From positions 372,001 through 436,000 of the forward strand of contig NZ_CP022423.1 in the NCBI RefSeq assembly GCF_002222655.1: DNA of 64,000 bases, in the 5' to 3' direction. Below are positions 1 through 64,000 of the stretch, piece after piece; positions within the stretch are counted from its first letter, which is position 1, and the number at the start of each line of letters is the position of its first letter. This stretch comes from Vitreoscilla filiformis. Its GTDB lineage: Bacteria; Pseudomonadota; Gammaproteobacteria; Burkholderiales; Burkholderiaceae_C. The notes under the pieces were generated by a model. The model saw only the letters and a program-made list of their open reading frames with translations. It was not told where the DNA came from and searched no databases. The translations under genes were made by a program, and so were the position numbers.

Positions 1-630
1 CCGGGGTTCGTACAACACACTGACATGCTCGGCGGCCAGATAGTCGGCCAAACCTTGCGGGGCGACACGCTGTTGGGGGTCGTAGAACACACGGTAGGTG
101 TCCTCGAACAAGCGGCGCTGCACGATGTCCGATCCTTCCGGTGGACGCGGGGTCAACACCAGATGGCACTCCCCTTCGCGCAGCAACGCGGGCTGTGGAG
201 CGCCCGAAGGGATGACGCGCAGCGTCACCCCAGGTGCCTGCGCCCGCAGCGCACGCAGCAGCGGGGGCAGGAGCAAATCCCGCTGCAAATCATTGGCGGC
301 GATGGTGAAACACGCCGTGAGCTGCTCAGGAACCACCCCACCGGCCCAACTGAAAGCCCGCAGTTCGTCCAGCAGGGTGCGCGCACGGGCGGCCAGAACA
401 TCGGCGTGCGCCGTCGGCACGATGCCGCGCCCGGACTTGACGAACAACGCATCCCCCACCAGCCCCCGCAACCGCTCCAAGGCATGGCTGACGGCCGATT
501 GGGTCAACCCCAACCGTTGCGCCGCCCGCGTGATGCTGCCGCACTCGTGAACACACAGCAACAGTTGCAACAAGTGGCCATCCAAGTCGAGATAAGCCGG
601 TGAAGGCGTTGATGCATCGATTTTTTTCAT
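1..630 (-). CDS. LysR-family transcriptional regulator (C-terminus cut by window edge)
   Basis: The reverse-strand frame opens at ATG 630 (MKKIDASTPSPAYLDL) and is still open at base 1, so 210 codons are visible of a family usually near 300. Residues about 15-75 form a winged helix-turn-helix with the LysR signature (SITRAAQRLGLTQSAVSHAL), followed by the start of the substrate-binding domain (LTACFTIAANDLQRDLL). It is divergent from ligA across 81 bp, the classic layout for a LysR activator of an aromatic catabolic operon. By position it probably controls ligAB in response to a ring-cleavage substrate or product; this is inference. A short inverted repeat (GCATgagtATGC, 636-647) lies in the gap and could be part of its binding site. 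Confidence 0.85.
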   Translation of the reverse strand, partial: MKKIDASTPSPAYLDLDGHLLQLLLCVHECGSITRAAQRLGLTQSAVSHALERLRGLVGDALFVKSGRGIVPTAHADVLAARARTLLDELRAFSWAGGVVPEQLTACFTIAANDLQRDLLLPPLLRALRAQAPGVTLRVIPSGAPQPALLREGECHLVLTPRPPEGSDIVQRRLFEDTYRVFYDPQQRVAPQGLADYLAAEHVSVLYEPR

Positions 631-711
631 GGATCGCATGAGTATGCACCGCTTTATCGCAGACCCGCCCCGCGAAATACTGGGCCACCCCAGCCTCCAC
701 CGGAGACACCC

Positions 712-1056
712 ATGCCCACCGAAACCCCGATTCCTGGCACCACGCTGTTCGATGGCACCCAAGCCATGAAAGGGTACGCGCTGAACAAGATGTGCTACTC
801 GTTCAATTCCGCCGCCAACCGGGTGGCGTTTCAACAAGACGAAGACGCTTACTGCACCCGCTATCAGTTGAACGACGCACAGCGCAACGCCATCCGAAAC
901 CGTGATGTGCTCGGCCTGATCGCCGCAGGGGGCAATGTGTATTACTTGGCCAAGTTCGCCGGCATCTTGGGGTTGGACGTCCAAGACCTGGGTGCCCTGC
1001 AAACGGGCATGAGCAAAGACGCATTCAAAGCCATGCTCGTGGCGGCTGGCCAGTGA
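712..1056 (+). CDS. ligA: protocatechuate 4,5-dioxygenase alpha (small) subunit, LigA type
   Basis: 114 residues, the normal size for the LigA small subunit of extradiol dioxygenases that open protocatechuate between C4 and C5. The sequence has the family features GTTLFDGTQAMKGYALNKMC near the N-terminus and the central GGNVYYLAKFAGILGLDVQDL stretch that packs over the active site of LigB. The start has a GGAGA ribosome-binding site 7 nt upstream. It is followed by ligB after 39 nt and transcribed with it. Related enzymes use gallate or methylgallate, so the exact substrate is not fixed by sequence. The rest of a protocatechuate 4,5-cleavage pathway is not in the window. Confidence 0.9.
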   Translation: MPTETPIPGTTLFDGTQAMKGYALNKMCYSFNSAANRVAFQQDEDAYCTRYQLNDAQRNAIRNRDVLGLIAAGGNVYYLAKFAGILGLDVQDLGALQTGMSKDAFKAMLVAAGQ

Positions 1057-1095
1057 TCTAACCCACCGAATTCATTGTTTGAGGAGACACGTCCC

Positions 1096-1950
1096 ATGGC
1101 ACACATCGTCGGTGGCATCACCACATCCCACGTTCCTGCGATCGGTCGCGCCATCGCCCGAGAACTGCAACAGGATCCCTATTGGAAGCCCTTTTTTGAT
1201 GGCTTCGCCCCCGTTCACACCTGGCTGGAACAAGCCCGCCCCGATGTGGTGGTGGTGTTCTACAACGATCACGGCCTGAATTTTTTCCTCGACAAGATGC
1301 CCACGTTTGCCGTGGGCGCTGCGCCCAGTTATGTCAACGCCGACGAAGGCTGGGGCATTCCGCAGGTGCCGGCGTTTCCAGGGGAGCAACACCTGTCATG
1401 GCACCTCATCAACCAGCTCATCGACGCTGAGTTTGACCTCACCACCTGCCAAGAAATGCTGGTGGATCATGCTTTCACCCTGCCGATGGCACTGCTTTGG
1501 CCGGATCAGAATTGGCCGGTCAAGGTCGTGCCGGTGTGTTTCAACACCGTGCAGTTTCCGCTCCCGTCGGCCAAGCGCTGCTGGGCATTGGGGGAGGCCA
1601 TCGGCCAAGCTGTCCGCACATGGCAGACCGACGACGGTCGTGAACCCCGCGTGCTGTTCCTTGGCACCGGTGGACTGAGCCATCAACTGGACGGCGAACG
1701 GGCCGGTTTCATCAACAAGGCGTTCGATCTCCAGTTCATGAACAGCCTGATCGAAGACCCGAAGTGGGCCACCCAATTCAGCGTTCACCAACTGGTGGAA
1801 AAAACGGGCACCCAAGGGGTGGAGCTGCTGATGTGGCTGGCCACCCGCGCTGCGCTGGGTGAGCAAGTCCGGCGAATTCACCAGAATTACCACATCCCGA
1901 TTTCCAACACCGCTTCGGGCCTGATGGTGATGGAACCGGTGCAAGGCTGA
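1096..1950 (+). CDS. ligB: protocatechuate 4,5-dioxygenase beta (catalytic) subunit, LigB type
   Basis: 284 residues. This is the catalytic subunit that binds the non-haem ferrous iron and performs extradiol cleavage. Expected iron and acid/base residues are visible: His12 in GGITTSHVPAIGRA, the His of FYNDHGLNFF, and the conserved His of GLSHQLDGERAGFINKAFD. The ATG at 1096 is chosen over one 21 nt upstream because GAGGAG at 1081-1086 sits at normal spacing and MAHIVGGITTSHVPAIG matches the family N-terminus. A strong terminator hairpin follows directly, so ligA-ligB is a two-gene unit here. Confidence 0.9.
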   Translation: MAHIVGGITTSHVPAIGRAIARELQQDPYWKPFFDGFAPVHTWLEQARPDVVVVFYNDHGLNFFLDKMPTFAVGAAPSYVNADEGWGIPQVPAFPGEQHLSWHLINQLIDAEFDLTTCQEMLVDHAFTLPMALLWPDQNWPVKVVPVCFNTVQFPLPSAKRCWALGEAIGQAVRTWQTDDGREPRVLFLGTGGLSHQLDGERAGFINKAFDLQFMNSLIEDPKWATQFSVHQLVEKTGTQGVELLMWLATRAALGEQVRRIHQNYHIPISNTASGLMVMEPVQG

Positions 1951-1959
1951 CCCGAACGC

Positions 1960-1995
1960 AAAAAGCCCGCAAGCTCAACAGCTTGCGGGCTTTTT
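1960..1995. terminator. bidirectional rho-independent terminator after ligB
   Basis: Perfect 16-bp inverted repeat AAAAAGCCCGCAAGCT / AGCTTGCGGGCTTTTT with a 4-nt loop. Runs of A on the left and T on the right let it work on both strands. It lies between ligB and the convergent DUF1566 gene. Confidence 0.9.
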
Positions 1996-2023
1996 GTTGG
2001 CTGGACGACGCCCGCCGAGGGAC

Positions 2024-2533
2024 TCAGCGCACCAAACGAACGTGCAGCCGGTTGGTGGAACGCGCACTGGCGTTCACATACCCGACGAAGAAGTAAACGC
2101 TCCAAGCGTAGTCGGGGTAACCCACCAGGGTCGAGGACGTCCAGTAACCGGTCGAAGACGTGTTCGGGAAAGCGGTCACGTTGATGGCCGGCTTGCTGCG
2201 CGTGCGATCCACCAAACTGCCCAGCTCACGTGCCGTGGGCAGGCGCCAGCCGGCTTGGGTTTGAGCGTAGGCAATGGCCTGGTCATGCGTAAACAGCGCC
2301 ATGCTGCCGATGCAGCTGTTGCCGTTCCAAGTCTGGCCCGCACTGCAACGACGCCATGTGCGGCCTGTCTTGGTGTCCGTCACAGCATCCCCGCTGGCGG
2401 AATACACAAAGCGCGAAGCCTCACTCTGCTCGGGTGCCTGGGCTTGTACAGCACCGCCACCCAGCAGCATGGCCGCCAGTACGCATCCAGAAGCCAGACT
2501 CGACGCAAAGCGGTGGGGAGCTGGAGGATTCAT
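2024..2533 (-). CDS. secreted DUF1566 (Lcl-domain) protein, copy 1
   Basis: 169 residues from ATG 2533 (MNPPAPHRFASS). The N-terminus is a signal peptide (hydrophobic SGCVLAAMLLGGGAVQAQA). The rest is a single DUF1566/Lcl fold: FVYSASGDAVTDTKTGRTW, then the C-type-lectin-like signature WRLPTARELGSLVD and YWTSSTLVGYPDYAW. The function of the domain is not established; it is usually exported and surface or periplasmic. It is a close paralogue of the next gene (2631-3128), sharing gene order, length and every motif, so the pair comes from a tandem duplication. The two are separated by 97 bp and may be transcribed separately. Confidence 0.8.
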   Translation of the reverse strand: MNPPAPHRFASSLASGCVLAAMLLGGGAVQAQAPEQSEASRFVYSASGDAVTDTKTGRTWRRCSAGQTWNGNSCIGSMALFTHDQAIAYAQTQAGWRLPTARELGSLVDRTRSKPAINVTAFPNTSSTGYWTSSTLVGYPDYAWSVYFFVGYVNASARSTNRLHVRLVR

Positions 2534-2630
2534 AGCAAGCTCTCTGATGTGGAACGGATTGTGTGGAAAAACTCTACAGACTCGGACGCAACTCCGCCAG
2601 CCTGACAAGTTGGGGGGGTGACATCCCGCA

Positions 2631-3128
2631 TCACTTCACGAGTCGGATGGGATGAACATTGTCGCGGAAACTGTAGGCCAGCGCCCCCGTGATGAAATTC
2701 ACGGTCCAAAAGGCGTCCGGATCGCCCACCATCGGTGATGACGTCCAGTAGTTGTTCAGAACGGTGCCAGGAAACACGGCCACATCAATCGCCGGACTGG
2801 TACGCTCCCGATCGACCAAACTGATCAGCTCTTTGGCATCGGGCAAGCGCCAGCCGCCAGCCTGCTGTGCTTTGGCATAGGCCACCGCCTGATCGTAGGT
2901 GAACAGCGTGGCTGTGCCGGTGCAAGCGTTGTTGACCCACGCCTGACCCACACTGCAACGGCTCCACGTGAAGCTGGTTTTGCTGTCGGCCACGGTGTCC
3001 CCCGCAGGTGAGGCCGTAAAACGGCCCGCCTGCGCCTGAACAGCCCCGGCCCCCAGCAAAAGTGTTGCCGTCAGCAAACAACCCAGGATCGGCTTGGCGC
3101 CGAATCGGTGGTTGGCAACAGGGTTCAT
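2631..3128 (-). CDS. secreted DUF1566 (Lcl-domain) protein, copy 2
   Basis: 165 residues from ATG 3128 (MNPVANHRFGAKPIL). It has a signal peptide ending near GAVQAQA, then the DUF1566 fold with TASPAGDTVADSKTSFTW, GGWRLPDAKELISLVDRERT and NNYWTSSPMVGDPDAFWTV. A Cys pair (CSVGQAWVNNAC) matches the one in copy 1 and may form a disulfide. It is the paralogue of the gene at 2024-2533. About 190 bp upstream hold no gene and contain an AT-rich patch (CTATTAATATTC, near 3307-3318). No function can be assigned beyond exported protein. Confidence 0.8.
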   Translation of the reverse strand: MNPVANHRFGAKPILGCLLTATLLLGAGAVQAQAGRFTASPAGDTVADSKTSFTWSRCSVGQAWVNNACTGTATLFTYDQAVAYAKAQQAGGWRLPDAKELISLVDRERTSPAIDVAVFPGTVLNNYWTSSPMVGDPDAFWTVNFITGALAYSFRDNVHPIRLVK

Positions 3129-3320
3129 ATCGGGCTTTCTGCGTGAATGAGTGGGTTGAACAAAACAACAAGCCGGCGCTCCAAAGGCCACGCGCAGAAC
3201 ATCACATGACCAAGCAACACGCCAGATTTTACGGTTTGGCACGTTTCTGAGCGTAACTCAATGCGGTGTCGGAAACATACGACATTGTGAACGCGCCGCC
3301 CATCCCCCTATTAATATTCC

Positions 3321-3512
3321 TCAGGCGGCTTCGTAGCCTTCTTCGGCCAAGGCGGCCTTGAACGCTTCGGCTGGCAGCTCGCTGTGAATCGCCACTTTGT
3401 GGGTGGGCAAGTCGATGGCGACTTGGGCCGTTGCGTCCACTTGGCGCACTGTGGCCGTGACGGACTTGACGCAGTGGCCGCACGTCATGGTGGGCAAAAC
3501 GAATTCGATCAT
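3321..3512 (-). CDS. copZ: copper chaperone, heavy-metal-associated (HMA) domain protein
   Basis: 63 residues, a single HMA domain. The metal-binding CxxC is in the N-terminal loop (LPTMTCGHCVKSV), followed by the alpha/beta sandwich. CopZ-type proteins carry Cu(I) in the cytosol and hand it to CopA. The start at ATG 3512 (MIEFVLPTMTCGHC) gives the normal family length; an upstream in-frame start would add 24 untypical residues. It is divergent from copA across 111 bp, so both are probably induced by copper from the shared region. The end EEGYEAA is typical. Confidence 0.88.
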   Translation of the reverse strand: MIEFVLPTMTCGHCVKSVTATVRQVDATAQVAIDLPTHKVAIHSELPAEAFKAALAEEGYEAA

Positions 3513-3543
3513 GGCAAAACTCCCGGAGCCACGCCCCAACGGT

Positions 3544-3556
3544 TGACATGCTGTCA
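3544..3556. promoter_or_regulatory. inverted repeat between divergent copZ and copA
   Basis: TGACA-TGC-TGTCA, a perfect 5-bp dyad inside a TTGACA-like hexamer (3543-3548) in the 111-bp divergent gap. It is a candidate operator for a copper-responsive regulator. It does not match the usual CueR box and no regulator gene is nearby, so its role is uncertain. Confidence 0.35.
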
Positions 3557-3623
3557 GTATCACCCGCCTCGGGACAATCCCCATTGCGCCAGATCGTCAG
3601 CCGGAGTGGATACAGTGCCCCCC

Positions 3624-5945
3624 ATGATCACCCTGCCCATCCGAGGCATGACCTGTGCCTCCTGTTCCGCCCGTGTCGAGCGAGCGCTCAAGAAGTTGCC
3701 GGGCGTGCAATCCGCCGTCGTCAACCTGGCCACGGAAACTGCAACGATCGATGCGCCTGCACTGGATCGGTCGGTGCTGGTGGAAGCCATCGTGCGCGCC
3801 GGCTATGAAGTGCCCGACCCGCCAGCCACGCATCCTCCCCCAGACCCCTCGGCAAGCGATCCTGCCATGCCGGCCAGTGGGCTGGATCGGCTGCGCGCCC
3901 ACCTGCCCCAAGACCCCGAAGCCCGCGACGTGCTGTGGGCCACCTTGCTCACCCTGCCCCTGCTGCTGCCGATGCTGGCCGGCGAGGATGGGCACCACTT
4001 GGTGGCCCCGTTCTGGCAAGCCGTACTCGCTTCCGTGGTGCTGTTCGTGTTCGGAGGGCGTTTCTTCAAAGCGGGTTGGAAAGCCGTCCAAGCACGCAGC
4101 GCCAACATGGATGTGCTGGTGGCCCTGGGCACTGGCGCGGCGTGGGCGTTGTCCATGGCCGTGTGGCTCAGCACCGACGAGGACACCCCGCCGGCCCTTT
4201 ATTTCGAGAGCGCCGCAGCCGTCATCACCTTGGTGCGTCTGGGCAAGTGGCTCGAAGCCCGGGCCAAACGCCGCACGCTGGCGGCGCTGGATGCGCTGCA
4301 AGCCCTGCGTCCCGCCCAAGCCTGTGTGCTGCGCCATGGCCAGGAAAAAATCTTGCCCATCGACAAACTGCGGTTGGGCGATGAAGTGATGGTGCGTCCA
4401 GGCGAACGCCTTCCCGTTGACGGGGTGGTGCTGGAGGGGCACAGCCACATTGACGAGTCCCTCATCACGGGCGAGAGCCTGCCCGTCGCACGGGGGCCGG
4501 GTGAGCATGTCACGGGTGGCAGCGTCAATGGCGAAGGGGTGTTGAAGGTGCGTGCCACCGCCCTGGGGGCGGAAAGCCAAATCGCCCGCATCGTGCGTCT
4601 GGTGGAGGAAGCGCAGGGCATCAAAGCGCCCATCCAGCAGCAAGTGGACAAGGTCGCCGCCGTTTTTGTGCCCGTGGTCCTAGTGCTGGCCGTCGTGACT
4701 TGGGTGGGATGGCTGACCCTGTCCACGGAAGGGCTGGCCCAAGCCACGATCCATGCCGTCTCGGTGCTGGTGATTGCCTGCCCGTGTGCGCTGGGATTGG
4801 CCACACCGGCGACGCTGATGGTGGCCAGCGGCTTGGCGGCTCGACGGGGAATTTTGGTGCGCGACGCCAGCACCTTGGAGCGGCTGCGCGAGGTTCGCTT
4901 GGTGGCGTTTGACAAAACCGGCACCCTCACACAAGGCCACCCCGACATCACCGGCGTCCATGCAGCTCCCGGCATTGACCCCCAAGCGGTGCTGGCCACG
5001 GCTGCGGCCTTGCAGCAGGGCAGCGAGCATCCCCTGGCACGGGCCGTCTTGGCACAAGCCCGCGAACAGGGGTTGATCCTCCCGCATGCCACCGGCGTGT
5101 GCGCAGAACCGGGGTACGGCCTCCGTGGTGACGTTCATGCCGCCGGGCCGGACAGCCCGCGCTACACCTTCCATTTGGGCAGCTCACGCTGGATGCGTGA
5201 GCTGGGGGTGGATCTGCAAACCTTGGAGGCCGCCGCCCAAGCCCATGCTGTGCAGGGTCATTCCGTGTCGTGGCTGGTGCTGGTGCCCCCAGGAAGCCAT
5301 GCTGCAACCTCCGACACGGACACGCCGCCGCCTCGCCCCACGCCCATGCTGCTGGGATGCTTGGCGTTCGGTGATCGGCCCCGAGTCACAGCGGCGGCGG
5401 CAGTGGCCACGTTGCAAGCGCAAAGCGTGCGCTGTGTGCTCATCAGCGGCGATCATCCAGCCGCCGCTGAGCACCTGGGCCGCGCCGTGGGGATCAGCGA
5501 AGTGCATGCCGACGCTCGCCCGGAAGGCAAAGCCGCCTTGATTGCGCAGCTCAAAGCCAGCACCTCGGGCGCGGTGGCGATGGTGGGCGATGGGATCAAC
5601 GACGCCCCTGCCCTCGCCGGCGCTGACGTGGGCCTGGCCATGGCCCATGCCGATGGTGGCACCGATGTGGCCATGCACACCGCCGGCATCACGCTGCTGC
5701 GCGGCGACCCTTGGAGCGTGGTGGAGGCCCTGGCTTTGGCCAAGGCCACGGGCGACAAAATCCGCCAAAACCTGTTCTGGGCTTTTGCCTACAACATTGT
5801 GGGGATTCCGCTGGCCATGCTGGGCCAGCTCAGTCCGATGGTGGCGGGGGCGGCCATGGCGTTGTCCAGCGTTTGCGTTGTCAGCAGTGCGCTGTGGCTG
5901 GGCCGCTGGAAACCCCCGGTGATGCTCAGTTCTGCGCCGGATTGA
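3624..5945 (+). CDS. copA: Cu(I)-translocating P1B-type ATPase
   Basis: 773 residues from ATG 3624 (MITLPIRGMTCASCS). Domains in order: one N-terminal HMA domain with GMTCASC (residues 8-14), paired membrane helices, the actuator TGE loop (ITGESLPV), the metal-site helix with CPC (VIACPCALGLATP, about residue 385), the phosphorylation site DKTGTLTQ (about 429), the HPLARA nucleotide-binding motif and GDGINDAPAL in the hinge. The last helices carry YNIVGIPLAMLG and a Met-rich segment. This is the Cu(I)-exporting subclass. The C-terminus overlaps the convergent serpin gene by 20 bp. It has one HMA domain, and the separate chaperone is divergent to it. Confidence 0.95.
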   Translation: MITLPIRGMTCASCSARVERALKKLPGVQSAVVNLATETATIDAPALDRSVLVEAIVRAGYEVPDPPATHPPPDPSASDPAMPASGLDRLRAHLPQDPEARDVLWATLLTLPLLLPMLAGEDGHHLVAPFWQAVLASVVLFVFGGRFFKAGWKAVQARSANMDVLVALGTGAAWALSMAVWLSTDEDTPPALYFESAAAVITLVRLGKWLEARAKRRTLAALDALQALRPAQACVLRHGQEKILPIDKLRLGDEVMVRPGERLPVDGVVLEGHSHIDESLITGESLPVARGPGEHVTGGSVNGEGVLKVRATALGAESQIARIVRLVEEAQGIKAPIQQQVDKVAAVFVPVVLVLAVVTWVGWLTLSTEGLAQATIHAVSVLVIACPCALGLATPATLMVASGLAARRGILVRDASTLERLREVRLVAFDKTGTLTQGHPDITGVHAAPGIDPQAVLATAAALQQGSEHPLARAVLAQAREQGLILPHATGVCAEPGYGLRGDVHAAGPDSPRYTFHLGSSRWMRELGVDLQTLEAAAQAHAVQGHSVSWLVLVPPGSHAATSDTDTPPPRPTPMLLGCLAFGDRPRVTAAAAVATLQAQSVRCVLISGDHPAAAEHLGRAVGISEVHADARPEGKAALIAQLKASTSGAVAMVGDGINDAPALAGADVGLAMAHADGGTDVAMHTAGITLLRGDPWSVVEALALAKATGDKIRQNLFWAFAYNIVGIPLAMLGQLSPMVAGAAMALSSVCVVSSALWLGRWKPPVMLSSAPD

Positions 5946-7158
5946 CCACTCGCCCCACAAACAGCGGGGCGCCGCTGGCTTGGTGGATGAGGGCGAACAC
6001 GAAGGGGCGATCCACCACCGCGCACGGCGGTTGTGGCGCCGGCATGCTCTTGACCGACACCACCGCCGCTGTGGCCGCAGCCGCCACGCCGCCCACTTCG
6101 TCCACACGCAACGAAGCGGACTGGAACACGTTCTCCACATGCAGGCCCTTGGCCGCCGCCGCCGTGAGCATCGGCGTGAAATTGGCCTGGTGACTGAACA
6201 TCGTTTTCACGCCCGATGCCTTCAGGGCCGCCTTCAAGCTCTGTGGCGAGGGCAGCAGCTCGAAGCGCGGCAGGCTCAGCGTGCAAGCCTGGGGCTTGAG
6301 TTGGGAGCGCCAGCGCGTCAGATCGGCGCCTTTGAGCCGCTCCAAGAAAGCCCCCAGAGGCCGCTCGGATGTGGGCATCGCCACCAGCAAGCTGAACGTT
6401 CCTCCCTCGAAGGGCAGTTCCATCACCAACGCCTGATCGGCTGGCACCTGTGCCAAACGCACCTCTCGTTCGGCTTGCATGGTGCGGGCCTCCACCTTGC
6501 CACCCCCTTCGAGCGTGAACGGACGCACCTGAGTGCGCAGCGGATCAAACGGCTGCTCCCAGCGGCTGGCAAAGTGAACGGCGTTGGTCACCACCAGGCG
6601 GGATGCACTGGACAGCGCTCCCGCCGGCAACAGTTCAGGCACCTGCTTGCGCGTCTGCTCGGACACCCAGGCGTTGATGCCTGTGCGCGCTTGCTCCGGG
6701 TCGGTCAACACCAAACTGCCGGGCTCGGCGCCATAGCGGGTGCGTACCGCGTCCGCATAACGGGGTTGTAGCGCAGCCGTCAGCGTGGCATCGACCCACA
6801 GCCGGTTGGCCAGCGTGACGGCCCCGGTTTTTTGCAACTCGCTCTGCCAAGCAGGCAATTGTGTGGCGTAGAACTGCTGGCCCCGGCGCGAAGATCCCGC
6901 CACCCAGTGCTCCAGCTCGGACTGGGTCGCACCGCTGGTGCCTGACTGCAACAAGCCCAACGCCGCCCCCAGCGACAGCGGCGACACCACCGCATTGCCT
7001 GTCGTGCCTGCGGCTTGCGTCTGGTGCCTCAGCAGCTTGAAGCCCACGTCGCCCAACGCATGCGCCAGCGCGGTGTCCCCCGCCTGCGCCTGCCCTCCCA
7101 TCAGGGCGACCACACACAACACCACGGCGCGAGGCTTGAAAATTTGGAAGTGATCCAT
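5926..7158 (-). CDS. exported serpin (serine/cysteine protease inhibitor)
   Basis: 410 residues, a full-length serpin, from ATG 7158 with GGAGA upstream. Residues 1-26 are a signal peptide (AVVLCVVALMGGQAQA), so the protein should reach the periplasm or outside. Serpin hallmarks are present: NAVVSPLSLGAALGLL (helix B), LVVTNAVHFASRWEQPF (strand 3A region) and the C-terminal DRPFVFALIHQASGAPLFVGRV. The reactive-centre loop begins at Glu354 (P17), has Gly at P15, a short-side-chain hinge (VAAAATAA, P13-P6) typical of inhibitory serpins, and by alignment to alpha-1-antitrypsin Lys370-Ser371 as P1-P1'. A Lys P1 predicts inhibition of Lys/Arg-specific proteases. It lies 16 nt downstream of the caspase-like peptidase, so the two are co-transcribed. 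Confidence 0.93.
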   Translation of the reverse strand: MDHFQIFKPRAVVLCVVALMGGQAQAGDTALAHALGDVGFKLLRHQTQAAGTTGNAVVSPLSLGAALGLLQSGTSGATQSELEHWVAGSSRRGQQFYATQLPAWQSELQKTGAVTLANRLWVDATLTAALQPRYADAVRTRYGAEPGSLVLTDPEQARTGINAWVSEQTRKQVPELLPAGALSSASRLVVTNAVHFASRWEQPFDPLRTQVRPFTLEGGGKVEARTMQAEREVRLAQVPADQALVMELPFEGGTFSLLVAMPTSERPLGAFLERLKGADLTRWRSQLKPQACTLSLPRFELLPSPQSLKAALKASGVKTMFSHQANFTPMLTAAAAKGLHVENVFQSASLRVDEVGGVAAAATAAVVSVKSMPAPQPPCAVVDRPFVFALIHQASGAPLFVGRVVNPAQN

Positions 7159-7174
7159 GCTTGTTATCTCCGGT

Positions 7175-8599
7175 TCAGCGCTCTTGGATCACCAGCACAT
7201 CGCTGGCACCGAAGGCCGCATGGCCGCTGCCTTGGCCATCGCTGGCCTCCACCACCAGGGTGCGCGCATTGCCAGCGGTGGCTTTGGCCGTGGGGAACGT
7301 CTGTGAGAAATTCATGCCCTTGCCAATTTCTTTCTTCGTCGGCGAGACGATGGCCAAGATGTGGCTGGTGCCCGCAGGCCCCGCCGCCCGCACTCGCCAA
7401 GAGGAGCGCGGCAGTTTGATGGTGCCGGCGGCAATGCGGTTGTCCTCATCGATTTGGTTGGGGAACAGCAGGTCGAATGTTTTGCCATCGCTGCCCACAT
7501 GCAACACATACAGGTAGCCTGGCCGGTTGGTGGTGACGCTGAAATCCAAGAAGTCCTTGCCAATCGCCAGCGACGTGTTGCCCTTGATCGACACTTTGTA
7601 AGACGATGAGCCCGCCGCCCGCAAGTCTCGCAGGGTGCTGACGGGGTCAACGTCCTGCTGTGCGGCAGCGGAGTTGCCGCCCGTGGTGGCGCCACTGGCC
7701 TCCGCCACGCTGGGGAAAATCACCGGCAGTTTGGGGTTGCCCTGCAAAGTCACCGTTTGCGCCCGCCCCCCTCGGCGGTTGATGTAACTCTGCGCACATT
7801 GCCGCAGCTCCTCGCCATTGATGCTGCCGCTGCGGTCGGTGTCGGCCTGCGAGCCCAAGCAGGACGACCACGCCAACGTCGCCACGCTGCCCTCGTTCGT
7901 GGCACCCGCGACCTCGGTGGCCGAGGCGGCTGCCACGTAAAGCACACGGGGCGCATCTTGCTTGGCACCAATCACCTCCAGATTGCGCCCCATTTTGTTG
8001 ACGGCGTTGCCACAGCGGTAGTTGTCGCTGATGCCGGCGCCGACTTTGTCGGTGTCAGGAAAGTATTTGGGCACGCTGTCCGTGCTGCGCAACGCTTTGG
8101 TGGCGGCACCGCCGGAGAAACAGGAGTCGTTCATGAACACCACTTGCCCGGCCTTGGTGGCCAAGCGGTTGAGCTGCTCCTCCATCAAGCTGTCTTCGTA
8201 CAGCATGGGATCGCGGGTGATCAGCCCCTCGGTGCAACGCGCACCGCCTCGGCCTTCAATCTGCCCACCGTGGCCCGAGTAGTAGAGGAACACGTTGTCC
8301 CCCGGTGCAATGCGCCCCGCCAACTGCGAGAACTCGGTGCTGACGTTGCTCTTGGTCAGCGTGGCATTGCTGATTTCGCGGATGTTGGCATCCGGTACCC
8401 CCATGGTGCGGGCGATTTTGCGCGCCATGGCCGCATCCAGATCAATGCCGGGCAAATTGGCGCGTGGGTTGCCGTAATCGCCGATCCACATGATCAAAGC
8501 GTGGTTGGCGGCATGAACCGTCCCTCCCACACCCAGACACGCACCAGCGAACACCGCAGCGGCCAGGGGCCGCAACGCAAAAGAACGGGAAGGAATCAT
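7175..8599 (-). CDS. exported caspase-fold (C14, metacaspase-like) peptidase with EF-hand-like loop and DUF4384
   Basis: 474 residues from ATG 8599. Residues 1-30 form a signal peptide (AAAVFAGACLGVGGTVHA). The caspase p20-like domain follows: LPGIDLDAAMARKIA, the catalytic His in LYYSGHGG (His110) and the catalytic Cys in NDSCFSGG (Cys160). At 253-264 there is a 12-residue EF-hand-type calcium loop, DTDRSGSINGEE, with acidic or hydroxyl ligands at positions 1, 3, 5, 7, 9 and 12. Residues about 320-470 match the DUF4384 beta domain often fused to bacterial caspases (PGYLYVLHVGSDGKTFDLLFP). Prokaryotic metacaspase relatives cleave after Arg/Lys. It is the first gene of a two-gene unit with the serpin. 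Its physiological target is unknown. Confidence 0.9.
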   Translation of the reverse strand: MIPSRSFALRPLAAAVFAGACLGVGGTVHAANHALIMWIGDYGNPRANLPGIDLDAAMARKIARTMGVPDANIREISNATLTKSNVSTEFSQLAGRIAPGDNVFLYYSGHGGQIEGRGGARCTEGLITRDPMLYEDSLMEEQLNRLATKAGQVVFMNDSCFSGGAATKALRSTDSVPKYFPDTDKVGAGISDNYRCGNAVNKMGRNLEVIGAKQDAPRVLYVAAASATEVAGATNEGSVATLAWSSCLGSQADTDRSGSINGEELRQCAQSYINRRGGRAQTVTLQGNPKLPVIFPSVAEASGATTGGNSAAAQQDVDPVSTLRDLRAAGSSSYKVSIKGNTSLAIGKDFLDFSVTTNRPGYLYVLHVGSDGKTFDLLFPNQIDEDNRIAAGTIKLPRSSWRVRAAGPAGTSHILAIVSPTKKEIGKGMNFSQTFPTAKATAGNARTLVVEASDGQGSGHAAFGASDVLVIQER

Positions 8600-8752
8600 G
8601 AGCAGGCTCCTGGGCCCTGGACGGGCCACGTGATGTGAGAACGTGCCGGGGCACGTTGGGCGAACGCATCCCCTGCATGCCCGGTTTACATCTTCCCGGC
8701 CCCTGCCCGCTCTGTCCAGATGCGCCGAGGGGCGTCCCCCTCGATCGGCACA

Positions 8753-10215
8753 TCAGAAACCGATGGCGGCGCGCAAGCCCCACAGCGTCACGCGGCGTGC
8801 CTGATCGTCCCCGCCTGGGCGCTGGATGATTTGCACATCGGGCGTCAGTTCGATTTTTTCGCTCAGTTTCATGCGGTAGTACAGCTCGGCCAAACGCTCG
8901 CTGCCCGAAGCGGTGTAGCCGACCAGGGTCGGGTCGGCCAGCGTCGCGCTTTGCCATGCGGAGGACGTGCGCAGCCAACCCACGGCCACCCCCAGCGCAT
9001 CATGTCCACGTCCCCAGGCGCGGCCACCGTGCTCGAAACCCACGGTCAGCGCTTTGTTGAACGCCGCGTCGCCTTGCGTGCGTTGGCCGTAGCGCCCGAA
9101 CAAGTTCCAGTCGCGCCCCACCTTGTGATCGACACTCAAGCCCCAGCCGCTGTGCCGCTGCTCGGAGCCCAGCAAATCGGTGGTGTGCCCGTTCGTCCAG
9201 CCGTACAAACGAAACGCGCCCCGGGCTTCACCCCGTTGATCTGCTTGGGGATGATCTCGGCCTGCACGATCACCATGGGCCGGCCCAGGCCGCCATTGAA
9301 ATTGGCCCCCGCGCCGGAGCCGAACACCCCCGCCGACAAACCCCAGCCCCAGCCACGATCCTCGCCCTCATCGATCCACGCCAGGCGCAGCCCGGGCGCC
9401 AGCCCGTAGGCATCGGCAGCGATGTCCCCGCCCGAATCCAGCAATGGGTTGTGAACAAAGGCGTTGTTGAGGAACTGGCTGGCCTCATCAGCAGCGACGT
9501 TGTTCTGGTCGAAGAACCCGAACATGTCCATTTTGCCGACGGTCAGCTCCACCCGATTGCCCGGCTGATCGTTCAAACCACTGCCACCCATGGGCCAAGT
9601 CGCCTGCACCCAGGCTTGCGCGACGATGGCGTAGGTTTCATCGGACCCCCCGGCGCTTTCAAAGGCCACCGAGTTGCCCGTGGCGGTGTAGGTCGGGCGC
9701 AACGCCAAACCGGTGCCCTGTCCGAAACGCACATGGCCAAAGCCATCGAGCTTGGCTTCGCCCCAGCCGCTGAGTTGGCCCATGGGCAAGGCCAGCGTCA
9801 CGTCTCCCCGGTAGTTGGCCCGCGACAGCGTCTCATGGTCGGCGGCACTGGCGCGGGCCGTGCGTTGCATCACCCCCACGAGGCTGCCTTCGATTTGCAC
9901 GCCGGCCTCTTCTTCCGGTTCGACCACCGCCACCGTGCCCGTGGCCGCCGGCGAGACGGGCGCTGACGCTGCGACGGGCGCCGGCGCAACCACCGCCACA
10001 GGCGGCGCCGACGGCGCGGGCACCGCCGCGCTCAAGCGCTCTTCGAGTTGGCGATTGCGCTGCTCCAGTTGTTGCAAGCGCTCGGTCAGGCGCTCGACCT
10101 GGCGGCTGAGTTGCGCCACATCGGGCGCAGCGTGTGCCGACGAAGCCAACAAAGCAGCCCCCATGGCCAGCGCGGGGGCCAAGCGGAGAGTCAAACGGGC
10201 GGGTAGGGTGGACAT
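8753..10215 (-). pseudogene. carbohydrate-type outer-membrane porin, broken by a -1 frameshift
   Basis: Reading from ATG 10215 (MSTLPARLTLRLAPALAMG) gives a signal peptide ending in SSAHA, a coiled coil (LSRQVERLTERLQQLEQRNRQ) that may act as a periplasmic spacer, an Ala/Pro-rich linker, and a beta-barrel region resembling OprB-like porins (KMDMFGFFDQNNVAADEASQFL, DAYGLAPGLRLAWID). At about 9210-9218 the frame is lost after GVKPGARF. The barrel continues in another frame as LYGWTNGHTTDLLGSEQ and ends in LWGLRAAIGF with the terminal Phe expected of a barrel. One missing C in the motif read as TTCGTTTG restores one frame of about 487 residues. The gene is divergent from the imelysin operon. Confidence 0.8.
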
Positions 10216-10231
10216 GCCAAACTCCAAATTT

Positions 10232-10257
10232 CTTAATAGGAACGATTCGCAATTAAG
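10232..10257. promoter_or_regulatory. Fur-box-like palindrome between porin and imelysin operon
   Basis: The sequence reads CTTAATAGGAACGATTCGCA then ATTAAG, with perfect 6-bp ends (CTTAAT/ATTAAG) and an AT-rich interior in otherwise GC-rich DNA. It lies 47 bp before the imelysin ATG and 16 bp before the porin ATG. Imelysin/di-haem clusters are commonly iron-regulated, so a Fur operator is a reasonable guess. The match to the Fur consensus is only partial. Confidence 0.45.
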
Positions 10258-10303
10258 CTTACACTGTTTCGCGATGTGGTCTTTGCTTTTTGGAGGATGT
10301 GTG

Positions 10304-11461
10304 ATGAAAGTGAAACAGTGGATGAGCGTAGGCATGCTGTCGCTGGCGTTGAGCGTCCCATCGGTGGGCGCGCAGGAGCACCCCATCGACGCCAACGCGG
10401 TGGCGCGCCACTATGCAACCCTGGTGCTGACGAACTATGAAGACACCTTGGGCGCCGCGCTCACCCTGCAACAAAAGGTGCAAGCTTTCGTGGCCGCTCC
10501 GAGTGCCGACGGGCTGACCGCCGCACGCCAAGCCTGGTTGGCCGCCCGCGAGTGGTACGGCCAAACCGAAGCGTTCCGCTTTTACGGTGGCCCAATCGAC
10601 GACGCCAAAGGCCCCGAAGGTCGCATCAATGCTTGGCCGTTGGACGAGTCTTACATCGATTACGTCAAGGGTCGCGCCGATGCCGGGTTGGTGCAAAACC
10701 GGCGCCTGGCCATCAGCAAAACCAGCTTGGCCAAGATGAACGAACGGGGAGGCGAAGAGAACATCTCCACCGGCTGGCACGCCATCGAGTTTTTACTCTG
10801 GGGCCAAGATCAAAGCCCCACCGGGGCCGGCAATCGATCGTTTGAAGACTATGTGGATGGCAAAACCCCCCACGCCGACCGCCGCCGCCAAGCCCTGGCC
10901 ACCATCACCGATTTGCTGATCGACGACCTGCGCTACTTGGTGCAAGCCTGGCAACCCGGCGCACCGTACCGCACGGCCTTCGAGGGGGGTGGCCAAGAGT
11001 CGATGCGCAAAATCATCGTCGGCCTGGGTTCGCTCTCACGCGGCGAATTGGCCGGCGAGCGCATGGAAGTGGCCCTCAACACCCAAGACCAAGAAGACGA
11101 ACACTCCTGCTTCTCGGACAACACCCACCGCGACATCGTCACCAACGCCCAAGGCATCCACAACGTGTGGACGGGCCGTTACCAGCGCGCATCGGGGGCG
11201 GTGCTGAGTGGCCCTTCGCTGCAACAACTCGTCGCCAGCCGGGACGCCACCGTGGCCGAACACACCACCCGCAGCATCGAAAACTCACTGGCCGCCGCCC
11301 AAGCCATCCAAGCGCCGTTCGACCGCGAAATCATCGGCGCCGACAGCGCCCCTGGCCGCCAACGGGTGCTCAAGACCATCCAGAGTTTGGTGCAGCAATC
11401 CAAGCATCTGGTGACTTCGGCCAACGTCCTGGGCATCACCCGGCTGACGGTGAATCCATGA
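10304..11461 (+). CDS. imelysin family periplasmic iron-binding protein (IrpA-like)
   Basis: 385 residues from ATG 10304, with a GGAGG ribosome-binding site 7 nt upstream. It has a signal peptide (VGMLSLALSVPSVGAQ) and a helical imelysin domain with the family GxHxxE motif in GWHAIEFLLWG, plus FRFYGGPIDDAKGPEGRINAW and LNTQDQEDEHSCFSDNT. Members such as IrpA and ICMP are periplasmic or lipid-anchored proteins tied to iron acquisition; biochemical roles are still debated. The stop overlaps the next start (ATGA), so it is translationally coupled to the di-haem gene. It is first in a five-gene run under the Fur-like palindrome. Confidence 0.9.
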   Translation: MKVKQWMSVGMLSLALSVPSVGAQEHPIDANAVARHYATLVLTNYEDTLGAALTLQQKVQAFVAAPSADGLTAARQAWLAAREWYGQTEAFRFYGGPIDDAKGPEGRINAWPLDESYIDYVKGRADAGLVQNRRLAISKTSLAKMNERGGEENISTGWHAIEFLLWGQDQSPTGAGNRSFEDYVDGKTPHADRRRQALATITDLLIDDLRYLVQAWQPGAPYRTAFEGGGQESMRKIIVGLGSLSRGELAGERMEVALNTQDQEDEHSCFSDNTHRDIVTNAQGIHNVWTGRYQRASGAVLSGPSLQQLVASRDATVAEHTTRSIENSLAAAQAIQAPFDREIIGADSAPGRQRVLKTIQSLVQQSKHLVTSANVLGITRLTVNP

Positions 11462-12921
11462 TGCGCCGCCTCATCACCGCATTGGGTGGCCTCGGCGCCG
11501 TGGTGGCCTTGGGCCTGGCCCATTTTCAGGCCCAAGCCGAGAACGACAGCGACCCTCTGGGCGAACGCACCGGGGGCGCCACCACGGTGCATGCCAACGG
11601 TCGCAACGCTTTTTCGTTTCCCTTGGCCAACCTGAGTGACGATGAGCGGGCACGTTTCGTCGTCGGCAATTCGTTTTTTCGGCGCAACTGGGTCGAGGCT
11701 CCCGCGTCCACTACAGCGCGGGATGGGCTGGGCCCGCACTTCATCGCCCGTTCCTGCGGGGGCTGCCATGTGCAAGACGGTCGAGGCGCGCCCCCGGACT
11801 TTCGCGCCGGACTGCGCCCGCCGCACGATCCCACGGTGGGGCTGCTGATTCGCCTGTCCGTGCCCGGCGTTGGTGAGCACGGAGGCGTGGTGCCCGATCC
11901 GGTGTACGGCGATCAGTTCAACAACGCCGCCATCCAGGGGGTGCGCCCTGAAGGCCGGGTGGCCATGCACTGGACACCCGTCCATGGCCGCTTCGCCGAT
12001 GGCACGCGCTACACCCTGCAACAGCCGCACTACCGCTTGACCGACCTGGGGTATGGCCCCTTGGCGCCGGGGGTGAAGCTGAGTCCCCGCGTGGCGCCTC
12101 ATCTGGCGGGGGTGGGGTTGATCGAGGCCATTCCCTCCCGCGACATTGAACGCAACGCCGCCGAGCAAGCCGCGCAGCCCGGCCCCATCAAAGGTCAGCC
12201 TAACCGCGTGTGGGATGCGTTTGCGCAGCAGATGATGATCGGGCGCTTCGGCTGGAAAGCCAACGTCGCCACCTTGGCTCACCAGACGGCAGGCGCGTTC
12301 CTAGGGGACATTGGTATCACCTCGCGCACCCACCCGCACGAAGCGTGTACGCCCCGCCAAAAAGACTGCCTGGCCGCCCCGCGTGGGGGGGCTGCGGCTT
12401 CGCAAGCGGCGTCCGGCGTGGCGGTGGAAATCGACGACCGCACCTTGGGAGACGTGGTGTTTTACCAAGCCACGCTGGCCCCGGCGGCCCGCCGCCAAGC
12501 CGCTGATCCCCAGGTTGTGCGCGGCCAGCAACTGTTTGCACAGGCACAATGCGCCACCTGCCACCGCCCAAGTTATGTGACCGAGGAGGGGCCATTCCCG
12601 CATCTGAGCAGCGACAAACTGCGCCAGCAGCGGATCTGGCCTTACACCGACTTGTTGTTGCATGACATGGGCGAAGCGTTGGCAGACCACCGTCCAGACT
12701 TCGCCGCCAACGGCCGGCAATGGAAAACGCCGCCGCTGTGGGGCGTCGGCTTGATCCGGGACGTCAATGGCCATCAACGTCTGTTGCACGATGGACGCGC
12801 CAACGGCGTGCTGGAGGCCATTCTCTGGCACGGTGGTGAAGCGGAACTGTCACGCCGGCACGTGCTCCAATGGAGTCGTGCTGATCGTGAGGCGTTGGTA
12901 GCCTTTGTGGAGTCCTTGTGA
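11458..12921 (+). CDS. di-haem c-type oxidoreductase (DUF1111, 'thiol oxidoreductase')
   Basis: 487 residues, starting ATG 11458 with 4-bp overlap with the imelysin gene. An N-terminal hydrophobic signal (GGLGAVVALGLAHFQAQA) exports it. Two haem c sites are visible: CGGCH (in IARSCGGCHVQDGRG) and CATCH (in AQCATCHRPSY), the second in a MauG/CcpA-like C-terminal half with LLLHDMGEALAD and a late TPPLWGVGLI. DUF1111 proteins almost always neighbour imelysins and are thought to act in periplasmic redox linked to iron uptake; no substrate is proven. A Cys pair in CTPRQKDC may form a disulfide. The stop shares bases with the next start. Confidence 0.88.
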   Translation: MMRRLITALGGLGAVVALGLAHFQAQAENDSDPLGERTGGATTVHANGRNAFSFPLANLSDDERARFVVGNSFFRRNWVEAPASTTARDGLGPHFIARSCGGCHVQDGRGAPPDFRAGLRPPHDPTVGLLIRLSVPGVGEHGGVVPDPVYGDQFNNAAIQGVRPEGRVAMHWTPVHGRFADGTRYTLQQPHYRLTDLGYGPLAPGVKLSPRVAPHLAGVGLIEAIPSRDIERNAAEQAAQPGPIKGQPNRVWDAFAQQMMIGRFGWKANVATLAHQTAGAFLGDIGITSRTHPHEACTPRQKDCLAAPRGGAAASQAASGVAVEIDDRTLGDVVFYQATLAPAARRQAADPQVVRGQQLFAQAQCATCHRPSYVTEEGPFPHLSSDKLRQQRIWPYTDLLLHDMGEALADHRPDFAANGRQWKTPPLWGVGLIRDVNGHQRLLHDGRANGVLEAILWHGGEAELSRRHVLQWSRADREALVAFVESL

Positions 12922-14372
12922 TGTGGAAAAAGGTGGGGGCAGCCGCCCTGATGCTGGTGACGGCCTGGTCAACGCAGGCCCAGACCGATTGGCGCAACCA
13001 AGCGATCCCGGCGTACTCTGTCCCGACCTTCGTTCGCATGCAGGATACCCATTGGTATGCGCCACGCGTGGTGGAATTCGTGCGGCGCGTCGAGGCCCTC
13101 AAGCAAACGCTGGATGCCCATTGCGACGGCAATGAATTGGTGATCCCCGTCCGCCAAGCCTGGCGTGACACCCTGACCGCCTGGGATCGTCTGGGCACCG
13201 TGGCCATCGGGCCGCTGGTGGAGCGCCGCACCGCTCGGCGCCTGGACTTCCAACCCGCCCGCGCCGAACTGATCGAACAGGCCATCGGCGCCAGCGCGCA
13301 AAACCAGCTTGACATGGATCAGGTGGGCAGTGCCGCCCGAGGGCTGCCGGCGCTGGAGTGGCTGCTCTGGAGCTCGCCTTACCAGCCAGCGGCGCGTCAG
13401 AGCCGGCGCAGCCGGCCAGCAGCATCGGCCCGCGCCACGGCCCGTGCGAAAGCCAAGGCCAAAGCCAGCGCCAAGAGCCCGAGCAAGCCCAAAGCGTCGG
13501 CCAAGGGCAAACGGGCTGAGGTATGGATCGAGCTGCCGCAGTTTGCCGGCTCTGCCCAGATGCTGGAGCAACTGGCGCTGCACTTGCCCGAGGGGTTTGT
13601 GCAAGTCAGCCTGAAGACCACCAAGAAGCCTGCTGCCAAAACCAACGCCAAGCCCGGGAAATCCAGCGCCAAACCCGCCGCCCGGCGAGCTGCCAAACCC
13701 AACCGCGCCCGCAACACGCGAGGACGCGCCGCCCGCGTGCTGGCCGCCCCGCCGCCGCCCGGATGGGCCACCAGTGGCGCCTCACGCACCGCCCAGCCCG
13801 GGGCCTGCCGCTTCGCCCAGGCCCTCGTGGCAGACATGCATGCCGAAGCCATGGCCCTGGCCGAAGGCTTCGCCAAACGCATCGAAGCGCCGGGGGATGA
13901 ACGGGTGATGACCGAACGCCTGACCGAATCCCTGAACCAATGGGTGGGCGGTTTGGAACAACTGCGCATGCAAGCGCTGGAACGCCCCGTGCTGGACATG
14001 GCGCCCAACAACCCCCGGGCCCGCCCGCGCCTGCCGCGTCAGCTCAGTGGTGCGAGTGCGCTGGATCGGCAAGCCCGTTGGTCGGCGCTGCGCACCCTCG
14101 CCGTCTCGGAAGGACTGGCCACGCCCGCGCCAGACACCGGGCTGATTTCCATCGAAACCCTGCTGCGCAGCCAAGGCCGCATCGACTTGGCCGACAAGCT
14201 GGAAGAAGCCGCCAAGGAAGTCGATCGCACCTTGGAGGAAAGCCTGCCCAACACCCCCGAAAGCCTGCAAGCGGCCAGCCGAGCGCTGGCGACGCTGGGC
14301 AGCCTGGTCAGCACCGAGGTAGCGAAAGCGCTGGGCGTGTCGATGGGCTTCTCGGATGCCGACGGCGACTGA
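12921..14372 (+). CDS. second imelysin-family protein with long Lys/Ala-rich histone-H1-like insert
   Basis: 483 residues from ATG 12921 (TGATG overlap with the di-haem gene), with an N-terminal signal (VGAAALMLVTAWSTQAQ). The imelysin fold is seen before and after an insertion: N-terminal half to ARGLPALEWLLWSS and C-terminal half from CRFAQALVADMHAEAMAL. In the usual GxHxxE position it has GLPALE, so the His is replaced. Between about residues 155 and 285 lie two very basic low-complexity blocks rich in Lys, Ala, Arg, Ser and Pro (for example ARAKAKAKASAKSPSKPKAS), separated by a short ordered segment (EVWIELPQFAGSAQMLEQLA). Such blocks resemble bacterial histone-H1-like tails and are unexpected in a periplasmic protein. 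The next gene starts inside it (17 bp overlap). Confidence 0.8.
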   Translation: MWKKVGAAALMLVTAWSTQAQTDWRNQAIPAYSVPTFVRMQDTHWYAPRVVEFVRRVEALKQTLDAHCDGNELVIPVRQAWRDTLTAWDRLGTVAIGPLVERRTARRLDFQPARAELIEQAIGASAQNQLDMDQVGSAARGLPALEWLLWSSPYQPAARQSRRSRPAASARATARAKAKAKASAKSPSKPKASAKGKRAEVWIELPQFAGSAQMLEQLALHLPEGFVQVSLKTTKKPAAKTNAKPGKSSAKPAARRAAKPNRARNTRGRAARVLAAPPPPGWATSGASRTAQPGACRFAQALVADMHAEAMALAEGFAKRIEAPGDERVMTERLTESLNQWVGGLEQLRMQALERPVLDMAPNNPRARPRLPRQLSGASALDRQARWSALRTLAVSEGLATPAPDTGLISIETLLRSQGRIDLADKLEEAAKEVDRTLEESLPNTPESLQAASRALATLGSLVSTEVAKALGVSMGFSDADGD

Positions 14373-15480
14373 GATTCCCCCACGCCGTGCCCTGCTGCGT
14401 CACGCCCTGGGCTGGGGCGCGCTGGGCCTCGGTTCAGGATGGCCCCGGTGGACGCTGGCGGCCACCCACCCCACTGCCCCCGCGCTGATCGCCGCTTGGG
14501 ACGACCCCCAAGGACGGCATTGGGTGGGCCGGTTGGTGCTCCACACGGAGGGGCATCGTTGGCAAGCAGACAGCGCCTTGGAATTGCCCACCCGTGCCCA
14601 CGGGCTGCTGGCCCAAGCCGATGGCAGTGTGCTGGTCTGCGCACGTCGGCCAGGCGAATGGTTGCTGCGCTGGTGGCCCGAACACACCCAACCGCCCCAA
14701 TGGTGTTGGATGAACGCCGACCGGCGTTTCACCGGCCATGTGGTGGCCCCGATCGGCGACACGCGGGTGATTTTCAGCGTCGAGGCCGATCAAGCCGACG
14801 GGCAGGGCTGGCTGGTGCGGCGCGACGCCGTCCAACTGACCGAGCAAACCCGCTGGCCCACCCATGGCATCGACCCGCACCAAGCCCTGTGGGACACCGA
14901 TGGCAGCGTGCTGGTGGCCAACGGTGGCGTGCCGACGTTGCCTGAAACCGGTCGCACCCGCCGCGACATGCAGCGCATGGACGCCTCCTTGGTGCGCCTG
15001 GATGGCCGCGATGGCACGCTGCGCGGGCAGTGGCGCCTGAACGACCCACGTTTGTCGCTGCGGCATCTGGCCCGCCATGCGTCGGGTGTCGTTGGCATCT
15101 CGCTGCAAGCCGAACATGACGACTTGGCGACCCGTCGCACTGCCCCCTTGTTGGCCGTACTGGATGCACAGGGCCTGCGGCTGGCCTCACAGCCCCCAGC
15201 ACTGGCCGGTTATGGCGGCGACATTGTGGCCATCGCCAGCGGTTTTGCCGTCGGCGCTCCACGTGCGGGTGGCATCGCCTGCTGGTCACCCACTGGTGAT
15301 TGGGTCGGCTGGCATGCGCTAGAGGAAGGTTGTAGCCTCACGACCCAAGCGGGTCGGTGGTGGGCCGGTGGGCGCCACCACGTCCTGCACACCCAGCCCG
15401 ATGGCACCCTCGACACCACGGCCTTGCCAGCCGACGTGCGCCTGGACAACCATTGGATCTCCACGTTTTCAGGGACATGA
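14356..15480 (+). CDS. DUF1513 periplasmic beta-propeller-like protein
   Basis: 374 residues, starting ATG 14356 inside the end of the imelysin gene. The N-terminus has a twin-arginine-like signal (PPRRALLRHALGWGALGLG). The body contains repeated blade-like strands with motifs typical of DUF1513: FTGHVVAPIGDTRVIFSVEA, GIDPHQALWDTDGSVLVANGG and LVRLDGRDGTLRGQWRL. DUF1513 genes nearly always close imelysin/DUF1111 clusters; the biochemical role is unknown. Its stop overlaps the next start (ATGA), so translation is coupled along the operon. Confidence 0.82.
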   Translation: MPTATEIPPRRALLRHALGWGALGLGSGWPRWTLAATHPTAPALIAAWDDPQGRHWVGRLVLHTEGHRWQADSALELPTRAHGLLAQADGSVLVCARRPGEWLLRWWPEHTQPPQWCWMNADRRFTGHVVAPIGDTRVIFSVEADQADGQGWLVRRDAVQLTEQTRWPTHGIDPHQALWDTDGSVLVANGGVPTLPETGRTRRDMQRMDASLVRLDGRDGTLRGQWRLNDPRLSLRHLARHASGVVGISLQAEHDDLATRRTAPLLAVLDAQGLRLASQPPALAGYGGDIVAIASGFAVGAPRAGGIACWSPTGDWVGWHALEEGCSLTTQAGRWWAGGRHHVLHTQPDGTLDTTALPADVRLDNHWISTFSGT

Positions 15481-17138
15481 CCATGCAACGCATGCGAGCA
15501 ACAGGAGTTTTCACAGCGTTCACGGCGCTGGTGGCCGTCAACGCCACCGCAGCGCCTGGGGCGGGTGTTGATTTGGGTGGGTCACGCATTGAACGGGTGA
15601 CGGTTTACCCCGGCATGGCCCAAGTGGAGCGCAGCGCCAAAGTCAGCGCTGGGGCCCGTGAGTTGGTGCTCGATTGCCTGAGCCCCTCGTTCGACATGGC
15701 GAGTTTGCAAATCGATGGGGCCGACGGCGTCAAACTCGGCCCGGTGTCCGCCCTCACCCGACCGCGCAGCGAGGTGCCCGCTTGCGATGTCACCCCGCTG
15801 GATGAGCGCATCCGCCAGTTGGAGGATCGCATCGCCGCCGTGCAGGCCGAGAGTGATGGCCACGACCTGGCCCTGGGCTACCTGCGCGGCCTGGGCGCCC
15901 CCGAATCGGCATCGGCGCCGATGCGCGTGCCCGGAGCGGCCCCGCAGGCGGCTGGGGTAGCGCCTCTGGTGGGCAGCATCCAACGCAGTGGGCAGGAGGC
16001 CTACCGCCAGCAAAACCGCTTGGCCCGCGAGCGTCAAACGCTGGAACGTGAACTGCAACCCTTGGCTGCCGAGCGCGAGCGCCTGCGTGGTCAAGGCGGT
16101 GAGGTGCGACAGTTGCGCATCGCCCTGTGGGCCACGCGAGACACGGCTCTGACGTTGCGTTACCAAGTCGCTGGCCCGAGCTGGGGCCCCAGCTACCGGG
16201 CCACACTCGACACCTCCCCCCCTCAGGGACGGGCCACCACCGTGCTGATGGAGCGCTTGGCCCAGGTCAGCCAGCGCACGGGGGAAGATTGGAAAGGGGT
16301 GCGCCTGACCTTGTCCACAGGCTCCCCGACCAGCGCCACAGCCGGCCCAGATCCGCGCCCTTGGCATGTGCATCCGCGTCCGCCCGTCGCGGCGGAGCGC
16401 GCCATGCCGGTGATGGCCCTTGCCGCGCCCGCACCGGCCCCCATGGTGGCACGCTCACGCAAGGCCGAACGGGCAGTCGAAGACGCTGAACCGGATTTCA
16501 CCGTGCAGCAGGTGAACAACGAATTCGCCACCCAATTCGAGCTGCCCAACGGCGTGGATGTGCAAAGCGGTGGCCAGCGCGTCAGCGTGGCGCTGGACAC
16601 CCAACGCTTGCCCGCCACCTTGCGGGTGCAAACGGTGCCCCAGCAAGAGGCCAGCGCTTGGTTTGTGGCCGACATTCAGCGCCCTGCCGGGGTCTGGCCG
16701 GAAGGCCCACTGCAATTGCTGCGCGGCACGCAAGCGGTCGGGCGCACCACGTGGCGCAGTGGCGATCAAGAACGCATCGACCTCCCCTTTGGCCGGGATG
16801 AGCTGGTGCGGGTGCGGGTGCGGCCCAGCCCGCCGCGCACCGCCAGCGGGGGGTTCATCGGCAGCCGTCAAGAGCGCCAAGAAACACGGGTCTACGAGAT
16901 CGAAAACCGGCACCGCACGCCCATCGATTTGCAAGTGCTCGAATCCAGCCCCGTGGCTCAAGATGAACGCATCAGCGTCACCCGGCAATTCACCCCCGAG
17001 CCGCAGGAGATGGCTTGGCGCCAACAGCCGGGCATCGTGGCGTGGCGCCGCACGCTGGAACCCGGCCAGACCGCCAGCTTCTCCGCCGACTACCTGGTGA
17101 GCCACCCCAAGGACGTGCAGCTTCAGGACATTCGCTGA
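15477..17138 (+). CDS. exported DUF4139/DUF4140 protein (mucoidy-inhibitor MuiA-like)
   Basis: 553 residues if started at ATG 15477, which overlaps the preceding stop; ATG 15483 is an alternative. It has a signal peptide (GVFTAFTALVAVNATAAPG), an N-terminal DUF4140 domain (IERVTVYPGMAQVERSAKV), a coiled coil at about 105-225 (RIRQLEDRIAAVQAES, RLARERQTLERELQPLAAER) and a C-terminal DUF4139 beta domain (WGPSYRATLDT, TREDW-like RTGEDWKGVRLTLSTGSPT, ending LVSHPKDVQLQDIR). MuiA-like proteins have been linked to envelope phenotypes, without a known activity. Its place after DUF1513 may be chance or co-regulation. Confidence 0.8.
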   Translation: MTMQRMRATGVFTAFTALVAVNATAAPGAGVDLGGSRIERVTVYPGMAQVERSAKVSAGARELVLDCLSPSFDMASLQIDGADGVKLGPVSALTRPRSEVPACDVTPLDERIRQLEDRIAAVQAESDGHDLALGYLRGLGAPESASAPMRVPGAAPQAAGVAPLVGSIQRSGQEAYRQQNRLARERQTLERELQPLAAERERLRGQGGEVRQLRIALWATRDTALTLRYQVAGPSWGPSYRATLDTSPPQGRATTVLMERLAQVSQRTGEDWKGVRLTLSTGSPTSATAGPDPRPWHVHPRPPVAAERAMPVMALAAPAPAPMVARSRKAERAVEDAEPDFTVQQVNNEFATQFELPNGVDVQSGGQRVSVALDTQRLPATLRVQTVPQQEASAWFVADIQRPAGVWPEGPLQLLRGTQAVGRTTWRSGDQERIDLPFGRDELVRVRVRPSPPRTASGGFIGSRQERQETRVYEIENRHRTPIDLQVLESSPVAQDERISVTRQFTPEPQEMAWRQQPGIVAWRRTLEPGQTASFSADYLVSHPKDVQLQDIR

Positions 17139-17222
17139 CGCTCAGACATGGAACTTCCCCCAAAAGATCGAGTCAGAGCGTGCGCAACACACACTTCCCC
17201 TGACCGACCAAGGAGATGACAG

Positions 17223-17732
17223 ATGGGTCTGTTCGACATGTTCAAGAGCGATTCCGGCGAAAAGATGACGCCTCACTTGGCGTTTGCCACGTCGCTGCTG
17301 TACATGATGTCGGCCGATGGCGAAATCGATCACGAGGAGATCGGCCATTTGCTGTCCGTGCTGGGTGGCCAAGACCAAGGTGATGGCACGGTGGGCGTCG
17401 GCGCCCAAAACCAAGCGCTGCTGGACAACGCCGTGAAGTACCGCCGCAAAAACTCGGTGGACACCTTCTTGGCCGCAGCCACACCGCTGCTGACCGATGC
17501 GCAAAAGATGTGCATCCTGGTGAACCTGATCGATTCGTCCTTCGCCGACGGTCAACCGGAACCGGAAGAACAAGCCCTGTTCGGCAAGTTCATGCAAGCC
17601 TTCGGTGTGGGCGAAGAGCGCTTCCGCCCGTTCTTCGAAGTCATTCTGCTCAAGACCGACCGCAGCGTCTTCGTCAACCAAAACCACCCGAAAAACGCAC
17701 CGGGTTATCAGGTCAAACTCTCTGTGAACTGA
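17223..17732 (+). CDS. TerB-family (tellurite-resistance-like) protein
   Basis: 169 residues with AGGAG upstream. A compact helical TerB/DjlA-N-like fold is suggested by LLYMMSADGEIDHEEIGHLLSVLG and VNLIDSSFADGQPEPEEQALFGKFM, two metal-binding-like acidic repeats (SADGEID, FADGQPEPEE). TerB-like domains occur in stress and envelope-associated systems; this one stands alone without other ter genes, so no link to tellurite can be drawn. No signal peptide or membrane segment is visible, so it is probably cytosolic. A hairpin terminator follows. Confidence 0.78.
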   Translation: MGLFDMFKSDSGEKMTPHLAFATSLLYMMSADGEIDHEEIGHLLSVLGGQDQGDGTVGVGAQNQALLDNAVKYRRKNSVDTFLAAATPLLTDAQKMCILVNLIDSSFADGQPEPEEQALFGKFMQAFGVGEERFRPFFEVILLKTDRSVFVNQNHPKNAPGYQVKLSVN

Positions 17733-17758
17733 GTTCCTGGGCCTGACGCCTGCCCCAC

Positions 17759-17780
17759 ACGGCCACCTTCGGGTGGCCGT
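17759..17780. terminator. hairpin between convergent TerB and CoA-disulfide reductase genes
   Basis: Inverted repeat ACGGCCACC / GGTGGCCGT with a 4-base loop, followed by TTGTCATT. It lies between two convergent stops, so it probably terminates both. The U-tract is weak. Confidence 0.7.
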
Positions 17781-17792
17781 TGTCATTCAGGC

Positions 17793-19448
17793 TCACGCAG
17801 CGGCGTGCGCCGTCGCGGCCAGCCAAGTGCGATATCCCCCGGTGAGGTTGCGCACCATGAACCCGCGCTGCATCAGGATGCGGCACGCCAGATACCCGCG
17901 CAGCCCCACTTGGCAAAACACCACCACCTCACGCGAGGCGTCCAGCTCACTCAGGTGATCGCGCAGCGTGTCCAAGGGCAGGTGCCGCGCCCCCGGGATG
18001 CTGCCTTGGGCCACTTCGGCAGCCGTGCGCACATCGATGAGCTGCACCACGTCCCGATCCAACTCACGAACGGTGTGCCAGGCGATCACCGGATGGCTGC
18101 CCTCCAACGTATTGCCCGCTACGTAGCCGGCAATGTTCACCGGATCTTTGGCCGAACCAAACGGCGGGGCATACGCCAGTTCCAAATCGGCCAGTTGCGG
18201 GGCTTGCCAGCCGGCTTGCAAAGCGGTGGCGATGACATCGATGCGCTTGTCCACCCCGTCCCGTCCAATGGCCTGCGCCCCCAACAAGCGCCCGGTCGGG
18301 GTGTACACCAGCTTCAAACTGATGGGCTGCGCTCCCGGGTAGTAACTCGCATGTGAACCGCTGTGGGTGATGGTGCTCACCACCTCCAGGCCCGCCGCTC
18401 GCGCTTGGCGTTCGTTCAACCCTGTGCTGGCCACGGTCAAATCAAACGCCTTGAGGATCGCGGTGCCCAACGTCCCCGGGTACGCCGGGGCCGTGCGCCC
18501 CGTGAGGTGGTCCGCCACCCGGCGCCCTTGCCGATTGGCCGGCCCCGCCAAAGGAATCAGCGATGCTTGGCCGCTCACAGCGTGCGTCACCTCGATGGCG
18601 TCTCCCAAAGCGTAAATGTCCGGGTCACTGGTCTGGAGCCACTCGTTCACGGCGATGCCGCCCGTGCGTCCCACCGCCAGTCCCGCATCACGCGCCAGTT
18701 GGGTTTCCGGGCGCACCCCGATGGCCAGCACGATCAGTTCAGCCGCCAAGCCCACGCCGTTGTCCAGCCACGCCACGGTGTCATGCTCGCGGTCTTCAAA
18801 CTCGGCAATGCGGGCGTTGAGCACCAACTGCACCCCCTGCTCGCGCACTTGCTGATGCACCAAGGCGGCCATTTCCTCGTCCAATGGCGCGATGAGCTGG
18901 GCACTGCCCTCCACCAAGCTGACCGCCAGCCCGCGATGGCGCAGGTTTTCCGCCACCTCCACCCCGATGAATCCCCCACCGATCACCACGGCACGGCGCA
19001 CATCCCCCCCTTGCAGACGCGCCATCATCCGATCGAGATCGGGGATGTTGCGCAAGCTGTGAACCCGCACCGACGGCAAACCCGGCAGCGGCGGACGCAC
19101 CGGCTCAGCCCCCGGCGACAGGATCAACCGGTCGTAAGACTCCTCGTGTTCTTGGCCGCTGGCCACGTCGCGCAAACGCACGCAGCGCCGGGCGCGGTCA
19201 ATGTGCAGCGCTTCACATCCGGTGCGCACATCGACCCGGTAACGCTGGCGAAACAGCGCCGGTGTGGCCACCAACAACCGCTCACGTTCAGCAATGACAC
19301 CGCTCAGGTGATAGGGCAGGCCACAGTTGGCAAAACTGACGTAGGGGCCACGCTCGACCAACACAATGTGGGCATGCTCGTCGTTGCGACGCAGGCGGGC
19401 AGCGGCGGTGGCACCACCGGCCACCCCTCCAATGATCACGGTTTTCAT
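17793..19448 (-). CDS. CoA-disulfide / persulfide reductase with C-terminal rhodanese domain
   Basis: 551 residues from ATG 19448 (MKTVIIGGVAGGATAAARLR). The N-terminal FAD Rossmann motif is GGVAGGATAAA, the redox Cys is Cys42 in FANCGLPYH, and the NAD(P) site is VVIGGGFIGVEVAENL. A pyridine nucleotide-disulfide dimerisation region follows (AILKAFDLTVASTGL, YAPPFGSAKDPVN). The last 110 residues form a rhodanese domain with its active Cys512 in FCQVGLRGY. This architecture matches CoADR-Rhd/NPSR enzymes that reduce CoA-disulfide or CoA-persulfide with NAD(P)H, acting in sulfur or thiol redox in the cytosol. It is transcribed alone. Confidence 0.9.
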   Translation of the reverse strand: MKTVIIGGVAGGATAAARLRRNDEHAHIVLVERGPYVSFANCGLPYHLSGVIAERERLLVATPALFRQRYRVDVRTGCEALHIDRARRCVRLRDVASGQEHEESYDRLILSPGAEPVRPPLPGLPSVRVHSLRNIPDLDRMMARLQGGDVRRAVVIGGGFIGVEVAENLRHRGLAVSLVEGSAQLIAPLDEEMAALVHQQVREQGVQLVLNARIAEFEDREHDTVAWLDNGVGLAAELIVLAIGVRPETQLARDAGLAVGRTGGIAVNEWLQTSDPDIYALGDAIEVTHAVSGQASLIPLAGPANRQGRRVADHLTGRTAPAYPGTLGTAILKAFDLTVASTGLNERQARAAGLEVVSTITHSGSHASYYPGAQPISLKLVYTPTGRLLGAQAIGRDGVDKRIDVIATALQAGWQAPQLADLELAYAPPFGSAKDPVNIAGYVAGNTLEGSHPVIAWHTVRELDRDVVQLIDVRTAAEVAQGSIPGARHLPLDTLRDHLSELDASREVVVFCQVGLRGYLACRILMQRGFMVRNLTGGYRTWLAATAHAAA

Positions 19449-19516
19449 CGTCAGAGCGCACAAAAGTCAAGATCGGCGCATCTTAGGCCAAATACCCCAC
19501 GGGGTTTTTGACAAAG

Positions 19517-22024
19517 CTAAACCCGTGCCAACTCGGCAGGGTGTTCGCGTGTCAGTTGTCGTTGCAGGGCCTGGGCCAGTGCATCTGGATCGACGGGTTT
19601 GGCCAAGAAATCATCCATACCGGCCTCCAAACAGTGCTGGCGATCCTCGGTAAAAGCGTTGGCCGTCAAGGCGATGATCGGCGTGTGACGGTGCGCAGGC
19701 AGTTGGCGGATGCGGCGGGTCGCTTCCAACCCATCCATGCGAGGCATCTGCACATCCATCAGCACAACGTCGAACGCCGAACTCGCTTGCAAACAGGCCA
19801 CGGCTTGCTGGCCATCGTCCGCCACTTCAACCGCCAAGCCCAGCAACCCCAGAAGCTGGGCGTTGATTTCTTGGTTGAGGGGGTTGTCCTCCACCAACAG
19901 CACACGCCGCCCCTGCGCCCAGGGCGGCGGCGGTGGCGGCGGTGCATCCGGCGCCTCCTGAGGGAACGGGGGTACCAATACCGGCCTCACGCCCTCCCGA
20001 ACCGCCTCCGCCTGAGCCAGGGCCAGTGACACCTCAAACCAAAAGCAACTGCCCTGCCCCGGCGTGCTGCGCACCTGAAGCACACCGCCCATCAAGCGCA
20101 GCAACTGCTGGCTGATGGCCAACCCCAAACCGGTGCCGCCAAAACGCCGCGTGGTTGAACCATCGGCCTGCTCAAACGCTTGAAACAGCCGGGTCTGCTG
20201 CTCGACGGTCATGCCAATGCCGGTGTCCTCGACTTCGCAGCGCAGCGTCACCCTGTTGGAGCCCGCTGCATCGCCCCGACCGCGCAGCACCCGCACCGAC
20301 ACCGCCCCCACTTCCGTGAATTTGATCGCATTGCCCATCAGGTTGACGAGCACTTGGCGCAGCCGCACATCGTCCCCGTGCAACGCGGGCGGCAGTTCGG
20401 GATCGAGTTGGTACGTCAGTTCCACGCCTTTGGCGTGCGCACGCTCGTCCAAGATTCGGCAAGACTGCGCCAGCCACTCGCGCACCACGAAATCGTGCAG
20501 GGACAACCGGAACTTGCCCGCCTCGATCTTGGAAAAATCCAAGATGTCGTTCAACAGGGTCAGCAGGTGTTGGGCGGCGCCATCCAGTTGATCCAACCAC
20601 TGGCGCTGCTGGGGTGACGAACCCCGGCGAATCAGGTGGCTCAACCCCAGCACCGCATTCATGGGCGTGCGAATTTCATGGCTCATGTTGGCCAAAAACT
20701 CGCTCTTGGCCCGTGCTGCCGACTGCGCCACATCGCGTGAGCGCGCCAGCTCCTCGGTGCGCTCGGCCACCAGCTCTTCCAAATGGAAACGGTAGCGGGC
20801 CAGCTCGGCATCCATGCGGTGCCGCTCAGACACATCACGCGCCACAGCGGTGAAGCGCCAAGAACCATCCTCCCCTCGGATGCGTGAGATCCCAACCTCC
20901 AGCATCAGCAAGTGCCCGTCGCGGTGCCGCCCAGAAACCACACGATCCCGACTCATGCGCCGGGCGCGGTGGTTTTCACGCTCCCCAGCGAAGCAACGCA
21001 CATACTGATCGTGCGCGGTGGCCGCCCCTTCGGGCAACAGCACCGCCAAGGGCTGCCCCCGAATGTGCGCTGCCCGATACCCAAACAAGTTTTCCGCAGC
21101 TTGGTTAAAACCGTCGATCGTGCCGTCTTCGCGCACGGTCACGATGGCGTCTGGCGCCGACTGGATCAACTCGGCCAAGCGCTGCTCGCTGGCTTGGCGC
21201 TGCTGAAGCTGCCGCACCAGTTCGGTGGCCATGTTGTTGAAACCCAGCGCGAGCGACTGCAATTCATCCACGGGCATGTTCGGCACGCGGTGCGTCCAGT
21301 CCCCCTGAGCGAGCGCATCGGCCGCTTGGCGCAGCGTGGACAGCGGCCTCAGCACCCACCGATCCAGCACCCACGACAGCAACAGCGCCATCATCACCAG
21401 CAGCGCAGCGTCGTAGAGGTGATCGACCAAGGCCACCCGTCGGGCCACAGCAAAAGGAAGGGTGGCGTCGTAGGTGATCTGGATGCGACCCGCCTCACTG
21501 GAGCGCAACCCGGCACCCGACACCGGCCAAGGAAACGCCTGGGCAATCACCAAAACATGGCGGTCGGCATCTTCACGCCATTGCGCATCGCCTCCTGGTT
21601 TCAGCGTGTGCAGCCAGTTCAAGTCGAACCACTCAGGCAGTTGCGACGCAGGCACCAGGCGCTGGCTGAGTTGCGTGGACGTTCGCACCCGATCCTGGGG
21701 ATCCAGCACCACGGCATGCACCACACGCGGGTCGGCCATGGCGTGTACCAGCAGCTCGTCCAACAGTTTGTCTGAGGCCGGCGCCATGCGTTCAGACAAC
21801 ACACTCAACCGCGCCAACTCATGCTGAGCCTGTTGACGCAGTTCGTGCCACAAATGCTGCTCGGTTCGCCCCAGTGCTTGCCACAGCAGCACGCCCATGC
21901 CCACCAAGGCGAACACCAACATTCCCAAGGGAATTTGCCAACGCAAAGACCGGTAGGGTGCTCGCGAAGCCGTCGGAGGTGGCAAAGGGTCTGGCATGGT
22001 CACGGCATTACCCATCTTGTTCAT
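19517..22024 (-). CDS. hybrid sensor histidine kinase/response regulator
   Basis: About 835 residues. The start is uncertain: ATG 22024 overlaps the upstream gene by 17 bp; ATG 22015 and 21997 are alternatives. Order of domains: transmembrane helix ([19 protein letters not shown]), periplasmic sensor, second helix ([15 protein letters not shown]), HAMP ([19 protein letters not shown]), PAS ([20 protein letters not shown]), HisKA with the phosphorylated His in [15 protein letters not shown], HATPase ([20 protein letters not shown]) and a C-terminal receiver with Asp in [15 protein letters not shown] Pro-rich linker precedes the receiver. The gene follows the substrate-binding protein, which may supply its ligand. 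Confidence 0.9.
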
Positions 22025-23032
22025 GAACAGCGGGCAGGAACGCATCACTGACCCATCCACTCAGTTCTGGGGAAACATTCAGGATGTCGGCCCGCCGCAT
22101 GGTAGCCACCAACTGGCGGGCCAACGGGTGGATGCGCCCCAACCCAGGCGCCAACCAAGCTCGGTTGGCCCGAACATCGGGCAAGGCGATGTCGGCATAA
22201 CTGGCCAGAACCGCTTCCGGATTCAGGCCCAATCGCGGTGCAATCTGGGGCGCACAGTGCTCGGGGTGGCGCTGCCACTGCGCCAATGCCCAGAAATGCG
22301 CCGACACCGCGTGACCTACGGCAGCAGAATGGCTGGCCAACCATGCGGTGCGAATCGCCAGGGTGTCGATGATGGTGCCGGGCACGTCCGCGCTGGAAAA
22401 CACTTGCACCGCACCGGTTTGACGCAACTGCGTTCGCACTGGCTCATAGGTTACAAGGGCATCGACTTGGCCGCGTAAAAAAGCGTCTTGGTGAACTTCA
22501 ATGTTCAACGCCACCATCTGCACGTCTCGGGGGGCCAAGCCTTGACGGGCCAGAAGGCATCCAGCATGAGGGCGCCGGTGGCGCTGGACTCCACGCCGAT
22601 ACGCTTGCCGTGCAAAGCGCCTGGTGCTTGCAATCCGGGCTGCACCAGCACCACGTCCGCCCCGCGTGACTCATTGAGCACCGCCACAACGGTGAGGTCG
22701 ATACCCCGTGAGCGGGCCAGCAGCACTTCATCGAGTGTCAGCGCGGCCCCTTCGATGGAGCGCACCGCCAACGCCCGCAAACTGGCCGAGGCCGAAGGAA
22801 ACTCGATCAGGCGCACCTGCTGGGGATCCAACTGGCCACGCTGGCGTGCCAAATACAGCAGCTCATACCCAGGCCACGGATGCGCGCCAATGCGCAGGGG
22901 CATGAGCGGATACGGCGCACATCCACCCAAGCCCCACACTCCCGCAGCGCCTGCTGCGGTTGACAGCTGGAGCCATTGCCGGCGGGTGACCGGCTTCACG
23001 AAAAACGAGCGGCTAGATGGCGACATGTTCAA
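22008..23032 (-). pseudogene. ABC-type substrate-binding protein (NMT1/SsuA-like), frameshifted
   Basis: The N-terminal part runs from ATG 23032: a twin-arginine signal (VTRRQWLQLSTAAGAAG) with a lipobox-like LGGC, then LRIGAHPWPGYELLYLARQ and GALHGKRIGVESSATGALMLDAF. There the frame is lost near 22542-22552. Reading in the other frame continues as LARQGLAPRDVQMVALNIEV, then VDALVTYEPVRTQLRQTGA to the stop at 22008. One lost C (GCCTTCTGGCC for GCCTTCCTGGCC) explains it. Intact, it would be about 342 residues, a periplasmic solute receptor of the nitrate/taurine/thiamine-precursor type. No permease or ATPase gene is present, and the kinase gene overlaps its end, so it may be a sensing partner rather than a transport part. 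Confidence 0.8.
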
Positions 23033-23180
23033 ACGCCTCTTCAGCCTCGCCGGCCCACCCCGTGGGCGTCCACAACCAAGCTGAAGTGCCGTTTGATTGT
23101 GACTTGACCGCCTAAAAAAGACAGACCAAGCTCATGGCAACACTGTCAACAATCTCCCCCTAAAACAGCGGGTTCTGGTG

Positions 23181-24032
23181 TCAAACCTGCGTGGGGCCCC
23201 CAGAGATGAGCAGCAAGCACGGTGCCGCCCGCCCATAACCGGCCTCGCCGACCAAGACGTCCAGCACCAGCGTGGCCAGATCGTCCGCCAGCGGGTCGGC
23301 GTGTGGGTCTTTGTCGCGGAACAGGGTTTTGACGTAGCCGTGGCAGGCGTCGCAAGTTTCGGCCTGCACGCTGGGGTGGGCGCCTTCCAGGCCCCGGTAT
23401 TCGACTTCACGCGGGCTGTCACACAGCGAGCAGCGGGCACGCACGGCGTGCCAGCGCGTGGCGCACAGGCTGCACTCCAGGTAACGCAGGCCGGCTTTGC
23501 CATCGGCGGTGAGCACCACCCCGGCATGGGCCACGCTGCCGCAGCACGGGCAACGCTGTTCGCCCGGCACGGGGCTTTGCACCGGGTTGACGGGCGTGCC
23601 ACGCGCCACGGCGGTGAACAGCAGTTGCAGGCTGGCGCCCAACAGCAGATCGGCGCGGTCTTGCGGGCCGCTGGCGTCGGGGTCGGCGTGGGTGTAGGCG
23701 AGCAGGCGTTGGGCGCGCTCGCTCAACGCATCCAAGCTCAGGGTGAGGCCCTGTGCCAAGGCGCGGCCTTCGCCCTCAGACAAGGTTTGCACCAGCGCGG
23801 CATGGACGACCGGCAGCTCGCTCAAGGCACCGCTGACGGGGCCGAGGGTGCCATCCAGGTGCTGTTGCGCGTCACAAAGCTGGGCCACGGCGCGCAGCCA
23901 AGCGCCCATCGGATGCGTGGCGGCCAAGTGGCGCAGACGCGCCGCACGCTCGCCAAACAGCCCGGCACGCGGCGGCAGCCAAGTGGGCGGCGCCACGGTG
24001 GAGGGCAGGACAAAGTTCGCGGGTGCGCTCAT
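23181..24032 (-). CDS. fdhE: formate dehydrogenase accessory protein FdhE
   Basis: 283 residues from ATG 24032 (MSAPANFVLPSTVAPPTWLP). The C-terminal half contains the rubredoxin-like metal sites of FdhE: CPCCG, CSLCATRWH, CSLCDSPREVEYRGLEG and CDACHGYVKTL. FdhE is a cytosolic chaperone needed for maturation of respiratory formate dehydrogenases and interacts with the catalytic subunit before Tat export. It is the last gene of the formate dehydrogenase operon, 32 nt after fdhD. Confidence 0.92.
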   Translation of the reverse strand: MSAPANFVLPSTVAPPTWLPPRAGLFGERAARLRHLAATHPMGAWLRAVAQLCDAQQHLDGTLGPVSGALSELPVVHAALVQTLSEGEGRALAQGLTLSLDALSERAQRLLAYTHADPDASGPQDRADLLLGASLQLLFTAVARGTPVNPVQSPVPGEQRCPCCGSVAHAGVVLTADGKAGLRYLECSLCATRWHAVRARCSLCDSPREVEYRGLEGAHPSVQAETCDACHGYVKTLFRDKDPHADPLADDLATLVLDVLVGEAGYGRAAPCLLLISGGPTQV

Positions 24033-24064
24033 GGGGAAAACCGTTCGGAAACGTTCAACATTCG

Positions 24065-24946
24065 TCAATTAGAAGGCTGCGCCAACACCAGCCGTTCGGC
24101 TTGGGTGTAGGCGCTCCACTGGCCGGGGCGGGCAAAACCGATGAGCAGCACGCCCGCCGCTTCGGCTTGGCGCACGGCCAGCGCCGTCGGCGCGGACACG
24201 GCCACCAGCGTGTGCCCGCCCGCGCACGCCACCTTTTGCACCATCTCGTAAGAAGCGCGGCTGGTGACGAGCACAAAGCCTTCGCGCAGCGACGTGCCCG
24301 CCCGCGCCAGGGCGCCGATGAGTTTGTCCAGCGCGTTGTGACGGCCCACGTCTTCACGCAGGCAAAGGATGTCCCCAGCCGGCGACACCCACGCTGCTCC
24401 GTGCGCCGCCCCGGTTTGCTGGTGCAAGGTTTGATGCGGGCGAAGCTGGTGCAGCGCGGCATCCAGCGCCAGCGGGGTCGGCGCGGGCAGCAGCGGAGCT
24501 GGCACGCTGCCGGCTGGAATGCGGTGTACGGCGGAGAGGCTGTCCACCCCGCACAGCCCGCAGCCGGTGCGCCCGGCCAGGTTGCGCCGACGCTCCTTCA
24601 GGGCGACGAAGCGTTGCGTGGCAATCGTCATTTCTACGCTCAGGCCGTCGCAACTGGGGGACACGTCCAGGTCGTAGAGCTGCGCCGGGTGGGTGAGGAT
24701 GCCTTCGCTCAAAGCGAAGCCCAGTGCCAGATCGGCCAAATCCACCGGGCTGGCCAGCATCACAGCATGCGACACGCCGTTGAACACCAGCGCCACCGGC
24801 ACTTCCTCGATCACCGCATCCTGCACCGCCAGCAGGCCGCCCGCCGTGCTGTGGCGCAGCACGGGCAGGCGTTGGGTGGCGGGCAGGCCGTCATCGGCGC
24901 AGAGGTCGGGCTCGGTGGTGGGTTGGGGGAACAGGGCTGGAGTCAT
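24065..24946 (-). CDS. fdhD: sulfurtransferase FdhD for formate dehydrogenase
   Basis: 293 residues from ATG 24946 (MTPALFPQPTTEPD). FdhD passes sulfur from IscS to the molybdenum-cofactor of formate dehydrogenase. The conserved Cys loop GCGLCG (in RTGCGLCGVDSLSAV) and the ends LREDVGRHNALDKLIG and VTSRASYEMVQK are diagnostic. An in-frame extension upstream to 25111 reads through the palindromic repeat pair and is not used. Gene order and strand place it in the fdh operon after the gamma subunit. Confidence 0.93.
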   Translation of the reverse strand: MTPALFPQPTTEPDLCADDGLPATQRLPVLRHSTAGGLLAVQDAVIEEVPVALVFNGVSHAVMLASPVDLADLALGFALSEGILTHPAQLYDLDVSPSCDGLSVEMTIATQRFVALKERRRNLAGRTGCGLCGVDSLSAVHRIPAGSVPAPLLPAPTPLALDAALHQLRPHQTLHQQTGAAHGAAWVSPAGDILCLREDVGRHNALDKLIGALARAGTSLREGFVLVTSRASYEMVQKVACAGGHTLVAVSAPTALAVRQAEAAGVLLIGFARPGQWSAYTQAERLVLAQPSN

Positions 24947-24977
24947 GGGTTGAGTTTGGGGTGTGAGGGCGGTGTTT

Positions 24978-25097
24978 CCCTCTCCCCAACCCCTCTCCCA
25001 CAAGGGGAGAGGGGCTTTAGGGTGGCCGTCGGTGTGAGCGTTGACTGTTGCAAGCCGATCTCCCTCTCCCCTCGTGGGAGAGGGCCGGGGAGAGGGG
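24978..25097. repeat. palindromic GC-rich repeat pair (REP/BIME-like), copy A
   Basis: Two hairpins in opposite orientation: CCCTCTCCCCAACCCCTCTC ... AAGGGGAGAGG (24978-25014) and CCCTCTCCCC TCGT GGGAGAGGG (25062-25086) with a trailing CCGGGGAGAGGG. It sits in the gap between the gamma subunit and fdhD. The same unit occurs at 42357-42479 and 58994-59083. Confidence 0.8.
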
Positions 25098-25114
25098 GCA
25101 CGCAACACCAACGC

Positions 25115-25735
25115 TCACTTGCCCGTCACTTGGCGATACCACGCCCGGTGGTGCTGTTTGGCCCAAGCGCGGGTCACCGTGCCGTACCACATGGCGCGGA
25201 TGGTGCCCTTCACCCAGATCGCCGCGTACACATGCACCATGATCAAACCGATCATGGTCACGCCCGCTGCGGCATGAACCACCGCCGCCAAGCGCACGAT
25301 CGTCACGTCAAAGTGAAACCATGCGCGCCACAGCGGAACGCCCGACAGCGTCATCAACAGCATGCACACTGCCAAGCCCCAGAACATCATCTTCTGGCCG
25401 CCGTTGTACTTGCCTTGCTCGGGCATGTCGTGGTCGTTGCCGTCCACCATTTTGTGGGCGTTTTTCAGCCATTCCTTGTCCACGGGCGTGAGCGTGTTCA
25501 GGTGCTTGAAGCGCATGAAGATGATGAAGAACGCACCCGCCATTAGCACGCCGATGTAAGGATGCAGGATGCGCGCCCACACCGGCCCGCCCAAAAACGT
25601 GCTGAGCGGAAAGAACGCCGGGTGGAAGAACGCCAGCCCCGAAATGGCCAGCAGGATGAAACTCATGCCCACCGTCCAGTGGTTGAGGCGCTCGCTGGCG
25701 GTGTAGCGCTTGAGGTCTTTCGGGTCGCGGATCAT
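25115..25735 (-). CDS. formate dehydrogenase cytochrome b556 (gamma) subunit
   Basis: 206 residues. It has four membrane helices ([74 protein letters not shown]) with haem-b ligand His residues in ERLNHWT, LHPYIG, VVHAAAG and MVHVYAAIW. It anchors the dehydrogenase to the membrane and passes electrons to quinone. The start overlaps the stop of the beta gene by 4 bp, so the two are coupled. Confidence 0.93.
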
Positions 25736-26670
25736 GCTCGCTGCTCCTTCTTGCCGTTCTTGCCTGTCTGGGCGGATGCCTCGGCGCGGTCTTCGTCCTC
25801 GATCTCTTTTTCCACGTCCTTCGAGACCTCATTCGGCCCCTTGCTGATGTAGTGGAACAAACTGCCCACGGCCAGCGCGCCCAGGCCCAGCATCGCCAAC
25901 GGCTTGGTGATGCCCTTCCACACCGACACCATCGGGCTGATGCCAGGGTCTTTGGGCAGGCCGCTGTAGAGCTGCGGCTTGTCCGCGTGGTGCAGCACGT
26001 ACATCACATGCGTGCCGCCCACGCCTTGCGGGTCGTACAAACCGGCTTGGGCGTAGCCCCGGCTCTTCAGGTCTTCGATGCGCGTGGCGGCGACTTCCTT
26101 CATGTCCTCCTTGGAGCCGAAGGTGATGGCGCCGGTCGGGCAGGTTTTCACGCAAGCCGGTTCCTGGCCCACGGCGACACGATCCGAGCACAGGCTGCAC
26201 TTGTAGGCCTTGCTGTCTTGCTTGGAGATGCGCGGCACGTTGAACGGGCAGCCGGTGACGCAGTAACCGCAGCCGATGCAGTTTTCTTCGTGGAAGTCCA
26301 CAATGCCGTTCTTGTACTGAATGATCGCGCCCGGCGACGGGCAAGCCTTCAAGCAACCGGGGTCGGCGCAGTGCATGCAGCCGTCCTTGCGGATCAGCCA
26401 TTCGAGTTTGCCGGCCTCGTCTTCCACTTCGGCGAAGCGCATCACCGTCCAGGCTTGGGCGGAGAGGTCGGTCGGGTTGTCATACACACCGATGTTGGAA
26501 CCCACGTCCTCGCGGATGTCGTTCCACTCCGAGCAGGCCACCTGGCAGGCTTTGCAGCCGATGCAGGTGGTCACGTCGATGAGTTTGGCCACTTCGGTGG
26601 TGGTGCGGGCCTGCGGCGTCGGCGTGGTGGTGGCCGAGCGGCGCAGGATGTCCAAAGATTGCAATGCCAT
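25732..26670 (-). CDS. formate dehydrogenase iron-sulfur (beta) subunit
   Basis: 312 residues. Four [4Fe-4S] sites are clear: [35 protein letters not shown] and CSLCSDR ... CVKTC. A C-terminal helix ([19 protein letters not shown]) anchors it in the membrane, and the final 40 residues are charged. It carries electrons from the alpha subunit to cytochrome b556. It is 17 nt after the alpha gene. Confidence 0.95.
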
Positions 26671-26687
26671 GGCGATGTGACTCCTCG

Positions 26688-29600
26688 TCAGGCTTTTTCG
26701 AGGTTGACCAAGAAGGCCTTGTACTCAGGCGTCTGCGTGTTGCAGTCGCCCACGGCGGGGGGCAGGTTGTTGGTGAGGTGGCCCTTCTTGGCCACGCCTT
26801 CCCAACCCCAGTGCAGCGGAATGCCGATTTGGTGAACGGTTTGGTTGTTCACCGTCAGCGGTTTCACGCGCTTGGTCACCACGGCCTTGGCCTTGATGAA
26901 ACCGCGCTTGGAGCTGACCTTCACCCAATCGCCCTGCACCACGCCCTTTTCCTTGGCCAACTGTTCGCTGATTTCCACGAACTGCTCTGGCTGGGCAATC
27001 GCGTTCAGCTTGACCGACTTCGTCCAGAACTGGAAATGCTCCGTCAGCCGGTAGGTGGTGCCCACGTAGGGGAACTCTTTGTGCGTGCCCAGGCGCGCCT
27101 TGTCACCCTTGAAGATGCGCACTGCCGGGCTGCTCACCACCTTGGGGTGCAGCGGGTTGGTGCCGATGGGGCTTTCCATCGGCTCGTAGTGCTCGGGGAA
27201 CGGGCCATCGACCAGCTTGTCCACGCAGAACAGCCGGCCCACACCCTCCGGGTTCATGATGAAGGGGTTCATGCCGGTGTCGGGCGCGGCATCGGCCTTG
27301 AAGTCGGGCACGTCGATGCCGGCCCACTTCTCGCCGTTCCAAGCGATGAGCTTGCGGCTCGCGTCCCACGGCTTGCCCGCTGGCGTACACGAGGCGCGGT
27401 TGTAAAGAATGCGCCGGTTCGCCGGCCAGCTCCAGGCCCAGCCGGGGGTGTTGCCCAGGCCCACGTCGGTGCTGTCGCGCCGGGCCATTTGGTTGCCGGC
27501 TTGCGTCCAACTGCCCGAGAAAATCCAGCAGGCGCACATCGTGCTGCCATCGTCTTGCAGCGTGGCAAAGCCGGGCAGTTGCTCGCCCTTTTTCGCCAGG
27601 AACTTGGTGCTGTCCTTCGGGTCGGGGATGTCCGCCAGCGCACGGCCATTGAGTTCCTTGGCCAGTTCTTCGGGCGTCGGGTTCTTCGGGTCGCGGTACG
27701 GCCACGCCAGGTTGAGGATGGGCTCGGCGCCCTTGGCCGTGCCTTTTTCGGCGTCCTTCTTGTACAGCTCGCGCAGGGCGTGGAACAGCTCGGCGATGAT
27801 TTCTTGGTCGCCCTTGGCTTCGCCGGGAGGCTCGGCGCCCTTCCAGTGCCACTGCAACCAGCGTGCGGAGCTGACGATGGCGCCGTCTTCCTCCGCAAAA
27901 CAGGTCGAAGGCAGGCGGAAGACTTCCGTGTCGATCTTGGCCGTGTCCACCGGGTTGGACTCGCCTTCATTGCGCCAGAAGCTCGACGTTTCGGTGGCAA
28001 TCGGGTCGATGATCACCATGTACTTCAGCTTGGCGAAGGCTTCGCGCACCTTGTTGGCATCGGGGAACGAGGCCAGCGGGTTGAAGCCCTGCACCACGAA
28101 GCCGTTGATCTTGCCCTGGTGCATCAGCTCGACGATGTGCAGCACGTCGTAGAGCTTGTCCCACTTGGGCAGCCAGTCGTAGCCCCAGTGGTTGTTCTTG
28201 GTGGCCTTGTCGCCCCAGAACCACTTCATCAGGCTGACGAAGAACTTGGGCGTGTTGCCCCAGTAGTTGAACTGGCCATCGGCCAGCGGCTTGGGTGTGG
28301 TTTTGGCGATGTAGTCGGCGTAGGTCGGGTGCGCGGCCTCGTTGGGCAGCGTCAAATAACCCGGCAGCGCGGTGGACAGCAGCCCCAAATCCGACAAACC
28401 CTGGATGTTCGAGTGCCCGCGCAGTGCGTTCACGCCGCCGCCCGGCATGCCGATGTTGCCCAGCAAGAGCTGGATCATCGCCATGGTGCGGATGTTTTGC
28501 GCGCCCACCGTGTGCTGCGTCCAGCCCAGCGCATACAGGATGGTGCCAACCTTGCCCGGCACCGCCGTCTCGCCCAGCAGCTCGCAGACCTTGAGGAAAC
28601 CTTCTTTGGGCGTGCCCGTGAGGTTGGCCACCACGTCCGGCGTGTAGCGGGCGTAGTGGGCTTTCATCAGGTTCCAGACGCAGCGCGGGTGCTCCAGCGT
28701 CGGGTCGGTTTTGATGTTGCCCTTGCCGTCCAGCTCGTAGCTCCAGCTTGCGCGGTCGTACTTGCCTTTGTCGGCGTCGTAGCCGCTGAACAAGCCTTCC
28801 TCAAAGCTGAAACCTTCGTTGATGATCGCGCTGGCGTTGGTGTACGCCTTGACGTAGTCCCACTGGATTTTGTCGTTGGCCACCAGCCAGTTGATGACGC
28901 CGCCCAGGAAGGGGATGTCTGCCCCGGCGCGGATGGGCAAATACATGTCCGCCACCGCCGCCGTGCGGTTGAAGCGCGGATCGACCACCACCAACTTGGC
29001 GCCGCGCTGCTTCTTGGCCTCGATCGCCCAGCGGAAACCGACCGGGTGCGCTTCCGCCGCGTTGCCGCCCATCACCAGGATGAAGTCGGCGTTCTTGATG
29101 TCCACCCAGGAGTTGGTCATCGCGCCGCGCCCGAAGGTCGAGGCCAGTGCCGACACCGTCGGGCCGTGGCACACGCGGGCCTGCGCATCGGTGGCGATGA
29201 TGCCCAGCGAGCGCATGAACTTCTGCGTGATGATCCCGGTTTCGTTCGACGAAGCCGAAGCCGTCAGCATCGCCGTGGTGAGCCAGCGGTTCACCGGCAC
29301 GCCGGCGTCGTTCTTCTCGACGAAGTGGGCGTCGCGGTCGGTCTTCATGTGGTGCGCGATGCGCTCCACCGCCTCATGCCAGGAAATACGCTTCCACTCG
29401 TTCGAGCCCTTTTCGCGCACTTCGGGGTACTTCAGGCGACCGGGGCTGTGGATGAAGTCCAGCAAACCCGCGCCCTTGGGGCACAGCGCACCTCGGCTCA
29501 CCGGATGATCCGGGTCGCCCTCGATGTGGATGATTTCGGCCTTGGCGTTCTTGGCGCCGTCGCCCAAGCTGTACATCAGTAGGCCGCAACCCACCGAGCA

Positions 29601-29795
29601 ATAGGTGCAGGTGTTGCGCACTTCCTTGGCGCGGGTCAGTTTGTACTGACGCACCTCCGCGTGGGCCATTTGCGGCGCCACGCCCAGCAAAGCCATGCTG
29701 GTGCCGCCGATGCCTGCGGCGCTGATCTTGAAAAACTGCCGCCGGCTGACCTGGGCAGGCTCCGCGCTGCGGGGGGTGTGGGTGGGGGAAGCCAT
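26688..29795 (-). CDS. formate dehydrogenase molybdopterin (alpha) subunit, Cys-type
   Basis: 1035 residues. A Tat signal ([13 protein letters not shown]) exports the folded protein to the periplasmic side. Next are a [4Fe-4S] site ([18 protein letters not shown] ... LCPKG) and the molybdopterin domains. The active-site segment is [12 protein letters not shown]: the residue that is selenocysteine in E. coli FdnG/FdoG is Cys, encoded TGC, so no selenium is needed. Length fits the FdnG/FdoG family (about 1016). It heads the operon alpha-beta-gamma-fdhD-fdhE, with a sigma-54 promoter 30 bp upstream. The enzyme oxidises formate to CO2 and feeds the quinone pool. Confidence 0.96.
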
Positions 29796-29837
29796 CTCCG
29801 GTGCATCCTTGTTGTAGGAGAACGTAGCGCACCGTCT

Positions 29838-29853
29838 AGCAGACCCTGTGCCA
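29838..29853 (-). promoter_or_regulatory. sigma-54 promoter of the formate dehydrogenase operon
   Basis: On the reverse strand TGGCAC-AGGGT-CTGCT matches the sigma-54 consensus TGGCACGNNNNTTGCW at all but two positions, with GG and GC at the correct spacing. The predicted start lies about 30 bp before the alpha gene ATG. The divergent gene is a sigma-54-dependent response regulator, which fits. Confidence 0.8.
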
Positions 29854-29935
29854 TTCAGGGTCTTTCGTATTTCATGAGTAGAATCAATGACTTATATCGT
29901 AATAAAGTTCAGTTTATAACGGGTCATTTCGACCC
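29842..29935. promoter_or_regulatory. two inverted repeats with GGGTC/GACCC arms upstream of fdh
   Basis: GACCCTG-N7-CAGGGTC at 29842-29862 overlaps the sigma-54 promoter, and GGGTC-ATTTC-GACCC lies at 29921-29935, about 70-90 bp upstream. Both share the half-site GGGTC. The distal one is at a normal distance for an activator site of the divergent regulator; the other could be an operator. This is inference. Confidence 0.45.
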
Positions 29936-29979
29936 ATGTGGCCCAGCCGCCGCCCATCCAGCGAGACATTCTGTCCACC

Positions 29980-31420
29980 ATGACCCGACCCGACTGCGCC
30001 GCCCCCCCGTTCAGCGACTGGCAAGGCACCCACCTGTTGGTGGTGGACGATGAGCCCGGCATGGTCAGCTTCCTGCAACGCGCCATGAGTGACCGGGGGG
30101 CGCGGGTGGACACCGCCGGCAGCGTCGAACAAGCGGTGCCGCTGGCCGCGCAGCGCCACCACGACCTGATCTTGCTGGACATCGCCCTGCCGGGCCGCTC
30201 CGGCATCGAGTGGCTGCACGAGCTGCGCGAGCAAGGCCACACCGGCGAAGTCATCCTCATGACCGCCTATGCCGACTTGGACACCGCCATCGACGCCCTG
30301 CGCGCCGGCGCCTCCGATTTCCTGCTCAAACCGTTCTCGCTCGCCCAAGTGCTGAACGCGGTGCAGCGTTGCTTGGACCGCTCACGCTTGCTGCGCGAAA
30401 ACTACCTGCTGCGCCGCCAAGTGCCGGGGCTGGCGGCGGAGGCGGTGGGTTACGTCGGTGAATCGGCGGCGATCCAGCAGTTGCAAACGCTGCTGCGCCG
30501 CATCGCGCCCTTGCCTTCGACGGTGCTGCTGTTGGGCGAGTCTGGCACCGGCAAGGAACTGGCCGCCCGCGCCCTGCACCGCCTCAGCCCACGCGGGCGC
30601 GGGCCGTTTGTAGGTCGGGCACCTCCATGTGATAGCAAAGGGCCTCAGCCCACGCGGGCGCGGGCCGTTTGTGCCGCTGAACTGCGCCGCCATCGCCCCC
30701 GAGTTGATCGAAAGCGAACTGTTCGGCCATGTGCGCGGCGCGTACACCGGCGCCACCAGCGCCCGCGAAGGGCTGTTTCTCTACGCCCGTGGCGGCACGC
30801 TGTTTTTGGACGAAATCGCCGAAATGCCGCTGGCCCTGCAAGCGCGGCTGCTGCGCGTACTGGAAGAACGCCGCATTCGCCCGGTGGGCAGCGAGCAGGA
30901 GCAGGAAGTCGATGTGCGCGTGGTGGCGGCCACCAACCGTTCGCTGGAAGAAGAAGTGGCCGCCGGGCGCTTCCGGCCCGATCTGTACCACCGGCTGCGC
31001 GTGGTGGAGTGCCGCCTGCCGCCACTGCGCGAACGCCCGGAAGACGTGCCGATGTTGATTCACCACTATGTGCGCGAGCTGGCGCAGCAACTGGGTTTGC
31101 CGCCCATCGAGATCAACACCGCCTGCCTGCACCGCTTGCAAGCCTACGACTGGCCCGGCAACGTGCGTGAGCTGAAAAACCTGGTGGAGCGCTCGCTCAT
31201 CATGGGCTACCTCTGCCACGACGGTTGCGCCACCACCATGCCCCCTGCCGCCCCCACTCCGCCCAGCAGCGACACCCACGAACCTCTCGACCAAGTGGAA
31301 AAGCGCCATTGCCTGCATGTGCTGGGCGTGTGCGGGGGCAACAAGTCGGAGGCGGCGCGCCGCTTGGGCATTTCGCGCAAAACGCTGGAGCGCAAGTGCC
31401 TGGCCTGGGGCGTGCAGTGA
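29980..31420 (+). pseudogene. sigma-54-dependent response regulator, disrupted by a 61-bp insertion
   Basis: From ATG 29980: receiver domain (LLVVDDEPGMVSFLQ, phosphorylated Asp in LILLDIALPGRSG, Lys in LLKPFSLAQV), then the AAA+ domain with Walker A GESGTGKELAAR. At 30612 the frame is broken by the insertion at 30581-30672. The rest continues in the next frame with the sigma-54 contact loop ESELFGHVRGAYTGA, Walker [25 protein letters not shown], and a Fis-type helix-turn-helix ending KSEAARRLGISRKTLERK. Removing 61 bp gives an intact protein of about 459 residues reading RLSPRGRGPFVPLNCAAI. A GTG at 30629 could start the distal part, but that product would lack Walker A and so is unlikely to be active. 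Confidence 0.88.
30581..30672. repeat. 31-bp direct repeats flanking 30 bp of foreign sequence (61-bp insertion)
   Basis: A 31-bp segment (30581-30611, beginning GCCTCAGCCCACGCGGG and ending GGGCCGTTTGT) is repeated exactly at 30642-30672, with AGGTCGGGCACCTCCATGTG then ATAGCAAAGG between (30612-30641). Net gain is 61 bp, which shifts the frame of the response regulator. Deleting one copy plus the middle restores a canonical NtrC-family sequence. 61 bp equals the repeat-plus-spacer period of the CRISPR array at 63645-64000. Confidence 0.9.
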
Positions 31421-33459
31421 CGGCCTGGCGCACCGGCTGGGAGCGCCTCGAACAACGCTGGCCGCTGCTGCGCTGGGCGTCGATTCGGCGCCAACTGTTG
31501 ATGCTGGGGGTGTTGCCGGTGCTGATCGCCGGGCCGCTGCTGGTGCTGGTGCTCTACCTCAGCGCCACGACTTACGACCGCCTGCTGATCCAAAAAGTCC
31601 GCGCCGACCTGGCCACCGCCGCCAACTACTTCGAGCGCGTGATGGACGTGACCGGGCGCAGCGTCAGCGCCTTGGCCGATTCGGCGGCCCTGGTGCGCCA
31701 GTTGCCCCACCCGACAGCCCCTGAAGCCCTGGGCGAGTTGCTGCAACGCCATCAACACCAGCATCGGCTGGACTTTGTCTGCCTGCTGACCCCTGACGGT
31801 CAGGTGCTGCGCTGCACCGATCCACAGGCCCAGGTGCAGAGCTACGGTGCTTGGGCCGTGGTGCATGCCGCCAGCGCGGGCGGCTCGCGCACAGAGCTGG
31901 ACGTGTTCAGCGCAGCGCAACTGGCCGCCCTTTCACCGGCGTTGGCGCACACCGCCCGCATCCCGCTGCAACCCACGGCCAATGCGGTGCCCGATGCCCG
32001 CGCCGAAGAAGCACGCGGCCTGCTGGTTCACAGCGCCGCGCCGGTGCATGACGCCCACGGCACCGTGCAGGCGGTGTTGGTCGGGGGTGTGCTGCTCAAC
32101 CGCAACACGGGGTTTGTGGATCATCTGAATGAAATCGTCTACCCGCCGGGGGTGTTGTTGGGGGGCAGCCACAGCACCGCCACGGTGTTTTTGGGCGATG
32201 TGCGCGTGGCCACCAACGTGCGCCTGCCCGAAGGGGATCGGGCCATGGGCACTCGCGTGTCCGCAGCGGTGCGCGAGGCGGTGTTGGAACGCGGCGAGCG
32301 CTGGCACGACCGGGCGTTCGTCGTGCGGGATTGGTACGTCTCCGGCTACCTGCCGTTGATGGACAGCCGTGAGCAGCGCGTCGGCATGTTGTACGTGGGA
32401 TTTTTGGAAGCGCCGTTCGCCAGCGCCCGGCGTGGGGCGCAGACCTTGGTGCTGGGGGTGTTCATCGGCATGTTGGCGGTGGGGCTGTGGCTGGCGCGGC
32501 GTTTGTCGCTCTCGCTCATCCGACCGGTGGAGCGCATGCACCAGGTGATGAGTGAGGTGGAGGCGGGTTCGCTGTCGGCGCGGGTGCAGTTGCCGCGCCG
32601 GGCGGACGAGTTGGGTGCCCTGGCCGAGCACTTCGACCGCCTGCTGACGCGCCTCGAAGATCAAACCCGCGAGCTGCGCCAGCGCGGGGCGACGTTGGAT
32701 GCCGAAGTGGCCACCCGCACCGGCGAGCTGGAAGCGGCGCTCACCGAGCTGCGCACCGCCCAACGGCAAATGATTCGCCAAGAGCAGCTCGCCGCCATTG
32801 GCCAGCTCACAGCCGGGGTGGCGCACGAGATCAACAACCCGGTGGCGGTGATTCAAGGCAACCTGGATTTGATGCGCGAGCGCCTGGGCGACCATGCGCG
32901 CCCGGTGCGCGATGAGATCAGCCTGATCCGTGAGCAGGTGCAGCGCATTCGCTTGATCGTGGCCAAGCTGTTGCAGTTTTCGCGCCCGAGTGAGTACGCC
33001 GGCCAGGTGGACACCATCTTGCCCGCCGCTGTGGTGCAAGATTGTTTGCTGCTGGTGGGCCACTTGCTGCGCCGCAGCCGGATTGCGGTGGAACAGCAAT
33101 GCAGCGCCACGCGCACCCTGCACGCCAGCCGCAACGAGTTGCAGCAAGTGCTGGTGAACTTGTTGGTCAACGCCCTGCAAGCGATGCCCGAGCAAGGGGT
33201 GTTGAGCGTACACGTGCGCGACCAAACCGCCGCCGACGGGCGCCCCGGCGTGGCCTTCACCATCAGCGACACCGGGCCGGGCATTCCCCCCGAGCATCTG
33301 GACAAGCTGTTTCAACCGTTCTTCACCACCAAACAGCACGGCGCCGGCACGGGTTTGGGGTTGTGGGTGAGCCGCACGTTGGTGGAGCGGTTCGGCGGCC
33401 ACATCGAAGTGGAGAACCGGCCCGGGGCGGGTGCGAGTTTTACGGTGTGGATGCCGTGA
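31417..33459 (+). CDS. sensor histidine kinase with extracytoplasmic cache-like domain
   Basis: 680 residues from GTG 31417, overlapping the regulator stop (GTGA). It has a first membrane helix (LLMLGVLPVLIAGPLLVLVLYL), a periplasmic cache-like domain of about 270 residues, a second helix (VLGVFIGMLAVGLWLA), HAMP (LIRPVERMHQVMSEVEAGS), a coiled coil, HisKA with the phosphorylated His in GVAHEINNPVAVIQGNLDL, and HATPase (NELQQVLVNLLVNALQAMP, DTGPGIPPEHLDKLF, GLGLWVS). It forms a two-component pair with the upstream regulator. The pair is divergent from the formate dehydrogenase operon and probably controls it; the ligand is unknown. Confidence 0.92.
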   Translation: MTAWRTGWERLEQRWPLLRWASIRRQLLMLGVLPVLIAGPLLVLVLYLSATTYDRLLIQKVRADLATAANYFERVMDVTGRSVSALADSAALVRQLPHPTAPEALGELLQRHQHQHRLDFVCLLTPDGQVLRCTDPQAQVQSYGAWAVVHAASAGGSRTELDVFSAAQLAALSPALAHTARIPLQPTANAVPDARAEEARGLLVHSAAPVHDAHGTVQAVLVGGVLLNRNTGFVDHLNEIVYPPGVLLGGSHSTATVFLGDVRVATNVRLPEGDRAMGTRVSAAVREAVLERGERWHDRAFVVRDWYVSGYLPLMDSREQRVGMLYVGFLEAPFASARRGAQTLVLGVFIGMLAVGLWLARRLSLSLIRPVERMHQVMSEVEAGSLSARVQLPRRADELGALAEHFDRLLTRLEDQTRELRQRGATLDAEVATRTGELEAALTELRTAQRQMIRQEQLAAIGQLTAGVAHEINNPVAVIQGNLDLMRERLGDHARPVRDEISLIREQVQRIRLIVAKLLQFSRPSEYAGQVDTILPAAVVQDCLLLVGHLLRRSRIAVEQQCSATRTLHASRNELQQVLVNLLVNALQAMPEQGVLSVHVRDQTAADGRPGVAFTISDTGPGIPPEHLDKLFQPFFTTKQHGAGTGLGLWVSRTLVERFGGHIEVENRPGAGASFTVWMP

Positions 33460-34110
33460 TCAGGTGCCCCATGCCACGGCCCAATCCGCCCGCCCGGCGC
33501 TGGTTTGGATGAGGCGCGCATTCGCTTCGTCGCTGCGCGCCACCCACGCCCGTGCGGCTTCGACGCTGCGCCCGAATTGGGTGTGGCGCCGCACCAGCCG
33601 TTCGACCCGCAAGGTGTCATCCACGGCCACCCACCAACAAGCGTCGAGCAACGGGCGCACGCCGACCCAGGCGGGGTCGTCCAACAACAGGTAGTTGCCT
33701 TCGACCAGCAACACGGGCACCTCAGGCGCCACCGCCAACGCGCCTGCCACGGGCTCTTCCAGATCGCGCCGGAACTCGGGGGTGTAAACGGTTTCGCCCG
33801 TTTGCGGCTGGGCTCGCAGGCGGCGCAGCAGGTGGATGAAACCGGCAGCGTCGAAGGTATCCGGCGCGCCTTTGCGATCAGCGCGGCCCAGCCGCACCAA
33901 CTCGGATTGCGCCAGATGAAAACCATCCATCGGCACGACGCACGTCGCCTGCGGTCGAGCCCGGTGCAATGCCAGTGCCAAGGTGGATTTACCCGCCCCC
34001 GGTGGCCCAACCAGCCCAAGCAAACGACGGCCCCCTTGCGCGATGAGGTCATCCAGCCGAGCCAGCACACCGGCAGGAAGATCGGGAAGCGATGAATCAA
34101 ACAACGTCAT
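33460..34110 (-). CDS. P-loop nucleoside/pantothenate-kinase-like protein
   Basis: 216 residues. Walker A is GPPGAGKST near residue 35, followed by PMDGFHLAQSELVRLGRADRKGAPDTFD, the signature of the uridine kinase/phosphoribulokinase/fructose-transport-kinase group, and LLVEGNYLLLDDPAW. It resembles the group annotated as nucleoside/nucleotide kinase family proteins; the true substrate is not clear from the sequence. It is convergent with the histidine kinase gene; the two stops are adjacent. Confidence 0.78.
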   Translation of the reverse strand: MTLFDSSLPDLPAGVLARLDDLIAQGGRRLLGLVGPPGAGKSTLALALHRARPQATCVVPMDGFHLAQSELVRLGRADRKGAPDTFDAAGFIHLLRRLRAQPQTGETVYTPEFRRDLEEPVAGALAVAPEVPVLLVEGNYLLLDDPAWVGVRPLLDACWWVAVDDTLRVERLVRRHTQFGRSVEAARAWVARSDEANARLIQTSAGRADWAVAWGT

Positions 34111-34137
34111 GCGGGCGATGCTAGGGCACTTGCCCGC

Positions 34138-34401
34138 TCACCACCCGATACCCGCCAATTTCAACGCAAGGGCCACCAGCGAATACCCATTCAGCGCCCA
34201 CAAGCCCGCAAAAATCACCCGATGGCGAATCAACGTGCTGAACCAACACGCCAACCCCAACCCATACACCACCCATGCAGTGAACAGCATCTTGGCTGCC
34301 AGCCCCCAGGACATCACAGGCACCACAGCCTGCAATTCAGGCAGCAACAAACTGGCAGAAATCGCAGCACCAGCAATGAGGACAGGAATTTCATACAGCA
34401 T
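34138..34401 (-). CDS. small hydrophobic membrane protein of unknown function
   Basis: 87 residues if started at ATG 34401 (MLYEIPVLIAGAAISASLLLP). Three likely membrane helices: IPVLIAGAAISASLLL, MLFTAWVVYGLGLACW and VIFAGLWALNGYSLVALAL. Starts further upstream would overlap the divergent efflux gene, so they are less likely. I do not recognise the family. It lies between the kinase gene and the RND efflux genes and is probably unrelated to either. Confidence 0.6.
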   Translation of the reverse strand: MLYEIPVLIAGAAISASLLLPELQAVVPVMSWGLAAKMLFTAWVVYGLGLACWFSTLIRHRVIFAGLWALNGYSLVALALKLAGIGW

Positions 34402-34449
34402 GTTGGACACGTGCCCCCTGGCCATAATTCTCACAACACAGGGAGCATC

Positions 34450-35553
34450 ATGCGAGTTCATCACCGTCTTCTTTCGTTCAGCCTCTTGCTGGGGTTGATG
34501 GGGTGGAGTAACCCCAGCATTTGGGCGCAATCAGCCGCATCCACCGCCACCCGAGCCGCCCTCAGCGTCAGCGTCATCACCCCGCTGGCCCAAACCTGGC
34601 CGCAACAACTGCCCGCCACGGGCACCATCAGCGCTTGGCAAGAGGCCGTCATCAGCGCGGAAGGCGCCGGCGGGCGGCTCACCGACGTTCTGGTGCAAGT
34701 CGGGGACAAGGTGAAAAAAGGCCAGCTCCTCGCCCGCCTCGCCACCGACACGGTTCAAGCCGACTTGGCCCAAAGCCGCGCCAACCTCGCCGAAGCCCAG
34801 GCCGTGCTCGCCGAAGCCCGCGCTAACGCCCAGCGCGCCCGTGAGTTGCAGCCCAGCGGCCTCATCAGCGCCCAGCAAGCCCAGCAGAGCTACACCGTCG
34901 AACAAACGGCTCAAGCGCGCTTGGCCGCTGTGCAGGCTCGCATCCAGTCCGACGAGCTGCGCCTGGCCCAGACCCGCGTCGTGGCGCCCGACGATGGCGT
35001 GATCTCCGCCCGCACCGCCGTCATCGGCAGTTTCGCGGGCACGGGGCAGGAGTTGATGCGCTTGATCCGGCGCGAGCGGCTCGAATGGCGCGCCGAAGTC
35101 CCCGCCGCCGAACTGGCCCGTTTGACCCCCGGCGTGCGCGCCACCCTCACCCTGCCCTCCGGCGACACCCTGAACGGCACGCTGCGCCAAGTCGCCCCGA
35201 CGGTCGATGCCGCCAACCGCATGGGGTTGGTGTACGTCGATCTGCCCCCCGGCAGTCCCGCCCGGGCCGGCATGTTCGCCCGAGGTCAGTTTGAGTTCGC
35301 TCCCACCGCCGCCCTCACCCTGCCGCAAAGCGCCGTGGTGCTGCGCGACGGTTTCCCGCTCGTGCTGCGCGTAGGGGACGATGGCCGCGTCAACGCCATC
35401 AAAGTGCGCGTCGGGCGCCGGGTGGGAGATCGGATCGAAATCCTCGCCGGCGTCACCCCGACGATGCGCCTCGTCGCCAGCGGCGGCGCCTTCCTCAGCG
35501 AGGGCGACAAGGTCAAGGTCGTGCCCAACGCCGCATCGGGAGCCGGTCGATGA
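34450..35553 (+). CDS. RND efflux periplasmic adaptor (membrane fusion protein)
   Basis: 367 residues. The signal sequence is SLLLGLMGWSNPSIWAQ. The adaptor layout is clear: lipoyl half-motif (GRLTDVLVQVGDKVKKGQLLARL), a helical hairpin (QADLAQSRANLAEAQAVLAEA), second lipoyl half (VVAPDDGVISARTAVIGSFA), beta-barrel and membrane-proximal domain. It links an inner-membrane RND pump to an outer-membrane channel. The permease gene starts 4 bp before its stop. No outer-membrane factor gene follows, so the pump must use one encoded elsewhere. Confidence 0.92.
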   Translation: MRVHHRLLSFSLLLGLMGWSNPSIWAQSAASTATRAALSVSVITPLAQTWPQQLPATGTISAWQEAVISAEGAGGRLTDVLVQVGDKVKKGQLLARLATDTVQADLAQSRANLAEAQAVLAEARANAQRARELQPSGLISAQQAQQSYTVEQTAQARLAAVQARIQSDELRLAQTRVVAPDDGVISARTAVIGSFAGTGQELMRLIRRERLEWRAEVPAAELARLTPGVRATLTLPSGDTLNGTLRQVAPTVDAANRMGLVYVDLPPGSPARAGMFARGQFEFAPTAALTLPQSAVVLRDGFPLVLRVGDDGRVNAIKVRVGRRVGDRIEILAGVTPTMRLVASGGAFLSEGDKVKVVPNAASGAGR

Positions 35554-38500
35554 ACGTCTCCGCTTGGTCGATCCGCAACCCGACGCCCGCCATCCTGTTT
35601 TTCGTCCTGCTCACGCTCGCCGGCTTGCTGGGCTTTCGGGCGATGAAGGTGCAGAACTTTCCGGACATCGAACTGCCGATGGTCGTGGTCAGCGCCAGCT
35701 TGCCCGGCGCGGCACCGGCCCAGCTCGAAACCGAGGTGGCACGCAAACTCGAAAACTCCATCGCCACCCTGCAAGGCGTCAAGCACATTTACACCACTTT
35801 GGTGGACGGCATGGCGACGATCTCGGTGGAGTTTCGCCTCGAAAAACCCATCGCCGAAGCGGTGAACGATGTGCGCGATGCCGTCTCTCGCGTGCGCTCC
35901 GATTTGCCGGGCGATCTGCGCGACCCGATCGTGTCCAAGGTCGATCTGTCCGGCCAACCGATCCTCACTTACACGGTGGCGTCCCAGCGCATGGACGACG
36001 AGGCCCTGAGCTGGTTCGTCGATCAAACCGTGAACAAAGCGCTGCTGGCGGTGCGCGGTGTGGGCGCCGTCAACCGCGTGGGCGGGGTGACGCGCCAGGT
36101 TCACATCCAGCTTGACCCGGCGCGGCTGCTGGCTTTGAACGTCAGCGCGGCGGACGTGTCCCGCCCGTTGCGCCAAATTCAACAAGATGCCGCCGGGGGC
36201 CGGGCCGACCTGGGCGGCGCCGAACAAGCCGTGCGCACCCTGGCCACCGTGGCCAGCGTAGCCGAGCTGGCGGCGATGGACATCGCCCTGCCCGATGGCC
36301 GCCATGTGCGCCTCGATCAAATCGCCACCCTCACCGACACCGTCGCCGAACAGCGTTCCGCCGCGCTGAACAATGGCCAGCCGGTGGTGGCGTTTGAGGT
36401 CAGCCGTTCGCGGGGCGCGGGGGAGCTGGAAGTGGCCGCCGGCGTGCGCGCCGCGCTCGAACAGTTGCGCGCCGAGCACCCGGACATCACCGTGAGCGAG
36501 GTGTTCAACTTCGTCGATCCGGTGGCCGAGAACTTCGACGGCTCCATGAAGCTGATGTACGAAGGCGCCCTGCTGGCGGTGCTGGTGGTGTGGCTGTTCA
36601 TGCGCGACTGGCGCGCCACGCTGGTGGCGGCAGCGGCGCTGCCCCTGTCCATCATCCCGACGTTCGGCTTGATGCACCTGCTGGGCTTCACGCTGAATGG
36701 CGTGACGCTGATCTCGCTCTCGCTGGTGGTCGGGATTTTGGTGGACGACGCCATCGTCGAAATCGAGAACATCGTGCGCCACCTGGGCATGGGCAAAACG
36801 CCCTACCAAGCGGCGATGGAGGCCGCCGACGAAATTGGCCTGGCGGTGATCGCCACCACGTTCACGCTGATTGCCGTGTTCCTGCCCACGGCGTTCATGA
36901 CGGGCATCGTCGGGCGCTTTTTCGTTCAATTCGGTTGGACAGCGGCGGTGGCGGTGTTTTTCTCGCTCGTTGTGGCGCGCATGCTCACGCCGATGATGGC
37001 GGCGTATGTGCTCCAACCGCTGGCCCATCCGCACGAGCGCCCGCGCTGGTTGCAGCTTTACGAGCGCTGGGCCGCCGCCTGCTTGCACCACCGCTGGCGC
37101 ACCTTGTTGGCCACGGCGGTGTTTTTCGTCGGCAGTTTCATGCTGGTGCCGATGCTGCCCACGGGGTTCATTCCGCCGGACGACCTCTCACAAACCCAAG
37201 TGACGCTGACACTGCCCCCCGGCAGCACCTTCCGCGACACCTTGGCCAGCGCCGAACAAGCCCGGCACATCGTCGCGGGCCACAAACAAGTGCGCCAGAT
37301 TTACACCGCCATCGGCGGGGGTGCCGCTGGCGGTGATCCCTTTGCCCCCAGCACGGGCGGCGATGTGAAAAAAGCTGTCCTCACCCTCAACCTGACGCAC
37401 CGTGATGACCGCCCTGGCCTGTCCAAACAAGCCATTGAGGGCGAGCTGCGCGAGGCACTGCAAGCCATCCCGGGGGCGCGGGTGAAGGTGGGTCTGGGCG
37501 GCTCGAACGACAAATATGTGCTGGTGCTGGCCGGCGAGGAAGGCGACGCCCTGATCCGCCACGCCGCCCAGGTCGAGCGCGAGTTGCGCACGCTGCCGGG
37601 CATTGGGGCGGTCACGTCCACCTCCAGCTTGCAACGCCCGGAACTCGTCATTCGGCCCGACTTTGCACGCATGGCCGACGCGGGCGTCACCACCGCCGCC
37701 ATCGCCGACACCCTGCGCGTGGCCACCGCCGGCGACTACGACCAAGCCTTGGCCAAGCTGAACCTGGCCCAGCGCCAAGTGCCCATCGTCGTCAGTTTGC
37801 CGCCCGAAGCGCGCCAAGACCTGGCGTTGTTGGCGCGTTTGCCCGTGCCGGGGGCACGCGGGCCGGTGCCCTTGTCCAGCGTGGCCACGCTCACCTTGGC
37901 CAGCGGGCCGACCGAAGTCAGCCGCTATGACCGGCAACGCAACGTCAATTTTGAGATCGAGCTGAACGGCCAGCCGCTGGGGGATGTGGAAGCCGCTGCG
38001 CTGGCCTTGCCCAGCCTGCGCGAGTTGCCGCCCGGCGTCAGCCGCACCTCCGTGGGCGACGCCGAAGCGATGGCCGACCTGTTCAACGGCTTCGGCTTGG
38101 CGATGGCCGCTGGCGTGTTGTGCATTTATGCGGTGCTGGTGCTGCTGTTCAAGCAATTCGTCCAGCCGGTGACGATTTTGGCGGCGCTGGTGCTGTCCGT
38201 ACCGGGGGCGTTTTTGGCGCTGTTTGCCACGCACACGGCGCTGTCCATGCCCTCGCTGATCGGCATGATCATGTTGATGGGCATCGCCACCAAGAACTCG
38301 ATTCTGCTGGTCGATTACGTCATCCTGGCGCGGCGCGAGCACGGCCTGAGCCGCTGGGACGCCCTGCTGGACGGCTGCGGCAAACGCGCCCGCCCCATCG
38401 TCATGACCACCTTGGCGATGGGCGCGGGCATGCTGCCGATTGCGCTGGGCATTGGCGTCGATCCGAGTTTTCGCTCACCGATGGCGATTGTGGTGATCGG

Positions 38501-38618
38501 CGGGCTCATCACCTCGACATTCTTGAGCTTGCTGGTGATCCCCGTGATCTTCATCGTGGTGGATGACGCCGTGCAATGGAGCCTCACCCGCTGGAGCCAC
38601 CTGCGCAAACAGCATTGA
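35550..38618 (+). CDS. RND efflux transporter permease (HAE-type)
   Basis: 1022 residues, the normal RND size. The proton-relay Asp pair is in helix 4 ([19 protein letters not shown]), followed by the conserved [22 protein letters not shown]. Two large periplasmic loops follow helices 1 and 7, and the C-terminal half has the matching helices ([20 protein letters not shown]). The N-terminus [20 protein letters not shown] is typical. It exports small molecules by proton antiport; substrate not predictable. It is coupled to the adaptor by a 4-bp overlap. Confidence 0.93.
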
Positions 38619-38743
38619 TTCGCGATTCGAGCGCCGCAGCGGGGTTTGTGGCGGACAGAGGTGTCGTTCGACGCAACCCACCGCCACAATCGCCGCACTT
38701 CCATCCTCAACCCCGCACCCTGGGTGCATACGAAGGAGCAGCC

Positions 38744-39220
38744 ATGAAAGGCGACGCCAAGGTCATCGACTACCTCAACGCCCAGTTGAAGCTTGAACTC
38801 ACCGCCATCAACCAGTACTTTTTGCACGCCCGCATGCTGAAAAACTGGGGCCTGATGCACCGTGCCAAGCACGAGTACGAAGAATCGATCGAGGAAATGA
38901 AACACGCCGACAAGCTGATCGAGCGCATCCTCATGATCGAAGGCCTGCCCAACCTGCAAGACCTGGGCAAACTCTACATCGGCGAAAACGCCATCGAGGT
39001 GCTGCACTGCGATCTGAAGATCGAGATGACCGGCCACCCGCTGCTCAAGGAAGCCATCGCCTACTGCGAAAGCGTGCGTGACTACGTCTCGCGTGACATC
39101 TTCCAGCACATCCTCGACGACACCGAAGAACACATCGACGACCTGGAAACCCAGATCGATTTGGTGGCGCAAGTCGGCGAGCAGAATTGGCTGCAATCGC
39201 AAATGGGCACGGGCTCCTGA
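38744..39220 (+). CDS. bfr: bacterioferritin
   Basis: 158 residues, start ATG 38744 with AAGGAG upstream. Length and sequence match Bfr. Ferroxidase ligands Glu18 ([10 protein letters not shown]), Glu51 and His54 ([13 protein letters not shown]), Glu94, Glu127 and His130 ([12 protein letters not shown]) are in place. Met52, the axial haem ligand shared between two subunits, is conserved. It stores iron in a 24-mer with 12 haems. It is 85 bp before the Bfd gene, a common pairing. Confidence 0.95.
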
Positions 39221-39240
39221 AAGCCCCAGAACTTGCACGG

Positions 39241-39260
39241 CAATTGAGAATAATTCCCGT
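39241..39260. promoter_or_regulatory. Fur-box-like site before bfd
   Basis: CAATTGAGAATAATTCCCGT resembles Fur operators seen in Burkholderiales (AATGAGAATAATTCGCAT type). It lies 46 bp upstream of bfd, where iron repression of the ferritin-reducing ferredoxin would be expected. Confidence 0.6.
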
Positions 39261-39305
39261 TTAGTTCAGAATCGCGGCGTCCACACAGTTACAGGGTGCC
39301 GCATC

Positions 39306-39542
39306 ATGATCGTTTGTGTCTGCCGCCGCGTTTCCGACCGCGACATTTCCGCCGCCGTGCGCGACGGCGCCATGACCTTCGACGCCCTCCAATTCGACAC
39401 CGGCGTGGCCACCCAATGCGGCCGATGCAACGACTGCGCCCACGAGGTCTTTCAGAGCGCCTGCCGCAAACACTTGTCGGGCCTGCACGCTGCTGTCGGC
39501 CACCCGACAGCGGCCAGCGCCAGCCCCCTCAACGCCCGCTGA
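39306..39542 (+). CDS. bfd: bacterioferritin-associated ferredoxin (BFD-like [2Fe-2S] protein)
   Basis: 78 residues from ATG 39306. The [2Fe-2S] Cys pattern is CVC at residues 4-6 and CGRCNDC in the middle, as in Bfd. Bfd binds bacterioferritin and passes electrons in to release stored iron. The C-terminal extension (HPTAASASPLNAR) is not conserved in the family. The stop overlaps the convergent ATP-grasp gene by 14 bp. Confidence 0.9.
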   Translation: MIVCVCRRVSDRDISAAVRDGAMTFDALQFDTGVATQCGRCNDCAHEVFQSACRKHLSGLHAAVGHPTAASASPLNAR

Positions 39543-40506
39543 CCCGCCCCGAACTGGACTGGAAAGCCGGATGCGCCCCCGGCCAAGCGTCATAGTCCAA
39601 GTGCCGCAACAAGTACGGAAAGTAGCGCACCAGGCCGTCACTGATGAAGGGGTTGATTTCCAGCACCCGAGGTGGGCCGCGCAAGGTGGTTTTGTAGTCG
39701 ATGCTGCACAGGCCTTCGAAGCCCAGTGAGCGCAGCATGTCGGTGAAAACGGTGGCGTGGAGGTTCAGGCCCAGCCGGTGAAACCGCACCGCGCCCTCTT
39801 GGCCATGCACCGCCAAATCGTCCACCAAGTGGTACACCACCGTGACCATGTAGGCGATGCGCCCTTCGCGGAACAGGATGTTGGCCGAATAGAGTCGGCG
39901 GCCCGGCAGCGCCGCTTGGCAGTAATGATCTCGATCCTTGATCAACTCCGCCGCTTCTGCGGCCTCTTCCAGAGAGTGGATGATGTGGTAATCGTCGGGA
40001 TTGCTGCCGCGCCGGGGTTTGATGAAAAACGGCGGCTCCAAATCGGCGCCGATGGCTGGCAAGTTCCGGTCGAACCCGCAGGAGTGCAGCAGGCTCCAAC
40101 TGGCCACTTTGTCGTGGCACAGCGCCACGGTGGCGGGGCTGGGCGGCGGCAGCAAACTGCTGGCCAAGTACGCACTGAGCGGCGCCAAACTCTCCAGCGA
40201 CTCTTGGTCGAGGGGCATGATCAGGTCGTTGTTGCGCACGTTTTCCGGCGTCATCGGCCCGAACGACACTTTGTAGCCCGACCGCTTGAACATTTTTTGC
40301 AGCATCGGCTGCCACTGCTCGTGCGGTGAAAACAAGATGCGCAGCTTGGGCGGGAACCAACGGCCAATGATGTGGTGATACAGCCCCATCATCATGCCCA
40401 CCAGACGCGCCGACGTGTCCCCCAGCATGAGTTGGCCAGCAGGCGCCAGCCGCTTCATCTTGGCTTTGATTTTGGCTTTGACCTCGTCCTTGGTCAGCTT
40501 GGCCAT
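39529..40506 (-). CDS. ATP-grasp superfamily protein of unknown function
   Basis: 325 residues from ATG 40506 (MAKLTKDEVKAKIKAK), with a basic N-terminus. ATP-grasp elements are visible: PFFIKPRRGSNPDDYHIIHS (phosphate-binding loop), the linker EGRIAYMVTVVYH and the metal site in LCSIDYKTTLRGPPRVLEINPFISD. Such enzymes join carboxylates to amines or thiols with ATP. No neighbour suggests a pathway; the gene follows polA after 2 nt and is co-transcribed with it. The substrate cannot be named. Confidence 0.75.
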   Translation of the reverse strand: MAKLTKDEVKAKIKAKMKRLAPAGQLMLGDTSARLVGMMMGLYHHIIGRWFPPKLRILFSPHEQWQPMLQKMFKRSGYKVSFGPMTPENVRNNDLIMPLDQESLESLAPLSAYLASSLLPPPSPATVALCHDKVASWSLLHSCGFDRNLPAIGADLEPPFFIKPRRGSNPDDYHIIHSLEEAAEAAELIKDRDHYCQAALPGRRLYSANILFREGRIAYMVTVVYHLVDDLAVHGQEGAVRFHRLGLNLHATVFTDMLRSLGFEGLCSIDYKTTLRGPPRVLEINPFISDGLVRYFPYLLRHLDYDAWPGAHPAFQSSSGRVSGR

Positions 40507-40508
40507 GG

Positions 40509-43373
40509 TCAGTGCGCCTCGTCCCAGTTGGCGCCGATGCCCACTTCGGCCAGCAAGGGCACGCGCAAATCGGCCACCCCGGCCATGAGGCGCGGCACGG
40601 CTTCTTTCGCCCAGTCGATTTCGGCGGCTGGCACTTCGAACACCAGTTCGTCGTGAACTTGCATCACCATGCGCGTGGCGCGTTGCTCGGCGTCGAGTGC
40701 TTTTTGTACGGCGATCATGGCCAGTTTGATGAGATCGGCTGCCGTGCCTTGCATCGGCGCGTTGATGGCCTGGCGCTCGGCCGCTGCCCGGCGCGGGCCG
40801 CTGCCACCTTGAATTTCCGGCAACCACAAGCGCCGCCCGAACACGGTTTCGACATACCCTTGTTCCACCGCCGCCGCTTTTGTGGCCTCCATGAAACGCT
40901 TCACGCCGGCAAAACGGTCAAAGTAGCGTTCGATGTAGCTGCGCGCTGCTTTCTGGTCGATGCCCAGGTTTTGCGCCAGCCCGAACGCACCCATGCCATA
41001 AATCAGGCCGAAGTTGATGGTTTTGGCGTAGCGGCGCTGCTCACTCGACACGGCCTCGGGCGCGATGCCAAACACTTCGGCAGCGGTGGCACGGTGTACA
41101 TCCAAACCCTGTTCGAAGGCACGCAGCAAGCCCGGGTCTTCGCTCAGGTGCGCCATGATGCGCAGCTCGATTTGTGAGTAGTCCGCGCTCACCATCACCC
41201 AGCCTGGCGGGGCGATGAAAGCCTCGCGCACCCGGCGCCCTTCCGCCGTGCGGATGGGGATGTTTTGCAAATTCGGGTCGTTGCTGGACAAACGCCCCGT
41301 CACCGCCACCGCCTGCGCGTAGTGGGTGTGTACCCGGCCCGTGGTGGGGTTGATCATGCCGGGCAGCTTGTCCGTGTAGGTGCCTTTGAGTTTGGCCAGG
41401 CTGCGGTTTTCCAGCAGTTTGGCTGGCAGCGGATAGTCCGCCGCCAACTCCTGCAACACCTCTTCGTCGGTGGACGGGGCGCCGCTGGCGGTTTTCTTTT
41501 TCACCGGCAGGCCGAGTTTGCCGAACAGGATTTCGCCCACCTGTTTCGGGCTGTTCAAGTTGAAGGGCTGGCCGGCGATCTGATAGACCTCTTGCTCAAG
41601 CTGGATCATGCGCTGGGCCAGTTGCTGGCTTTGCGCGGCCAGTTTGGCCGGGTCGATGAGCACGCCATGACGCTCCATGCGCAGCAGCACCTCGGTGGCG
41701 GGGATTTCGATCTCTTCGTAGACGCGGCGCAACCCCGCATCGGCGGTGATTTGTGGGAACAGCGTGGCATGCAGGTGCAAGCACATTTCACTGTCTTCGC
41801 CGCTGTAGGGGGTGGCGCGCTCGATGTCCACCTGCGCGAACGGGATCTGGTTCACGCCCTTGCCGCACAGGCTTTCGTAGCTCAGGCCTTGGCGGTCGAG
41901 GTGGCGCTGGGCCAGGCTTTCCAGGTTGTGCGGCTTGTGAGCTTCGAGCACATAACTTTGCAACAGCGTGTCGTGAACGTAGCCGCGCACCGTCACACCG
42001 TGGTTGGCGAACACATGCAAGTCGTATTTGATGTGCTGGCCGATTTTGTGGGCGCTGGCGTCCTCCAGCCATGGGCGCAGGCGGGCCAGCACCTCGTCCA
42101 ACGGCAATTGCTCGGGGGCACCGGCGTAGTTGTGTCCGGTGGGCACGTAGGCCGCCCGTCCCGGCTCGACCGCAAAACTGAGGCCGACGATCCGGGCGCG
42201 CATCGCATCGAGCGAATCGGTTTCGGTGTCCAGCGCCACCAAGGGCGCGGCGCGCAGGCGGGTCAGCCAGGTGTCCAACTGCGCCAGGGTGAAGATGGTT
42301 TCGTACGCGGGCGCCAAGGTCATGGGCGGGGGGGCCGCGTCTGCTCCGGCATCCGCCCCCCTCTCCCCGGCCCTCTCCCACAAGGGGAGAGGGGGGAAGG
42401 CCGGTTGCTCTGTTGCAGCGGCCTGAGCGCTGGGCAAAGCCCCTCTCCCCTCATGGGACAGGGGTTGGGGAGAGGGGGGCACCTCAACGCCCTCGGCCAC
42501 CAGTTCAGCCTGCAACTCACGCCCCCAGGTTCGGAAACCGTAACGCCCGTAAAACTGCACCAACCCGACGCGATCGACCTCGCGCAGCGCCAAGCCTTCC
42601 AGCTCCGGCCAGCCGGCGATGTGTTCGCCCAACTCGCAATCGGTTTTGATGGTGATGAGGCGCCGGCCTTGGGGCAGCCAGTCGAGTGCATCGCGCAGGT
42701 TTTGGCCCGTCACGCCCTTGAAACTGCCCGCCGCTGCGACGATGGCATCCAACGAACCGTGTTCAGCCAGCCACTTCACCGCCGTCTTCGGGCCGACTTT
42801 GGCCACGCCGGGAACGTTGTCCACCGTGTCGCCGATCAAAGTCAGGTAATCGATGATTTGATCCGGGCGCACGCCGAATTTGGCCAGAACGCCCGCCTCA
42901 TCCAGCGCCTCGTTCGTCATGGTGTTGATGAGGCTGACCTGCGGGGTGACAAGCTGGGCCATGTCCTTATCGCCCGTGGAAATCACCACCGGGTGGCCGC
43001 TGGCCGCCCCGACACGCGCCAGGGTGCCGATGGCGTCATCGGCTTCGATGCCCGGCACCATCAAAACGGGCCAGCCCATGAGGCGCACCACCTCGTGAAT
43101 CGGCTCGATTTGGGCCCGCAAATCGTCCGGCATGGGCGAACGGTTCGCTTTGTATTGCGGATACCACGCATCGCGGAAGGTCGGGCCGGGCGCATCGAAC
43201 ACACACACCGCATGCGCCGCCCCGACTTGCTCGGGCAAGCGGCGCAGCATCGCCACCATGCCGTGGATGGCGCCGGTGGGCACGCCGCCGGGGCCGCGCA
43301 GGTCGGGCATGGCGTGATAAGCACGGTAAAGGTAGCTGGAGCCGTCCACCAGCAGCAAGGTCTTGTCGCTCAT
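40509..43373 (-). CDS. polA: DNA polymerase I (with an in-frame repeat insert)
   Basis: 954 residues from ATG 43373 (MSDKTLLLVDGSSYLYRAYH). Domains: 5'-3' exonuclease (DGSSYLYRAYHAM, GIEADDAIGTLA, GDTVDNVPGVAKVGPKTA), 3'-5' exonuclease with intact metal residues in LVALDTETDSLDAM, and the polymerase domain (SADYSQIELRIMAHLSEDPG, RRYAKTINFGLIYGMGAFGL, VMQVHDELVFEVP). It makes and repairs DNA and removes primers. Residues about 295-350, in the linker between the two exonuclease domains, are encoded by the GC-rich palindromic repeat pair read in frame (PPSPQPLSHEGRGALP, PPLPLWERAGERGADAG). Confidence 0.95.
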   Translation of the reverse strand: MSDKTLLLVDGSSYLYRAYHAMPDLRGPGGVPTGAIHGMVAMLRRLPEQVGAAHAVCVFDAPGPTFRDAWYPQYKANRSPMPDDLRAQIEPIHEVVRLMGWPVLMVPGIEADDAIGTLARVGAASGHPVVISTGDKDMAQLVTPQVSLINTMTNEALDEAGVLAKFGVRPDQIIDYLTLIGDTVDNVPGVAKVGPKTAVKWLAEHGSLDAIVAAAGSFKGVTGQNLRDALDWLPQGRRLITIKTDCELGEHIAGWPELEGLALREVDRVGLVQFYGRYGFRTWGRELQAELVAEGVEVPPSPQPLSHEGRGALPSAQAAATEQPAFPPLPLWERAGERGADAGADAAPPPMTLAPAYETIFTLAQLDTWLTRLRAAPLVALDTETDSLDAMRARIVGLSFAVEPGRAAYVPTGHNYAGAPEQLPLDEVLARLRPWLEDASAHKIGQHIKYDLHVFANHGVTVRGYVHDTLLQSYVLEAHKPHNLESLAQRHLDRQGLSYESLCGKGVNQIPFAQVDIERATPYSGEDSEMCLHLHATLFPQITADAGLRRVYEEIEIPATEVLLRMERHGVLIDPAKLAAQSQQLAQRMIQLEQEVYQIAGQPFNLNSPKQVGEILFGKLGLPVKKKTASGAPSTDEEVLQELAADYPLPAKLLENRSLAKLKGTYTDKLPGMINPTTGRVHTHYAQAVAVTGRLSSNDPNLQNIPIRTAEGRRVREAFIAPPGWVMVSADYSQIELRIMAHLSEDPGLLRAFEQGLDVHRATAAEVFGIAPEAVSSEQRRYAKTINFGLIYGMGAFGLAQNLGIDQKAARSYIERYFDRFAGVKRFMEATKAAAVEQGYVETVFGRRLWLPEIQGGSGPRRAAAERQAINAPMQGTAADLIKLAMIAVQKALDAEQRATRMVMQVHDELVFEVPAAEIDWAKEAVPRLMAGVADLRVPLLAEVGIGANWDEAH
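42357..42479. repeat. palindromic repeat pair, copy B, inside polA
   Basis: Hairpins CCCCTCTCCCCGGCCCTCTC ... AAGGGGAGAGGGG (42357-42396) and CCCCTCTCCCC TCAT GGGACAGGGG (42440-42464) followed by TTGGGGAGAGGGG. It is the same pair as at 24978-25097. It is translated without stop within polA. Confidence 0.8.
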
Positions 43374-43450
43374 GGGGGCGGATTGTGACCCGCTGCCCCC
43401 ATCGGCCAAGCGGGTGACAATCTCAACTCTCCTGCATCGATGGATTTCCC

Positions 43451-44419
43451 ATGGCGGTCTACACCCCCATCACCCCCGACGACGTGACCCCTTTGCTAGC
43501 GGCCCTGCAACTCGGCCCCCTGCAAGCCTGCGAGCCCATCGGCAGCGGCATCGAAAACACCAATTACTTCGTCACCACCGAGGACGGCGCCTGGGTGCTC
43601 ACCCTGTTCGAGCGGCTGGAAACCGACCAGTTGCCCTACTACCTGCGCCTGATGCAGCACCTGGCCCAGCGCGGCCTGCCCGTGCCCGAACCGCGTGCGA
43701 ATGCCGAAGGAACGCTGGTGCACCGCGTGGCGGGCAAACCGGCTGCCTTGGTGAATCGCCTGCCGGGCCACAGTGTCGAAGCCCCGGACGTTCACCATGT
43801 CGCCCAATTGGGTGCCACGCTGGCGCGGATGCACCAAGCTGTGGCCGACTTCCCGCTGCATCAAGACAACCTGCGCGGCCCGGCTTGGCGTGAACACATC
43901 GCCCCCGCCGTGCTGCCCTACTTGGACGCCGCCCGCCAAACCCTGTTGCGTGACGAGCTGGTGTTTCAGCAGCATCTGAGCGCCTCGGCGGTGGCGCACG
44001 GCCTGCCCGCTGGTGCCGTCCACGCCGACTTGTTCCGCGACAACGCCTTGTTCGATGGCCTGCCTGACCGCGAACGCCTCAGCGGGGTGTTCGACTTTTA
44101 TTTCGCAGGCCACGACCATTTCGCCTACGACCTGGCCGTGGTGCTGAACGACTGGTGCATCGACCTCGACAGCGGCCAGCTCGACCCCACCCGCGCCCAA
44201 GCCCTGATCGACGCTTACCGCCAAGAACGCCCCCCCCACGGGGCGGAATGGCTGCTGTTGCCCGGGTTGCGCCGGGCGGCGGCGCTGCGCTTTTGGCTGT
44301 CGCGCTTGGCGGACTGGCACCTGCCCCGCCCCGCCCACGTGCTGCAACCCAAACCCCCCGAACATTTTGAGCGTGTGCTGCGGGCGTGCATCGACACCCC
44401 TTGGCATCCTGCGCTCTGA
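43451..44419 (+). CDS. thrB: homoserine kinase (ThrB, aminoglycoside-phosphotransferase fold)
   Basis: 322 residues. The APH-like kinase fold is shown by GSGIENTNYFVTTEDGAWVLTLFE, the catalytic-loop HADLFRDNALFDG, and the metal-binding GVFDFYFAGHDHFAYDLAVVLND. Length and sequence match the alternative homoserine kinase of Pseudomonas and Burkholderiales, which is not of the GHMP family. It phosphorylates homoserine in threonine synthesis. It is divergent from polA across 77 bp and followed closely by the membrane protein gene. Confidence 0.92.
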   Translation: MAVYTPITPDDVTPLLAALQLGPLQACEPIGSGIENTNYFVTTEDGAWVLTLFERLETDQLPYYLRLMQHLAQRGLPVPEPRANAEGTLVHRVAGKPAALVNRLPGHSVEAPDVHHVAQLGATLARMHQAVADFPLHQDNLRGPAWREHIAPAVLPYLDAARQTLLRDELVFQQHLSASAVAHGLPAGAVHADLFRDNALFDGLPDRERLSGVFDFYFAGHDHFAYDLAVVLNDWCIDLDSGQLDPTRAQALIDAYRQERPPHGAEWLLLPGLRRAAALRFWLSRLADWHLPRPAHVLQPKPPEHFERVLRACIDTPWHPAL

Positions 44420-44435
44420 TGCCACCGCTTCCACC

Positions 44436-45248
44436 ATGAAATTCAAACTGCAAACCGTCCCCGCCGCTCAAGGGTTCGAATGGGTGCGCAGTGGCCTGCG
44501 CGAGCTGCGCCACCGCCCCTGGCCTTACATGAGCCTGTTGTTAACCTTCATGTTCGTCTTGATGCTGGGCTCCCTGCTGCCCGGCGGTGGGCTGCTGATG
44601 CTGCTGACCGTTCCGCTGTTGAGCCTGGCGTTCATGATGGCCACGCGGGCCAGCTTGAACGGCCACACCCCGGGGCCGGGGGTGTTCATCGCCCCTTGGA
44701 CCCACCAGCACCGCCACCTCCGCCAACCCTTGATGACGCTGTGCCTGATCTACGCCGTGCTGTCCTGGGTGGCCATGGCGCTGGGAACGTGGGTCGATGA
44801 CGGGGCCTTTGCCGAACTGATCGTGGCCGTGAACGACCCGGACAGCACCGCTGCGCAAGTCGAAGAACTGAGCAACGCCCCTGGGCTGCTCAGTGGCATC
44901 GTGATCCGCTTGAGCCTGACGATGCTGCTCGGCGTGCCGCTGTGGCATGCCCCGGCACTGATTGTCTGGGGGGGGCAAAGCGTCGGGCAGGCGATGTTCT
45001 CCAGCACCCTGGCGCTGTGGCGGTCACGGGGGGCTTTCGTGCTCTACGGACTGGGCTGGATGGGCGTGGCCTTGGCCGCCATGGGATTGAGCTCGGTTCT
45101 CGGCGCCCTGCTGGGCAACAGCACATTGGCCAGCTTGGTGATCATGCCCATCGGCTTGGCGGTGACCAGCGCTTACTACGCCTCGCTGTTCTTCTCGTTC
45201 CAGGGGTGTTTCTTGGCCGAATCGACCGCCCCCTCACCCCCCCGTTGA
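44436..45248 (+). CDS. BPSS1780-family membrane protein
   Basis: 270 residues from ATG 44436 (MKFKLQTVPAAQGFEWVRSG). It has about six membrane helices, including YMSLLLTFMFVLMLGSLLP, LLMLLTVPLLSLAFMM, LMTLCLIYAVLSWVAMAL and VLYGLGWMGVALAAMGLS. The N-terminal VPAAQGFEWVRSGLRELRHRPW is the family mark. The function is unknown. It follows thrB by 16 nt and overlaps the end of the convergent cyclase gene by 15 bp. This thrB pairing is common in Burkholderiales. Confidence 0.82.
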   Translation: MKFKLQTVPAAQGFEWVRSGLRELRHRPWPYMSLLLTFMFVLMLGSLLPGGGLLMLLTVPLLSLAFMMATRASLNGHTPGPGVFIAPWTHQHRHLRQPLMTLCLIYAVLSWVAMALGTWVDDGAFAELIVAVNDPDSTAAQVEELSNAPGLLSGIVIRLSLTMLLGVPLWHAPALIVWGGQSVGQAMFSSTLALWRSRGAFVLYGLGWMGVALAAMGLSSVLGALLGNSTLASLVIMPIGLAVTSAYYASLFFSFQGCFLAESTAPSPPR

Positions 45249-47456
45249 CCCCAACGCCAACGACGTCCCCGAGTGCGGCGAAGTTGGCGACGGCATGAGC
45301 ACGCTGAAATCTGCTGTCTGGCGCCGGTACACCGACAACTGCGTGCCCGGGCCCAGGGCCTGCACATCGGCGTGGCAGCCCAGGGCATCCACCTCCCGTG
45401 GGCCGACGCTGGGGCTGAGGGTCTGCAACCCAATGGCCCGGTCGCGCCCCTGTTGCTTGGCGGCGTACAGCAGCATGTCCACCAGCTTGAGCGCCCGCTC
45501 CCACCCCAGTTTGGCGTTCGAACCCAGCAGCGGGAACAGGCCATGCCCCATCGACACCGTGACCCGCAGCGCCTGCCCATCCGCCAACACCACGGGCACA
45601 TCACCGATGGCGTGCAGCACACGTTGCGCCAGTGCGTCCAGGGAGGCCACGGGGTCGTCCACCCACACCAAAAACTCCTCCCCGCCCCAGCGGCTCACCA
45701 AGCCTTGTTCCCCTACCACGCGCACCAACCGCTGGGCCACCTCAACCAGTACGGCATCGCCAGCCGCATGCCCCTGCTCGTCGTTGATGTGCTTGAAGTG
45801 GTCGATGTCCAGCAGCATGATCCCGCCCTGAAACACCTCATACAGGTGCGCCGTTTGTAATCGATTGCTCACATGGCGTCGATTCGCCAAGCCGGTGAGT
45901 GCGTCCCGCTCGCTTTGCAGGCGCAATTCTCCTTCGCTGTGGCTCAAGCGCCGTGTCAGATCGCGGGCACGCATGGCCAGTAGCAGCACCAGCACGCTGA
46001 TCAGCACCAAAAATGCCACCGCCAGAACCACTAACCGCACCACCAGGGCTTGGTGATCCAACTGGGCGGTTTCGAGCGCATGCGTCCGGCCCAACTGATC
46101 CAGCTCACGCTGCTTCTTCGCCACGGCAAACTGCTCCCGCAGTTGTGCCATGAAGGCTTGGCGGTTGTCCTGCTCGATGCGCTCCAGCAAGACCCGCTCT
46201 TGGTGAAAGTACTGCAAGGCTTCAGCCGTCCGCCCCAGGCGTTCAAAAATCACGGAAGCCTCGCGCCAGCCCGCCGCTTGGTGTGCCCAAGCACCGCTGG
46301 CTTGCCACAAGTTTTGTGCCCGCTTCAGTTCCTGTTCACCCTCCCCGACGGGCCGGCGCAGCAGCAAACGCGCCAGCCCATCGACATGGTGGAGCTGCGC
46401 CTGCAACGGAACATCCTGGGTGCGCTGCAAGGCCCGCAACGCGTCTTCGACCAGGGTCAACGCCCGCTGTGGCCGGCTCTCCAGCCAATAACGCGCCAGG
46501 GCCAATTGCACTTGGGCCGATAAGCGCGGCGCCCCGATCTGCTGGCTCAACTCCCACGCTTCGGTCAGCTTGAGCAGTTGCGTCTCTCGAGGCAACTGCG
46601 CCTGCCCCAAAGCCGCTTCCGCCACGCGCCAGTGCAGCAGCGCCACTTGCAGGCTTTCCCCCTGAACAGGCCGGATCATCTGCTGTAGGGTCTGCTGGGC
46701 TTGGTTGTACTGCCCCAATGCGTGCTGCGCGTAGGCCACACCCAGGGCGCTGCGCACCTCCAACCCTTCGTCGGCAGCCCGTTGGGCGATTTTCCGGGCG
46801 CGTAACGACCAGTCTTGGGCCTGCACGTAATGCCCTTCGACACGCGCTTGTTCAGCCATCAAATCGAGGCTGTACCACCACGCCCGCAAGCTACACAGGG
46901 GGCTGGGCACAGCGGCCTCGCACACCAAGGCGTAGTCCCGCTGGGCGGCTTGCGCCTGGGAGCGCGCCGTGTTCGCATCGCCCGACAGCGTGGCGTACTG
47001 CGCCAGCGCCAACGCCTGATCGGCCCGCACACGCGCCTCTCGACGCTCGGGATCGAGTTCACGCAAGTGCCCCAACGCCGTCTGCAAGGAGGGAATCATG
47101 CCCGCCCGCGCAGCAATGAGCGCCTGGGCATGCCACAACGTGTGCCGCCACAAAGCCGCCGATACCCCCGTTGGCGGTGGCTCCGAGGTCTCCATGCGTT
47201 GCAGCAGATCCAGTATCTCCGCAGGCGATTCGTCCCCCTGATGAATCCACGCATCGACCAGACGTCCGAGCTGATGGCCCTGCTCCAGGGCCTTGCCTGC
47301 GGCCTGCACCGGCACTTCAGAACCCGAGGCCGGCGAAGCTGACTGCACAGCCGCCTGCGGAGGCACAGGTGTTGGCACTTGCAGTGCCAAGCTGCCTGCG
47401 TGCAAACCCCACAACAGTCCTCCGGCCACCCCCCAGCGACGCATCTTCCGCCTCAT
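45234..47456 (-). CDS. TPR-containing diguanylate cyclase (GGDEF), membrane-bound, copy 1
   Basis: 740 residues from ATG 47456 (MRRKMRRWGVAGGLLWGLHA), whose start overlaps the stop of the upstream cyclase gene (ATGA). It has a signal or anchor helix, a large helical TPR-like periplasmic region, a transmembrane helix near residue 495 (LVVRLVVLAVAFLVLISVLV) and a cytosolic GGDEF domain: DALTGLANRRH, LDIDHFKHINDEQGHAAGD and active-site RWGGEEFLVW. It makes c-di-GMP. The product-inhibition RxxD motif is not found before GGEEF. The long open frame continuing upstream to 48170 is a shadow of the preceding gene. Confidence 0.9.
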   Translation of the reverse strand: MRRKMRRWGVAGGLLWGLHAGSLALQVPTPVPPQAAVQSASPASGSEVPVQAAGKALEQGHQLGRLVDAWIHQGDESPAEILDLLQRMETSEPPPTGVSAALWRHTLWHAQALIAARAGMIPSLQTALGHLRELDPERREARVRADQALALAQYATLSGDANTARSQAQAAQRDYALVCEAAVPSPLCSLRAWWYSLDLMAEQARVEGHYVQAQDWSLRARKIAQRAADEGLEVRSALGVAYAQHALGQYNQAQQTLQQMIRPVQGESLQVALLHWRVAEAALGQAQLPRETQLLKLTEAWELSQQIGAPRLSAQVQLALARYWLESRPQRALTLVEDALRALQRTQDVPLQAQLHHVDGLARLLLRRPVGEGEQELKRAQNLWQASGAWAHQAAGWREASVIFERLGRTAEALQYFHQERVLLERIEQDNRQAFMAQLREQFAVAKKQRELDQLGRTHALETAQLDHQALVVRLVVLAVAFLVLISVLVLLLAMRARDLTRRLSHSEGELRLQSERDALTGLANRRHVSNRLQTAHLYEVFQGGIMLLDIDHFKHINDEQGHAAGDAVLVEVAQRLVRVVGEQGLVSRWGGEEFLVWVDDPVASLDALAQRVLHAIGDVPVVLADGQALRVTVSMGHGLFPLLGSNAKLGWERALKLVDMLLYAAKQQGRDRAIGLQTLSPSVGPREVDALGCHADVQALGPGTQLSVYRRQTADFSVLMPSPTSPHSGTSLALGSTGG

Positions 47457-49429
47457 TGCACCGCTCCCGGCCCCCGTTGCTCGACCAGCCGCAACCCCTC
47501 TGCCACGGGCGTTCGGCCTGGATCGTTCACGCCTGCGGCGATGGCGTCCACATCGGTGCTCTGGCTGCTCCACAGCCCCCAAGCCCGGTGACGTCCTTGC
47601 TGCTTGGCGTGGTACATCAAGGCATCCACCCACGCCAGCGCCGTGTCCCAAGGCACCTCCACCCCGTGCGGCGCCACTGGAAACACCCCCCATCCCAAGG
47701 AACCCGTGATGTGCAAAGGCCCCGCCTGCGTCAACACCGGTTTGCGGCTCAAAACATCCAACAGCCGCGTGACCCACACCCGCATGCGTTCGGCATCGGT
47801 GTCCACGATGCGGATCAGAAACTCCTCGCCGCCCCAGCGCACCACCGTGTGGGGTGGGGGCAACAAGGCTTGCAGCCGCTGTGCCACGGCCACCAACACC
47901 TCGTCGCCCACGGCGTGCCCATGGCGATCGTTGATGTGCTTGAAAAAATCCAGGTCGATCAGGCACAGCCCGCCCGAAGCCTGGGGCTGGTGCGCCACAT
48001 GCTGGTGCCAGTGGCGACGGTTGGGCAGCCCCGTCAAGGCATCGGTCAAACTCTGGTGCTGCAACTGCGATGTGATGACAGCCAGCGCCCGCTGTGCCGC
48101 TCGGCTGCGAGCGTACCAACGCCACATCAACGGCAGCAACAGCAACAGGATGACAAGCCCAGCACTCCAAACACGCACCTGAAGTTGCCGTCCCTGCAAA
48201 GCCTGTGCATTGAGCTGGCGCTGTGCCTCCAACTCACGCCGGTCGTGCTCGATTTGCGCAGCATCCAACTCCGCTTGCAACGCCAAGAGCTGCGCCTGCT
48301 GTTCGTTGAGCGTCATCTCTGCCGCCAGCGCTTGGGCCTGTCGATGGGCCCTCAAAGCCAGTTCGGGCGCTTTCACACGTTCCAGCGCCCACGCTTGCTG
48401 CTTCAACAGTTCGAGCATGGGCGTCAGGCGCCCGGCGCTCTGCAAGCGATCCAACACCCCTTGCATCAAGCGCAGCCCCTCGTCTTGGCGATTCATCACC
48501 ACCAGCGACAGCCCCAAATAACCCTGCGCCAAATCGATCAGATACGGAGCCCGCTCGCGCTGTGCCAACTCCAGCGCTTGGGCAGCCAGTTGCTGCCCGC
48601 GCACCACATCGCCCCGCTGAACGTGTTTACCGGCCAGTTCAGCCAAGGTTTTGACCTCCTGCGCCACCACATCGGCCAGACGCGCCTGGCTGACTGCATC
48701 TTCCATGGCCTGGAGGCTTCGGTCTTCGTCGGCCCGGTTGGGCACCATCGCGTACAGCAAGGATTCCACGCGGGACACTTCACTTTGTGCCAAAGCGTCT
48801 GGCATTTGGTCGAGCAAGCCCGCTGCTTCCGTGTTGAGGCGCTGCGCCTGCTCCCACTGCCCGACGTACAACAGCGTCTGCGCCAACCCACTGAGCAGCA
48901 AACTCTGGCGCCACAAGGACAACGTCTTGCCATCCCCGATGGCCCGGCGGTACAAGTTAGCAGCCTCAATGAACTGATGGCGCTCCGTCTTGACCCGCGC
49001 CAACCATTCGACACAGCGCAACCGGGGGATGGCCGTTCTCAGTGCGGCATCCGGCCACCCGGCCATGGCCCGTTTGAGCCAGCGCTCGGCCTGTTCGGCA
49101 TCACCTTGAACATACAGGCGCTCCCCCTGCAAACAATCTCCCAATGCCTGCGCCAGTTGGCCGCCGTGGCGCAGCGTGTCCAGGGTGTGTGACAAACCGA
49201 CGTCGTCTCCCAGACGCAACTGGGCGCTGCCCATCAGGGCTTGGATGGCATCGTGCTCCTCCGATCCCACAGGCAAGCGCACCGCCCACGCCCGCAGCAC
49301 CTGGGCAGCGGGGCCGGGCTGTGCCAGCACATTGCGCTCCAACACCTGCCAGTCGGGACGCTCTGAAGCCTGAACCGGGCCCAGCCCGGCCAGGCCCATC
49401 CACACCCACAGAACCAGCGACCGGGTCAT
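47453..49429 (-). CDS. TPR-containing diguanylate cyclase (GGDEF), membrane-bound, copy 2
   Basis: 658 residues. The signal is MTRSLVLWVWMGLAGLGPVQAS; then TPR-like helices (LYRRAIGDGKTLSLWRQSLLL and more), a transmembrane helix (VWSAGLVILLLLLPLMWRWY) and a GGDEF domain (DALTGLPNRRHWHQH, LIDLDFFKHINDRHGHAVGD, RWGGEEFLIR). It lacks an RxxD inhibitory site. It has the same architecture as the gene downstream, to which it is coupled by a 4-bp overlap; the sequences have diverged clearly, so duplication is old. The two presumably respond to different periplasmic cues. Confidence 0.9.
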   Translation of the reverse strand: MTRSLVLWVWMGLAGLGPVQASERPDWQVLERNVLAQPGPAAQVLRAWAVRLPVGSEEHDAIQALMGSAQLRLGDDVGLSHTLDTLRHGGQLAQALGDCLQGERLYVQGDAEQAERWLKRAMAGWPDAALRTAIPRLRCVEWLARVKTERHQFIEAANLYRRAIGDGKTLSLWRQSLLLSGLAQTLLYVGQWEQAQRLNTEAAGLLDQMPDALAQSEVSRVESLLYAMVPNRADEDRSLQAMEDAVSQARLADVVAQEVKTLAELAGKHVQRGDVVRGQQLAAQALELAQRERAPYLIDLAQGYLGLSLVVMNRQDEGLRLMQGVLDRLQSAGRLTPMLELLKQQAWALERVKAPELALRAHRQAQALAAEMTLNEQQAQLLALQAELDAAQIEHDRRELEAQRQLNAQALQGRQLQVRVWSAGLVILLLLLPLMWRWYARSRAAQRALAVITSQLQHQSLTDALTGLPNRRHWHQHVAHQPQASGGLCLIDLDFFKHINDRHGHAVGDEVLVAVAQRLQALLPPPHTVVRWGGEEFLIRIVDTDAERMRVWVTRLLDVLSRKPVLTQAGPLHITGSLGWGVFPVAPHGVEVPWDTALAWVDALMYHAKQQGRHRAWGLWSSQSTDVDAIAAGVNDPGRTPVAEGLRLVEQRGPGAVQ

Positions 49430-49451
49430 GATGCGACGTCCACCCCGCGTG

Positions 49452-51740
49452 TCAGGGCAACGGGGTCAATTTGGCCACGCCCAGCGCCAGCCACTTGACA
49501 CCATGCCGACCAAAGCGCACTTGGATGCGCGCATCATTGCCACGCCCCTCCAAGGTCAGCACCACCCCTTCCCCGAACTTGTTGTGGAACACCCCCTGCC
49601 CAACGCGCCATCCACCTGCGGATGCAGCGGCCACGGGCTCCGCGCCACCCGACGCCGTTGCCCTCCCCGCGTGCCGGGTGAACGAACGCGGCGCCGCAAC
49701 CGGCGGGACGCTCCAATGGGCCACAGCGGGTCGGGTCGCCAACCACTTGAGCGACTCGGGCGGCAGTTCCTCGATGAACCGGCTGGCCATGTTGTAGCGC
49801 GTCTGGCCGTGCAGCAAGCGGGTTTGCGAAAAGCTCAGATACAACCGCTGACGGGCCCGGGTGATGGCCACGTACATCAAGCGCCGCTCCTCCTCCAGCG
49901 CTTTGGGATCGGATTGCGCACTTTCATGCGGGAACAGCCCTTCCTCCAAGCCGGTGAGAAACACTGCGTCGAACTCCAGCCCCTTGGCGGCATGGACGGT
50001 CATGAGCTGTACCGCGTCCTGCCCGGCCTGGGCTTGGTGCTCGCCGGCCTCCAGCGACGCATGGGTCAGGAACGCCGCCAACGGGCTGACGATTTCGCCC
50101 GTCTCCCCGTCCGGCGCCAACTCATCCACAGGCAGGGCCACCGCATCACGGCCAAACCCTTCTTGGGTGACGAAGGCCTCGGCGGCGTTGATCAACTCCT
50201 CCAGGTTTTCCACCCGATCGGCGCCGTCGCGCTCGCTGCGGTAGTGATCTTGCAAACCTGAGCGCTCCAGCACCAACCGAACGATGTCACTCAGGCAGAG
50301 GTTGCGCGTGTCGCGGCGCAGCTCGTCCAGCAAACGATGGAAGGCTTGCAGCGGGGCCGCCCCGCGCCCGACCACCGCCCCCACGCTCTGCCACAAACTG
50401 CGCCCGCTTTGACGCGCCACATCTTGCAACTGCTCCACCGTCCGGGCGCCGATGCCCCGCGTCGGGAAGTTGACGACGCGCAAGTAGCTGGTGTCGTCCT
50501 CGGCGTTTTCCAGCAAGCGCAGGTAGGCCAGGGCGTGTTTGATTTCGGCGCGTTCAAAAAACCGCAGTCCGCCATGCACCCGGTATGGCATACCCACATT
50601 GAACAGCGCCGACTCGATCACCCGCGACTGGGCGTTGCTGCGGTACAGGATCGCCGTTTCATGCCGAGGCGTGCCAGCGCGGTGCAGTTGCTGCAATTCT
50701 TCGACGATCCAGCGCGCTTCGTCTTGATCGCCCGGACATTCGCGCACCCGCACAGGCTCGCCCGCTCCCGCGTCGGTACGCAGCTCTTTGCCCAGGCGCT
50801 GGGTGTTGTGGCTGATGAGGTGGTTGGCCGCGTCCAAGATGTGGCCGCTGGAGCGGTAATTCCGCTCCAGTTTGATCTGGTGGCGCACTTGGAATTCGTG
50901 CAAGAAGTCCTGCATGTTGTCCACCCGCGCACCCCGGAAAGCGTAGATGCTTTGGTCATCGTCGCCCACCGCCAGCACCGCCGTGCGCGGGCCGGTGAGC
51001 ATCTTCAGCCAGAGGTATTGCAGCCGGTTGGTGTCTTGGAACTCGTCCACCAAAATATGGCGGAACCGGTTGCGGTAGTGCTCGCGCAGCGCCTCATCCC
51101 GCGCCAACAGTTCGTAGGTGCGCAGCAGCAATTCGGCAAAGTCCACCACGCCTTCGCGTTCGCATTGTTCTTCGTAGGCTTGGTAGATGCGCACCTGGGT
51201 TTGCGCGTGCGCGTCGCGCACCTCGACATCCCCCGGGCGTTGGCCGTCCTCTTTGCAATGGGCAATGAACCAGCTCTGCTGCCGCGCCGGGAAGCGCTCC
51301 TCATCCAACCCCAGGGACTTGATGACGCGCTTGACGGCGCTTTGCGTGTCGCCGCTGTCCATGATCTGGAACGCCGCAGGCAGCCCCGCAGCCTTCCAAT
51401 GCATGCGCAAAAAACGGTGGCACAGGCCATGAAACGTGCCGATCCACATGCTGCGCACGTTCAGCGGCAGCATGGCACCCAGCCGGGTCATCATTTCCTT
51501 GGCGGCTTTGTTGGTGAACGTCACCGCCATCACCCCCGCTGGCGACACGCGCCCTTGGGCCAGCAACCACGCGATGCGCGTGGTCAGCACGCGGGTTTTG
51601 CCCGAGCCAGCGCCCGCCAAGATGAGGGCCGACTCATCCGGCAACGTCACCGCTGCCAGTTGTTCCGGGTTGAGAGCGCGCAGCAGCGCCGAACCATCGC
51701 GCAGCGGCGGCGCGGAGGCGGTGATGTCCGGGAAATCCAT
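49452..51740 (-). CDS. uvrD: UvrD/Rep-family ATP-dependent DNA helicase
   Basis: 762 residues from ATG 51740 (MDFPDITASAPP). Superfamily 1 helicase motifs: Q motif LNPEQLAAVTLP, Walker A AGAGSGKTRVL, VTFTNKAAKEMM, FQDTNRLQYLWLKML, GDDDQSIYAFRGA, LERNYRSSGHIL, TVHAAKGLEFDAVFL, and YVAITRARQRLYLSFSQ. The C-terminus (FHNKFGEGVVLTLEGRG) is the Tudor-like fold of UvrD/PcrA that contacts RNA polymerase. It acts in nucleotide excision and mismatch repair. It lies 22 bp before the cyclase gene on the same strand. Confidence 0.94.
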   Translation of the reverse strand: MDFPDITASAPPLRDGSALLRALNPEQLAAVTLPDESALILAGAGSGKTRVLTTRIAWLLAQGRVSPAGVMAVTFTNKAAKEMMTRLGAMLPLNVRSMWIGTFHGLCHRFLRMHWKAAGLPAAFQIMDSGDTQSAVKRVIKSLGLDEERFPARQQSWFIAHCKEDGQRPGDVEVRDAHAQTQVRIYQAYEEQCEREGVVDFAELLLRTYELLARDEALREHYRNRFRHILVDEFQDTNRLQYLWLKMLTGPRTAVLAVGDDDQSIYAFRGARVDNMQDFLHEFQVRHQIKLERNYRSSGHILDAANHLISHNTQRLGKELRTDAGAGEPVRVRECPGDQDEARWIVEELQQLHRAGTPRHETAILYRSNAQSRVIESALFNVGMPYRVHGGLRFFERAEIKHALAYLRLLENAEDDTSYLRVVNFPTRGIGARTVEQLQDVARQSGRSLWQSVGAVVGRGAAPLQAFHRLLDELRRDTRNLCLSDIVRLVLERSGLQDHYRSERDGADRVENLEELINAAEAFVTQEGFGRDAVALPVDELAPDGETGEIVSPLAAFLTHASLEAGEHQAQAGQDAVQLMTVHAAKGLEFDAVFLTGLEEGLFPHESAQSDPKALEEERRLMYVAITRARQRLYLSFSQTRLLHGQTRYNMASRFIEELPPESLKWLATRPAVAHWSVPPVAAPRSFTRHAGRATASGGAEPVAAASAGGWRVGQGVFHNKFGEGVVLTLEGRGNDARIQVRFGRHGVKWLALGVAKLTPLP

Positions 51741-51816
51741 CAAAGCATTGTAGGAACCCCCCTCGCCCCCTGCACACCAGCCCCCCAGGCTGAAGCGTTG
51801 CCGGTGCCTAAAATCG

Positions 51817-51835
51817 GCTCAACCTTTGGTTGAGC
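51817..51835. promoter_or_regulatory. perfect hairpin upstream of moxR
   Basis: GCTCAACC-TTT-GGTTGAGC, an 8-bp perfect dyad lying 27 bp before the moxR ATG. A TAAAAT hexamer (51809-51814) just before it could be a -10 element, so the hairpin would be in the 5' end of the transcript or act as an operator. Confidence 0.4.
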
Positions 51836-51862
51836 TTGCTCAAGACTTGCTGGATGGCACCC

Positions 51863-52705
51863 ATGAAATTTCAAGGCTCCGAACACTACGTCGCCACCGA
51901 TGATTTGACGTTGGCCGTCAACGCCGCCATCACCCTGCAACGCCCGTTGCTGGTCAAGGGTGAACCGGGCACCGGCAAGACGCTGCTGGCCGAAGAAGCC
52001 GCCAAAGCCCTGGGCCTGCCGCTGCTCGAATGGCACATCAAGAGCACCACCAAGGCCCACCAGGGCCTGTACGAATACGATGCGGTGAGCCGCCTGCGCG
52101 ACGGCCAACTCGGCGACGAGCGGGTGAAGGACATCCGCAACTACATCGTCAAAGGCGTGCTGTGGCAAGCTTTCGAGGCCGATCAGCCGGTGGCGCTGCT
52201 GATCGACGAAATCGACAAAGCGGACATCGAGTTCCCCAACGACTTGCTGCGTGAACTCGATCGCATGGAATTCCACTGCTACGAGACGCGCCAAACCATC
52301 CGTGCCAAGCACCGGCCGCTGGTGTTCATCACGTCGAACAACGAAAAAGAACTGCCGGACGCGTTTTTGCGCCGTTGTTTCTTCCATTACATCCAGTTCC
52401 CGAACGCGCAGACGATGCAACAAATCGTCGATGTGCATTACCCCGGTTTGAAGAAAGAACTGCTGGCCGCTGCGCTGAAAGCGTTTTACGAGGTGCGCAA
52501 CCTGCCGGGTTTGAAGAAAAAACCCTCCACCTCGGAGCTGATCGACTGGCTGCGCTTGCTGCTGGCGCACGATATCGCCCCCGCCACCTTGGGCAACGCC
52601 GATGGCCCGACGCAACTGCCGCCCCTGGTCGGTGCCCTGCTCAAGAACGAGCAGGACATTGCGCTGTTCGAAAAACTCATCGCCATGCAGCGCGCCCGGC
52701 GCTGA
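51863..52705 (+). CDS. MoxR-family AAA+ ATPase
   Basis: 280 residues from ATG 51863 (MKFQGSEHYVATDDLTLAV). It has Walker A GEPGTGKTLLAEEAA, Walker B VALLIDEIDKAD, sensor 1 TSNNEKELPDAFLRRC, and a C-terminal lid. MoxR ATPases work with a VWA protein as a chaperone pair that inserts metals or remodels complexes; this pair is unassigned. The VWA gene follows after 31 nt in an operon. Confidence 0.88.
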   Translation: MKFQGSEHYVATDDLTLAVNAAITLQRPLLVKGEPGTGKTLLAEEAAKALGLPLLEWHIKSTTKAHQGLYEYDAVSRLRDGQLGDERVKDIRNYIVKGVLWQAFEADQPVALLIDEIDKADIEFPNDLLRELDRMEFHCYETRQTIRAKHRPLVFITSNNEKELPDAFLRRCFFHYIQFPNAQTMQQIVDVHYPGLKKELLAAALKAFYEVRNLPGLKKKPSTSELIDWLRLLLAHDIAPATLGNADGPTQLPPLVGALLKNEQDIALFEKLIAMQRARR

Positions 52706-52736
52706 ACTCGCTTCATCCGCCGCAGGAGGCGCCGCC

Positions 52737-53912
52737 ATGCTGATCGATTTTTTCCAGACCTTGCGCGCCGCCGGGCTGCCCGTGTCGGTGCGGGAATTTC
52801 TCACCTTGCTGGGCGCGTTGCGCGCCGGGGTGATCGGCCCCTCGGTGGACGAGTTTTACCACCTGGCCCGCCTGACGCTGGTGAAAGACGAAGCGCGCTT
52901 TGACAAGTTCGACCGGGCGTTTGCCGCGTATTTTCAAGGCGTCGAACTGCTGACCGATGGCTTGAGCGCCCAAGAACTGCCCGCGCAATGGCTGGAGCGC
53001 TTGCTGGAGCGCGAATTCACGCCCGAGGAACGCGCCGCCGTCTCCAAAATGGACTGGGACGAGCTGATGAAAACGCTCGCCAAGCGCCTGGAAGAACAAA
53101 AAGAGCGCCACGAGGGCGGCAGCAAGTGGATCGGCACCAACGGCACCAGCCCGTTTGGGCATGGGGGTTACAACCCGCAGGGCATCCGCATCGGTGGGCC
53201 GGGTCGAAACCGCAGCGCCGTCAAGGTGTGGGAACAGCGCACCTTCCGCGACTACGACGACAGCGCCGAACTGGGCTCACGCACGATGCAAGTCGCGCTG
53301 CGCCGGCTGCGGCGCTTTGCGCGGGAAGGCTCCGCGCTGGAGCTGGACATCCCGGACACCCTGCGCGCCACCGCCGCCAACGGGGGTTCCCTCGACCTGC
53401 GTTTGGTGCCCGAGCGCCACAACAAGGCCAAGGTGCTGCTGCTCATGGACGTGGGCGGCAGCATGGACGACCACGTCAAACAAGTCGAGCAACTCTTCAC
53501 GGCGGCGCGCAGCGAGTTCAAGCACCTGGCGTTCTACTACTTTCACAACTGCGTGTACGACTTTGTGTGGAAGCACAACGGCCGACGCTACGCCGAGAAA
53601 ACCTCAACCTGGGATCTGACCCGCACCTACAACAAGGACTGGCGCCTGATCTTCGTCGGCGACGCCACCATGAGCCCCTATGAACTGACGCAAATCGGCG
53701 GCAGCGTGGAGTTTTACAACCCCGAGCCGGGGGCGGTGTGGTTGCAGCGTTTGTTGGCGGCCTTCCCCAAATACGCTTGGATCAACCCGGAGCCGCAGGG
53801 GGTGTGGGAATACCGCCAAAGCGTGGGCATGGTGCGGCAGATGGTGCAACAGCGCATGTATCCGCTGACCTTGGCGGGGTTGGAGCGGGCGATGCGGGAA
53901 TTGAGCAAATAA
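52737..53912 (+). CDS. VWA-domain (CoxE-like) protein, partner of MoxR
   Basis: 391 residues from ATG 52737 with AGGAGG upstream. The N-terminal part is helical (LPVSVREFLTLLGALRAGV, DEFYHLARLTLVKDEA). The C-terminal VWA domain carries the MIDAS motif DVGGSMDDHV (DxGxS), TYNKDWRLIFVGDATMSPYEL. Cytosolic; no signal. With the upstream MoxR it forms a chaperone pair. The gene ends 15 bp before cas3, with no visible promoter between, so cas3 may be read from this operon. Confidence 0.85.
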   Translation: MLIDFFQTLRAAGLPVSVREFLTLLGALRAGVIGPSVDEFYHLARLTLVKDEARFDKFDRAFAAYFQGVELLTDGLSAQELPAQWLERLLEREFTPEERAAVSKMDWDELMKTLAKRLEEQKERHEGGSKWIGTNGTSPFGHGGYNPQGIRIGGPGRNRSAVKVWEQRTFRDYDDSAELGSRTMQVALRRLRRFAREGSALELDIPDTLRATAANGGSLDLRLVPERHNKAKVLLLMDVGGSMDDHVKQVEQLFTAARSEFKHLAFYYFHNCVYDFVWKHNGRRYAEKTSTWDLTRTYNKDWRLIFVGDATMSPYELTQIGGSVEFYNPEPGAVWLQRLLAAFPKYAWINPEPQGVWEYRQSVGMVRQMVQQRMYPLTLAGLERAMRELSK

Positions 53913-53927
53913 CAGGAGCCACGCCCC

Positions 53928-56668
53928 ATGGACTTTTTCAAGCACTGGGGCAAAGCCCGGCCAGTGGCCGAAGCGGCCACGTCCCATCATTTGCTCGTTT
54001 ATCACAGCTTGGATGTCGCCGCTGTTGGAGCCGCTTGGCTGGAGCGTTCGGCGCATCTGTTGCATTGGATGGCCCAAACCGCCGGTCTGCCCGCCCCGGC
54101 CTTGCTGGATTGGCTGACGTTTTGGCTCGCGCTGCACGACATCGGCAAATTCGCCACGCCGTTTCAGGCTCAGCGGCCTGATTTGGTGCAGACGCTGCAA
54201 GGCCGCAGCGTGGCGGCACCCGCGCTGGGCGCACCGCGCCATGACAGCCTGGGTTTGTCGGCCTGGCAAAAGTGGCTGGCGCCGCTCGCTGTGCAAGAGC
54301 GCTGGTGGGGGGAAGCCGCCGCCGATCACGACATGGCGCCTTGGGCCCATGCCGTCACCGGGCACCACGGCCAGCCCGGCAGGCCCGATCTGGCAACGGT
54401 CACACGCTACTTCAGCACCGCCGATCAAACCAGCTTGATCGCGTTCGCCCAAGCCATGCGCCATTTGTTCATCACGCCGAGCGTCATGGCCGCTGTGTGC
54501 GCCACTGAGCCTGAGGATTTTGAAGTGCGCAGCCAGCGCTTGTCCTGGTGGGTCGCGGGCGTGGCGGTGCTGGCGGATTGGATTGGCTCCAACACCGAGT
54601 TTTTCCCTTACGAAGCCCAGCCGGACACGTCACTCGCCCGCTACTGGCAGCAGGCGTGTGCCCGAGCGCACCGGGCGCTGGACCAAACCGGCGTGCTGCC
54701 CGCTGCGTGCCCCCAAGAACAGCCTTGGGCACGGTTGTTTCCGCACATCCACCAACCGTCAGCGCTGCAAGCTTGGGCACAACACACAGCACTGAGCCAG
54801 GGCCCGCAATTGCACCTTTTGGAAGACGTGACCGGTGCGGGCAAAACCGAAGCAGCGGTGATGCTGGCCCATCGCTTGATGGCCAACGGCAGCGCCGACG
54901 GCTACTTCATCGGCCTGCCAACGATGGCCACGGCCAACGCGATGTACCAACGCTTGGTCGATGTTCACGTGCGTTTATTTGCCAGCGACGCCAGCCTGAC
55001 GCTGGCCCATGGACGCAAAGATCTGGTGGAAATGTTCGCCGCCTCGGTATTGCGTGCCGGCAAAGCTGAGGCCGACCCGGCCCAGCAAGACGACAGCGCC
55101 ACCACCCGTTGCACCCGCTGGCTGGCCGACCACAACAAACGGGCACTGCTCGCACCGGCGGGCGTGGGCACGGTCGATCAGGCACTGCTGGCGGTGTTGC
55201 AGAACAAGCATCAATCGCTGCGGTTGCTCGGTTTGTTCCGCAAGGTGTTGATCGTGGATGAGGTTCACGCCTGCGATGCCTACATGCAACGCACGTTGGA
55301 GGTACTGCTGCGCTGCCATGCGGCCAGTGGGGGCAGTGCCATCCTGCTATCGGCCACCTTGCCGCAGGGGATGAAACAGCGCTTGTTCGATGCGTATGCC
55401 CAGGGCTGTGGTGCCCAACGGCCTGCATTGATCGAACGGGCTTATCCGCTCATCACATCGTGGCCAGGGGCACCGGGCGCGGTTTCATCCAACCGCTGCG
55501 AGGAAGTGGCCGTGCCCACGCGCAGCGCGATGTGCGCCGCACTGTGCAGGTTCGTTACACCGCCGATCTTGACGCGGTGCTGGCCCACATCACCGAAGCG
55601 CTTGCGCAGGGGCAGTGCGTGGGCTGGATTCGCAACACCATCGGCGACGCGCTGGCGGCCCAGGCTTTGCTGTGTGAGCGGGTGGCACCGGAGGGCATCA
55701 CGCTGTTTCATGCCCGTTTCACGCTGGGGGATCGGCTGGACATCGAAACCGAGGTGCTGGCGCACTTGGGCGCTCGCAGTGGCCCGACACAACGACGTGG
55801 CCGGTTGCTGATTGCTACCCAGGTGGCCGAGCAATCGCTGGATGTGGATTTGGATGTGCTGGTGAGTGACCTGGCCCCCATCGATCGGCTGATTCAACGC
55901 GCCGGGCGGCTGTGCCGGCATGTGCGAAATCAGGCAGGCGAGCGGTTGCCGCTGGGTGCCGTCGATGGCCGAGGGGCACCGCAGTTGTGGGTGTACGGGC
56001 CGGCCTGGGCGCCGCAACCAGGGGCGGACTGGTTCCGCCAAACATTCAAGAAAGCGGCCTACGTTTATGACGATCACGCCCAGCTCTGGCTGAGTGCGCA
56101 GCAGTTGCAGGCGGGCCGGTTCACCATGCCGGAGGATGCGCGCCCCATGATGGAAGCGGTGTATGGCGATGTGGACATCCCGCCCGGCCTGGAAAAAAGC
56201 CATCTAAAGGCGCTGGGCAAGGGTTATGGCAGCCGCTCCAACGCGCAGGACAACACCATCAAGCTGGATGAAGGTTACGTGCGTTCCGGGCTGGAATGGT
56301 TGGCCGACACCTCGGCCCCCTCGCGTCTGGGAGAAGACACCGTGGATGTGGTGCTGGGCCGTTGGGTGAACGGGCAGGTGCAGCCGTGGCGGGCCGACAA
56401 GGCCGCACACGCCTGGGCCTATAGCACGCTGCGGGTGCCCCGGCGCCTGATCGACCAGGCGGTGCCACCCGCCACGCCCGAACAGGCCCACGCCGTTGAA
56501 GCTGCATTGGCGAGCATGCCCGGCGGCGGGCGCTGGGTGGTGTTGCTGGTGCTGGCCATGGTGAATGGGCAGTGGCAAGGTCAAGCGTTAAGCCAAGCCA
56601 AGGAGCGCCGCCCCGCCGAGTGTCGAACGTGGGTGTATGACGGGCGACGGGGGTTGGTCACAGGGTGA
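53928..56668 (+). pseudogene. cas3: CRISPR-associated helicase-nuclease Cas3 (type I-E), frameshifted
   Basis: Begins at ATG 53928. The HD nuclease domain has LALHDIGKFATPFQ, AADHDMAP and VTGHHGQPGRPD; the helicase has Walker A DVTGAGKTEAAV, IVDEVHACDAYM (DEVH box) and LLSATLPQGM. After ERAYPLITSW the reading frame must shift by one base: downstream DVRRTVQVRYTADLDAVLA and motif VI APIDRLIQRAGRLCRH are read in another frame. The change lies at about 55505-55535 and equals loss of one base, likely a C in CGCCAG. Restored, the protein would be about 913 residues. As written, it would stop at 55811 with the second RecA lobe lost, so interference would be disabled. Sequencing error cannot be excluded. 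Confidence 0.9.
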
Positions 56669-56673
56669 ATTTT

Positions 56674-56692
56674 GGTGTTGATAATCCACACC
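56674..56692. promoter_or_regulatory. inverted repeat over the probable -10 element of hicA
   Basis: GGTGT-TGATAATCC-ACACC, a 5-bp perfect dyad with 9-bp spacing that encloses GATAAT (56680-56685), immediately before the hicA ATG at 56693. A start here would give a nearly leaderless transcript. It is a candidate operator for HicB autoregulation. Confidence 0.5.
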
Positions 56693-56878
56693 ATGAACAG
56701 CAAACAGGTCATCAAACGACTGGAGGCGGATGGTTGGTATCTGGCTCGTGTGAAGGGTTCACATCACCAGTTCAAGCATCCGAACAAACCCGGGTTAGTC
56801 ACGGTCAAACACCCGGACGGAGACATCCCCACCCCGACCCTCTACAGCATTGAACGGCAAGCCGGTTGGCGAAAGTGA
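56693..56878 (+). CDS. hicA: HicA mRNA-interferase toxin
   Basis: 61 residues (MNSKQVIKRLEADGWYLARV). HicA fold: KQVIKRLEADGWYLARVKGSHHQF with the catalytic His in GSHHQF, followed by PNKPGLVTVKHPDGDIP and TPTLYSIERQAGW. Length fits HicA (about 60). HicA cleaves mRNA when freed from HicB. It lies inside the cas gene cluster, 24 bp after cas3 and 11 bp before hicB. Confidence 0.9.
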   Translation: MNSKQVIKRLEADGWYLARVKGSHHQFKHPNKPGLVTVKHPDGDIPTPTLYSIERQAGWRK

Positions 56879-56889
56879 AAGGACACCCC

Positions 56890-57285
56890 ATGAAATTCAC
56901 CGTGGTTTTGCACACCGATGACGGTCAGCATTACGGCGTCATCGTCCCGGATTTGCCGGGGTGTTTTTCGGGCGGCCATGGCATTGACGACGCTCTTGCG
57001 AGTGTTCAAGAGGCCATTGACCTGCACGTTGAAACACTGCTCGACGATGGCGTAGACATTCCGCCACGCCAACCCATCACCGTCCACCAAGCCAATCCCG
57101 ACTACGCCGGGGGGGTGTGGGCGGTGGTGGACGTACCGATCGAGAAGTACTTGGGGCCTGCCGAAAAAGTCAACATCACCATTCCGCGCCGTTTGCTGGC
57201 ACGCATTGACGAATACGCCCGGGCGCATGGTGCCACCCGCAGCGGTTTTCTGGCAGAAGCTGCACGGCAAGCCATGCGCGGTTAA
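56890..57285 (+). CDS. hicB: HicB antitoxin with RHH DNA-binding tail
   Basis: 131 residues. The N-terminal half is the HicB RNase-H-like fold (MKFTVVLHTDDGQHYGVIVPD, FSGGHGIDDALASVQEAID). The C-terminal half is a ribbon-helix-helix domain (EKVNITIPRRLLARIDEYAR), which in this family represses the operon. It is 31 bp before casA, with no terminator between, so the pair is probably co-transcribed with the Cascade genes. Confidence 0.9.
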   Translation: MKFTVVLHTDDGQHYGVIVPDLPGCFSGGHGIDDALASVQEAIDLHVETLLDDGVDIPPRQPITVHQANPDYAGGVWAVVDVPIEKYLGPAEKVNITIPRRLLARIDEYARAHGATRSGFLAEAARQAMRG

Positions 57286-57316
57286 ACTGAAGAACAAACG
57301 ACAAGGGAGCCCCCCC

Positions 57317-59119
57317 ATGAACCTGCTCGAAGAAGCCTGGTTGCCCGTGCGTCTGCACAACGGTGAACGACGGTGGATCGCCCCACACGCGCTGGCACGC
57401 CCCGATGTGGCAGCGTTCGATGCCCCGCGTGCTGACTTCAACGGCGCCTTGGCTCAATTCGGCATCGCGCTGCTGCAAACCGTGGCACCGCCCAGCAGCA
57501 AAGCCGCTTGGAAAGCACGCTGGCAAACCCCGCCGGATGAGGCCACGTTGCAAAGCTGGCTCGTCCCTTGGGCGGATCGTTTCGTGCTGGATGGTCACGG
57601 CCCGCGCTTCATGCAAGACCTGACGGTTCACCAAATCCGGGACACCAAAGTTGTTGCGATTGGAAACTTGTTGCTAGAAGCTCCAGGAGAAAACACCCAG
57701 GACAACAACGCCGATCACTTCATCAAACGCGGCACCGTCGAAGCCATGTGCCCGCACTGTGCGGCGCTGGCGCTGTTCACGCTGCAAGTCAACGCGCCAT
57801 CGGGTGGGGCGGGGCATCGCACCGGGCTGCGTGGCGGCGGGCCACTCACCACGCTGCTGGTTGCGCCGTCCACGCCCGAGGCCCCGCGCAGCTTGTGGCA
57901 CCAACTCTGGCTCAACGTGCTGCCCTCCAGCACCTTCGAATCGGCCACGAACTGCGATGCGGCACTGGATGAACCCCACCACCGCATGCCCTGGCTCGCC
58001 AGTTTGGACGTGACCCAAAGCACCACCGGCGAAACCGCCCCCCAGCAAACCCACCCTTTGCAGGTGTATTGGGCCATGCCGCGCCGCATCCGGCTGCATC
58101 TGGAGGCGCTGGCCAGCGGCACGTGCGACGTGTGTCACCGCGCCGAGCTGCCACAGGTGCGCCACTACGTCACCCGCAACTACGGCATGAACTACAAGGG
58201 CGCTTGGCGGCATCCGCTCTCGCCCTACTACACGGCCAAGGACGAGAAGCTGCCGATGCACCCACAGCCTGGCGGCCTGGGCTACCGCCACTGGCTTGGG
58301 CTGGTATTGGGGATGAGCGATGAAAAGCGCCAGATCGAAGCGGCCACCGTAGTGGGTGAATTCATGCTGCACGCGGCGCGTGGCCAACTGGCTGCCAGCC
58401 CAGGCAGCAGCGCCGATCACCCACAGTTGTGGGCCTTCGGCTTCGACATGGACAACATGAAAGCCCGCTGCTGGTACGAAGCCCATTTGCCGCTCTACGA
58501 CTTGGAAGGCTGCTCACCCGAGGCCCAAACGCTGCTGCGCAACGAGGTCAAACGCTGGCTGACCGGGGCAGAGCTGGCCGCCAGTTATCTGCGGGGTGCC
58601 GTCAAAGATGCGTGGTTCAGCGCCGAGGCACGCGGCGACTTCAGCCATGTGGACGCCGCGTTCTGGCACGCCACCGAAGCCGCGTTTTACGGCTTGCTGC
58701 GCCCAACCGTGGCCCACCTGCGCAGCGATACCCCGCTGGACGGCCAAGCCATGGCCACCCGCTGGCTGGCGCAGTTGCAGCGCGAGGTGTTCCGGCTGTT
58801 TGAGGAGGATTTCGTTGGCGCCGGGGCCATCGAGCGGCAAAACCCCCGGCGGGTGACTGAGGCGCTGGTGCAGTTGCGCAAGAACCTTTATGGCCCGAAG
58901 CTGCGCGCCGCGCTCGAACTGCCAGCGCTGGAAAAAACCGTCAAAAAGACACCCAAAACATCTTCTAGTGTCATGTCATCGCTGGCCTGCCGTCCCCTCA
59001 CCCCGGCCCTCTCCCCCAAGGGGAGAGGGAGAAATGACTTCAAAGCCCCTCTCCCATCGGGGGAGAGGGGTTGGGGTGAGGGGAACGCGTCGCCGAACAC
59101 TCCGACATCTGCCACTTGA
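57317..59119 (+). CDS. casA: Cascade large subunit Cas8e (Cse1/CasA)
   Basis: 600 residues, longer than the usual 500. Start ATG 57317 (MNLLEEAWLPVRLHNGERRW) after a GGGAGC ribosome-binding site. The family N-terminus, the PAM-interacting region with GTVEAMCPHC, a second Cys pair (CDVCHRAEL) and the helical bundle (FGFDMDNMKARCWYEAHLP) are seen. The C-terminal 50 or so residues (after LRAALELPALEKTVKK) come from the palindromic repeat read in frame (RPLTPALSPKGRGRND, PLPSGERGWGEGNA). It recognises the PAM and recruits Cas3. Confidence 0.93.
   Translation: MNLLEEAWLPVRLHNGERRWIAPHALARPDVAAFDAPRADFNGALAQFGIALLQTVAPPSSKAAWKARWQTPPDEATLQSWLVPWADRFVLDGHGPRFMQDLTVHQIRDTKVVAIGNLLLEAPGENTQDNNADHFIKRGTVEAMCPHCAALALFTLQVNAPSGGAGHRTGLRGGGPLTTLLVAPSTPEAPRSLWHQLWLNVLPSSTFESATNCDAALDEPHHRMPWLASLDVTQSTTGETAPQQTHPLQVYWAMPRRIRLHLEALASGTCDVCHRAELPQVRHYVTRNYGMNYKGAWRHPLSPYYTAKDEKLPMHPQPGGLGYRHWLGLVLGMSDEKRQIEAATVVGEFMLHAARGQLAASPGSSADHPQLWAFGFDMDNMKARCWYEAHLPLYDLEGCSPEAQTLLRNEVKRWLTGAELAASYLRGAVKDAWFSAEARGDFSHVDAAFWHATEAAFYGLLRPTVAHLRSDTPLDGQAMATRWLAQLQREVFRLFEEDFVGAGAIERQNPRRVTEALVQLRKNLYGPKLRAALELPALEKTVKKTPKTSSSVMSSLACRPLTPALSPKGRGRNDFKAPLPSGERGWGEGNASPNTPTSAT
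58994..59083. repeat. palindromic repeat pair, copy C, in the 3' end of casA
   Basis: CCCCTCACCCCGGCCCTCTC then CCCCAAGGGGAGAGGG (58994-59029) and CCCCTCTCCC ATCG GGGGAGAGGGG (59046-59070) with TTGGGGTGAGGGG after. It is the same family as copies A and B. It adds about 40 codons to casA before the stop at 59119. Confidence 0.8.
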
Positions 59120-59144
59120 CGCAACACTAGGAAGGAGTGATGCG

Positions 59145-59720
59145 ATGACAGCATCTGTGACCAGCGAGCGTTACCGGCTCGCGCCCCCCGTCAAGGCGGC
59201 GTTCATGGCGTGGTGGCACGCCTTGTCGGATGAAGCGGCACGGGGTCAGCCCAAGGCAGACCGCGCCATCCTGCGCCGCTGCGAAAACCTCACCGACGTG
59301 ACACTCAGCGCCGCTTTTCAGCGTGTTTACTGGACGTTGCACGCCGCCCACACCGGCCCCGCGTGGGCCCCTTGGCAGCAAGAGCGCATCGCGGCGTTGG
59401 TGGCTTTGTCGGCGCATGTTCGGGGTGCTGGGGCGCTCTCGTTGCCACGCGCCATGCACCAGACGGTGGGCGGCTCGGATCGGGCAAGCGTCAGCGAGCT
59501 GCGCTTCAAGCGGCTGCTGGAGTCACCCGACATCGAGAGTTTGTTCACCGGGCTGCGTCGGGTGATGCCGCTCATCGACCATCAGGTCGATGTGGGCTCA
59601 ATGGCGCAGGACGTGTTCGGCTGGGGCGACGGCGTGCGCAAACGCTGGGCCTACGCCTACTACGACCCCACATCCACCCCCATCGAAGCGTCTCCGGCCC
59701 GTGCTGCGGCGTCGGCCTGA
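59145..59720 (+). CDS. casB: Cascade small subunit Cse2 (CasB)
   Basis: 191 residues from ATG 59145 with AAGGAG upstream. It is mostly helical with the family pattern FMAWWHALSDEAARGQPKADRAILRRC and VSELRFKRLLESPDIESLF. Two copies in Cascade stabilise the R-loop by contacting the non-target strand. It is 25 bp after casA in the operon. Confidence 0.93.
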   Translation: MTASVTSERYRLAPPVKAAFMAWWHALSDEAARGQPKADRAILRRCENLTDVTLSAAFQRVYWTLHAAHTGPAWAPWQQERIAALVALSAHVRGAGALSLPRAMHQTVGGSDRASVSELRFKRLLESPDIESLFTGLRRVMPLIDHQVDVGSMAQDVFGWGDGVRKRWAYAYYDPTSTPIEASPARAAASA

Positions 59721-59751
59721 TTCAGCGTTCACACATTCAGAGAGGTTTGTC

Positions 59752-60822
59752 ATGTCCCATTCTGCTCACCGTTTTGTGCAACTGCATCTGCTGACGCACT
59801 ACCCGCCCTCCAACCTCAACCGAGACGACACGGGCCGCCCTAAAACCGCCTTGGTAGGGGACGCCACCCGGTTGCGCGTCTCCTCCCAAAGCCAAAAGCG
59901 CGCTTGGCGCACCTCGGAAACGTTTGCCGTCGATCTCGCCGGCTGCCTGGGCCGGCGCACGCGCCAGCTCGGCAAGGAAGTGTTCAAGACGCTGTGCGCC
60001 GGCGGTGTGAGCGACAAACTGGCACGCGAGTGGGCCAAAGACATCGCCAAACAATTCGGCAAGCTGAAATCCGACAAGAAACCGGTGAACGACTCCGACC
60101 TGGAAATCGAGCAGCTCGCCCACCTCAGCCCCGAGGAGTGGGAGGCCACTTTTGCGCTGGCGCAAGCGCTGATCGCCCGCAAGGAAGGCCCGACTGAGGC
60201 CGAGCTGCGCCTGCTGACACAACCTCGCCGGGCGGTGGACATCGCCATGTTCGGTCGGATGTTGGCCGATTCACCCGAGTTCAACATGGAGGCGGCGGTG
60301 CAGGTGGCACACGCCATCACGGTGCATCGCGCAGCGGTGGAGGACGATTTTTTCAGCGCCGTGGACGACCTGAACCGCAACGACACCACGGGCGCCGGCC
60401 ACATCGGCGAACGCGGCTACGGCGCGGGTTTGTTCTACCTCTACATCGCCATCAACCGGGAATTGCTGCGCCACAACCTGGGTGGGGATGAAGCCTTGGC
60501 GGAGCGCGCCTTGGCCGCGTTGGTGCAGGCTGTCACCCGGGTGTCGCCCACGGGGATGCAAAACAGTTTTGCCTCGCGGGCCTATGCGGGTTATGTGCTG
60601 GCGGAAAAGGGCGATCAGCAGCCGCGCTCGCTTTCCCAAGCTTTTCTGAAACCCGTCCATGACCAAGGCGAAGGCATGTTCACCCAGGCTGTGACAGCAC
60701 TGGAAACCCGCTGCGCCAACTTCGATGCGGTCTATGGGGCGTGTGCCCAAGCACGCTACACGCTCAACGTGGAAACGCCCACCGGCACGCTGGCCGAGCT
60801 GATCCGTTTCGTGGCGGAATGA
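59752..60822 (+). CDS. casC: Cascade backbone subunit Cas7e (Cse4/CasC)
   Basis: 356 residues. The N-terminus FVQLHLLTHYPPSNLNRDDT, followed by RLRVSSQSQKRAWRTSE, is the RRM-like core with the motif of Cas7e. It later carries NRNDTTGAGHIGERGYGAGLF and RVSPTGMQNSFASRAYAGYVL. Six copies bind the spacer part of the crRNA. Its stop overlaps the casD start (ATGA). Confidence 0.95.
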   Translation: MSHSAHRFVQLHLLTHYPPSNLNRDDTGRPKTALVGDATRLRVSSQSQKRAWRTSETFAVDLAGCLGRRTRQLGKEVFKTLCAGGVSDKLAREWAKDIAKQFGKLKSDKKPVNDSDLEIEQLAHLSPEEWEATFALAQALIARKEGPTEAELRLLTQPRRAVDIAMFGRMLADSPEFNMEAAVQVAHAITVHRAAVEDDFFSAVDDLNRNDTTGAGHIGERGYGAGLFYLYIAINRELLRHNLGGDEALAERALAALVQAVTRVSPTGMQNSFASRAYAGYVLAEKGDQQPRSLSQAFLKPVHDQGEGMFTQAVTALETRCANFDAVYGACAQARYTLNVETPTGTLAELIRFVAE

Positions 60823-61637
60823 GCGCCATGGACTTTCTGGTTTTCCAACTTCAGGCGCCGATGGCGTCGTGGGGGGAAGCGGCGGTGGGGGAGTATCGGG
60901 GTTCGGCACCGCATCCGGGGCAGTCGGCCTTGGTGGGGTTGCTGGGCGCAGCGCTGGGGCTGGATCGGGCCGACGAGGCCGCCCATGCGGCGCTGCGCGA
61001 TGGCTACGGTTTCGCCGTAGGCGTGCTCGGTGCCCAAGGGGATGGCCGCTTGCTGCGTGACTATCACACCGCCCAGGTGCCCCCGCGCAGTGCGCTCAAG
61101 GGCCGCCCACACGCCACGCGCCGCGATGAGCTGGCGATGCCCAAACGCGAGCTGGGCACCATTCTTTCCACCCGGGATTACCGGCAGAACGTGCATTACC
61201 TGATCGCCGTCGCGCTGCGCGAAGGGGCCACGGCCCCGCACACGCTGGCCGCGCTGGCACAGGCGCTGCGCACGCCCCGCTTTCATCTGTACCTGGGCCG
61301 CAAGACCTGCGCCCCAGCCGCGCCGCTGTGGCCGCAGGTGGTGGAGGCCGCGTCGGCCCATGCGGCGATGCAGGTGTTTGGCGAGCGTTTCGAAGCCCAG
61401 CGTCAACAAGCCCAGGCGGCCACACAGGCCGCACGGCCCCAGCGCTGGGTGCCCGAGGTGCTGGAGCCGCTGCCCAGCCTCACCCGGTTGCACTTTGATG
61501 CCCACATTCCCGCCGGCGTGCCGGCATGGCTCAACGTGCCACGCAAGGATCGGCTGATGAGCCGCCGAGGCTGGCAGTTTGGGGATCGCACGGAGTTCAC
61601 GGCCTGGCTGGCCGAAGAGGAGCCGCCATGTTCTTGA
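60819..61637 (+). CDS. casD: Cascade subunit Cas5e (CasD)
   Basis: 272 residues from ATG 60819 (MSAMDFLVFQLQAPMASWGE); ATG 60828 is an alternative. Cas5 hallmarks are LVFQLQAPMASWGEAAVGEYRGSA at the start, HPGQSALVGLLGAALGL, and ILSTRDYRQNVHYLIAVALRE. It caps the 5' handle of the crRNA. It is slightly longer than the family average. It overlaps casE by 10 bp. Confidence 0.93.
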   Translation: MSAMDFLVFQLQAPMASWGEAAVGEYRGSAPHPGQSALVGLLGAALGLDRADEAAHAALRDGYGFAVGVLGAQGDGRLLRDYHTAQVPPRSALKGRPHATRRDELAMPKRELGTILSTRDYRQNVHYLIAVALREGATAPHTLAALAQALRTPRFHLYLGRKTCAPAAPLWPQVVEAASAHAAMQVFGERFEAQRQQAQAATQAARPQRWVPEVLEPLPSLTRLHFDAHIPAGVPAWLNVPRKDRLMSRRGWQFGDRTEFTAWLAEEEPPCS

Positions 61638-62346
61638 GTTTGCTCACCCCGCGTCCGGGTCACGAGCGCGAAGCGGCGCAGCAGCGTTTGGCCGATGGCC
61701 CTTATGGCGATCACCAATGGTTGTGGCGCCTGTTCCCCGCCGAAGCGGGCACGGCCCGGGATTTTCTGTTTCGGCGTCAAGAGGTGGGCGGGTTGCCGCG
61801 TTATCACTTGGTGTCGCAGCGGGCACCGCAGTCACCGGGGGAGGCTTGGCTGCTACAAACGCGGCCTTATGCGCCGAAGTTGGAAGCCGGCGAGCGGCTG
61901 GCGTTCGAGCTGCTGGCCTGCCCAACGGTGCGCCATGGGCGTGACCCGCGAGACGGCAAATCCCGCCGCCATGATGTGGTGATGGAAGCGAAGAAAACCC
62001 TGTTGGCCGAGCGCAGCCTGAGCCGCTGGGCAGATTGGCCAGCCAGCGATGGCCGCCCGGATTTGTACGCGCTGGTGCAATCGACCTGCACAGCGTGGCT
62101 GGCGCGGCGCGGGGAGCGCGCAGGGTTTGTGCTGGATGAGGCGTGCTGTGTGGTGTCGGCCTATCAGCCGATGCGCCAGCGGCGCAGCAGTGCGCCTGCC
62201 GACGAGGCGCCCTTGCAATTCAGCACCGTGGAACTCAGCGGCGAACTGACGGTGCAAGACCCCAGCGCTTTCACCCACATGCTGACGCACGGCCTGGGCA
62301 GCGCCAAGGCGTTTGGCTGTGGGTTGATGTTGGTGCGGCGGGCACT

Positions 62347-62350
<4 letters not shown>
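61628..62350 (+). CDS. casE: crRNA endonuclease Cas6e (CasE)
   Basis: 240 residues from ATG 61628. It has the two ferredoxin-like domains of Cas6e; His29 in GDHQWLWRLFP lies where the family catalytic His is expected, and the Gly-rich loop near the C-terminus is HGLGSAKAFGCGLMLV. It cuts the pre-crRNA in the repeat and stays on the 3' hairpin. The CRISPR repeat has a matching palindromic core. It overlaps cas1 by 4 bp. Confidence 0.93.
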
Positions 62351-63550
<1,200 letters not shown>

Positions 63551-63644
63551 TGCGGCTCTTTAACAATCTGTTTGGGAGGGTCTAAAAATCGGTAGATTTT
63601 TGAGGGGTGAAATTTGTCTTTGGAATCATTGAGATAGGATTGGT
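63551..63644 (+). promoter_or_regulatory. CRISPR leader
   Basis: The 94 bp between the cas2 stop and the first repeat are more AT-rich than the flanks. They contain AAAAATC-GGTA-GATTTTT (63584-63601), a perfect 7-bp dyad. A leader is expected to hold the array promoter and, in type I-E, an IHF site; no strong IHF match is claimed. Confidence 0.8.
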
Positions 63645-64000
63645 GTGTTCCCCACGGGGGTGGGGATGAACCGAATCGTCAGGGGGTAGCACGCCCCGAG
63701 GTCTGGTGTTCCCCACGGGGGTGGGGATGAACCGAATCGTCAGGGGGTAGCACGCCCCGAGGTCTGGTGTTCCCCACGGGGGTGGGGATGAACCTTCGAT
63801 TCTGGAATTCAATTTCGGCGGCTATTTGTGTTCCCCACGGGGGTGGGGATGAACCGCGCCGTGCCGAACTGCGGCGCCGCCGCGTGCCGTGTTCCCCACG
63901 GGGGTGGGGATGAACCGAAGGGCGTGCTCACCTCGTCCGGCCCGCCGGAGTGTTCCCCACGGGGGTGGGGATGAACCGCATCCGGTCATGTACCGGTGGG
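63645..64000 (+). CRISPR. type I-E CRISPR array (six repeats, runs off the window)
   Basis: Six repeats of 29 bp start at 63645, 63706, 63767, 63828, 63889 and 63950, each opening GTGTTCCCCACGGGGG and ending GGGGATGAACC plus a 29th base. That base is G in all but repeat 3, where it is T. Spacers are 32 bp, period 61. Spacers 1 and 2 (63674-63705 and 63735-63766) are identical. Spacer 6 is cut by the window edge after 22 bp. Repeats lie in the same direction as the cas operon, leader next to cas2. Core palindrome CCCCACGGGGGTGGGG can form the Cas6e hairpin. Confidence 0.98.

Follow-up and report, generated by a model that had tools for sequence, protein, structure and literature searches.

We propose that a 61-bp insertion in the gene of an NtrC-type regulator of Vitreoscilla filiformis (event E1) arose through off-target spacer integration by Cas1-Cas2, most likely by the type I-E pair, and we give this reading a probability of about 0.94. 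The gene is located in the window, i.e. the whole stretch of 64,000 nucleotides that was analysed (contig NZ_CP022423.1, positions 372,001 to 436,000). Ectopic spacer integration had already been put forward by a sequence-only reading of this stretch, and it is supported by the distant source of the insert, by the sizes involved, by the resident cas1e and cas2e genes and by further events in the same genome. The features are collected in Table 1.

Table 1. Position and description of insertion E1, of the I-E adaptation locus in the window and of four further insertions (C1, contig of the window; plain numbers, window positions)
Feature	Position	Strand	Description
NtrC-type regulator gene, interrupted	29980..31420	+	Receiver, sigma-54 interaction and Fis-type HTH parts; frameshifted by 61 bp
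E1, target copy 1	30581..30611	+	31 bp maximal, the 28-bp duplication contained within
E1, prespacer (33 bp), G-first placement	30610..30642	+	Source match 30610-30644, 35/35
E1, unambiguous insert (30 bp)	30612..30641	+	Identical to a stretch of tniQ in the resident Tn402-type transposon
E1, target copy 2	30642..30672	+	Exact repeat of the first copy
cas1e	62347..63270	+	TIGR03638, 369.8 bits, profile 2-268 of 269; start assigned by reading
cas2e	63251..63550	+	TIGR01873, 112.8 bits, profile 1-87 of 87
I-E array, leader end	63645..64000	+	Repeat 28, spacer 33; unbroken array extends past the window to about C1:442813
E2	C1:10687		27-bp duplication, middle 33, spacing 60; in an open frame without Pfam match
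E3	C1:148163		28-bp duplication, middle 33, spacing 61; BPD_transp_2 permease split within the domain (Pfam)
E4	C1:779310		30-bp duplication, middle 31, spacing 61; PF09820 protein split within the domain (Pfam)
E5	C1:1404982		37-bp duplication, middle 36, spacing 73; PPK2 kinase split within the domain (Pfam)

Structure of insertion E1

The 31-bp duplication around 30 bp of unrelated DNA, as described by the sequence-only reading, is exact, with a spacing of 61 between its copies. In random sequence of the same composition (2.634 Mb, 181 spacings), the expected number of exact gapped repeats at least 27 bp long is only about 2e-7. As read, the frame that begins at 29980 runs into a stop at codon 397, and joining of the flanks restores a single frame of 459 codons. 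Pfam matches to Sigma54_activat cover 2-53 for the left piece of the regulator and 46-166 for the right piece. These pieces are one Sigma54_activat domain cut in two, the overlap reflecting the duplicated stretch. When ten loci of relatives (some of them possibly paralogues) were compared by blastn, nine gave a match, and all nine align through the E1 site, none of them with the 61 extra bases. Because these nine aligned relatives are without the insertion, E1 is taken to be derived.

Source of the E1 insert

Besides the E1 site, the 30-mer of the insert is found at three places in the genome, each in a separate copy of a Tn402-type transposon (L121 1784-12313, L120 and L123). Contig C1 carries two of these copies, and the 40-kb contig C3 carries the third. 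The transposon is 10.53 kb long (10530 positions) and has 28-bp terminal repeats; its tni genes match modules in plasmid records that are named tniA, tniQ, tniB and tniR, and the source of the insert is found inside tniQ (Pfam TniQ). There are no mismatches between the copies, which differ by indels only (between 5 and 12 gap openings). When the genome was queried with the complete element and 40 of the 97 first-look candidates were scored, 11 matches were obtained, namely the three full copies, the 35-bp piece at E1, a diverged 95-bp match on C3 (74%) and six cross-matches between terminal repeats. The cargo reads as a TetR-like regulator with ABC and outer-membrane efflux parts (labels by reading and from the names in plasmid records).

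The E1 match corresponds to element positions 7687-7721, far from the element ends. It admits a 33-bp prespacer together with a 28-bp duplication in three placements, leaving room for both the 28-bp repeat window and the 33-bp spacer that had been suggested for this site. The placement given in Table 1 begins with G, and those at 30611-30643 and 30612-30644 fit the sequence equally well. Since the insert is a contiguous copy of distant mobile-element DNA, it did not arise by the local slippage that had been weighed against integration; as an origin of the inserts in general, slippage is ruled out by the four of them that copy distant DNA. An exact scan of viral sequences with the E1 insert gave no matches, and the 35-mer had no megablast match in plasmids, though parts of the transposon have matches in at least 5000 plasmid records.

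Four further events in the genome

A total of 130 loci, among them the window, were scanned for exact direct repeats (18 bp or longer, spacing 20-200), known CRISPR repeats and short-period sequence being excluded. These loci amount to 2.634 Mb, of which about 12 kb overlap, and cover 69% of the genome. Five gapped duplications of at least 27 bp with an unrelated middle stood out, i.e. E1 and four more (E2-E5), so that other insertions of CRISPR period, which the sequence-only reading had considered worth searching for, do exist in the genome. The spacings of all five equal periods of resident arrays (61 for I-E, 60 for I-F and 69-74 for I-C). If spacings were spread evenly over 30-130, five such agreements would have a chance of about 4e-5, which is a rough figure obtained after the fact. 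By reading, the other entries are tRNA genes, a CRISPR array (L277), the palindrome of a repeated element and repeats in coding or intergenic DNA. The surroundings of two short repeats, one of 18 bp (spacing 120) and one of 21 bp (spacing 123), are 45-46% alike, a level that fits diverged repeats. When the criteria were relaxed to 25 identical positions of 28 (spacing 30-130), the search returned the same five and no further event with mismatched copies, the remainder being tandem, tRNA-like, intergenic or other repeated elements. As no event with mismatched copies turned up, the events look recent.

All five events are located inside genes. In four of them, one Pfam domain is split into adjoining left and right parts, and in E2 a stop is gained, the 60 bp keeping the frame and introducing a stop codon; the E2 site is present in single copy in three relatives that align on both sides.

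Four of the five inserts have a copy elsewhere in the genome, three of them in the 2.6 Mb scanned and the fourth (E4) outside it, on contig C2. The E3 insert has an exact 33-bp copy at C1:1237420, where neither flank extends the match, and its duplication is exactly 28 bp; from the translation, we take the gene holding this source to encode an electron-transfer flavoprotein dehydrogenase. In E1 and E4, the repeats contain a 28-bp duplication with an ambiguity of 3 and 2 bp, respectively; for E4, an exact 33-bp match at C2:59048-59080 resolves the duplication to 28 bp. The E5 insert is matched exactly over 37 bp at C1:1391775, 13 kb from the E5 site, and its total of 73 can be divided as 36+37 or 37+36; the I-C repeat is 36 bp long. 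In E2, the duplication is one base short of 28. For this insert there was no source in the genome within three mismatches, no exact match in viral contigs and no phage or plasmid match over 80% of the insert length.

Resident CRISPR systems

The genome contains five Cas1 matches. The I-E cas1 and cas2 genes that ectopic integration calls for are present, each aligning with almost the whole of its family model (Table 1), and cas1e likely encodes the integrase of E1. The adjacent I-E array comprises 118 consecutive repeats, the last with two changes, and a stray repeat copy is found 955 bp further on. The net gain of 61 bp at E1 had been equated with the period of this array, and the period is indeed 61 in 113 of its 117 units (62 in the other 4). 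When counted after 28 repeat bases, 114 of the 117 spacers begin with G.

A type I-F locus is located on contig C2, the second replicon, with periods of 60 in 116 of 128 intervals and 61 in 10 of 128, and Cas1f and Cas3f are encoded in the genome. The type I-C locus has cas genes and periods of 69-74, 73 occurring in 4 of 53. The remaining two Cas1 matches lie near arrays of period 65-70.

Targets and PAM sequences

The sequence-only reading had pointed to a match between the E1 target and the core of the CRISPR repeat at 12 of 15 bases. This match is real and has a P of about 8.5e-5 in one fixed register, but both core and register were picked after the fact. Over the full I-E repeat, E1 alone shows 12 of 28 matches, a score expected by chance in 28% of cases when the best of six placements is taken. 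The claimed likeness is therefore modest for E1 alone, and it becomes significant when E1-E4 are taken together. In the orientation with the insert G-first, the four targets have 49 matches to the I-E repeat vs. 32.8 expected (P 0.0005 against random genomic sites, P 0.006 against shuffled I-E repeats), in a test designed after the sites had been seen. In the opposite orientation there are 43 matches (P 0.019); with the repeat moved by two positions the count is 50, and with three positions it is 47. From these counts, the E1-E4 targets are repeat-like, with the register right only to within a few bases. The E5 target shows no likeness to the I-C repeat in register (12 matches, P 0.56); the two have a common 8-base word out of register (P 0.06). 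A neo-CRISPR array at E1 was considered and rejected, there being a single insert and a target that is only 12/28 like the repeat.

An AAG-type PAM, which had been expected beside the E1 protospacer, was not found. In the G-first placement the sources have CAG (E1), GAG (E3) and GCG or ACG (E4) in its place. In naive adaptation AAG is a preference and no strict requirement. The I-C PAM is TTC, and E5 shows none.

Proposed mechanism and alternative explanations

According to the proposed mechanism, a 33-bp prespacer cut from tniQ of the resident transposon would have been loaded onto Cas1-Cas2, most probably onto the type I-E pair, whose genes lie 32 kb from E1. Not the first CRISPR repeat but a repeat-like stretch in the regulator gene would then have been attacked, on both strands and 28 bp apart. 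Subsequent gap filling would duplicate these 28 bp and leave the spacer between the two copies. Events of this kind would have taken place at least four more times in the genome, with E5 (36- or 37-bp duplication, total 73) fitting the I-C adaptation module. For E1, E3, E4 and E5, integration by Cas1-Cas2 accounts for the sizes with no additional assumption, and for E2 it does so if the duplication may lack one base. Against it speak the missing AAG PAM, the 27-bp duplication of E2 and the unlikeness of the E5 target to the I-C repeat. The exact duplications, their sizes, the genomic copies of four inserts and the broken frames are observed directly, whereas the enzyme, the sequence of steps and the lack of anything that maintains the insertions are what we infer.

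Among the alternatives, the I-F Cas1-Cas2/3 complex of the second replicon fares best as the maker of E1 or E2, its array having periods of both 60 and 61, its Cas1f and Cas3f proteins being encoded in the genome, and E2 having a spacing of 60. However, inserts of 33 bp with duplications of 28 bp are the norm for I-E and the exception for I-F, the E1-E4 targets are unlike the I-F repeat (24 matches vs. 30.0 expected, P 0.94), and CC, which is the I-F PAM, does not precede the E1 insert in any placement (by reading). We consider this origin improbable on the whole; for E2 specifically, it is possible.

Still less probable is end joining at a staggered double-strand break, in which overhangs of about 28 nt would be filled in and a stray fragment captured between the ends. 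Such joining also yields a duplication around captured distant DNA, which agrees with the genomic copies of four of the five inserts. It predicts, however, neither that the totals (60, 61, 61, 61 and 73) would equal resident array periods, nor that exact 33-bp source matches would be combined with 28-bp duplications in E3 and E4. Moreover, the other repeats at spacings of 20-200 read as tRNA genes, CRISPR and coding or intergenic repeat families.

An assembly or sequencing artefact is very unlikely: small indel errors probably do occur in this assembly, as the transposon copies differ by indels alone and cas3 is split, but such errors would not be expected to place some 60 bp of correctly sized distant DNA, with CRISPR-specific sizes, at five sites. 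Finally, a footprint of Tn402-type transposition (for example insertion followed by excision) is hardly credible, for although the E1 insert derives from a Tn402-type element, the piece is internal (7687-7721 of 10530) and without either 28-bp terminal repeat, elements of this type duplicate 5 bp, and the inserts of E3-E5 come from other sources, with none found for E2.

Own DNA in inserts and in array spacers

Copies of the genome's own DNA were compared between the inserts and the 296 unique spacers of the I-E (116), I-F (127) and I-C (53) arrays only. In the scanned 2.6 Mb, a good match outside arrays was found for one of the 296 spacers (31 bases of 33), and one further spacer had a weak match (22 of 24 bases). 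In the same DNA, three of the five inserts have copies, so that the fractions are 3/5 vs. 1/296 (Fisher P 9e-6). The self-matching spacer belongs to the I-E array, and its match at C1:2709947-2709977 (L174 9947-9977) covers 31 bases, or 32 of 33 when left ungapped, next to TGG. A natural reading would be that self spacers are lost from arrays by autoimmunity and that ectopic copies are harmless as guides. Not being expressed as guides, ectopic insertions would retain prespacers that would be eliminated from arrays through autoimmunity, and in this way they would escape selection against self spacers. The choice between self and non-self during adaptation is hard to measure in nature precisely because selection is expected to remove self spacers from arrays.

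Relation to known cases

Off-target spacer integration is already known as a kind. Nivala, Shipman and Church are said to have described it in 2018 (Nat Microbiol 3:310-318), with prespacers placed off-target by Cas1-Cas2 and a repeat-like site duplicated, and they reportedly also noted natural cases in Yersinia pestis and Sulfolobus islandicus. The present case shares both features. That work differs in its use of overexpression, whereas here several native, gene-interrupting events are present in one genome, four of the inserts have a genomic copy and one event (E5) fits a second CRISPR type. PMC11788318 refers to Nivala et al. 2018 when it mentions integration outside arrays on overexpression of Cas1-Cas2. 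Ectopic acquisition in Streptococcus thermophilus, as it appears in excerpts of PMC7999890 and PMC8047081, likewise takes place away from the leader-repeat junction; the target there is a true repeat inside the array, whereas here it is a host gene. According to PMC13034035, the minimal Cas1 of type V-C frequently integrates off-target. That enzyme also integrates outside the CRISPR locus, but it represents another type and an integrase without Cas2. Papers that pair neo-CRISPR with spacer integration were not found in one open-access literature collection. Judged from that one collection, it looks new that a single genome carries several native events that break genes, with a source identified for four of them and with two CRISPR types involved.

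On balance, we lean towards the view that, in this lineage, natural CRISPR adaptation acts as an insertional mutagen. Recent knock-outs of several unrelated genes would be due to at least two modules (I-E and I-C), and the insertions would represent an unselected record of Cas1-Cas2 captures, mostly of own DNA. The spacer-writing enzymes appear to act as a natural source of mutation, using snippets that come mostly from their own genome, and the ectopic insertions point to a cost of CRISPR immunity, namely that ordinary genes are knocked out. Any finished genome can be searched for exact gapped duplications whose spacing equals the resident CRISPR period. Owing to the simplicity of this test, it would be possible to measure across public genomes how often native Cas1-Cas2 integrates in this way, which sources it favours and which targets it prefers.

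Further observations on the CRISPR loci

Protospacers of the I-E array were sought with 85 of its 116 unique spacers in 299 genomes of the family, two candidates per genome being scored in the rows used. At best, five places are usable, and no single PAM emerges from them. AAG followed by G stands beside two of them (3 mismatches each), TGG beside one (1 mismatch, own chromosome), AAG beside one (only 23 of 33 bases matched, own chromosome) and GCG beside one (4 mismatches); two rows with 8 and 9 mismatches are left out of this tally. When the whole I-E array was used as query, two weak phage matches were obtained together with 28 plasmid records that read as other CRISPR arrays, and exact viral scans with parts of array spacers gave no matches.

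The I-E cas3 gene (53928-56668) is split over two frames as read, and the Cas3 model is matched in two pieces (6-509 and 548-733). The split may represent a real break or an assembly indel, the latter being conceivable given the indels between transposon copies. If the break is real, adaptation would continue without I-E interference. A small gene pair resembling HicA/HicB (by reading) is located between cas3 and the next cas gene (56690-57290). At the leader end of the I-E array, the two leader-proximal spacers are identical (63645-63794), i.e. the newest unit was duplicated or acquired twice. Another array with a 37-bp repeat (L126 6611-6886) contains a spacer whose first 24 or more bases are the same in three successive units. 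The further array at L277 (13504-14800) has 20 copies of a 37-bp repeat that is the reverse complement of the type found at L125.
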